This document shows, one piece after another, positions 1 through 35,364 of a DNA stretch of 35,364 nucleotides (position 1 is its first letter; each line of letters opens with the position of its first letter). The stretch comes from Candidatus Nitrosocosmicus sp. GTDB taxonomy: Archaea; Thermoproteota; Nitrososphaeria; Nitrososphaerales; Nitrososphaeraceae. The stretch spans positions 1-35,364 of the forward strand of contig JAICXY010000028.1 in the NCBI GenBank assembly GCA_025934495.1. Reading direction: 5' to 3'. The position numbers were made by a program, and so were the translations under genes. A model generated the notes under the pieces. That model was not told where the DNA came from and did no database searches. It saw only the letters and a list, made by a program, of their open reading frames with translations.

Positions 1-1
1 T

Positions 2-385
2 AATAAGATCTTTACATGCTGGACGCAATCAACTGATCCTGATTCTGAGTGGACAGAATGGACTGAATTTTGTATTCCTCCTGGAGGGGTTGATAGTAGT
101 GGTTGTATAACTGCGGCTCCTTTATCAGATGGCAGATTACAACTGTGGATTATCTCAAAAACTACTCCACGCTTACAAACCTGTAAAACATATATTGATA
201 AGAGTTATTCTTGGACAGAATGGTCAGATTTCATTCCAGTTTTAAACAATTGGTCGCCCTTGGCGGTAACTCCGTTATCAAACGGAGGATTGCAATTATG
301 GGCTTCCATGGATAATGAAATAATTTCCTGCTGGACGCAATCAACTGATCCTGATTCTGAGTGGACAGAATGGTCCTATTTTTGA
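2..385 (+). CDS. C-terminal part of a beta-propeller lectin-like protein (5' end outside window)
   Basis: The frame is open from base 2 to a TGA at 383-385, giving 127 residues with no start, so the gene begins upstream. It shows repeated blade-like units: PLSDGRLQLW and PLSNGGLQLW about 52 residues apart, each followed by a segment ending in a WTEW-type motif (SWTEWSDF, EWTEWSYF). This pattern of tryptophan-rich blades of about 50 residues matches PLL/tectonin-type beta-propellers, which usually bind sugars at the cell surface. A 45-bp stretch (17-61) recurs exactly at 329-373, 104 codons or two blades later, so blades were duplicated or converted recently. Function is inferred from repeat character only; substrate and cellular location cannot be judged without the N-terminus. 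Confidence 0.55.
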   Translation, partial: NKIFTCWTQSTDPDSEWTEWTEFCIPPGGVDSSGCITAAPLSDGRLQLWIISKTTPRLQTCKTYIDKSYSWTEWSDFIPVLNNWSPLAVTPLSNGGLQLWASMDNEIISCWTQSTDPDSEWTEWSYF

Positions 386-1042
386 ATTAACTGTGCCATT
401 TTTTATTGAAAGTTAGGTTTGAACATATATTTTATAATATATTTAAACCACAAAATTAGGGTACAATTTATCTTGACAGTATAAGTTTTAACATTATCGA
501 AAATTAAGAAAGTTATTTTAAAGGAGAGACTTTATTAAAGCATGTAAAAGAATAGGAAATGGATAAAGATCATTTTTTTAGACCAATCATATGAAACAAT
601 TGCTTTAACTAAAGATGGAAGAAATTAAGAAATTTAATTGAACTTGAAAGTAATGTGGGTATAATATCAATAATAAAGCATATTATCAAATTTATATTTG
701 TCAGGTATGTGCTCAAAAGTTTTCTAACTATGAAACTTATGTCAAACACTTTTCAATAATCATTAACAATATCGATATAATATTTAAAAAGATAATGAGT
801 TACTATAATATATTGCAAATTAAAAATATATGTTATATACGTTATATTAGATCAGATACATTTAGTTTAATGATCACACTTAGTTATTTTCAATTGAACT
901 AATACACTATTATGGTTGTTATATTTCCTCTTATGGAACACATTCTTAATTTTATTACCGACTCGACTTAGCATAATATTTTGTAATTGTCTAAATAACC
1001 CTACATTTTTGTTGTGCAAATGAAATTTATGGAATATTTAAA
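386..1042. other. Intergenic, AT-rich, no gene seen
   Basis: All frames are heavily interrupted and I recognise no protein remnant, RNA gene or clear repeat. The last 100 bases presumably carry the promoter of the DUF4062 gene that starts at 1043 (for example the A/T-rich stretch near 970-985), but no TATA element stands out. Confidence 0.5.
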
Positions 1043-3373
1043 ATGAAGATGATATATAAGAGATTATTCGTGGTCAAAATCTATGTCTCCTCTACATATG
1101 AGGGATCTAAAAGAGTATAGAAAAGCGGTTTATGATGCTTTGAGAAAGATGAGGCATGATGTTATTGCTATGGAAGATTATGTTGCTACAGATCAAAGGC
1201 CACTACAAAAATGCTTGACATATGTTACATCCTGTGACATTTACATTGGCATATTTGCATGGAGATGTGGATTTATTCCTGACGATAAAAAAGACAATCC
1301 CGATAGTCTTTCTATAACTGAACTTGAATATAGAAAAGATTGTGAGGTTGATATTCCAAGTTTGATATTCCTATTGGATGAAAATGTATCTTGGCCACGT
1401 CGTTTTATGGATAGAACTACACAATCTCGAATCAAGAGTGATGATAATATTAATAGACTTCGTAATGGATTTGGAAATGATTATGTTACATCCAAATTTA
1501 AAAATAAAGATGAATTGGCTAGTCTTGTATTAAATGCAGTAAATAACGCATTAAAGTATTCAGAACAAAAACGATCTGCTACAAAAGGTCTTAAACCTAA
1601 TGTTGTTACTGATACTTTATCTCTTTCTTCATTATTGGCTCAAAAGCCTTCTTTATTTAAAAATGAAAAATCTTTTTTTGTCGGAAGAGAAGAATACATC
1701 AACAAAATTATAAAAGACCAAATAACAATTCCTTCATCTAGAGTTTGTATTGTAGGCCCAGGTGGTTCTGGCAAAAGTCAGCTTGCATTCAAAACCATTC
1801 ACCAGTATGAAAAAGAAGGGCTGTTTGATTTAGTTATTCCAGCATATTTCTCCGATATTTCTATAATGACATTCTCTGCTTTTCTATTACATATTTCCAA
1901 GTCTTTTCTTGATATACACCAGATAGGCGAATTTGAAAAACTGGATATAGAACAACGCAAAACCGTTATCTACAATCTTCTATCTCAAAAAAAGCATCCT
2001 TTGTTGTTCTTGGATAATTATGAGACTATATCTTATATTCTAAATGATAAAGAGAAAATTACTGTTGAAAATGCAGAAGATGCAAGAAAAATTAGCTACT
2101 TTCTTAACAACGAGATTCCATCTAACACTTCTGTTTTAGTTACTAGCAGAGAAAGACGTAATAATTTTGGAGCCAAAGAAATAAGGATAGATCTGGCAGG
2201 CTTACAAGAACAAGAATGTATCGAATTATTTTCTGGATTGACTTCAGATGACTACTTAAAAAATCAACAGAACATAATGAAAGATCCAACAACAAAATCT
2301 GCAATTTCTAAAATATTTAACATGACAGGTGGTCATCCCCTACAATAGAAATAATTGCAAAAAACATCTTGAGCATTCACGAAATTAGCGATATGATTGA
2401 TACTTCGGGTATTGGAAAGATTAACATAGATGAACCAGAGAAACGTTTCCAATCACTTGAAGCTTGTTTTGATTATACTTTAAAAAAATTATCAGATAAA
2501 ATTAAAAATATGTTGTATTGTTTGACATTGTTCAAATCACCATTTCCAATTTCTGTTGCTAAAGATATTTTCAACGATGAAATAAAGTCCATTACAGAAC
2601 TTTATAATAGAAGCCTTGTTTTGCAAATAAAATCAGAAACTAGTTTTGGTGAGATAGGCAATCCTAAATTCTGGCTATACAGCATACACCCGGCAATAAG
2701 GAACTATTTGGAGAAGACAATAGACAAGGCAATAGGAAAATCGAACCATGATTTAAAAAAAGAACATGGTGCCAATTTCTATGCGTATTACTATGATATA
2801 CTTTTAAAAATCTACAATTCAATAGGAAAAGAGAATCGTAGAGATTCTTTAGCTCAATTTAATATTATCTCTCAAGGTAAAGATAATGATTTTGAGCGTT
2901 CAATAATCTTTTTACGAGATAAAAAAGATAAAGAATACGAGCAAACAAGTGCACACATCCTTAGATATTTGGGCGGGATATCCAAAGATATTGGTCTTTA
3001 TACCAAAGCAGAAGAGTACTTCAAAAAAAGTATTGATATTTATAATAAAATAGGTAACATAGTTGGATTGACAAGAGCTTACAGAAACATTGGACGTGTA
3101 TATTACAATATGGGCGAATACGAGCAAGCTCTAGAATATTATAACAAAGCAGTTGAGATTGATACAGATCTAAATAATAGAGTGAGAATGGCAAAAGACT
3201 ATCACAGTCTGAATTTTCCATTATATAGAATGAATAAAAAGGAAGAAGCATTAGACTATCTTTCTATTGCAAAAACAATTCTACTAGATTTCCACAAAGA
3301 AACTGGATATTCTCATCCTTTGTTAAAAGATGTTGAAGACAGAATTTCATCTTTGAATCAAGACAAAGAATGA
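1043..3373 (+). pseudogene. DUF4062-NB-ARC-TPR STAND ATPase (NLR-like), two frameshifts
   Basis: One gene read in three pieces. From ATG 1043 the frame gives MKMIYKRLFVV then KIYVSSTYE, the usual DUF4062 start. It shifts at the GGG run 1102-1104 (one extra base) into LKEYRKAVYDALRKMRH and the rest of the domain (DIYIGIFAW, SITELEYR). The ATPase follows: FFVGREE, Walker A GPGGSGKS, Walker B PLLFLDNYE, sensor LVTSRER and MTGGHPL. A second shift, one base missing near 2342-2343, precedes IEIIAKN; the correct frame is clear from the paralogue at 9555. It then runs through the winged-helix part (YSIHPAIRNYLE) and two or three TPRs to 3373. STAND ATPases of this type act as defence sensors in the cytoplasm, with the N-terminus as effector. 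The shifts are +1 and -1, so either the gene is dead or the sequence has two indel errors. Confidence 0.8.
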
Positions 3374-3486
3374 TTTTAGTCTTGCAAATTGGAGATTTTT
3401 AACTATTGTTAATGTCCATCAATGTATTAAAAAATATGAAATAAAGAATGGTTATATCATGCTCTTGATCAACATTTCAAATAGTA

Positions 3487-5313
3487 GTGGATCCAGCGAC
3501 CAAAACAAAAAATAATAATAGATTAGAAAAACAAGAAGTTCTCTTTACAAGTGACAATAACAAAGATAGTACCAACAAAAATATTAAAAATAAAACAATA
3601 TTAGTTAAATCTTCTATTAACGATTCAGCAGAAAATATTATTGGTACTTTGGAACTACCATTTAAACCCCAGTCTATCATTCTAGTTTTTGGAGGAGCGT
3701 CAGGTAGCCTTGATACTTCCTCTGCATCACTTTCCATACTTTATCCAATCCTCGATACTGTTTTGCAGTATGCTCTAGATAATGATGCAATAATTATCGA
3801 TGGTGGAACCAAATCAGGAATAATGGAGTTAGTTGGTCAAAGGGCCATAGAGATGGAACAAAACAAAAAGCCTGTTCTTTTGGGTGTTGCCCCTGCAGGA
3901 TTAGTGGTCTATCCTAACTCTAGTAAAGAGGGCGATAAATGGAAAGAGGATATTGATAAAGCAGACCTAGATCCCAACCATTCTCATTTTGTATTGGTTG
4001 AAGGAGATAAATGGGGCGATGAAACATCAAAGTTGTTTGAAATAGCTACTGCTTTGGCTAGTACTGGTGTAGATAATATTCCAATTGTGGCCCTTCTAGC
4101 AGGTGGTGGCCAAATATCTAAAAAAGAAATGCTCTTTTGTATCAATAAAAGCTGGCCTATTATTGTTATTGAAAAAACAGGATATTTGGCTGATGAAATT
4201 GCATCATGTAAAAGGCAAAATCTTCAGAATATGTCTAATACTAAAATAAAGAAAATAGTATCCTACCCCTCTCTTAAATTATTTCCTTTCGATTCTAATC
4301 AACAAAAAAAATCATCATTTGAGCAATTTTTACTCTATACTTTAAACTATGATCCTTTACTTGAATCAGCATGGAAAAATATGGCCATTTACGATAAGAG
4401 TGCTAAAATACTCCAATGTAATTTTAATAGATTTCAAAAATTTATACTTGGAATTGGTGTATTGGCTACTTTACTTGCAATAATTCAATCACAATTTAAA
4501 GTGTCACCGTCTACTTTCTTTGTTGATATACTATACTATGTTTTGATAGTACTACCAATTATCATTTCTATCTTGATAGCTGCTTTAAATCGCTTTAGAT
4601 ATGGCGCTAAATGGGTATTGCTTCGAGCTGCTGCAGAAGCTATAAAAGGTGAGATCTATCATTATCGTACTAAATCTTTTCTATACAGACAGGAAGAAGG
4701 TAAAATAACAACAACAACATTAACCCCCAAAGAAAAACTATCAAACAGAATTAGTTATATAAACAGTTCATTGATGAAAACGGATGTAAGTTTGCATGGT
4801 CTTTACAAATATGATGATCTTCTTCCACCTAAAATGTATGGTGCTGCCGGAGATGATGATGGATACAGTACTCTTTCAGCAAAACAATATATAAAGATAC
4901 GAATAGAGGATCAGATTTCATATTATCAAAAAACTACATTTAAACTTGAAAAGCAGCTAAAGACCTTACAGTGGTTGATATTGTTAAGTGGTGGAGCAGG
5001 AACAATTTTGGCAGCAGTACATTTTCAAATATGGATAGCATTGACTACAACATTGGTTGCAACATTTGTATCCTTTTTAGAATACAAACAAATAGAAAAT
5101 ACCTTGATAAAATACAATCAAACAAGAACAGAGCTTGATAATATAAAATTATGGTGGATGTCTTTATCAGGTGCTGAGAAAACAAAACAGGAAAATAAAG
5201 ATGAATTGATTCAGAAAACAGAAGATGTTTTACGCACTGAACTAAGTGGTTGGATAAGACAAATGCAAGTTGCCATAGATAAATTATATATTAAAAAGAA
5301 GATGATCAACTAG
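3487..5313 (+). CDS. LSDAT (SLOG-family) protein with two SLATT-type membrane modules
   Basis: 608 residues from a GTG start. Residues about 62-245 look like the prokaryotic LSDAT domain, the SLOG branch related to the TRPM N-terminus: SIILVFGGASGS, AIIIDGGTKSGIMELVG, PVLLGVAPAG, HSHFVLVEGDKWGDET and PIVALLAGGG. Two DUF4231/SLATT-like modules follow. The first has membrane helices near 318-336 and 345-367, then RYGAKWVLLRAAAEAIKGEIYHYRT. The second has helices near 493-511 and 513-531, then a charged helical tail. Known of the family: SLOG domains bind nucleotide-derived ligands, and SLATT domains are predicted two-helix membrane effectors of defence systems. Inferred: a membrane receptor that opens or damages the membrane when a nucleotide signal binds. 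It starts 113 bases after the DUF4062 gene and ends 96 bases before the TIR-NACHT gene. The frame is intact. Confidence 0.75.
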   Translation: MDPATKTKNNNRLEKQEVLFTSDNNKDSTNKNIKNKTILVKSSINDSAENIIGTLELPFKPQSIILVFGGASGSLDTSSASLSILYPILDTVLQYALDNDAIIIDGGTKSGIMELVGQRAIEMEQNKKPVLLGVAPAGLVVYPNSSKEGDKWKEDIDKADLDPNHSHFVLVEGDKWGDETSKLFEIATALASTGVDNIPIVALLAGGGQISKKEMLFCINKSWPIIVIEKTGYLADEIASCKRQNLQNMSNTKIKKIVSYPSLKLFPFDSNQQKKSSFEQFLLYTLNYDPLLESAWKNMAIYDKSAKILQCNFNRFQKFILGIGVLATLLAIIQSQFKVSPSTFFVDILYYVLIVLPIIISILIAALNRFRYGAKWVLLRAAAEAIKGEIYHYRTKSFLYRQEEGKITTTTLTPKEKLSNRISYINSSLMKTDVSLHGLYKYDDLLPPKMYGAAGDDDGYSTLSAKQYIKIRIEDQISYYQKTTFKLEKQLKTLQWLILLSGGAGTILAAVHFQIWIALTTTLVATFVSFLEYKQIENTLIKYNQTRTELDNIKLWWMSLSGAEKTKQENKDELIQKTEDVLRTELSGWIRQMQVAIDKLYIKKKMIN

Positions 5314-5364
5314 AAAAAAAGCGTTTAAAGAAACCACCCAAATTTAATTTCATGATATTGGCAA

Positions 5365-5380
5365 TATAAATAAATATATA
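5365..5380 (+). promoter_or_regulatory. TATA-like element upstream of the TIR-NACHT gene
   Basis: The run TATAAATAAATATATA lies about 30-45 bases before the proposed TTG start at 5410, where an archaeal TATA box would serve a leaderless or short-leader transcript. It suggests this gene has its own promoter, though read-through from the genes before it is possible. Confidence 0.4.
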
Positions 5381-5409
5381 TGTTTATCAAATCATAATTC
5401 TTAATATTT

Positions 5410-8400
5410 TTGAGGATTTTTATCTCTTACTCAAGGAAGGATGCAGTGGATATTGCTGAAAGTCTCCGTGATTCATTAATGCATAATGGTCATCAGGTTT
5501 TTACAGATGTCAAAGATATACAGGAAGGCGATATTTGGAGCAATGTAATTGAAGAGAACATCAAATCCTGTGACATTTTTATAATTTTACTTACCTATTT
5601 CTCACTCAAAAGCCCGGATGTTGAAAAGGAAGTTGTTTTGGCAAAAAAAGAGGATAAAAGAATAATTCCCTGTATCTATAAAGGAATTGATTTAAAAGAT
5701 ATAAAATGGAGTTTGCAAGAGATTCAAGGACCAATATTTGAGGACAAATTTGATCTGATTCGAAAAATAAGAATTCCCTCAGTTGTTGATAAAGATAAAA
5801 GAGAGGTTCCTAAATCCATAGGTTTCTTTGATTATTATAAAGTTAAAGTAAAATCTGATTATGAATACAAGGATAGCTTAGAATGTATACCTAAAGATAT
5901 TGAATTTCTAATTCCTGAATTCGAAATTAATAACGTTGGAGAGTCATATATTAACCAAAGATATAGGCGATGGAAGAAAGAGAAAAAAATGTCAGAAAGT
6001 GGAGATGATATAGTTGATGATAAAGGAGATGATATAGTTGATGATAAAGGAGATGATATAGTTGATATAATAAAACGCCTACTCCGGCATTATCATGTAG
6101 TTACCATTGTAGGAGAATATGGATGTGGAAAAACTGCAACATCATTTAAGATATTATATGATTTAATAAATGAGGAAAAAGATTTCAATCCTATATACTT
6201 ATCAATACGATACTTTAGGAACGATCTGTCAAATGATGTGCTTAATATGGATAATTTGATTATTAAAATTTTAATGAACAAATATAAACTGAATTTTAAT
6301 GAATGTGACGTACAACAATTCAAAGACTACTTAAAGGAGGGGAAATTTACGTTTATTCTGGATGGCTTAGAAGACATTGGTGAATCTGATGGTATTTACA
6401 AGTTTATAGATAAAGTCATAGAAATAATTGTGAGTAGCAAAAATAGAGTTATTTTTACCTCTAAAATCAACACTTTAGATAAAAAGATAAAGAATCTACT
6501 ATTGCACTATCCAGTTATAGAGATAATGGATTTTGGCGAAAAAGAAATTTCCAAATTTATAGATAAAAACGCAAAGAAAAAGGCTGCTGAAATAAATAAA
6601 TTAATAGGCATGATGAATTTGAACGATTTAATAAAAAAGCCTCTTGTAATAAATGCAATCTGTGATAACATTGATAAATTCAAAGAAATAGCCAAAGAAG
6701 AAGGAATCAAAATAGGGATTCAGAACATTTTTGAAGTCATAATTAATAGTTCTATCGAACACGGTTTCAATAGAAACCTAGGAAATAATACCAATTACTC
6801 AACGGTTGAAAAACAACAATATATTTCTATGATAAGAAAAGTGTCAGAGGATGTTGCAGTTAATCAATACCTCGGTGAAAATAAGCCAATACAAAAAATT
6901 GCTAATAATTATTTTGAAGCTTATCTTAAATATCCAAAATCTGAGGATTCTTTGGAGAATCTATTGTATTTCATTGATTCCCAAATTTTTCTTTTTGTGG
7001 ACAATAATAGAGTTTGTTGGTTTACTAATAATCAATTGATTGAATATTTTGTAGCTAAGCGGATCTTAGTTAGTATTTTAAAAAAGTCTACAGATGAATT
7101 TTTTAAAATTACAAAAATTCCATTAAGTGAAGAAATATTGAACCATATATCTCATATACTAAAAGATCTTAATATTCTTAAATTAGATGACCATTATTTT
7201 GAAAATCAATCACGAAATTGTAATTTACAAGATGAAATAATCAAAGAATTAAATAACTTGATAGAAAATCCTCAAAATGTCTCTAAAGGTGCAGCCATAT
7301 CTATTTTAGCAATGATTGATAAAGATAATTTGCGTATATTAGAACGTATTAGTTGTTTTGGTCAAAGATTGAATCTAACTAATTCAAACTTACGAAGTTT
7401 AAATTTTTCACATCTTAGACTACACTGTGATTTCAGTAACTCGAAGATGGAAGGCATTAAATTTCGAAAATCTATATTAACTGGCTCTTTGTTTAATAAT
7501 TCTCAACTAAAGAATTCTGATCTGTCTAAAACAAACTTAGAAAATTGTAATTTCGCAAATGCAGATTTAACTGGAAGTAATCTTTCGGGTGCAAATCTTT
7601 CTCATTCTTTTCTAGAGGGATCTAATCTTACAAGAGCGGATTTAACCGGAACTATTTTAACTAAGTGCAATTTTGCCGGCGCAGATTTATCGCATGTTTC
7701 ATTATGTTCTTGTATTTTTAAGAGTGACGGTATGATAAAAGAAGATTTATCTTCTCCAATTATCTTTAAAGACGCCTACTTTTTTCATACTGATTTTGAA
7801 GGTATTGAGATAGAAGCTGACTTTAATGAGGCTTTCTTTTGGCAATGTGATTTAGGGTTTGCGAATTTTGGATCATCAGATTTTAGTAATACCGTATTTC
7901 AATTTGTCCGATTTAACAATACAAAATTCAAGCCTAATCAATCATCCAATCCCTTCTTTCACTATTCGCCCATAATCTATGAATTTAAAGAGATAATCAA
8001 TAATAATCACAACAATAGTTGTGTGGAATTGGAGGAACAAGAATATGAACATTTCAAGAATTTTTGTAAGACATTATGTGGTCCATCTAATCATCATGTC
8101 AGACATGTTAGGATAGTTAATAAAAATAGAGTAGTTTTATATCAAAATACAAATACATCTTTACTCCCACTTGTACTAGATAATAGAGATAAATTTATTT
8201 TAATTCACCATCTGCTTTCTAATTGGAGTTCATTAACTTTATATCAAAAAATAAGAAATGATTCTGATAATATAGTGTCTACTATAATTATCTATGATAA
8301 AATAAATATCATTTCTATTCCAAGAGAATTGGATGAGGTCCTACTAATAGTCACTACACAGAATAATTCAAATTATAATGATGTTATAAAATGGTGTATT

Positions 8401-8865
8401 GAAAATGGTGCTATTTCGTCTAATAAGGAATTTAAAGAACCCTTGATAAGAACACGCGCGATGCCAAATGAGGAAATAAGTGAGTTATATTGTAAAAGCA
8501 TTGATGATTTAATACAAAAGCTATCTTCTTTATCGGGGGTACGGAGAGTCGAATATCATATAGAAAATAAAATATTATCATCAAATAAAGGAATTGACAA
8601 AAACCAAGAAATAAATCAAAGGAACTTGCGAGATAATATCTCAAGGAGATGGAATATACGCAAAAAGTTTGAGGATAAATTAGGTAAAGCAAGATTTTCT
8701 ATAACTAAATATAAGAATAAAAAAACTATTAGTTCAATGATAGGAGAGAATTTTTTAATTGTGGAATCTGATCCTAATGCAGACAATGATGAAGAAATAA
8801 TGAAGTTAATTGATAATTATAAGACTCTTAGAACTCGAGGTATGATAAAGACCTTGCACAATTAG
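5410..8865 (+). CDS. TIR-NACHT-pentapeptide repeat protein (STAND NTPase)
   Basis: 1151 residues from a TTG; no ATG is available because a stop lies at 5395-5397. Residues 1-130 form a TIR domain (MRIFISYSRKDAVDIAESL, GHQVFTDVKDIQEGD); by position E74 in SPDVEKEV fits the catalytic glutamate of NAD-cleaving TIRs. A linker holds a three-fold GDDIVDDK repeat. The NACHT-type ATPase has Walker A GEYGCGKT (235-242), Walker B FTFILDGLEDIGE (near 313-325) and RVIFTSKIN. Pentapeptide repeats with A(D/N)LxG units (GADLSHVSL, NADLTGSNL) run from about 655 to 842. The C-terminal 300 residues are not recognised. The architecture is that of a prokaryotic NLR: TIR effector, ATPase switch, repeat platform. 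Its likely role is anti-virus sensing in the cytoplasm followed by NAD depletion or a nucleotide signal. The SLOG-SLATT gene just upstream is a plausible receptor for that signal. Confidence 0.8.
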   Translation: MRIFISYSRKDAVDIAESLRDSLMHNGHQVFTDVKDIQEGDIWSNVIEENIKSCDIFIILLTYFSLKSPDVEKEVVLAKKEDKRIIPCIYKGIDLKDIKWSLQEIQGPIFEDKFDLIRKIRIPSVVDKDKREVPKSIGFFDYYKVKVKSDYEYKDSLECIPKDIEFLIPEFEINNVGESYINQRYRRWKKEKKMSESGDDIVDDKGDDIVDDKGDDIVDIIKRLLRHYHVVTIVGEYGCGKTATSFKILYDLINEEKDFNPIYLSIRYFRNDLSNDVLNMDNLIIKILMNKYKLNFNECDVQQFKDYLKEGKFTFILDGLEDIGESDGIYKFIDKVIEIIVSSKNRVIFTSKINTLDKKIKNLLLHYPVIEIMDFGEKEISKFIDKNAKKKAAEINKLIGMMNLNDLIKKPLVINAICDNIDKFKEIAKEEGIKIGIQNIFEVIINSSIEHGFNRNLGNNTNYSTVEKQQYISMIRKVSEDVAVNQYLGENKPIQKIANNYFEAYLKYPKSEDSLENLLYFIDSQIFLFVDNNRVCWFTNNQLIEYFVAKRILVSILKKSTDEFFKITKIPLSEEILNHISHILKDLNILKLDDHYFENQSRNCNLQDEIIKELNNLIENPQNVSKGAAISILAMIDKDNLRILERISCFGQRLNLTNSNLRSLNFSHLRLHCDFSNSKMEGIKFRKSILTGSLFNNSQLKNSDLSKTNLENCNFANADLTGSNLSGANLSHSFLEGSNLTRADLTGTILTKCNFAGADLSHVSLCSCIFKSDGMIKEDLSSPIIFKDAYFFHTDFEGIEIEADFNEAFFWQCDLGFANFGSSDFSNTVFQFVRFNNTKFKPNQSSNPFFHYSPIIYEFKEIINNNHNNSCVELEEQEYEHFKNFCKTLCGPSNHHVRHVRIVNKNRVVLYQNTNTSLLPLVLDNRDKFILIHHLLSNWSSLTLYQKIRNDSDNIVSTIIIYDKINIISIPRELDEVLLIVTTQNNSNYNDVIKWCIENGAISSNKEFKEPLIRTRAMPNEEISELYCKSIDDLIQKLSSLSGVRRVEYHIENKILSSNKGIDKNQEINQRNLRDNISRRWNIRKKFEDKLGKARFSITKYKNKKTISSMIGENFLIVESDPNADNDEEIMKLIDNYKTLRTRGMIKTLHN
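6001..6066 (+). repeat. 24-bp tandem repeat inside the TIR-NACHT linker
   Basis: A 24-base unit encoding GDDIVDDK is present 2.75 times with no base changes (6001-6024, 6025-6048, 6049-6066). It sits in the acidic linker just before the NACHT Walker A. Exact in-frame copies suggest recent slippage, which would change linker length without breaking the frame. Confidence 0.9.
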
Positions 8866-8953
8866 TTTTTATTTTATCCTTAAGATGATAATTATTTATG
8901 TGGATCTACTTAACTATAAATATATAGTTTGAATATTTATCTACTATGATTAA

Positions 8954-9165
8954 TTTTTTTCTGTTAGAAATCGCAATGACAATTTCTATGTAAAAGGTCA
9001 AGATACAGAAAATGGATATATGAATTAAACGGTTTCCATATCAGATTCTTTACAGAAAAAGAAATGCAATCTTTGACAGTATCAGAAGGTTTTGAAATAC
9101 TGCAGATAAAAGAAGAATATGAAGAGCCAGTTATACTCTATCTTGTAGCCAGCAAAAAACATTGA
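8954..9165 (+). pseudogene. Relic of a SAM-dependent methyltransferase C-terminus
   Basis: Two frames together read SVRNRNDNFYVKGQDTENG (from 8960) and, after a one-base loss near 9014-9016, YELNGFHIRFFTEKEMQSL followed by EGFEILQIKEEYEEPVILYL and VASKKH, with a TGA at 9163-9165. This resembles the last 65 residues of small class I SAM methyltransferases (the NGFHIRFFT...I..L segment and final EEP..LY strand). The N-terminal two thirds with the SAM-binding motif are missing. It lies between two intact NLR-like genes and marks past rearrangement. Confidence 0.55.
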
Positions 9166-9290
9166 GGAACTATTTTACATTTGTTCAAGTGCCTGATATT
9201 CAATAACTTAACTTGCTAATGGATATTCCTATCCTTATGTTGATGTATATGCATAACTAACCGAACCCGTATACCATACGGAACTTAATC

Positions 9291-9335
9291 CCACCGAACC
9301 TGATATCCAATTTAGTAACAGTTATAGTGGATAAT
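9291..9335 (+). repeat. Dispersed intergenic repeat (CCACCGAAC family), copy A
   Basis: Begins CCACCGAACCTGATATCC and continues through TTTAGTAACAGTTATAGTG. The same order of words occurs at 34413-34457, about four fifths identical over 45 bases. A related copy at 26834-26870 shares only the CCACCGAAC end. No coding sense was found. Confidence 0.6.
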
Positions 9336-9398
9336 ATAAGTTGTAATTTTTAAAATTATTCTCCACTAGAGTTATAATATAATATATTATAATTCATT

Positions 9399-9478
9399 TA
9401 AAACCCGATTTTGTTGATTTTATGTTATTTTACGTCTTCGAAACTAAAGTCCTTCACATACGTTATGCAAAGTATCAG
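9399..9478. repeat. Upstream block shared with the histidine kinase gene, copy 1
   Basis: Shares GATTTTGTTGATT, TGTTATTTT, TTCACATA and TTATGCAAA in the same order and spacing with 24460-24538. Both copies lie upstream of a same-strand signalling gene (TIR-NB-ARC-TPR here, sensor kinase there), so this could be a regulatory leader. Read on the minus strand, both copies end a short frame with a TYV.D.....D.K-stop pattern, so a shared gene tail is an alternative. Confidence 0.6.
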
Positions 9479-9554
9479 AATATCTAACGACATAACTAGT
9501 TATCGCAAACAAAAGAGATTTATCTTCATTTGGTTAAAGTTGTGGTTATAGCCC

Positions 9555-12500
9555 ATGAGCGATAATAATCCTGCCAAGACAGTTTTCATTAGCTATGCTA
9601 GAGAAGATTTTAAACATGCAGAAAGACTTTACAATGAATTAAAAAAGGCAGGATTCAAGTCTTGGCTAGATAAACACAATATATTACCAGGTCAAGATTG
9701 GAAAGAGGAAATTATGGATGCAATTGAGAATAGTAGATATTTCATTCCTCTTTTTTCTTCGACCTCTGTTCAAAAAATAGGGTTTGTACAAACGGAATAC
9801 ACATTTGCATTAGATTATGCAGACAGATATCCTCCAAGGATGATATTTGCAATACCTGTTAGATTAGATGATTGTAAGATTCCTTATCGTAAACTACGAC
9901 AAAAACATACTGTTGATTTATTTCCTGAACAAAAATGGAATGAAGGTGTCACTAGTATTATACAGGCTTTGAACTTAGAAAATAATGATAAAGATGATGG
10001 GAAAACAGGTAAAGACATAGATAATAATCTTATTACCTCTATTGCTAATACTACTTCATCATCTCTATCTTCATTATTGGTTCAAAAGACTTCAAGATTA
10101 TTTAAAGGTGAGAAATTATTTTTTGTTGGAAGAGAAGAATATATCAACAAAATAATAAAAGAACAAATCAAAATTCCTTCTATAAAAGTTTGTATTGTGG
10201 GACCCGGTGGTTCAGGAAAGAGTCAGCTTGCATTCAAGGCTATCCACCAGTATGAAAAAGAAGGACTGTTTGATTTGGTTGTTCCCGTATATTTCTCCGA
10301 TGCATCTAAAATGACATTTTCTAGTTTTTTGTTAAATATTGTCAAGACTTTGTTTGATATAAATGATATAAATGAATTTGAAAAATTAAATATAGATGAC
10401 CAAAAAACTATTGTCTATAATTTTTTAGCCCAAAAAAAACATCCATTGTTGTTCTTGGATAATTATGAGACTGTATCCTATATAATAAATGATGAAAGGC
10501 AGACTGCAACGGAACAATATGATGAGGCTGTAAATATAAGTAATTATCTTAACCTTTTGAATAATACTTCAATTTTAATTACAAGCAGAGAAAGGAACAA
10601 TAATTTTGAAGACAAAGAAATACCCATAGATCTGGAAGGCTTGCATGAGCAAGAGACTAGGAAATTATTTTCTAAATTGACAAAGGAACGTTATTTAAAA
10701 AATGTTAAGAATATAATGACAGATCCAAAATCTAAAGCAGCGTTATCTAAAATATTTAAAATGACAGGTGGTCATCCTTTATCCATTGAGATAATTGCAA
10801 AGAATATCTCGAGCATACACCAAATAAATCAAATGGCAGATACTCTTGGCCTTGGAATTGTTAATACAAATGAACCGGAGAAACGCTTTAGATCTCTCGA
10901 AGCTTGTTTTGATTATACTATAAGTAGGTTACCCGAAGAAATTAAAAAGTTATTATACAATCTGACCTTGTTTAAATCTCCATTTCCAATTGATGTGGCT
11001 CAAGAGATTTTTAATAAAAATATAAAATCCGTTGATGAGTTGAAAGAACGAAGTCTACTTTTTGAGATAAAATCAGAAAGCAGTTCTGACGAAATCAGTA
11101 ATTCTGAATACTGGCTGTATGATATACACCCAGCAATAAGAAACTATTTGGAAAAAACAATGCAAAAGGCAATTAACAAAATCTATCCAGATTTAGAAAA
11201 AGAATATGGTCAAAAATTCTACAAATATTATTGCAATATACTTTTTAATACATGTAATTCAATTGGAAAAGAAAACATTCATAAATTTTCAATAGCAAGA
11301 TTCAATCTGATATTCAACCATGGTTCCGAAAATAACGATTTTGATAGGGTCATCACATTTGCAGAACATTATAACGATTTAATATATTCTGCAAGTATTT
11401 GCAGAGAAATGGGTTTAATTTTAAATTCCATTGGCATATTATCCAAAGCATTATCTTATCATAAAAAATCACTTGATTCTAATCAAAAGCGAAATGATAG
11501 GTTGGGTATGGCGGGAGATTATAGCAATATTGGAATAATATTTAAAAATATGGGTAATCAGGATGAAGCGATGAATAGCAGCAGACAGGCATTGGAAATA
11601 CATGAGGATCTAAATGATATGTCAAGTATGGCGAGGGATTATGATAATATTGGATTAGCTTATTTTTACAAAGGTCAACTCGATGATGCACTGGAATTTC
11701 ATAACAAGGCGTTGGAGATAGATAAAGATCTAAATGATAGGTTGGGTATTGCAAGGGATTATGGTAATATAGGATTAGCTCATTATTACAAAGGTCAACT
11801 CGATGATGCACTGGAATTTCATAACAAGGCGTTGGAGATAGATAAAGATCTAAATGATAGGTTGGGTATTGCAAGGGATTATGGTAATATAGGATTAGCT
11901 CATTATGACAAAGGTCAACTCGATGATGCATTAAAGTATCATGAAAAGGCGTTGGAAATCCATGCAGAATTAAATGATAGATTAGGCATGGCTAAAAATT
12001 ATACTAGTGCAGGCATGGTATATAGAGACAAAGGTCAACTCGATGATGCATTAAAGTATCATGAAAAGGCGTTGGAAATCCATGCAGAATTAAATGATAA
12101 AGTTGATATGGCGAGGGATTACAACAATATAGGGCTAGATTTTTTTTACAAAGGTCAACTCGATGATGCACTAGAATTCCATAACAAAGCGTTAGAAATA
12201 AGGACAGAGTTAAAGGAAAAGATCCGAATGGCTAAGACATATACCGATATAGGCATGGTATATAGAGACAAAGGTCAACTCGATGATGCATTAAAGTATC
12301 ATGAAAAGGCGTTGGAGATAGATAGAGTTTTAAATGATAAAGTAAACATGGCTAGAGATTATGGAAATATTGGCCTAACGTTCAAATATAAAGGTCAACT
12401 CGATGATGCACTGGAATTTTTAACTAAAGCATTGGAAATACACATAGATCTGAATGACAAGGTGGAGACAGCTAGAGATTATAGCAATATTGGACTTGTA

Positions 12501-12908
12501 TATTTTTACAAAGGTAAAATGGAAAATGCATTAGAATTCCATAATAAGTCATTGGAAATAAGAAGAGTTTTAAATGATAAAGTAAACATGGCTAGAGATT
12601 ATAGCAATATTGGACTTGTATATTTTTACAAAGGTCAACTTAATAATGCACTAGAATATCATGAAAAGGCGTTAAGCATACGAACAAAACTAAATGATAA
12701 AATTGGCATATCTAAAGTTTATTATAACATAAGCCGCATATTCTTTACTGAAAATACTTTAAATTCCAAAAATGATAAAGACAAGTCTCTTCATTATCTA
12801 AAAAAATCAAAAGAAGTTCTCGAGGTATTTGAAAAAGAAACAAAATACAGATATCCATTTATGGAAACAGTGTTAAAAAGGTTTAATGAATTAGAGAATA
12901 ATACTTAG
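9555..12908 (+). CDS. TIR-NB-ARC-TPR protein (NLR-like STAND ATPase)
   Basis: 1117 residues from ATG. TIR domain at 8-145: KTVFISYAREDFKHAERLY, GFKSWLDKHNILPGQDWKEEI, and S..GFVQTEYTFAL with E81 in the catalytic glutamate position. NB-ARC-type ATPase from about 190: FFVGREE, Walker A GPGGSGKS (216-223), PLLFLDNYE, ILITSRERN, MTGGHPLSIEIIAKN. A winged-helix-like region with YDIHPAIRNYLEKT follows, then about twelve TPRs of 40 residues from about 613 to 1085. Expected role: a cytoplasmic sensor whose TPR platform recognises an invader, whose ATPase oligomerises, and whose TIR cleaves NAD or makes a nucleotide signal. The ATPase core is nearly the same as in the DUF4062 gene at 1043, so the two are paralogues with different effectors. 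The stop codon lies in a TTAGAG sequence that also begins an IS5-like end. Confidence 0.85.
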   Translation: MSDNNPAKTVFISYAREDFKHAERLYNELKKAGFKSWLDKHNILPGQDWKEEIMDAIENSRYFIPLFSSTSVQKIGFVQTEYTFALDYADRYPPRMIFAIPVRLDDCKIPYRKLRQKHTVDLFPEQKWNEGVTSIIQALNLENNDKDDGKTGKDIDNNLITSIANTTSSSLSSLLVQKTSRLFKGEKLFFVGREEYINKIIKEQIKIPSIKVCIVGPGGSGKSQLAFKAIHQYEKEGLFDLVVPVYFSDASKMTFSSFLLNIVKTLFDINDINEFEKLNIDDQKTIVYNFLAQKKHPLLFLDNYETVSYIINDERQTATEQYDEAVNISNYLNLLNNTSILITSRERNNNFEDKEIPIDLEGLHEQETRKLFSKLTKERYLKNVKNIMTDPKSKAALSKIFKMTGGHPLSIEIIAKNISSIHQINQMADTLGLGIVNTNEPEKRFRSLEACFDYTISRLPEEIKKLLYNLTLFKSPFPIDVAQEIFNKNIKSVDELKERSLLFEIKSESSSDEISNSEYWLYDIHPAIRNYLEKTMQKAINKIYPDLEKEYGQKFYKYYCNILFNTCNSIGKENIHKFSIARFNLIFNHGSENNDFDRVITFAEHYNDLIYSASICREMGLILNSIGILSKALSYHKKSLDSNQKRNDRLGMAGDYSNIGIIFKNMGNQDEAMNSSRQALEIHEDLNDMSSMARDYDNIGLAYFYKGQLDDALEFHNKALEIDKDLNDRLGIARDYGNIGLAHYYKGQLDDALEFHNKALEIDKDLNDRLGIARDYGNIGLAHYDKGQLDDALKYHEKALEIHAELNDRLGMAKNYTSAGMVYRDKGQLDDALKYHEKALEIHAELNDKVDMARDYNNIGLDFFYKGQLDDALEFHNKALEIRTELKEKIRMAKTYTDIGMVYRDKGQLDDALKYHEKALEIDRVLNDKVNMARDYGNIGLTFKYKGQLDDALEFLTKALEIHIDLNDKVETARDYSNIGLVYFYKGKMENALEFHNKSLEIRRVLNDKVNMARDYSNIGLVYFYKGQLNNALEYHEKALSIRTKLNDKIGISKVYYNISRIFFTENTLNSKNDKDKSLHYLKKSKEVLEVFEKETKYRYPFMETVLKRFNELENNT
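11641..12700 (+). repeat. 120-bp tandem DNA repeats encoding the TPR array
   Basis: About nine consecutive 120-base units, each encoding 40 residues. The core AAAGGTCAACTCGATGATGC (coding for KGQLDDA) is kept base for base in seven units, starting at 11669, 11789, 11909, 12029, 12149, 12269 and 12389. Bases 11666-11786 are identical to 11786-11906. This is far more DNA identity than TPR protein constraint requires, so units were duplicated or converted recently. Confidence 0.9.
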
Positions 12909-12930
12909 AGCCTATTCCAAAATTCGATAG
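12905..12930. repeat. Solo IS5-like end touching the stop codon of the TIR-NB-ARC gene
   Basis: TTAGAGCCTATTCC followed by AAAATTCGATAG differs by one base from the ends at 20901-20926 and 31195-31220, which both precede broken IS5-like transposases. No transposase is visible here. The TAG stop of the upstream gene is bases 2-4 of this block. Confidence 0.7.
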
Positions 12931-13474
12931 AAATATGGCTAATTAATATTCTTATGACTAAATGTTATACTAAAAGTAAAATACTTGGAGGGATACAACG
13001 TTGACAGTTGTTTTGAGATTTTTTAAAGAAAAAATGAAGTGGTAACAATAAAGTATTAATAATAATTCCTAATATTTTATAAAACAACCGTCCAGATCGT
13101 CAAACTGTCCAGAAACTGAAGATATCGATAATAAGGTTATGTCTTATTTGTGATGGGATTATTTCTGTTCCAATATCTTTAAATATCTATTTACTCAAAT
13201 TAGGTATGAAATCCTGTTTAGAGGACCGATATCAGCACCAAGCCCTACGGGCCCGCTTCATAACTAAATCCTTTAATACTTAATTGGTTTGGTATTTGTT
13301 CAGGCTTTTTGATTTATCGATATTAAAATCATCTGAATTCTTTTCTATTTCAAGAGACACCAACATTAAAGGAATTTCCCATATATTACTATAATAAATT
13401 TAGATATAGAAGATTTTTTGCAAAGAATATCAATTATTGTATGAATATAATGTATATCATAATATCATAAATTA
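12931..13474. other. Intergenic, no gene seen
   Basis: No frame of interest on either strand. A short GC-rich patch at 13225-13258 contains the small hairpin GCCC-TAC-GGGC (13242-13252), too weak to call as an RNA or terminator. The rest is AT-rich and probably decayed insertion-sequence or spacer DNA. Confidence 0.45.
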
Positions 13475-13535
13475 GGTTCTGTTGAATCTCTAGGTGTTAT
13501 TTTTGGGTGTTCAAAAATGGGTGGTGAAAAATTAC
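13475..13535 (+). repeat. Left terminal repeat of the IS6-like element
   Basis: Outer tip GGTTCTGTTGAATC, then GGTGTT, TTGGGTGTTC and ATGGGTGGTGAAAA. It is an imperfect inverted match to 16331-16392. Confidence 0.6.
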
Positions 13536-13735
13536 GAGTATAACAATATCTCCTTTATTTCTTTTAACTTTAGTTTGTTCAACTTGATATCAATCCCATG
13601 TCCTGTGTTATATTGAATAATGAATCCCCAAGCGACTAGTTCTTTATACGCTTTGTTTACATTTTTGCTTTTCAAAGATCTAAGAATATTTTCTTTAGGA
13701 GTATGTTTATCGCCTATGATGTTCCTATTATACAT
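13532..13735 (-). CDS. Small winged-helix-like protein
   Basis: 67 residues from the ATG at 13735. The frame is open upstream to about 13774 (EQTHRDILRK before MYNRN), so a longer form from a non-ATG codon is possible. The pattern HTPKENILRSLKSKNVNKAYKELVAWGFI looks like a winged-helix recognition region, followed by a short tail resembling the wing (GIDIKLNKLKLKEI). Probably a DNA-binding protein of the IS6-like element, whose left terminal repeat it touches. No family name is assigned. Confidence 0.5.
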   Translation of the reverse strand: MYNRNIIGDKHTPKENILRSLKSKNVNKAYKELVAWGFIIQYNTGHGIDIKLNKLKLKEIKEILLYS

Positions 13736-13918
13736 TTTCCTTAAAATGTCTCTATGTGTCTGCTCCAGAACAATCGGTAATATATATGTATCGATAGTAT
13801 TTAAACATCATGTAGTTTATTACTGACTATTTTATTACCTCAAATAATACAATTCTATTATGTAATATGCAGTAATTTAATACATAACTTTATTAGCTTG
13901 GTCTAACATATATCAGTA

Positions 13919-14257
13919 TTGGCCTCAGAAAAAGATGACTTGGGAGTATATGGTAGATTATTTTCTGGAGTAGCAATGGCAAAAGTTCTAGATTTCTTTA
14001 TCGAGAGTCAGGAAGATGTTTATTCACAAACAGAGGTAGCACAGCATACATCTTTATCCAATAAAACAGCATTCACAGCTGTCAATAAGTTAAAAGATAT
14101 TGAGATTTTAAAACTTGTTAGAAAAGTGGGACAGGCAAAAATGTATAAATTGAATTTAGAGGAATCAAAAGCCGCTCAACTGTTAGAGAAAGCAGCAATC
14201 GAAATTGCTAGTATAGAAAATGAAAGAATAGTTAAAGAACAAGCAAATTACGACTAA
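13919..14257 (+). CDS. Winged-helix transcription regulator
   Basis: 112 residues from a TTG start (MASEKDDLGVYGRLFSG). The region VLDFFIESQEDVYSQTEVA, then HTSLSNKTAFTAVNKL and EILKLVRKVGQAKMYKLN, reads as a winged helix: helix, turn, recognition helix and wing, as in MarR/ArsR-like archaeal regulators. It is tail to tail with the AbrB gene, three bases between their stop codons, inside the IS6-like element. It probably controls the element or its cargo. The TTG start is the first usable codon giving the full fold; no Shine-Dalgarno was seen. Confidence 0.65.
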   Translation: MASEKDDLGVYGRLFSGVAMAKVLDFFIESQEDVYSQTEVAQHTSLSNKTAFTAVNKLKDIEILKLVRKVGQAKMYKLNLEESKAAQLLEKAAIEIASIENERIVKEQANYD

Positions 14258-14260
14258 TAT

Positions 14261-14428
14261 TTATTTCTTTTTTATGACTACAACTCTATTATCGTTCTGA
14301 GTTTCCATATGCCATTCAACCTCATCTCTTTCTTTTAACTTTAAAAATTCAACGATAGACTCAGGTATAGTGCTTTTTAAAGACTTGGTTCCTTTCTTTG
14401 CCGCTGCTACTTTCGTTGTAACTCCCAT
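14261..14428 (-). CDS. AbrB/MazE/SpoVT-type DNA-binding protein
   Basis: 55 residues from the ATG at 14428 (MGVTTKVAAAKKGTKSLKS); nine further codons upstream are open but lie over the promoter. The sequence TIPESIVEFLKLKERDEVEW with a closing beta strand (NRVVVIKKK) is the swapped-hairpin AbrB fold, a dimeric DNA-binding domain used by antitoxins and transition regulators. It is divergent from the transposase at 14496. The 67-base gap holds two copies of the palindromic ATCGACCGAT, so it may repress both itself and the transposase. No toxin gene is next to it. Confidence 0.75.
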   Translation of the reverse strand: MGVTTKVAAAKKGTKSLKSTIPESIVEFLKLKERDEVEWHMETQNDNRVVVIKKK

Positions 14429-14441
14429 AATAAGTAAACTA

Positions 14442-14492
14442 ATCGACCGATACATATATTTACATATCTCTTATATCATATATCGACCGATA
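14442..14492. promoter_or_regulatory. Paired palindromic operator candidates between AbrB and transposase
   Basis: ATCGACCGATA occurs at 14442-14452 and again at 14482-14492, exactly 40 bases apart. Each is an imperfect palindrome (ATCG-AC-CGAT). They flank the TATA-like CTTATATCA (14470-14478) that would serve the ATG at 14496. Likely binding sites for the AbrB or winged-helix protein. Confidence 0.5.
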
Positions 14493-14495
14493 AAT

Positions 14496-15614
14496 ATGAC
14501 GACATGTAATATTGATTTCCGTAAAAATGATGGGATATTAATACTAAAACAAGGTAGTAATATCATCTCTAATAGAGAGAATAGTTATATTGTTAAATCT
14601 CAAACCTTTCCCGATAAAAAATATACCGTTGAACTATTAGAATCTGTATGGGTTTGTTCATGTCCTGATTTTGAATATCGTAAAATTGAATCCTGTAAAC
14701 ATATCCATGCGGTCAAACTATTTATAGAAGCACAGCAACAGAAACCTCAAATCTTTTCAGAGGATGCTGTAAAGTGTGACCAATGTGGTTCTATAAAAGT
14801 TATGAGATATGGTAGTTATAAAAATAAACAAGTATTCAAATGCAAGGACTGTCAGCATAAATTTAAAGAACAATCCTTATTGAAAGGGATAAAGTTTAAC
14901 CCTGAAATAGTTACATTTGCTCTTGACCTCTATTTCTCAGGATTATCGTTAAGAAAGGTAGCTAGAAACATGAACGACCACTTTAGTTTGGATATGAGTT
15001 TTTCGACCATCTATTCATGGATTCAGAAATATATTCCAAGAATATCTGAGCATGTTAACTCGCTAATCCCTCAACTATCAAATCAATGGCACGTTGATGA
15101 ACTGTTTGTAAAGATGAAAGATGGTGAAACAAGGAAAGGTCATACAGGAATTGCTTATCTGTGGAACGTAATGGATAGAGAATCAAGGTTCTTGATAGCT
15201 TCCAAGTTATCTGAAAAAAGAGACATTAACGGAGCAGTTCAAGCATTCAACGAGGCGATAAAGAATAGCCATAACAATAAGCCTGATGTAGTCTACACTG
15301 ACGCTTTAAGAGCTTATAGAGAAGGCGTAAAAACATTAGGGGATAAGGTTGAGCATATAGCCAAGTGTGGTATCAACAAGCCTCATGCTAACAACAATAG
15401 AATAGAACGAATGAATGGAACTTTGAGGGAAAGAGTCAAAGTCCAAAGAGGTTGGAAATCAAGCAAGTCAGCTATATCAGAAGGTCAAAGAATCTATTAT
15501 AACTTTGTCAAACCTCATCAAGCCTTAGAAGGAAAGACGCCAGCGGAGAAGGCTGGGATAAACATTAAAGAGAAGGATAAATGGAAGAATTTATTTAAAT
15601 ATCCATCCGATTAA
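14496..15614 (+). CDS. IS6-like DDE transposase with SWIM and zinc-ribbon domains
   Basis: 372 residues from ATG 14496; an in-frame ATG at 14370 would overlap the AbrB gene and is rejected. The N-terminus holds a SWIM finger (CSC at 54-56 and CKH at 67-69), followed by a zinc ribbon (C94, C97, C116, C119), a helix-turn-helix region (FALDLYFSGLSLRKVARNM) and a DDE catalytic core of IS6/IS240 type: D201 in WHVDELFVK, D269 in VYTDALRAYR, E304 in NNRIERMNGTLRER. The catalytic residues and frame are complete, so it may be active. It would excise or copy the element through its GGTTCTGTT ends. SWIM fingers bind DNA or protein and are unusual on an IS6-type enzyme. Confidence 0.85.
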   Translation: MTTCNIDFRKNDGILILKQGSNIISNRENSYIVKSQTFPDKKYTVELLESVWVCSCPDFEYRKIESCKHIHAVKLFIEAQQQKPQIFSEDAVKCDQCGSIKVMRYGSYKNKQVFKCKDCQHKFKEQSLLKGIKFNPEIVTFALDLYFSGLSLRKVARNMNDHFSLDMSFSTIYSWIQKYIPRISEHVNSLIPQLSNQWHVDELFVKMKDGETRKGHTGIAYLWNVMDRESRFLIASKLSEKRDINGAVQAFNEAIKNSHNNKPDVVYTDALRAYREGVKTLGDKVEHIAKCGINKPHANNNRIERMNGTLRERVKVQRGWKSSKSAISEGQRIYYNFVKPHQALEGKTPAEKAGINIKEKDKWKNLFKYPSD

Positions 15615-15626
15615 CATATAAATATA

Positions 15627-15827
15627 ATGACATATGTTTCAATTCAGAAATCAAATAGACAAGACAATGGAATATTTATAGAATTGGGGAAACAAAATAA
15701 AAAATATCAAAACCCTTCGATTCAAGAACATGATTATATTTCAATTGTTGGAGACATTATAAGTCCATCTTCAAACAATGAAGGCTATTTACTTAAAGCC
15801 AATGAATTATTTATCTCACATACATAA
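15627..15827 (+). CDS. Small hypothetical protein after the transposase
   Basis: 66 residues starting 12 bases after the transposase stop, so probably on the same transcript. The tail HDYISIVGDIISPSSNNEGY and LLKANELFIS has the alternating strand pattern of a small OB-like nucleic-acid-binding fold, but this is only a guess. I do not recognise a family. Confidence 0.45.
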   Translation: MTYVSIQKSNRQDNGIFIELGKQNKKYQNPSIQEHDYISIVGDIISPSSNNEGYLLKANELFISHT

Positions 15828-15861
15828 ACAATTAAATCCATCTTTCCTTTCTTAGATATTA

Positions 15862-16329
15862 TTGTCCAATATTCAGAGATATCCTTCTGAATTTGAAGAT
15901 TTAGATTTTGAAGTGATAGAGGAACATTGGAATGAATATGAATTGGAGGATAACTCCCGAATAAAAATAAGATTAGTATTAAAGAAGATGATTGGTGATC
16001 CTCATAATCCTAATCATATAGCTTGTGATTTTGCTCCAGTAATATTTTCCGTCTATACTCCTATTTCATATAGAGGGGAACTCAATAATGCACCTAAACC
16101 TGAAGAATATGAGACTTTACCTAGTTATGAAGTAAGAATAGAAAGAGCGAACGAGAAATTTAATAGATATAGAATCCTTAAAAAGGATATAATTGTCAAA
16201 ACTAAATTAGAGGTTCCAGAAATCAAAAGGATTACTGATAGATTTGATAATGATGGCATTCCATTCTATGTGGTTTATAATATGCCACATTTTTTAATAA
16301 TGGATTCTAAAAACAAAATTCAACCTTAA
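15862..16329 (+). CDS. Hypothetical protein, cargo of the IS6-like element
   Basis: 155 residues from TTG 15862 (MSNIQRYPSEFEDLDFEVIE). The protein is mixed alpha/beta and charged, without membrane segments. Patterns such as EYELEDNSRIKIRLVLKKMI and KKDIIVKTKLEVPEIKRITD suggest beta strands. It ends two bases before the right terminal repeat and lies downstream of the transposase. No function can be assigned; an accessory role for the element or a protective role for the host are both possible. Confidence 0.5.
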   Translation: MSNIQRYPSEFEDLDFEVIEEHWNEYELEDNSRIKIRLVLKKMIGDPHNPNHIACDFAPVIFSVYTPISYRGELNNAPKPEEYETLPSYEVRIERANEKFNRYRILKKDIIVKTKLEVPEIKRITDRFDNDGIPFYVVYNMPHFLIMDSKNKIQP

Positions 16330-16330
16330 G

Positions 16331-16392
16331 TTCACTATTTACCACCCAAACTTAAACACCCATTTTCAACACCCACGGAGTGAACAGAACCC
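16331..16392 (-). repeat. Right terminal repeat of the IS6-like element
   Basis: On the minus strand the outer tip reads GGGTTCTGTTCACTCC, then GGGTGTTG, ATGGGTGTTT and TTGGGTGGTAAA. It is the inverted partner of 13475-13535. Confidence 0.6.
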
Positions 16393-16770
16393 GTTTTTAC
16401 AATCCATGATTCGAATATACAAGATAAATCTCATGCCTTTAAGTCCTCTCATGGTTTTCTCTCTATCTCTAATCTCCCCGTTCATCCTTTCCATTTTGTT
16501 ATTGTTATGGTCTCCTTGTAGTCGAATGTGGTTGATGTGTCTTGTTCTAGGCCATTTGTTAGTATAGAATTCTCTGTTAAACGCTGTATGGAAATTGGGT
16601 GCTCCGTCACTAATCAAAGTGTTCGGTCTAGTTCCTGCTACTTCCTTTCCCTTCGAGAATAAAGGAGTTATATCAGCGGTGTTCTTAGTGTCTGCCACCT
16701 GTTGGGCAATTCATGACCCTGTCTCGTCATCCATTAGGGCATAAAGATACTTTGTATTGCCCTTTACTTT
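16366..16770 (-). pseudogene. Fragment of a second IS6-like transposase
   Basis: The minus strand reads VKGNTKYLYALMDDETGS, an in-frame TGA, then IAQQVADTKNTADITPLF, ...NTLISDGAPNFHTAF (second catalytic Asp) and NNNKMERMNGEIRDREK (catalytic Glu). The first Asp and the N-terminus are missing, one codon is a stop, and the end runs into the GGGTTCTGTT tip of the neighbouring element. It is a dead DDE transposase of a different IS6-like type from the SWIM enzyme, probably interrupted when the 2.9-kb element arrived. Confidence 0.75.
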
Positions 16771-16811
16771 CAAATGCAATTAGTCTATTCACTATGAAGT
16801 CGAAAATTTTT

Positions 16812-17168
16812 TTATTCTGACATAAAATCTACTAGTGTTATATCTTTTTTCACATTGCCTGTATTCAATCTTTCAAGTAGTTTTTGTTGTCGTATAATAG
16901 CCAATAAGAAAAAATAATGATCTATAAGAGATTGGTAATCCTCTATATTTATGGTCTTGCAAATATCTTCATCATAACTACATAATTCCAATTTCATTTT
17001 CAATAATGGTTCTCTGTCTTCTTTATGAAGAGCGCATATGAAACTATATCACTTTTTGCTAAACCTATAAAATAGAATTTTGCTTTCATGTTTGTCTTCA
17101 GGTAATAGATCTAGTTCTTCGTGTAATGACTCTTCATCTATAGCATTATCTTCTTTTGTTATTTGCAT
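16812..17168 (-). pseudogene. Small hypothetical protein with an in-frame nonsense codon
   Basis: From ATG 17168 the frame reads MQITKEDNAIDEESLHEEL, then LFYRFSKK, a TGA (17051-17049, codon 40), and continues in the same frame with YSFICALHKEDREPLLKMK to the stop at 16812. The total would be 118 residues. Because the frame stays open on both sides of the TGA, a single nonsense mutation is the simplest reading; restart at the internal ATG 17003 would give 63 residues. No family is recognised. Confidence 0.5.
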
Positions 17169-17320
17169 AAAACAGATTTTCAACTATTTGTCATCGATAT
17201 TCATTTAACTGAATAGTATACAATGATAAAGTTTCATCCTATCGGAAGAATTCTTAAAAAAAGGGTTTAGTTCTCTTTTTAATGTAATACTTATGTAGAG
17301 GATTACAACGATGAATTTCT

Positions 17321-18154
17321 ATGGATTCAAAGCAAAAGGTTGCAGTAATTACTGGAAGCTCAAGTGGAATTGGGCATGAAATATCTTTGATTTTGGCAAG
17401 AAATGGCTTTACAACATATGCCACAATGAGAAACCTGCAAAAAGGTTCCGTTTTGAAATCCATTTCGGAAGATGAAAAACTACCTTTACATTTTGCACAG
17501 CTTGATGTTACGGATGAGAATTCTGTGAAAAAGGCAATTAAAACAATACATGATGAAGTTGGCAGAATAGACATATTGGTAAACAATGCCGGTTATGCAC
17601 TAACTGGCGCTTTTGAAGATCTTTCCATAGATGAAATAAAAACACAATATGAGACAAATGTGTTTGGAGTGGTAAGAACTACTCAAACTGTTCTCCCGAT
17701 TATGAGAAAACAAAGATCAGGATTGATTGTCAATATAAGTTCAGGAGCCGGAAGGTTTGGCTTTCCAACAGGTTCTGCGTATGTAAGCACTAAATTTGCA
17801 GTAGAAGGTTTGAGCGAGTCTATGTCATACGAAGTAGAACCATTTGGTATAAAAGTAATTTTAATTGAACCGGGTGTGATAAAGACAAACTTTTTTAACT
17901 CTTCTGTCTTGGCAAAAAAATCTCAAGATCCTAATTCACCATATGCTCCGTTAATGAAAGGCAGAGAAAATAGCGTAGATAAAATGATGAAAAATGGATC
18001 TACTCCGCAATATGTTGCCGAGGTAGTACTTCATGCAATTACCAGTGAAAGCCCAAAACTAAGATACCTTGCAGGCAAGGATGTAGAACAATGGATAGCA
18101 GCAAAAAGGAAAATGACCGAAGAAGAGTTTGTAGACATGATAAAACAAAGGTGA
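17321..18154 (+). CDS. Short-chain dehydrogenase/reductase (SDR)
   Basis: 277 residues from ATG. Classical SDR: nucleotide motif TGSSSGIG (11-18), DVT (62-64), NNAG (88-91), the conserved N in ETNVFG (113), catalytic S near 140, Y154 and K158 (YVSTK), and the EPG strand (IEPGVIKTNF). Arginine in ATMRN, after the second strand, suggests NADP(H) preference. The C-terminus (AGKDVEQWIAAKRKMTEEEF) resembles SDRs acting on retinol- or ketone-like substrates, but the substrate is unknown. Soluble and intact, and not in an evident operon. A TATA-like AATACTTATG lies about 27 bases upstream. Confidence 0.85.
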   Translation: MDSKQKVAVITGSSSGIGHEISLILARNGFTTYATMRNLQKGSVLKSISEDEKLPLHFAQLDVTDENSVKKAIKTIHDEVGRIDILVNNAGYALTGAFEDLSIDEIKTQYETNVFGVVRTTQTVLPIMRKQRSGLIVNISSGAGRFGFPTGSAYVSTKFAVEGLSESMSYEVEPFGIKVILIEPGVIKTNFFNSSVLAKKSQDPNSPYAPLMKGRENSVDKMMKNGSTPQYVAEVVLHAITSESPKLRYLAGKDVEQWIAAKRKMTEEEFVDMIKQR

Positions 18155-18170
18155 AAAAACACAAGGCGAT

Positions 18171-18350
18171 TTATATATAATAGAGTAATTTGGCTTTCAA
18201 GCATCCGTGGCTCCGGAATCTTAAGTGCGTATAACTATAACAATTCTTAAAACCAATTTCATATATTATTATGTAAAAAACAAATTGAACATTATTTGGA
18301 GATAAATCGGGGGGGACGGAGGAATCGGAGCCAAATTACTTTATATTATA
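18171..18350. repeat. Long inverted-repeat element (MITE-like), copy 1
   Basis: The left arm contains AGAGTAATTTGGCT, then AGCATCCGTGGCTCC; the right arm, read backwards, contains AAGTAATTTGGCTCCGATTC, then CTCCGTCC. The arms flank about 90 bases of AT-rich DNA. A second copy of the same design lies at 21426-21592. It has no coding capacity and could be a non-autonomous transposon. Confidence 0.5.
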
Positions 18351-18592
18351 TTCTTTAACTTTTTCAAATATGATATGTCTTTGCAATCTTTTCTAGGCCT
18401 GCATAGTATCATAATCTAAAGCTTTGATATCCCCTCTTTTATTAACTTGCCACATAGATTATATCGATTCAAATCCTCTTTGAACTTTCTCTAAAACCTC
18501 CTCTCTATCTACACCAACTATAAAAGATTCGGTATTGTTTATCTGAAAGTCATGATGAATTTCATCATTATTTATTCAAATAATTAATGGAG
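18350..18592 (-). pseudogene. Relic paralogue of the DREEVL..IQRGFE family
   Basis: The minus strand reads DEIHHDFQINNTESFIVGVD, REEVLEKVQRGFESI, stop, then KRGDIKALDYDTMQA, stop, KRLQRHIIFEKVK. It matches the better-kept copy at 19843-20237 nearly word for word (YYDFQLNNSESVIVGTD, REEVLARIQRGFE, EGIKAIDYETLQIWKKLKR). Two internal stops make it dead. The family's function is not known to me. Confidence 0.65.
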
Positions 18593-18739
18593 GGGTATAT
18601 GATATAGCATGTTCTATGTGTTCCATGTTCTATTTTAAATTGCAGTTTTAAAATATCTATTTAATTGACTGTATATTTTTTCACAATTGTTTTAATTCAT
18701 TTGCATTCTCTACTTTGGACTGTTTATTTTACATCGATT

Positions 18740-18750
18740 TTATATATACG
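18740..18750 (+). promoter_or_regulatory. TATA box of the CAP-domain gene
   Basis: TTATATATACG lies 18-28 bases before ATG 18768, the spacing expected for a leaderless archaeal transcript, and supports that start codon. Confidence 0.5.
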
Positions 18751-18767
18751 TTACGGCACTGGTACCT

Positions 18768-19676
18768 ATGAATAGAATAGATATTTCATTGATATTTTTA
18801 ATAGTGATTTCCATGGTTTTACCTGCTTCAGCAATTATGTATGCTAGTGGTCAGTCTACCGACAATAGTGACGACTCATCAGCTGGCGGGTCTACTACGG
18901 ATAATAGTGGCTCATCATCAGCTGGCGGTGGAACTACTACAACTACTACAACTGATAACAGCAGTTCATCAACTGGTGGGTCTACTACGGATAATAGTGG
19001 CTCATCATCAGCTGGCGGTGGAACTACTACAACTACTACAACTGATAACAGCAGTTCATCAACTGGTGGGTCAACGGGTAACAGCATCACTTTGCCTACT
19101 ACATGCGACAAATTGGTAGACCAAGCCGGTAGGACATTAACCTGTGCAAATGGAGTAAAGTTAACCCTGGTTGGAAATGGACACGGGGGGTATAGCACTG
19201 TCCCGTTTCAGGAGGCCAACAATACTGTAAATACTGCAGATTTCATCAAGACTATCTTGGACGTTCACAACCGCGAGCGCGCTGCCATTGGAGTTCCACC
19301 GCTTACATGGAGTGACGATCTTGCCGCCGGCGCCAAGACTTGGGCCGAGCATCTCGCTACGACTGGCGAGTTTGCCCACGACACCTCCATTTTCCCAAAA
19401 GAGGGTGAGAACCTTGCATCCTTTGGGGGGACCAATGACCCAGGGGTAGGAATCTCTGCATGGGTTGACGAAAAGAAAAATTGGAACGGCAGCCCTGTCA
19501 CGACGGAAAATTTCGATACATGGCTGAATAAAATAGGTCATTACGTTCAGGTGGTCTCACCTGCCACGACCCAGGTTGGTTGTGCAACCGCCGGTAGCAT
19601 TCTGGACTGCCGCTATGACCGCGCACTATTCCCGCAGGAGCCGTACATAGCACAGTTCCTGTCACAGGGGAAGTGA
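18768..19676 (+). CDS. Secreted CAP/SCP-domain protein with Ser/Thr-rich linker
   Basis: 302 residues. A signal peptide at 1-26 (MNRIDISLIFLIVISMVLPA, then SAIMYASG) is followed by a low-complexity Ser/Thr/Gly linker (31-105) containing a 30-residue unit twice, then a CAP domain from about 157: LDVHNRERAAIGVPPLTWSD, AAGAKTWAEHLA, FAHD, EGENLA and IGHYVQVV. H204, E213 or E214 and H258 fit the CAP cavity. CAP proteins are extracellular and often bind lipids or other ligands; the linker would hold the domain away from the cell surface. The end is odd: after GHY the sequence is weakly CAP-like and stops with TGA TGA, yet a better CAP C-terminus follows in frame. The CAP half is much more GC-rich than its surroundings, suggesting transfer. 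Confidence 0.8.
   Translation: MNRIDISLIFLIVISMVLPASAIMYASGQSTDNSDDSSAGGSTTDNSGSSSAGGGTTTTTTTDNSSSSTGGSTTDNSGSSSAGGGTTTTTTTDNSSSSTGGSTGNSITLPTTCDKLVDQAGRTLTCANGVKLTLVGNGHGGYSTVPFQEANNTVNTADFIKTILDVHNRERAAIGVPPLTWSDDLAAGAKTWAEHLATTGEFAHDTSIFPKEGENLASFGGTNDPGVGISAWVDEKKNWNGSPVTTENFDTWLNKIGHYVQVVSPATTQVGCATAGSILDCRYDRALFPQEPYIAQFLSQGK
18888..19067 (+). repeat. 90-bp tandem duplication in the CAP linker
   Basis: Two consecutive 90-base units encode GSTTDNSGSSSAGGG and then TTTTTTTDNSSSSTG, each with essentially no base changes. Length variation of the linker between strains would be expected. Confidence 0.85.
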
Positions 19677-19826
19677 TGACTTCCCGGTCATTACCAGCAG
19701 ATGGTCTGGGAGAACTCGAAAGAAGTTGGTTGTGTGGCTACTTATGACGGCGAAAACGGTGGAAAGGACATTCTAGTTTGCCGCTACTGCCCGCAGGGCA
19801 ACGTCGTTGGGCAGAAACCGTATTAG
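19677..19826 (+). pseudogene. Detached CAP-domain C-terminus, in frame after TGA TGA
   Basis: Directly after the second TGA the same frame reads LPGHYQQMVWENSKEVGCVA, then ATYDGENGGKDILVCRYCPQ and GNVVGQKPY, with TAG at 19824. This is the canonical CAP ending (GHY.QMVW....VGC, LVCRY.P.GN..GQ.PY), better preserved than the ending inside the ORF before it. It has no start and is either the remains of a tandem CAP domain or the original tail cut off by an internal duplication. Base composition matches the GC-rich CAP region. Confidence 0.65.
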
Positions 19827-19842
19827 GAGAGCCTCCTTCCTG

Positions 19843-20237
19843 TCACGGAAATTGCTCGCTATCAATCTGTACCAATCTCATTGAATTTCTTAGAACGATA
19901 TGAACAATGTTATAGTGAGGAAGCAATATTTTTAACTTGATAAATGTTATACGCCTTTTCAACTTTTTCCATATTTGTAAAGTTTCATAATCTATTGCCT
20001 TGATGCCTTCTTTTTTTAATTTGCTATATTGTTTGAAATGGTATTCAAATCCTCTTTGAATTCTCGCTAATACTTCTTCTCTATCTGTTCCCACTATTAC
20101 GGATTCACTATTATTCAATTGAAAGTCATAGTAGATGTCTTCATCAACTATTTTTATTACACCTTTATGAATATCGATTCTTAATGGCTTAACCCTACTA
20201 TATCAATAGGGTCAGGTTGAAAAAGAAATTTAGCCAT
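19843..20237 (-). pseudogene. DREEVL..IQRGFE family protein with one frameshift
   Basis: From ATG 20237 the frame reads MAKFLFQPDPIDIVG. It must then change frame near 20190-20200 to continue KPLRIDIHKGVIKIVDEDIY, YDFQLNNSESVIVGTD, REEVLARIQRGFEYHFKQYS and KLKKEGIKAIDYETLQIWKK, ending at 19843. A TTG at 20118 could give a 91-residue product. A dead paralogue at 18350-18592 lies on the other side of the CAP gene in the same orientation. No known domain; charged, soluble, probably alpha/beta. Confidence 0.6.
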
Positions 20238-20900
20238 ATTTTTAACTGGCCTAATAAATAAGGTCTCTCAAATAGGTCACTAATATCTTATTCCAGGTTT
20301 CTTTTTTCTCTTATCCTTAATAAATAGGAAAAGTAAACCATTGTTTCAAGTTCATAATACATCATAATTAGTCGTTCATTCTTACCAGAGCGTCAGATAA
20401 ATGTTCCTATGATAGAGAATAACCAGTCATAGCCTAGGTAAATAGGTTACTTTTTATAGAATATCATATCCTCACGATCAATATTAAATCAGTACTATGT
20501 CTAATAACAGATTAATATAAAGCGGTTTTGTATATAGTTAAATGACTATATTTAATTTAATATTATAATATTAAAAGACAGAATAAATCTACAACAGATA
20601 CTGATTTATCATGAATTATCCATTATATAATCTATGCTGTACAAACTAATAAAGAGATATAGATAACAGCAAGTATTAGAATCACTCCAGACGTGAGGAA
20701 CTGATAACGCATTGATTATATATTTATTCGGAATATATGGTTACTAACCATCCTAATAGAATACGATTAAAAGTTATTAGTAGTTTAAGATATTCCTATT
20801 TGTTTATCCAGCAATTGTATTTATTGATCTATTAATATCTACATAAATAATCCCGTAGATAATTCAAACATCACAACTTACATCCAACAATAAAATTATC
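20238..20900. other. Intergenic, AT-rich, no gene seen
   Basis: All frames are interrupted. The only structure found is a perfect 7-base palindrome ATGGTTA-C-TAACCAT at 20737-20751, of unknown meaning, and a few short AATAGGT-like words at 20250-20460. No RNA gene was recognised. Confidence 0.5.
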
Positions 20901-21384
20901 TTAGAGCCTATCCCAAAATTCGATAGAGTTATAGATTATTGTTAATATTAATTAAAATGTGCCCTGCTGCTGTAGATGTCACAAGAGCAAGAACAAACCT
21001 ACCATTACAAATATTTCAGAAGAATTATGGAGTATCCTTAGTTCTACATTACCAACAGAAAAACCAAACAAAACGATAGGTTGTCCTGTAATTCCATTTA
21101 GAAAAGTGTTAAATGGCATTATATACGTTCTAAGAGCCGGATATCAATGGAAGACGTTGTCTAAAGAATATGGTTCTGGTTCTACATGTCGCTGCCGATT
21201 CCAACAATAGGTTCGATTGGCATTTTCAAAAAGATATGGATAAGATTGTTAAAAGAATATGACCACAAAATAGGTATCAAATTGACATGGCAATCTATCG
21301 GTAGTATATCTATAAAGTCTTCATTAGGTGGGCAATGACAGGAAATAATCCTGTTGATAGAAGCAAACTAGGCAAAGCAAAATG
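20901..21384 (+). pseudogene. IS5-like insertion sequence remnant (DUF4096-type transposase)
   Basis: The left end TTAGAGCCTATCCC, then AAAATTCGATAG (20901-20926), is followed by a transposase N-terminus from GTG 20959: ISEELWSILSSTLPTEKP, IPFRKVLNGIIYVLRAGYQW and SKEYGSGSTCRCRFQQ, then a TAG (21208-21210). Further on, other frames still give WQSIGSISIKSSLGGAMTGN and VDRSKLGK, the start of the catalytic part. It has a nonsense codon and frameshift and is cut before the rest of the DDE domain; no right end was found. Same family as 31195-31727. Confidence 0.75.
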
Positions 21385-21425
21385 ACATATTTTAAAAGAC
21401 AAAAAATACAATATTTTTTCCAGTT

Positions 21426-21592
21426 TATTAAAATAGTGAAAATTGCCTCCGATGCTTCCAAGCCTCCGGATTATGATGTTTGCAGAAAGAGAAAATAAAC
21501 CATAATATTATCTTTTAATCCTTTTGAATACTCTATTTTACTACACTGGAGGCACGGATGCTCCGGAGCCAGATTACTCTCTTTCTATATAA
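21426..21592. repeat. Long inverted-repeat element (MITE-like), copy 2
   Basis: The left arm contains AATTGCCTCCGATGCTTCC; the right arm, read backwards, contains AGAGTAATCTGGCTCCGGAG, then CATCCGTGCCTCC. The right arm matches the left arm of copy 1 at 18171-18222 (AGAGTAAT.TGGCT, AGCATCCGTG.CTCC). About 167 bases long, non-coding. Confidence 0.5.
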
Positions 21593-21995
21593 AAGTTCAG
21601 AATTTAAAGTTGACGAATCGATTGTCAAGGCCGACCCTTGAATATATAACTGTTCCAGATCGTTTTTGGTCTAAATTATGATGATAAATACTATGGAAAT
21701 ATCAAAATATTATGTAAGTGTTGCCTAAAGATTTCTGATATACCAAGTTAAAGGATACGAATAATCTTTAAACTACAGATAACATAAAAATATTTATTTT
21801 ATTTTTATTAGCTAATCTAATGTGTTTGCAATACTGAAATACTATGCTCTTTTATTTGTATACAAAAATAAGGAAATTTAGATAAAATAAAGTTGATAGA
21901 TTTGATTTAATTGTCCTTTTGTATTATATCTTTCTGTAATGAGTCTATGATATAGCAAAAAAGCACCAAAGTTCATTGACAAAAAGAGCAAATCA
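21593..21995. other. Intergenic upstream of the radical SAM gene
   Basis: AT-rich with no gene seen. The frame of the radical SAM protein stays open back to 21951 and reads APKFIDKKSKS just before the GTG, so a few N-terminal codons may belong to the gene but lack an ATG. Confidence 0.5.
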
Positions 21996-22919
21996 GTGCT
22001 TCATCCCTTTACGGTAAGAGGATTTAGAGGATATACCTTGAATGTGTATCAGGGATGTCAACATAGGTGTGGTTATTGTTATGCTACATATGAATGGTCT
22101 CCAGCATTCTATGATAAAATTTATTCAAAAAGTAATGCTCCAGAGATACTTGAAAGTCAATTAAACTCTTGGAAGTCAAAAGTTATAGAACCTGTAATGA
22201 TTTCATCAGCCACAGATGCATATCAACCAGCAGAACTAAAGTTCGAATTAACAAGAAAATGTGTTAGAATTCTACAGAAATACCATATTCCTTATTATGT
22301 ATTTACAAAATCAACCTTAATATCAAGAGACATAGAACTCCATCAGCAATACAAAGATAATTGTTTTTTAGTATGGTCAATTACAACTTGTAATGAAAAT
22401 ATAAGACGTATAGTAGAACCTGGAACTCCGCCTGCATCTGCAATGTTTAAAGTAATAAAGAGATTTAGTGATGCAGGAATTCGTTGTGCTGTAAATATTG
22501 ATCCTATTATTCCGCTAATTACAGATTCAATAAATGATATTGATTTAATACTTGACAATTGTCTTAACTCTGGGGTTGGATACATTTTAGGAGCAACCTT
22601 ACGGCTGAGAGCAGACATTTGGGAAAGAATGAAGAGTATATTTAAAATGCTAAATAAAGAAGAAGAAGAAGAAGAAGAAGAAGCGAGAATTGAAGAATAC
22701 AAGAGACTATATCATTTTAATGAACCTCTCAGCCATATCTATAATCTTGCTGTGGACAATGGTTACTCAAACACCATTTTGAAAAATCTAAAGGAAGGAG
22801 TAATAAAAAGGAACATGAATTTTGATTTTCCTTATTTAATTGGAAGCAGAAGAAGTATTGGAATTAGAAAATCAAATGATGATGATTCAAAACAACTTTC
22901 ATTAATGAAATTTATTTAG
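21996..22919 (+). CDS. SPL-family radical SAM protein
   Basis: 307 residues from GTG 21996; the frame is open 45 bases further upstream with no ATG. The cluster motif CQHRCGYCYA (C21, C25, C28) binds the 4Fe-4S of radical SAM enzymes. The CxxxCxxC spacing and the surrounding TLNVYQGC, ISSATDAYQPAE, LTRKCVRIL, VFTKSTLISRDIEL and SITTCNENIRRIVEPGTPP belong to the spore photoproduct lyase-like (SplB-related) group, widespread in archaea, whose substrates are mostly unknown. True spore photoproduct repair is unlikely in a non-sporulating archaeon. A run of eight GAA codons makes an acidic tract in the C-terminal third. The gene stands alone, with no operon partner. Confidence 0.8.
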   Translation: MLHPFTVRGFRGYTLNVYQGCQHRCGYCYATYEWSPAFYDKIYSKSNAPEILESQLNSWKSKVIEPVMISSATDAYQPAELKFELTRKCVRILQKYHIPYYVFTKSTLISRDIELHQQYKDNCFLVWSITTCNENIRRIVEPGTPPASAMFKVIKRFSDAGIRCAVNIDPIIPLITDSINDIDLILDNCLNSGVGYILGATLRLRADIWERMKSIFKMLNKEEEEEEEEARIEEYKRLYHFNEPLSHIYNLAVDNGYSNTILKNLKEGVIKRNMNFDFPYLIGSRRSIGIRKSNDDDSKQLSLMKFI

Positions 22920-23097
22920 ATAATAAAGTAGGTATGTTAAATGTATCGATTTACTATCTGTAAAATTAGAAGTAGGTTAACTTTTTCTCTGTCCTTCTTA
23001 ACTGCCTTAACGATTTTGCTTTCTTTCGTATTATATTATATATCTCGTGCATAATTAGAAACAATTTAGATCATTATTCTGTATTTTACATCTGTTT

Positions 23098-24043
23098 CTA
23101 GTTCTGATGATTTAATATTCTATAGTTTATCAGGCCTGCAACTATGTCCGATACCTTGTTATATTTTCTCAATTTGTTTCTATATACATCACTCTTTATT
23201 CGGTATTTTTTCAATCTGCAAATGATGGTATGTTCTATCACTATTCTTTTTTTAGAGTGAAATTTGCTATACTCTTTTTCTTCCTCAGATAAAGATTGGT
23301 TTCTTTTCTTTTTACATGGTAGAACCGATAGTTGTTCTGGATAATCTTTTTCTATGCCAAGGTATCCTAGATCAACTACAGTAACAACATCTTTAGGAGT
23401 TTCAGGATGATTCTTTTTATACACATCATAATCATGCCTTCGTCCTTTCTTATAGACAATCTTATGAAGGATATCACCACGATTGTTAACCATAATTTAA
23501 TTCTTTACCAGATATCTCCTTCTTTTTGCCTGAATAGTAAAGATTGTGTCTTTATCAACATATCTTGGTATTTGATGTCCTGTACAATCTATAAAATCAA
23601 TGAAGCCACGAAAATATCTCTCTACTTCCTCTGTTGGATTTCGAAACATCTGTTATTTGATATGTCTTCTCCGGAATTGGTACGCATTGTCTTGTTAACC
23701 CTTCAATCTTTTGGATATCTCTGCAAATGTTTCTTTGATCCAAATTAAAGAGAAAATCGGTCAAAGTGTAAGTTATGTAAAGACGATAGTAGGCCAAAAG
23801 CAGAAGAAACCTTTCTCTTGTATCCAATTTGAAATGCCTGACTACAACACCCATGTCTCTTTTTCGATATTTTTTGGACAACCGTTGAATTTCATGTTTA
23901 ACATATCTTTTTGTTATTTCTTTATCGTAAATATTGTCAAACTGTTGCACGGTCAAGCCGGTAAATGATTTGAAAAACAATAGTTTTCGGGATAGCACCT
24001 CGTATGAAAGCAAAGAGAGAACAGGTTGATGACTATTAATCAT
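23098..24043 (-). pseudogene. Broken IS5-like transposase (HTH_Tnp_4 / DDE_Tnp_4 type)
   Basis: The minus strand begins MINSHQPVLSLLSYEVLSRK, then FTGLTVQQFDNIYDKEI and RERFLLLLAYYRLYITYTLT (helix-turn-helix). It shifts frame near 23610 into FIDCTGHQIPR (first Asp) and AKRRRYLVKN, meets a TAA where a Gln codon would fit, and resumes IMVNNRGDILHK, VVTVVDLGYLG (second Asp) and RIVIEHTIICRLKKY (Glu). All catalytic residues are visible but one frameshift and one nonsense codon kill it. The subgroup is uncertain and no terminal repeats were identified. Confidence 0.75.
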
Positions 24044-24769
24044 AAAGCTGTTTGCATCTAATTATGCAAGAGATCTAGTATACCAATAAAAAGATGGTAT
24101 TTTTTGAGTTCCTTTTTCTTGATTTCGTTTCTCTTGATATGTATTTTTGTTATACCCTTAATTGTATATGAAAAATTTTGGTTTTATGATATTTGAATAT
24201 TTGTTATCTATTGTTGTATAATAACAATAATTATGATATATTGACCAGATCTATCAACATTCTTTGATATGTAATATTGAAAAATGCTGTTATTAAACCC
24301 ATTTGAATTTCCAAACTATTTTTACCGAGCAATATACTACTTTAGTAACGATATTTAAAGGATGTTGCAAGTTAACAATTTCTTTCTCCAAATCTTTTTC
24401 TTGGATTTCTTGTTTGTTGTCCCTTGTAGCAGGTATTTTTGTACTCTGCAGTAAGAAATTTAAAACTTGATTTTGTTGATTCTCTGTTATTTTGCATCTT
24501 GCAAATCAACATCATTCACATATGTTTTGCAAAATGTTATTCTCTATAATCAATATTAAATATGACTCCAAAATTGTAGACAAAAATTCCAAGCCTAAGT
24601 CCAAGTAAATAAAATTTTGATAATAATTATAGATAAAACTTTTGTTTAGATAAAATTTCACTTGCAAAGTACCTTAATCCATTTCAAAGAAAACTAAAAA
24701 TTATTAATATCTCAATTTAGCACAGACTTTAATAATCTTAATTTTCTGTTATTCCAATGACAATCAATA
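24044..24769. other. Intergenic with shared leader block
   Basis: No gene seen in 726 bases. It holds the block 24460-24538 shared with 9399-9478. Other AT-rich stretches are not recognised. Confidence 0.5.
24460..24538. repeat. Upstream block shared with the TIR-NB-ARC gene, copy 2
   Basis: Same order of words as 9399-9478 (GATTTTGTTGATT, TGTTATTTT, TTCACATA, TTTTGCAAA), roughly three quarters identical by eye. It ends about 230 bases before the sensor kinase gene. Confidence 0.6.
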
Positions 24770-26529
24770 ATGTCTAAGCCTTCTGACGATTCTTTCTTGC
24801 CTAGAACCGAGGTATGGCAAGGAGAACAAGAAATCTTCAATAAGGGTCAAGAAGAATTAGCCAGTGTAAAAGAATGTTATGATTCTATTGTAGATAAGAA
24901 TGGCCCATCTATAATGTTTAACAACGAGTTTGTCATAAAAGCATATACTGACATTATAAATAGAGGATGCAGGATTCGTCTTATTACAGAAATTTCTGCA
25001 AATAATATTTCATATTGTAAAAAATTATCTGAATTATTAGATCTTCGACATTTTGATGGTGTAAAAGGTAATCTTGGCATAGTTGATGGAATAAGATATG
25101 GAGCCACTGCCAGGGCAGAGGAAAAAAAATTTCCCACAGAGTATATCTATAGCACAGTTAAATCGTTTGTTGAGCAGCAGCAATACTTTTTTGATATGCT
25201 ATGGAACAAATCTACACCTACGGAAATTAGAATAAAGGAAATAGAAGAAGGAATCAAACCGAATGTTTTAGAAACAATCACAGATCCCTTTGAAATAAAA
25301 AATGTATATCTAAATCTTGTAAAATCCGCTACAAATGAAATAATGCTTATCATTCCTACAGTCAATGCTATGCGTCGTCATACAGATATCGGAACATTTC
25401 AAATACTAAATGAAATTACATCGGGCTACAGGATAATCAATGAAAATATAAAAGTTAGAATGCTTGTATCAGAAATTAATGATCATGATCTTGTAGTCCA
25501 ACAACAACTTGAAAGAATTCCAAATACATTATTGACTTTTTCTATTTCTTCTAGCCCTATTGAATTGAGGCGTATTGAAACAGATGCAACAACAAAATCG
25601 ACTGTTATAATAATAGATAAAAAAGAATCCTTGGTCATCGAAATAAAGGATGATACAAAAAATACATTTGCTGATTCTGTAGGATTTGCAACTTATTCTA
25701 ATAGCAGACCAACGGTATTATCCTATGTATCTATCTTTGAAAGTTTCTGGAAACAGGCAGACCTTGTAAAGAAACTGAGTCTGAGGAGCTTCAGAAAGAT
25801 TTTGTTCATATTGCAGCGCATGAGCTTAAAAATCCAATTCAACCCATACTTGGTTTAACCGACATTTTGATGAAAGCCAAACCCACGGATGAAAAAGAGT
25901 ATCATGATATCATAAAAATCATAAATAGAAATGCAAAAAAACTGATTCAGCTAACAAGCGACATCTTGGATGTAACTAAAATAGAAACCAACAACTTGAA
26001 TCTTCAAAAAGAGCTGTTTAATTTAAATGATCTTGTGTCGGACATAATTGAAGATTATATCAATCAACTTGAGAATGAAAATATAAAATTGGAAAGTGAG
26101 TTTCTTTATTGTGAATGCAATGATAATATGAATAAATCAGAAGAAAGATTCGATAAAAAAGTAAAACTATATTCTTTATATTTATTTGCAGATAAAATCA
26201 GAATAACTCAAGTCTTATCTAATTTAATAAATAATGCTGTCAAATTTACAATGAAAGGTATTATCAAAATCATTGTTGAAGAAAAAGATAAAGATAAAAA
26301 AGTATTTATTAATGTCACAGACTCTGGAAGTGGTATAGATCCATCTATTATTCCATATCTATTTTCAAAATTTTTAACCAAATCAAAGGGAGGAACAGGT
26401 TTGGGTCTGTATATATCAAAGAACATTGTTGAAGCCCATGGTGGAAAGATATGGGCTAAAAATAATGAAGATGGAAAAGGTGCAACATTTTCCTTCAGTC
26501 TTCCGCTAGTTAATCAAAAACTAAAATAA
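24770..26529 (+). pseudogene. Sensor histidine kinase, one frameshift
   Basis: From ATG 24770 the first frame gives the sensor region (TEVWQGEQEIFNKGQEEL, CRIRLITEISANNISYCKKL, FVEQQQYFFDMLWNKSTP, SYVSIFESFWKQADL), an N-terminal domain I know from ammonia-oxidising archaeal kinases. One base is missing near 25765. The second frame continues ETESEELQKDFVHIAAHELK, NPIQPILGLTDIL (H-box with the phospho-accepting His), VTKIETNNLN, N-box LSNLINNAVKFT, G1 DSGSGIDP and G2 GGTGLGLYISKNIVEAHGG to 26529. No transmembrane segment, so a cytoplasmic sensor; the partner regulator is not in the window. The loss falls between sensor and kinase and would separate them. Either it is a recent mutation or a sequencing error. 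Confidence 0.85.
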
Positions 26530-26568
26530 TTATAATTCCAGGATAGGTTACTTATTTCAATAAAAACC

Positions 26569-26745
26569 GGCTCTGTTAACTTAAGGAAATTTCTTAATGA
26601 GTATTACAGCATTAATACAAAACAGCCTTACAAACTTAAGAAAGATAGATATTTTGTGTTCAAATACCATGATTTTATCATAATTGAGTTAAAACATATC
26701 GGGATTAAATTAAAAACATTGGAAAACCCTTAAGTTAACAGAGCC
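26569..26745. mobile_element. 177-bp MITE with IS6-like ends and perfect target duplication
   Basis: Perfect 18-base terminal inverted repeats GGCTCTGTTAACTTAAGG (26569-26586 and complement 26728-26745). It is flanked by an exact 8-base direct repeat TAAAAACC (26561-26568 and 26746-26753), the target size of IS6-family elements. The same tip starts the transposase element at 29850, and a near copy starts the one at 35224, so the enzyme able to move it belongs to that family. No transposase inside, although one frame is open across the element without an ATG. Confidence 0.9.
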
Positions 26746-26833
26746 TAAAAACCATATGTCTTTCATTCTCTTTTTCTACGATAAATTAAGAGCAGTAGCG
26801 GGAATCAAAATAATATAGAAAATTTTTATATGA

Positions 26834-26890
26834 TTGACCCGTTTGAAAATCTAAACGATTTCCACCGAACCAGTTATGTATACGGGTCTA
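26834..26890 (+). repeat. Dispersed intergenic repeat (CCACCGAAC family), copy B
   Basis: TTGACCC, TTTGAAA, AAACGATTTCCACCGAAC matches 34385-34421 in order and spacing, then diverges into GTATACGGGT, whose complement ACCCGTATAC lies next to copy A (9266-9275). Confidence 0.55.
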
Positions 26891-26978
26891 TATACTTGTT
26901 TTTATATATTATATATGTCATAAGTTAATGGATATCGTCAATCTGGATAACAATGATTATAATAAGGAAGAGTAAAAG

Positions 26979-27499
26979 ATGCCGGTAAAACTCTCTACAA
27001 CAATAAAAAATATAGAATTATTAGAAAATCCTACCAATATCGAATTAATCCAAGGGTTTTATGATTATCTTAAATCAAACAATACTTCAGAAAGTTACCA
27101 GAATCAAAACATCAAAGCTTTAATTAATTTTGCCAAGTTCCTTGGACCTAATAGAGATTTTTACCAATTATCCAAAAGAGAAGAGATACTTGCATTCCTT
27201 AACACAAAAGTAGAAAGCAAAGAAGAAGACCCTGATGGAAAATGGATGAGAACATGGAATGACTATCTACAGAGAATAAAATATTTCATCAGATGGATAT
27301 ACAACGAAAAGAATAGAATAGATAGGAATCTGGAGGAAATAGAACCATCAGACTGGACAACACCATCTATATTGTAAAGATCAAAGAGAAAAGAAGTAAA
27401 AGAATTAGCCCGTATCTTGAATCAGAAATTTGGGATAAGGATGAACTACAAACTATAATCAAGTATGAATCCTATAAAAGAAACAAGGCAATATTATTA
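26979..27499 (+). pseudogene. Truncated, frameshifted tyrosine integrase
   Basis: From ATG 26979: a core-binding (SAM-like) domain with ELIQGFYDYLKSNNTSESYQ, NIKALINFAKFLG and YLQRIKYFIRWIYNEKN, ending at TAA 27375. Another frame continues KIKEKRSKRISPYLESEIW and DKDELQTIIKYESYKRNKA, the start of the catalytic domain in archaeal XerA-like integrases. The R..HxxR..Y catalytic part is absent: at about 27499 the sequence becomes family-B polymerase without leaving the frame. Probably left by an integrated element. Confidence 0.75.
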
Positions 27500-27949
27500 C
27501 ACCAAGTTCTGGCAGATCGTGAAAAGTATTCGGAACTGTTAAATAAAGAAAAATGTAAACCAAATCCAAATCGAGTAATAGTAGAAGAATTTCAAACTCG
27601 TCAAATAGGATCTAAACTATTTGCAAATGCTGGATTTGGTTTATTTGGAAATGAACACTTTGAGTTTTCCAATTATAAGGTAGCAGAATGGATAACAGGT
27701 GAAGGAAGACGAATTCATAAATCCATGGAATATTTGGCATAGCATGAACCATTTAACTTTGAGATTGTATTTGGGTTTACTGATTCTATTTTTGTTAAAG
27801 TGGAAGAAAATAATTCAGAAGAGATAATTAACGAGTTTATTATCAAATGTAAAGAAGAACTTGGTATCACTGTTGAATTAAAAAACAGATTTGAAATGCG
27901 CCAATATATACTCTATATTAATATCATTATTTCATATTCCATTATTTAG
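27500..27949 (+). pseudogene. Fragment of a family-B DNA polymerase palm domain
   Basis: The frame reads EEFQTRQIGSKLFANAGFGL, FGNEHFEFSNYKVAEWITG, EGRRIHKSMEYLA, TAG (27740), then NFEIVFGFTDSIFVKVEE. The first part is PolB region III (motif B, K...NA.FGLFG); FGFTDSIF occupies motif C, normally YGDTDS. The first motif-C aspartate is replaced by Phe, a stop lies inside, and both the exonuclease half and the C-terminus are missing. It is therefore a dead relic, perhaps from a virus or integrated element, or from a lost second PolB. It is joined in frame to the truncated integrase. Confidence 0.75.
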
Positions 27950-27979
27950 AATATGAATATTATGGATAAAAAAATAAAG

Positions 27980-29506
27980 TTAAGTAATAATATCTTGTTT
28001 GCTAAATTCAATCGCACGCATGAAGCTAGAGAGTCCAAATTTAGTTTGTATCGATGATATACGTGAATCAGTTGTATCACTTGGAAATGCATTTTTGATT
28101 ATTTCTAAAACTTTCAACATAATATCAATTTCCTCTAGATCATTGCCATTATGATGCTCCATATAATGCTCAGGCCAATAGAATAGTGTAGAAGCTTGAA
28201 CCCATTTTCCCGGCTTGAACCAAGAAATACCTTGATATTCGTATCGTTCTATCTCGCCTGCAATGGACGCTTCATGCGCATTAAACCAATCTTCAATTCT
28301 ATCATCAACCCATCCATGTAATCTCCAAAATATTGGGTTTACATGTGAGGAGTAAAATTCTCCCAAGTAGTCATATTTCGGATCGTTCCATTTATCATCA
28401 AAATCAAAATCATCACGAATTTTTGGCTCATTAGTAGTAGGATCGCGAGAGATGCTAGACCAGCGCATATGCATTTGATTGTGAATAATAAATTCTAATA
28501 AATTTCCCAATGCTCCTAGCGAAAGAGCACTCAAATAACGTGGACTCTCGAACTGTTTTTCAAGCTGTGACATGACTGAAAGGAAATAATCTTGGCTTTT
28601 TAAGAATTTTAGAGATATATCGTCATTTGGTTGTGGCGGAGGTACCATAAATCCTGAATTAAGAACATTAAAGGAATAGATCTTTTTTCCAGGATCGACA
28701 GTATCATCTTGTTCTGAATATGAAAACTGTGATACGTCAGGTCTAGGCAGAGTTTTCCAACTTTCGATGTAGGGAATTCCATTAGAAACGTACTCCTCTC
28801 TAACCATTGCAATCATCTTTCTATGCATAAATAGAAAGTCTTCACCTGCGCCATTGCTTAGATCTAATGCACCATTTTGAGTAATTGGTGGCCGATCAAG
28901 CCCCCAACCAAGTTCGCGAATTTTTGTTCTATCAGCTTCGTTCAGATCATTCCATACTCCTCTAATAGTATGGAAAACCATATGTTTTAGCCTGTGTGAT
29001 TTGGATGCGAGCATGGATAATGCGCTAGGAATTATGGCCATACCATCAATATCTTTGGGTTCTACAAACTCTCTTTTTACGGCAACGAAACTTGCTGTTG
29101 CCCCAGCTTTAGCCATCTGGGTTCCAGAACCATGGTCTTGTGCTCGTAAAACGGTTCCCGTTATAGATATCTTTTGATTAATACCTTTTTCCCATATACG
29201 TTCAACTGAGCCTGCGTAATCATACAAATAATCAAAAATTTCAGTATTTGGACGACCCTGACCTGTAAACTCAAATTCTAATTGATCCGATATATTTTTC
29301 ATTGTTCCTTTAATATCCATGAATTGTTTTTCGGAAACGTTTGATTCAGCAGGAAATGAGAGCGTTCCGCTTATAGTACCATCAGTTTGTATAAGCAAAA
29401 AAAGTTCTGCTTCTGCAAACTTTATTTTATTAAAATCATCCACAGGTGTTGGATTATTCAAAAAACTACGGTATGTATAATAACCTGTTAATTCTTGTAG
29501 TTCCAT
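27980..29506 (-). CDS. PvdP/tyrosinase-like type-3 copper protein
   Basis: 508 residues from ATG 29506. The N-terminal 145 residues are strand-rich (TGYYTYRSFL, ELFLLIQTDGTISGTLSF, LEFEFTGQG), like the beta-barrel of PvdP-type tyrosinases. The helical part has H175 and H179 (HRLKHMVFH) and H228 (EDFLFMHRKMI), fitting a CuA site, and H342, H346 (EFIIHNQMHMRW) and H397 (NPIFWRLHGWVDDRIEDW), fitting CuB. Type-3 copper enzymes oxidise phenols with O2. PvdP acts on a tyrosine in pyoverdine maturation, but no siderophore genes are seen here, so the substrate is open. No signal peptide: predicted cytoplasmic. Intact and oriented opposite to its broken neighbours. Confidence 0.65.
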   Translation of the reverse strand: MELQELTGYYTYRSFLNNPTPVDDFNKIKFAEAELFLLIQTDGTISGTLSFPAESNVSEKQFMDIKGTMKNISDQLEFEFTGQGRPNTEIFDYLYDYAGSVERIWEKGINQKISITGTVLRAQDHGSGTQMAKAGATASFVAVKREFVEPKDIDGMAIIPSALSMLASKSHRLKHMVFHTIRGVWNDLNEADRTKIRELGWGLDRPPITQNGALDLSNGAGEDFLFMHRKMIAMVREEYVSNGIPYIESWKTLPRPDVSQFSYSEQDDTVDPGKKIYSFNVLNSGFMVPPPQPNDDISLKFLKSQDYFLSVMSQLEKQFESPRYLSALSLGALGNLLEFIIHNQMHMRWSSISRDPTTNEPKIRDDFDFDDKWNDPKYDYLGEFYSSHVNPIFWRLHGWVDDRIEDWFNAHEASIAGEIERYEYQGISWFKPGKWVQASTLFYWPEHYMEHHNGNDLEEIDIMLKVLEIIKNAFPSDTTDSRISSIQTKFGLSSFMRAIEFSKQDIIT

Positions 29507-29562
29507 CCCAATTTATTATTACAATCTACTTATTAAGGCGATCTGATAGTGCATTAATAGCA

Positions 29563-29849
29563 TCATCTCTTTGCTGTAGTTTAGATAAGCAAGAAAAGTA
29601 CACTGACGCCATAACCTGTTTTAATAAAGCCTTGGGTTTAAGATCAGACGATCCTGTAGCGTTAAATAATAGATGAAATGCTCTTTATAAATCAAACAAG
29701 TTTGATGAAGCAATAGATTAGCATGATAAATCTCTTGCTATAAAGCCAGATTGCGTTGATGTATTAAGTAACAAGGCTGTAACTCTGTCTTTAGGCGAAT
29801 ACGATGATGCTATATAGTACTTTGATAAATCTATTGCAATACCGCTAGA
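29563..29849 (+). pseudogene. Dead TPR protein cut by an IS6-like element
   Basis: One frame reads LDKQEKYTDAITCFNKALGL, DDPVALNNR, TGA, NALYKSNKFDEAID, TAG, HDKSLAIKPDCVDVLSNKAV, LGEYDDAI, TAG, YFDKSIAI. These are about three TPRs with three in-frame stops (29674, 29719, 29815). The frame ends at the GGCTCTGTT tip at 29850. No start or N-terminal domain is left. Confidence 0.75.
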
Positions 29850-29867
29850 GGCTCTGTTAACTTAAGG
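29850..29867 (+). repeat. IS6-like terminal repeat
   Basis: GGCTCTGTTAACTTAAGG is identical to both ends of the MITE at 26569-26745 and lies 52 bases before a transposase start. The opposite end was not found in the window. Confidence 0.8.
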
Positions 29868-29901
29868 AAAAATCTATAGCTTTAAAACAACCATATATCA
29901 T

Positions 29902-30264
29902 ATGTATACTAGAAATAGAACGCCCTCAAACATCATTGGTTACGGATTATGCTTGTACTTTCTTGGTTTATCATTTAGAAACACCTCCAAAGCATTATCA
30001 TTTTTAAAAATAGCAAAAATAAGCCACGTTTCTATCTGAAACTGGATTCAAAAATATAGACTTCGAAAATATCAAAAGAATAAGAAAATTAGAGTATAAT
30101 TGACGGAACTGCTATAAAAGCAGGTTCTGAATTAATATGGCTTTGGGTCGCTATTAAACCACAAAGTAAAGAAATCCGTGCAGTTGACATATCGAAAGAA
30201 CGAAATATGTTTGTTGGAGACCATTTTCTGTCTGATATTGTTGAAGAATTTGGTCGTCATCTAG
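29902..30264 (+). pseudogene. IS6-like transposase, 5' half
   Basis: From ATG 29902: NIIGYGLCLYFLGLSFRNTS and KALSFLKIAKISHVSI, a TGA where Trp is expected, then NWIQKYR. A frameshift near 30100 leads to IIDGTAIKAGSELIWLWVA (first catalytic Asp) and DISKERNMFVGDHFLSDIV. It stops matching at about 30264 (GRHLVS), where a second half-copy on the other strand begins. Catalytic Asp 2 and Glu are missing. Confidence 0.75.
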
Positions 30265-30857
30265 TTTCAAAAATTGACAGGCTTGTGGATACCATGTACC
30301 GCCATCTGTTGAAACGGGATGTTCTCCATATTCATCTACAATATCAGTTAGAAAATGCTCTATTGCAACCGCAAACATATTTCTCTCCTTTGATATGCTT
30401 ATTGCAAGAATATTTTTGTTAGTTTCAGACTCGATGATAGTTACCCATAACCACATTGATTCAGAACCTACTTTGAGTTGAGTTTCATCAATTATGAATT
30501 CAGATATTTCGGTTTTAATCTGTAATAATCTTTCTACAGGTTTATTTTTGTATCTTTATATCCAATCTCTAATTGCAGTATGGATTCTTTTAACAAACCT
30601 TGATAATGCTTTATATGTATTTCTCAAAGAAAGAACATCGAAATAGAGATGTAAAGCATATGCGATATACTAAAATTTTGTTCTGTTTCGTTTCTGGCAT
30701 ATCATAAATAATAGATACGGAAGGAGTCCATAGCTTTTCGCTTAACTTTACAGGGCCAGCAAAAGCATATAAACGATAAATTTTACCTTTTCTTATGCCT
30801 TCAAAAATCGTAGTTCTATCTGCAAGATCAGAAATAATAAAGAATGAGCCATGGCAT
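30265..30857 (-). pseudogene. IS6-like transposase, second half-copy in inverted orientation
   Basis: The minus strand reads IISDLADRTTIFEGIRKGK, IYRLYAFAGPVKLSEKLW, a frameshift, then SLRNTYKALSRFVKRIHTAI, a stop, EISEFIIDETQLKVGSES (first Asp), AISISKERNMFAVAIEHFL and VSTDGGTWYPQACQFLKL (second Asp). It breaks off where the plus-strand copy ends. It is clearly divergent from the plus-strand half, so two different elements met head to head. Confidence 0.75.
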
Positions 30858-31176
30858 TTGCATTTTTAGGAATGTTCGCCTACAGAATATCTTAATTTTT
30901 TTAAAAGATCCTAGAGAATTCCTACAAAAGATTGGTATCGTTATTCCAGAGGACTGTAGAATTGAAACATGTATAGAGAACCATGATGGGATGAGTAAAG
31001 AAACCAAAAGACTATCCGAAGAGGCATATGGTGGCCCTATTGTTATATGTAATATAGGTGAAGGAAATATAGCCCGTTCGGTATATAAAATTTCAAGCTA
31101 TGCTCATAGAGATTCAGATGTAGGTAAATTCAAAAAGAAATTGTTACATGAATCTAGTTTGGAAAAGAAGTCGTAA
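30844..31176 (+). CDS. Short protein, possibly NHLP (nitrile hydratase leader)-like
   Basis: 110 residues by the longest frame, but the first 20 overlap the dead transposase and are probably not genuine. The core LKDPREFLQKIGIVIPEDC followed by RIETCIENHDGM resembles NHLP leader peptides (DP..fl.....G..lPed..i....e.). Then comes GGPIVICNIGEGNIARSVYK and a charged tail. NHLP leaders precede ribosomally made, modified peptides, but no maturase gene is near, so the parallel is tentative. The gene may have lost its promoter and true N-terminus to the insertion sequence. Confidence 0.35.
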   Translation: MSHGICIFRNVRLQNILIFLKDPREFLQKIGIVIPEDCRIETCIENHDGMSKETKRLSEEAYGGPIVICNIGEGNIARSVYKISSYAHRDSDVGKFKKKLLHESSLEKKS

Positions 31177-31194
31177 TTTATTCCTTTTATTTAC

Positions 31195-31220
31195 TTAGAG
31201 CCTATCCCAAAATTCGATAG
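31195..31220 (+). repeat. IS5-like terminal repeat
   Basis: TTAGAGCCTATCCC then AAAATTCGATAG, identical to 20901-20926 and one base different from 12905-12930. It precedes a broken transposase of the same family. Confidence 0.75.
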
Positions 31221-31269
31221 GATTATAGCTCTTTTCCTCTTTTGATAAACTGTGGTCTTCATTCAGCGA

Positions 31270-31727
31270 ATGGACAGTGTAAAGGAAAAAATAAACAACT
31301 ACCATACTCTATATTCCTGATGAATTATGGGATGAAATCAAAAGTATTTTCCCAAAGGAGACACATCTCAGAACAGTTGTTGGTAGCCGACCAATTATCC
31401 CATACAGAAAAGTGATTGATGGAATTCTCTATGTACTGAGAACATTAGAATGTAGGTGGGAGATGATACCTAAAGAATATGGACCAGGTTCTATATACCT
31501 GTCATCGTAGGTTTCTGAAGTGGAATAGGCTTGACATATTCAAAAAGGCATGGATAAAACTATTGGAAATCTATGATGATCTTGTCGGTATTAATTGGAC
31601 AGGGCAATCCATCGATAGTATATCTATAAAGGCACCTTTAGGAGGGGCGATGACAGGACACAATCCTACCTATAGAAGCAAACTAGGCAGATGGGTTGTA
31701 GACGAACCATTTCATACGATTTGTTAG
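31270..31727 (+). pseudogene. IS5-like transposase remnant (DUF4096 type)
   Basis: One frame gives IPDELWDEIKSIFPKET, PIIPYRKVIDGILYVLRTL and IPKEYGPGS. A shift near 31490-31500 leads to TCHRRFLKWNRLDIFKKAW, NWTGQSIDSISIKAPLGG and AMTGHNPTYRSKLGRWVVDE, ending at TAG 31725. The first catalytic Asp (DSISIKA) is present; the later catalytic residues and right end are missing. It is a better-preserved relative of 20901-21384. Confidence 0.75.
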
Positions 31728-31846
31728 TATCTGCTAGCTAAATGTATTTGTATTTGGAAAGAGGAATCATGCAATAAAGCAGTTCATAAATTTTAAAAAA
31801 TATTGTTGTAATACTTTTTTAAAGAATTCTTATTTGATAACGTGGC

Positions 31847-33433
31847 TTATCTTGATTGGGATCTCGTTAAATATTCGACAGATGTTATAAATCCTTTTGT
31901 AATTTCTTGTAATGATATTCCATTTTGAACTTTTTTTGCCCAATAATCTAATCCTCCTGAATCCGGTTGTCTTCCTAAAAATTTCTGATAGAATTCAGTC
32001 ATTCTTTGCAATGCATATTCTCTTGATCTAAGGAATCCATTAATAATATCAATAGTATTGGTGCCTGAATTGATTTTATTAACCCAATATTGAAATCCAC
32101 CAGGATCAGAGTGTCTACCCAATAGTTTATTATATAAAGATTCTACAAATTGATCAGGAACTGGATGTCTGGATTTGTATTCTGCACTGTTGCAAAAGCC
32201 ATTTATTGCATCTTGAAGCGGGCTACCTCGAACAAGATAATCTCTCCAAAAATTTAGACCTCCAGGATCACTATGTCTATCTAATAATTTGGCATAAAGC
32301 GATTCTGCGGTAATAGTGCAATACTCTGGAGACTTTAGAAATGAATCGGCTATAGATGTTGAACTGGTTCCACTAGTTAGCTTATTTATCCAATAATTTA
32401 ATCCACCTATATCTGGTTCCCTATTTAAAAGATCAAGATAAAGGCATCTTAACCAATGTACATTGAATACTTGGGATGGCGAATATACACAAACATCATG
32501 AAGGTTTGATCCAGGTAATGCACATTCTGTTGAGGAATTGTAGGATGCGGGTTTTATTACTGAATTAATTAAGAAAGTATAATTAAAAGATGGTGGAATG
32601 CTTTGACTTCCATCTATGAAATTATTGTTGTTGTCAAAATAATCAAGCCATAGATTTGTACAGTTCCCTGCACAAGCATCACATACTTCAGGATTTACTA
32701 TATTAGCTAAAGGATCTACAACCATTTCAGCTATTTCATGACTGAGAATCTGTGCGTATATATTTTGGTTATCGCCAATAGTAAAATTCTGACCGTATAC
32801 ATTGCAAAAACAGAATGGGGTATTTGTATTACCATGAAAGCCGCCTATTCCATGAGATCTATCTGCATCGGTATTTGTTATCCCTACAGGATTCAAAATT
32901 ACAATACAAGAAGAACCAGTTGGCAAATTGTTTGCACTAACTATATTATTTACCCATCCTCTAAGATCATTATTATTAAACGTTGTGCTGCTCAAATTAA
33001 CGGAGTATTGTATTATATTATTTGAAACATTGACATTATTGTTGCCATACTGTGATGCATATTGTGATATGGGCTTTACTGCGAGTTTTGAATAATTTAC
33101 AGCTGTTTGTATATCTGCATTACTTATGGAAAATGCCCCACTTGGTGTATTAAAAGTAATTCGTACGAAATATAACGTCCCATTGAAAAGAGGGTCCGAA
33201 ACTGTAGCTTTTAACGACGGAAGTTTATTTTTCTCCAACAAAATAGCAAGTTCCTTATTTTGTATAATCGTGTGAGGATCAGCTATTGTGTGTAGTTGGG
33301 ATAAAGTTTCGTCTGGAATTATTCCAGAAATTCCTTGTTTAGAATCCTGAAAAAGATGCCCTGCTATATGTTCAATATGTCTAATAGTTTTAATCTTTCT
33401 ACTTATACAAATTCGATTATTTGTATTTGACAT
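31847..33433 (-). CDS. Metallopeptidase-like protein with four DUF4214 repeats
   Basis: 528 residues from ATG 33433 (MSNTNNRICISRK); the frame is open further upstream, but the extra 39 residues look non-coding. The N-terminal half is rich in Asn and strands and contains ILSHEIAEMVVDP (H232, E233), the metal-binding motif of EXORDIUM/PHI-1-like and related secreted peptidase-fold proteins, then a cysteine-bearing segment (CDACAGNCTNLW). From about 325 to the end come four DUF4214 units (YLDLLNREPDIGGLNYW, YAKLLDRHSDPGGLNFW, YNKLLGRHSDPGGFQYW, YQKFLGRQPDSGGLDYW), a module found in surface and secreted proteins. No signal peptide was recognised. Likely a cell-surface or exported protein; peptidase activity is unproven. 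Confidence 0.7.
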   Translation of the reverse strand: MSNTNNRICISRKIKTIRHIEHIAGHLFQDSKQGISGIIPDETLSQLHTIADPHTIIQNKELAILLEKNKLPSLKATVSDPLFNGTLYFVRITFNTPSGAFSISNADIQTAVNYSKLAVKPISQYASQYGNNNVNVSNNIIQYSVNLSSTTFNNNDLRGWVNNIVSANNLPTGSSCIVILNPVGITNTDADRSHGIGGFHGNTNTPFCFCNVYGQNFTIGDNQNIYAQILSHEIAEMVVDPLANIVNPEVCDACAGNCTNLWLDYFDNNNNFIDGSQSIPPSFNYTFLINSVIKPASYNSSTECALPGSNLHDVCVYSPSQVFNVHWLRCLYLDLLNREPDIGGLNYWINKLTSGTSSTSIADSFLKSPEYCTITAESLYAKLLDRHSDPGGLNFWRDYLVRGSPLQDAINGFCNSAEYKSRHPVPDQFVESLYNKLLGRHSDPGGFQYWVNKINSGTNTIDIINGFLRSREYALQRMTEFYQKFLGRQPDSGGLDYWAKKVQNGISLQEITKGFITSVEYLTRSQSR

Positions 33434-33702
33434 GATTGATAGTGTATAAAGAAGATATATAAGTTTTTTGATATATTGGTTTTGCTTGGAAATATAGGCA
33501 TTTGAATTACATTTGTAAAGTGCAGCCGGAGTAACATAATAAATATACACATTTGTAGAGTCATTTTAAAAAGCCATTGTTTAAATCTGGGATAACAACT
33601 TGGCATACAGATAAAATATCGTATAAACAAAACTAGATATTTATAGGATTTATATTACAAAAATGGTAAACTTTATCATTCTAATATTGTTAAAGATATT
33701 GT

Positions 33703-34266
33703 ATGACCGTAGTAACAAATGGATCAAGACTGATAATTATAACATTTCTTATACTTATATTACTATTTCCTTTGAATATTGGTAAGATATTGGCAGAAGA
33801 TCCACATTTTGTTATTTATCCTCATATAACAAATAAAAATCTTCATATTAATACAGGCATTGTCACTCTAGAACTTGATCTTAATTTCAATGCCACAGGA
33901 TTTGGGGATGTTCCCCTATCAGCATTTCTAACTACGTCTGGAGGCTCATCAAATAACATTCTTTGTATTGGCAACGGTAATAATTATTCGGAACAGCAAA
34001 AAGCACTTTTTGGTTCTGCTAAAGGACAAATAGCTAGTATTACGAATCAAAGAAGTCAATTTGAATTTAGACCACTGCATATATCATTAACAGCATCTGT
34101 AGATCAAACACTTTGTCCTAATAATAAATCCCCAATTATAAGATCAGTATTATTACAAGATGTTGAATTACATCTAGTACAGAATGATGGTTCCAAATAC
34201 CTGATGTATCCTCTGGGGGATTTAAATCTTCCAATAGGATATTTGGACATGACACCGAATGGATAG
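33703..34266 (+). CDS. Secreted protein of unknown function
   Basis: 187 residues from ATG. An N-terminal signal peptide (RLIIITFLILILLFPLNIG, cleavage probably after ILA at about 31) is followed by a strand-rich domain with two Cys (in NILCIGNG and QTLCPNN) that could form a disulphide. Patterns such as TGIVTLELDLNFNATGFG and LHISLTASVDQ suggest a beta-sandwich. No family recognised. It is divergent from the DUF4214 gene, with a shared 270-base spacer. Exported. Confidence 0.6.
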   Translation: MTVVTNGSRLIIITFLILILLFPLNIGKILAEDPHFVIYPHITNKNLHINTGIVTLELDLNFNATGFGDVPLSAFLTTSGGSSNNILCIGNGNNYSEQQKALFGSAKGQIASITNQRSQFEFRPLHISLTASVDQTLCPNNKSPIIRSVLLQDVELHLVQNDGSKYLMYPLGDLNLPIGYLDMTPNG

Positions 34267-34384
34267 TCAAATCCATTTATTTCTATGTAATAAAAGGTTG
34301 TTTAAGGACAAAAATTGACAACATCTTTTCACAGTTTTTCCAGTGGAATACTCACAATTGTTTTTATTTTAAAAAAAATAGTAT

Positions 34385-34457
34385 TTGACCCATGTGAAAT
34401 TCCAAACGGTTTCCACCGAACGCGATATCTATATTAGTAACAGTTTTAGTGAGTAAT
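34385..34457 (+). repeat. Dispersed intergenic repeat (CCACCGAAC family), copy C
   Basis: The first half (TTGACCC, TGTGAAA, AAACGGTTTCCACCGAAC) matches 26834-26870. The second half (CCACCGAAC, GATATC, TTAGTAACAGTTTTAGTGAG) matches 9291-9335. It links the two other copies into one family. Confidence 0.6.
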
Positions 34458-34830
34458 TTAACTAATAATTTTTCCGAAAGTTTTTTCTACTAAAGAGCAT
34501 TGACTATAATACCAACCACTAATTCTTTTAAAAACAATATTATTGATACTTTGATATTTATATTATGTAATATTATATAATGATTCAAAATTAAATTGTT
34601 ACTCTTTTAAATATTGATAACATGTTTCTGGAATATACCAAGACGATACTCTAATTTTTCATGATAATTGAATAATATTTGTTATATGCTAGCAAACTTT
34701 CAACACTAGTATATTACTATGATGATTGATGTATATAATATTTGTATTTTAGATAATTTAAATCATAAATATTATATAATATATTACAAGATTTATAAAA
34801 TTTAAATAAAATTACTATTATATGGATATA

Positions 34831-34840
34831 TTTTATATAT
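34831..34840 (+). promoter_or_regulatory. TATA box of the small hydrophilic protein gene
   Basis: TTTATATATC lies 21-30 bases before ATG 34861, which supports that ATG rather than the one at 34822 as the start. Confidence 0.45.
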
Positions 34841-34860
34841 CTGTATATCTATATGTATAT

Positions 34861-35130
34861 ATGCCCTATTCTTCTAGCGAAACTGATAAACGTGAAAGGG
34901 AATATGAAGAGGGTACTGCTGGAACCGATATAAAAAGAAAAAGCGATCCATTAAAAGAATACCTTGCCGAGGAACCAATGACTCCTGCAAAAATTATTAC
35001 TCATGATCCTACTGCCGTACATAGAGATCCAAAAGATCAGCATATAACTACTCCAGGTGATACAGGCGTAACTTCAGAAAAAGCAATGGAGCAATATCGC
35101 AAACATGGTATGACAAAAATCGATATTTGA
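34861..35130 (+). CDS. Small hydrophilic hypothetical protein
   Basis: 89 residues from ATG 34861 (MPYSSSETDKREREYEEGTA). An ATG 39 bases upstream would add a Tyr-rich stretch over the TATA box and is rejected. The protein is highly charged and low in hydrophobic residues, with HDPTAVHRDPKDQHITTPGD and a final helix (SEKAMEQYRKHGMTKID). Probably largely disordered, in the manner of small stress-related proteins, but no family is recognised. Confidence 0.55.
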   Translation: MPYSSSETDKREREYEEGTAGTDIKRKSDPLKEYLAEEPMTPAKIITHDPTAVHRDPKDQHITTPGDTGVTSEKAMEQYRKHGMTKIDI

Positions 35131-35223
35131 TCTGTAATATAAAAAATACATATATTAGTTAAACCTTCTTCATGTTCTCTGCCTATTTTTTTAGTTATAT
35201 TCAAAATATCTATACCCAAATTC

Positions 35224-35241
35224 GGCTCTGTAAAGTTAAGG
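35224..35241 (-). repeat. IS6-like terminal repeat, near copy of the MITE tip
   Basis: GGCTCTGTAAAGTTAAGG differs at three positions from GGCTCTGTTAACTTAAGG. The element extends to the right, beyond the window. Confidence 0.7.
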
Positions 35242-35364
35242 AATTACTTCTTTGTTGTAATGATCGACAAATATAATTAACCATTGTCTAACATGTTCTA
35301 GTTTACATTTCTTCTTTCTACAAGGAAAGTAATCATCAAAGCATTCAGTTCTATCCTTTATGTA
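35236..35364 (-). CDS. C-terminus of an IS6-like transposase (5' part outside window)
   Basis: 42 residues and a TAA overlapping the element's terminal repeat. YIKDRTECFDDYFPCRKKKC then KLEHVRQWLIIFVDHYNKEV is the ending of archaeal IS6-like DDE transposases, after the catalytic Glu (RTECFDDYFP). Together with the tip at 35224 it marks the 3' end of an insertion sequence that continues past the window. Confidence 0.75.
   Translation of the reverse strand, partial: YIKDRTECFDDYFPCRKKKCKLEHVRQWLIIFVDHYNKEVIP

Follow-up and report, generated by a model that had tools for sequence, protein, structure and literature searches.

Members of the IS6 family of insertion sequences are, according to the accessible part of a family-wide account (PMC7986276), 789-880 bp long, with one gene and ends of 15-20 bp, and the IS26 elements among them form pseudo-compound units. 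In the available sections of this and a second source (PMC7986276, PMC6807381), ISDsp3 is the single member reported with a passenger gene, and a survey of thaumarchaeal mobile DNA states, in the portion accessible, that in archaea transposons with diverse passengers had gone undetected and might yet be found (PMC6563490). Here, we analyse a stretch of 35,364 nucleotides (the window) from Candidatus Nitrosocosmicus sp., in which a sequence-only reading had noted an IS6-like element with cargo between paired ends. The observation is confirmed, and its interpretation, right in substance and too narrow, is partly supported: we consider the window element to be one copy of a family of archaeal cargo-carrying unit transposons (SWIM elements) with an IS6-like DDE transposase that also has a SWIM domain and a zinc ribbon (probability about 0.85).

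The window element (Table 1) contains the transposase, a divergent AbrB-type gene, a winged-helix gene and three open reading frames (ORFs) of unknown function, all of which had been listed earlier except the 67-aa ORF. It is bounded by the longest inverted pair within 12.5-17.5 kb, with ends of 54 nt each that are 72% complementary, have GGTTCTGTT as their outermost bases left and right and show GG tips with a cTGTt motif. Such tipped, inverted ends had been recognised correctly, with the right boundary placed at 16392, one base too far. The left and right ends agree at 37/52 bases. An 8-bp target duplication was looked for at the flanks of this copy and is absent (3/8 bases agree). The left flank (13249-13470) belongs to a genomic repeat, the other two copies of which continue beyond the insertion point, and the right flank starts within a decayed transposase. 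When an empty site was sought through the left-flank repeat, the right flank was found not to carry the repeat on, so that for this copy only the left boundary is supported. With 2,917 bp, several genes and 54-bp ends, the element lies outside the canonical IS6 range and is therefore filed as IS6-like rather than canonical IS6.

Table 1. Features of the window element and its immediate surroundings (positions in the window)
Feature	Position	Strand	Remarks
Whole element	13475..16391	+	2,917 bp; delimited by paired inverted ends and flanks
Left terminal inverted repeat	13475..13528	+	GGTTCTGTT tip; GGTGTT/GGGTGTT/GGGTGG iterations inside
67-aa ORF, cargo	13532..13735	-	no Pfam/NCBIfam match below E 0.1
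Winged-helix-like protein, 112 aa	13919..14257	+	weak, sub-threshold FUR/HTH Pfam matches
AbrB/MazE-type small DNA-binding protein	14261..14455	-	divergent from transposase; MazE_antitoxin E 4.6e-4 and PrlF E 3.2e-4, both below cut-off
Two direct repeats ATCGACCGATAYATAT	14442-14457 and 14482-14497		divergent promoter region; candidate operators (putative function)
Transposase, 372 aa, open frame	14496..15614	+	SWIM residues 54-69; zinc ribbon 94-119; DDE core D201, D269, E304
66-aa ORF, cargo	15627..15827	+	no Pfam/NCBIfam match at E<=1
155-aa ORF, cargo	15862..16329	+	no Pfam/NCBIfam match at E<=1
Right terminal inverted repeat	16338..16391	-	last 52 bases 51-52/52 identical to both ends of the C66 copy
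Decayed transposase remnant	16432-16764	-	just beyond right end, outside the element

The transposase matches the Pfam profile DDE_Tnp_IS240 with 63.5 bits (cut-off 27) and scores 122.5 bits against the NCBIfam IS6 equivalog, slightly below its cut-off of 125. In the window protein itself the SWIM (E 0.02) and zinc-ribbon Pfam matches are below threshold; in an alignment of 11 proteins (A1) the SWIM residues C-x-C...C-x-H, the four zinc-ribbon cysteines and D201/D269/E304 are invariant, which bears out the combination of domains and intact DDE core proposed by the sequence-only reading. Pfam SWIM is found at E<=0.05 in 13/14 proteins of a second alignment (A2; best 7.3e-6), and the SWIM motif and the zinc ribbon each occur in 63/64 elements. 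The predicted structure is moderate (pLDDT 70.8, pTM 0.50), a sequence search for relatives of solved structure returned none at E<=0.01, and the best fold match of the model, the IS256-family ISCth4 transposase (TM 0.32-0.34), supports an RNase H-like core and nothing beyond it. A tree splits nine short IS6 proteins from 24 SWIM proteins with 100/100 support, these 24 being the rows clean enough out of 64 and the bootstraps being unsettled. Eukaryotic Mutator-like elements, including Pack-MULEs, likewise combine a DDE transposase and SWIM zinc finger with long ends, 8-9 bp duplications and captured genes. This likeness is a distant one of function and of shared fold class; transposase family and domain order differ.

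Mobility of the complete unit is evident from the relatives, found in Nitrososphaerota, Bathyarchaeota, Methanoperedens, Methanoregula, Methanomethyliaceae and Thermoplasmata. The 136 distinct transposase loci compared come from genomes with matches and from chosen stretches and are not a random sample; 59 of them have an exact 8-bp duplication together with matching ends at a score of at least 15, a score reached by none of 408 offset controls (maximum 13), which rules out chance ends. One locus (L155) was removed since its tips are not of the SWIM-element type, leaving 58/136 duplication-bearing elements of 2.1-6.9 kb. Of the other 77 loci, in which good ends and an exact duplication did not coincide, many are truncated by contig ends or consist of partial genes, and some others have decayed or escaped detection. 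The 8-bp duplications, which the sequence-only reading had proposed to look for, are present in these 58 relatives and missing from the window copy. The suggested search for empty sites was positive for one relative (L171; 2,736 bp), the flanks of which, once joined, align to a relative without the insertion (G122, L272; 89.2% over 590 nt) and leave no gap at the junction. Cargo and transposase are absent together from this site; in this relative of the window element, the cargo has travelled along with its transposase inside a single pair of ends, as in a unit transposon. Joining the flanks of a further element (L156) also restores an open frame. In these relatives, the complete unit is inserted as a whole, cargo included, and 8 bp of the target are duplicated.

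A second copy in the same genome, on contig C66, encodes a transposase 95% identical to that of the window element, is bounded by perfect ends of 51 bp at matching offsets and carries different cargo. Among 28 transposase pairs with at least 70% protein identity, the right cargo arm retains any nucleotide similarity in 1/25 comparable pairs, and in the four closest pairs the core is common to all, with both ends shared in three and the right end alone in the window/C66 pair. SWIM elements share their ends, the transposase and often the neighbouring small DNA-binding gene; ends and core persist while cargo is replaced. A conserved cargo set is ruled out by this comparison, and the expectation of one gene set between the same ends gives way to a kept regulator-transposase core with swapped cargo. 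Cargo ORFs of at least 130 aa number 115 in 64 elements. Single scans covered 29 of them, selected by size or appearance, and one further ORF of 95 aa; the remaining 86 were scanned as two sets, and PADLOC was run on 10 and then on 43 as a set, ten of the latter being rerun to trace one match. Other elements carry type II restriction-modification pairs, PD-T7-4, AbiV, NYN and proteasome-like proteins. The 155-aa ORF of the window element, with matches in 16/61 genomes (its own included; best foreign match 33%), is distantly related to a small thaumarchaeal protein family located outside such elements. The winged-helix gene does not recur at the same place in relatives of the element and its own relatives are scattered chromosomal genes in 27/61 genomes, for which reasons it is probably cargo.

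The alternative that survives best concerns the window copy alone, which may be a chimera of two related elements (the left arm versus the core and right arm) that no longer moves as a unit. We rate this somewhat below an even chance. It is favoured by the missing duplication, by two flanks of different origin and by a left end that agrees at only 37/52 bases with its own right end, whereas the latter is 51-52/52 identical to both C66 ends. On the other hand, the transposase is intact, and unlike ends are also seen in elements with exact duplications (27-52/52 left/right agreement for most), so that a difference between the ends is by itself no proof that an element is immobile. Because the ends differ and no duplication remains, the present state of the window copy probably resulted from an IS6-type event with adjacent deletion or from recombination with another element.

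Of the two genes that had been taken for the element's own regulators, the winged-helix gene is better read as cargo, as described above, and the AbrB-type gene is a probable regulator of the transposase, judging from its position and weak domain matches. Between the window and C66 copies, DNA identity is 90% from the AbrB stop codon onward, and the direct repeats are likewise found in the C66 copy. Most relatives have a small AbrB, ribbon-helix-helix (RHH) or zinc-ribbon gene divergent beside the transposase, mostly 65-130 bp from its start; 46 such proteins were picked by eye out of 64 elements (set A3), and Pfam at E<=0.01 assigned 12 to MazE, five to RHH_1 and two each to several zinc ribbons. 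An orphan antitoxin or cargo gene with no role in controlling the transposase is an unlikely reading: the top matches of the protein are indeed the MazE and PrlF antitoxins, but no toxin gene was recognised within the window element, the divergent slot is filled by small DNA-binding genes of three unrelated folds and the gene is part of the conserved core common to the window/C66 pair.

The sequence-only reading had suggested a compound element, but the window element is a unit with one transposase inside its ends. It is very improbable that the cargo once lay between two IS6 copies, one of which has since decayed, in a compound or pseudo-compound element. The decayed remnant just outside the right end would fit such a history, but it lies outside the element, and the 58 duplication-bearing elements each have (by construction) one transposase between paired ends rather than two flanking copies; their duplications at the outermost ends indicate that the unit moved whole. 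Equally improbable is an ordinary IS6 insertion sequence among host genes, with chance or decayed repeats as outer ends, since the missing duplication at the window copy and the chromosomal relatives of cargo genes are outweighed by the perfect C66 ends at the same offsets, the duplications at such ends in 58/136 relatives, the joint absence of transposase and cargo from the L171 empty site and the ~60 bp or less between gene and terminus in real short IS6 copies; for the relatives, this reading is already contradicted. Short IS6 copies fetched from the same genomes (n=20) comprise 12 delimited at a score of at least 12 as 666-673 bp, a 13th of 690 bp (score 9) and seven that were not delimited. 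Short IS6 and long SWIM forms coexist within one genus.

SWIM elements resemble the IS6/IS26 family, including its archaeal members, in the IS240-type DDE domain, GG...CTGTT tips and 8-bp duplications, and differ, as far as the family is described in the accessible text, in their length of 2.1-6.9 kb, ~50-bp ends and variable cargo. IS6 clades h and i (Clostridia) share an N-terminal CxxC zinc finger; these clades and ISDsp3 are 1.2-1.76 kb long, and a SWIM domain, a divergent regulator and diverse cargo are not reported for them in the available sections (PMC7986276, PMC6807381). Bacterial tIS and unit transposons likewise have one transposase and passengers between inverted ends, but their transposases are of other families.

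In the layout of SWIM elements, a ~50 bp inverted end is followed by variable cargo, a small divergent DNA-binding gene (AbrB, ribbon-helix-helix or zinc ribbon), the transposase, further variable cargo and the second inverted end. The zinc domains of the transposase may bind the repeated motifs of the long ends, and the small divergent protein may repress the shared promoter region and so limit transposition. Cargo could be exchanged by recombination via the conserved ends and core, or through the use of alternative nearby ends. We infer transposition as well as regulation and cargo function.

Whether these are widespread, undescribed modular cargo transposons of archaea, derived from IS6-like ancestors, in which a fixed chassis of ends, regulator and transposase repeatedly swaps passengers and thereby circulates anti-virus genes (restriction-modification, PD-T7-4, AbiV and others) among archaeal genomes, is in our view an evenly balanced question. 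SWIM elements fit the gap named in the accessible text of the thaumarchaeal survey, namely passenger transposons undetected in archaea (PMC6563490), and, if the proposal is true, would be the archaeal equivalent of the passenger transposons of bacteria, a type of element believed to be missing from archaea. They would offer a concrete route for the movement of defence genes between archaea, the short and long forms in one genus would make it possible to study, as a natural experiment, how insertion sequences turn into cargo vehicles, and the elements may be possible DNA-delivery tools for ammonia-oxidising archaea.

IS6-like elements with a SWIM transposase have paired inverted ends flanked by 8-bp target duplications, insert as a unit and exchange their cargo while the ends and core (a small divergent DNA-binding gene and the transposase) are conserved. 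A protein query matched 40 of 61 related genomes at E ≤ 0.001, short IS6 copies included; an 11-row alignment matched 94 of 300 genomes of the class at E ≤ 1e-40, and a named genome collection returned 64 loci. Exact 8-bp direct repeats around matched inverted ends were sought at 136 distinct transposase loci from the fetched stretches: 59 scored at least 15 (8-bp duplication plus matched ends), against 0 of 408 (maximum 13) when the right repeat was moved by 3, 11 or 29 bases. Removal of one locus with differing tips (L155) left 58 elements of 2,087-6,928 bp (median 3,255); among the other 77 loci are partial genes and genes at contig edges, as well as the window copy and the second copy of its genome, on contig C66. 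These two (the latter being L009) and L063, L065, L071 and L080 were delimited by hand, giving a 64-element set. When the flanks of the 2,736-bp unit L171, whose genes include one of AbrB type and another encoding 132 aa, are joined with one duplication copy, a 299-codon open frame results, and bases 3-592 of the joined flanks align gap-free (89.2%) with another genome (G122, L272), the junction lying at base 450; because this empty site is gap-free, the whole unit, cargo included, was inserted as one piece. At L225, two SWIM elements (1243-3580 and 3589-8045) abut, both with the same 8-bp duplication sequence, TGTTTCGA, and a third transposase lies at 8880.

The window, contig C138 (35,364 bp) of a 3.56-Mb draft archaeal genome, holds a unit at 13475-16391 whose two ends, inverted repeats of 54 nt with 72% complementarity, have the tips GGTTCTGTT. 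The SWIM motif, four-cysteine ribbon and DDE triad of its transposase are unchanged in 11 aligned relatives. The C66 copy is 3,059 bp long with perfect 51-bp ends, and shares with the window element only two stretches: a 1,342-bp block (90%), which starts at the stop codon of AbrB and stops 12 bp short of the transposase end, and the repeat at the right end (98% over 55 bp); the left ends agree at 37 of 52 bases and the right ends at 51 of 52. It carries other cargo than the window element: an NYN-domain protein (E 8e-13) and a 302-aa protein with no Pfam match. In the search for an exact 8-bp flanking repeat, just 3 of 8 bases agreed around the window copy and 6 of 8 around the C66 copy. The genomic repeat at 13249-13470, with uninterrupted copies on C176 (96%) and C197 (94%), is truncated in the window at the element's start. 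A decayed transposase remnant (16366-16764, minus strand), similar in broad type to L101, adjoins the right end. Further left, 9555-12908 encodes a 1,117-aa protein that appears to resemble a TIR-NB-TPR receptor; its C-terminal part contains tandem repeats of 120 bp, nearly identical to one another.

Genes of the window element and recognised cargo of related elements
Feature	Location	Strand	Basis
67-aa ORF	window element, leftmost	minus	
112-aa winged-helix-like protein	window element, second from left	plus	
AbrB/MazE-type protein	window element, between winged-helix-like gene and transposase	minus	
Transposase	window element, right of AbrB/MazE-type gene	plus	
66-aa ORF	window element, right of transposase	plus	
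155-aa ORF	window element, rightmost	plus	
Type II restriction-modification pair, ThaI + methylase	L082		Pfam scan
Type II restriction-modification pair, Tsp45I + methylase	L156		Pfam scan
Methylase + HNH	L212		Pfam scan
HSDR_N-methylase-specificity fusion	L161		Pfam scan
Eco57I-type	L081		Pfam scan
Methylase	L077		Pfam scan
GmrSD_N-HNH	L168		Pfam scan
Fic	L230		Pfam scan
AbiV HEPN	L076		Pfam scan
DUF3800	L063, L165		Pfam scan
NYN	L009		Pfam scan
Proteasome-like (Ntn) proteins	L069, L161, L166, L207, L233		Pfam scan
ParB-DUF488	L143		Pfam scan
SDH protease	L148		Pfam scan

Twenty short IS6-like copies from the same or related genomes served as a control. Twelve were delimited at a score of at least 12, every one 666-673 bp long, and a thirteenth measured 690 bp (score 9), the others being undelimited; they share the tip and the 8-bp duplications with the SWIM elements but leave no space for cargo. 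In a tree with unsettled bootstraps, nine short IS6 proteins stand apart from the SWIM proteins, represented by 24 of 64 rows. In a review of the family, IS6 elements are 789-880 bp long with one gene and 15-20 bp ends, zinc-finger forms are reported in Clostridia, and the single passenger-carrying member is ISDsp3 (PMC7986276), likewise from Dehalococcoidia, the bacterial group of one of our matches (L190, aligned only from residue 102 onward). Because Harmer and Hall argue for removing the archaeal members and the long bacterial ones from the family (PMC6807381), ‘IS6-like’ is the safer label. A thaumarchaeal survey describes IS-like transposons as one to two genes in length and reports no passenger transposons detected in archaea so far (PMC6563490). 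No description of the SWIM group appeared in the literature searched, mostly outside subscription journals and preprints, and the group may be new.

The cargo arms (the DNA between end and core) were compared in 28 pairs whose transposases share at least 70% protein identity. On the right, nucleotide similarity is limited to 1 of the 25 comparable pairs; on the left it occurs in 6 of the 28, covering just the 221-238 nt beside the transposase in four of these and nearly the whole arm in one (L205/L209). Defence genes appear to be present among the cargo, as individual cases rather than a demonstrated enrichment. PADLOC supports eight of ten candidates, with no match for AbiV of L076 or DUF3800 of L063, and it adds a full-length PD-T7-4 homologue (E 3.5e-78) in L165 (252-4122), an element that also carries a DUF3800 protein. 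The proteasome-like proteins, in five elements, are an unusual passenger. Since few Pfam matches were found among the remaining 86 cargo ORFs of at least 130 aa, most cargo is without recognised function. Relatives of the window's 155-aa protein occur in 16 of the 61 genomes, its own included (best foreign match 33%), and those of the winged-helix protein in 27 (best foreign match 49%); three relatives of the former adjoin what is presumably a potassium-channel-like gene. The sequence-only reading, of one element with these genes between paired ends, withstands this comparison: among the matches listed from the 61 genomes, relatives of both lie on one contig only in the window, and no case showed the cargo genes in this order apart from the ends. 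Such a distribution fits captured accessory host genes.

By motif and by eye, the nearest divergent ORF beside the transposase is AbrB-like in 22 of the 64 elements, ribbon-helix-helix-like in 20 and zinc-ribbon in three, mostly 65-130 bp from the transposase start; a stricter mechanical count finds a divergent ORF (≥ 50 aa) no more than 250 bp away in 41. Pfam (E ≤ 0.01; 46 picked proteins) matched MazE in 12, RHH_1 in five and several zinc ribbons in two each, which backs these assignments only in part. The window's divergent region contains two direct repeats, present also in the C66 copy, and this layout of gene and repeats suggests that the small divergent protein may repress the transposase and hold it in check. 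The SWIM and ribbon domains would bind repeated motifs in the long ends, and movement may be by copy-in or by cut-and-paste, neither being preferred. Two solo copies of the element end, with no recognised partner, lie elsewhere in the window's genome (C34:7112-7151 and C163:10858-10887); together with the abutting L225 elements and their one duplication sequence, they suggest the use of alternative ends as a route of cargo change. Cargo may be swapped through such alternative ends, or by recombination through the ends and core.
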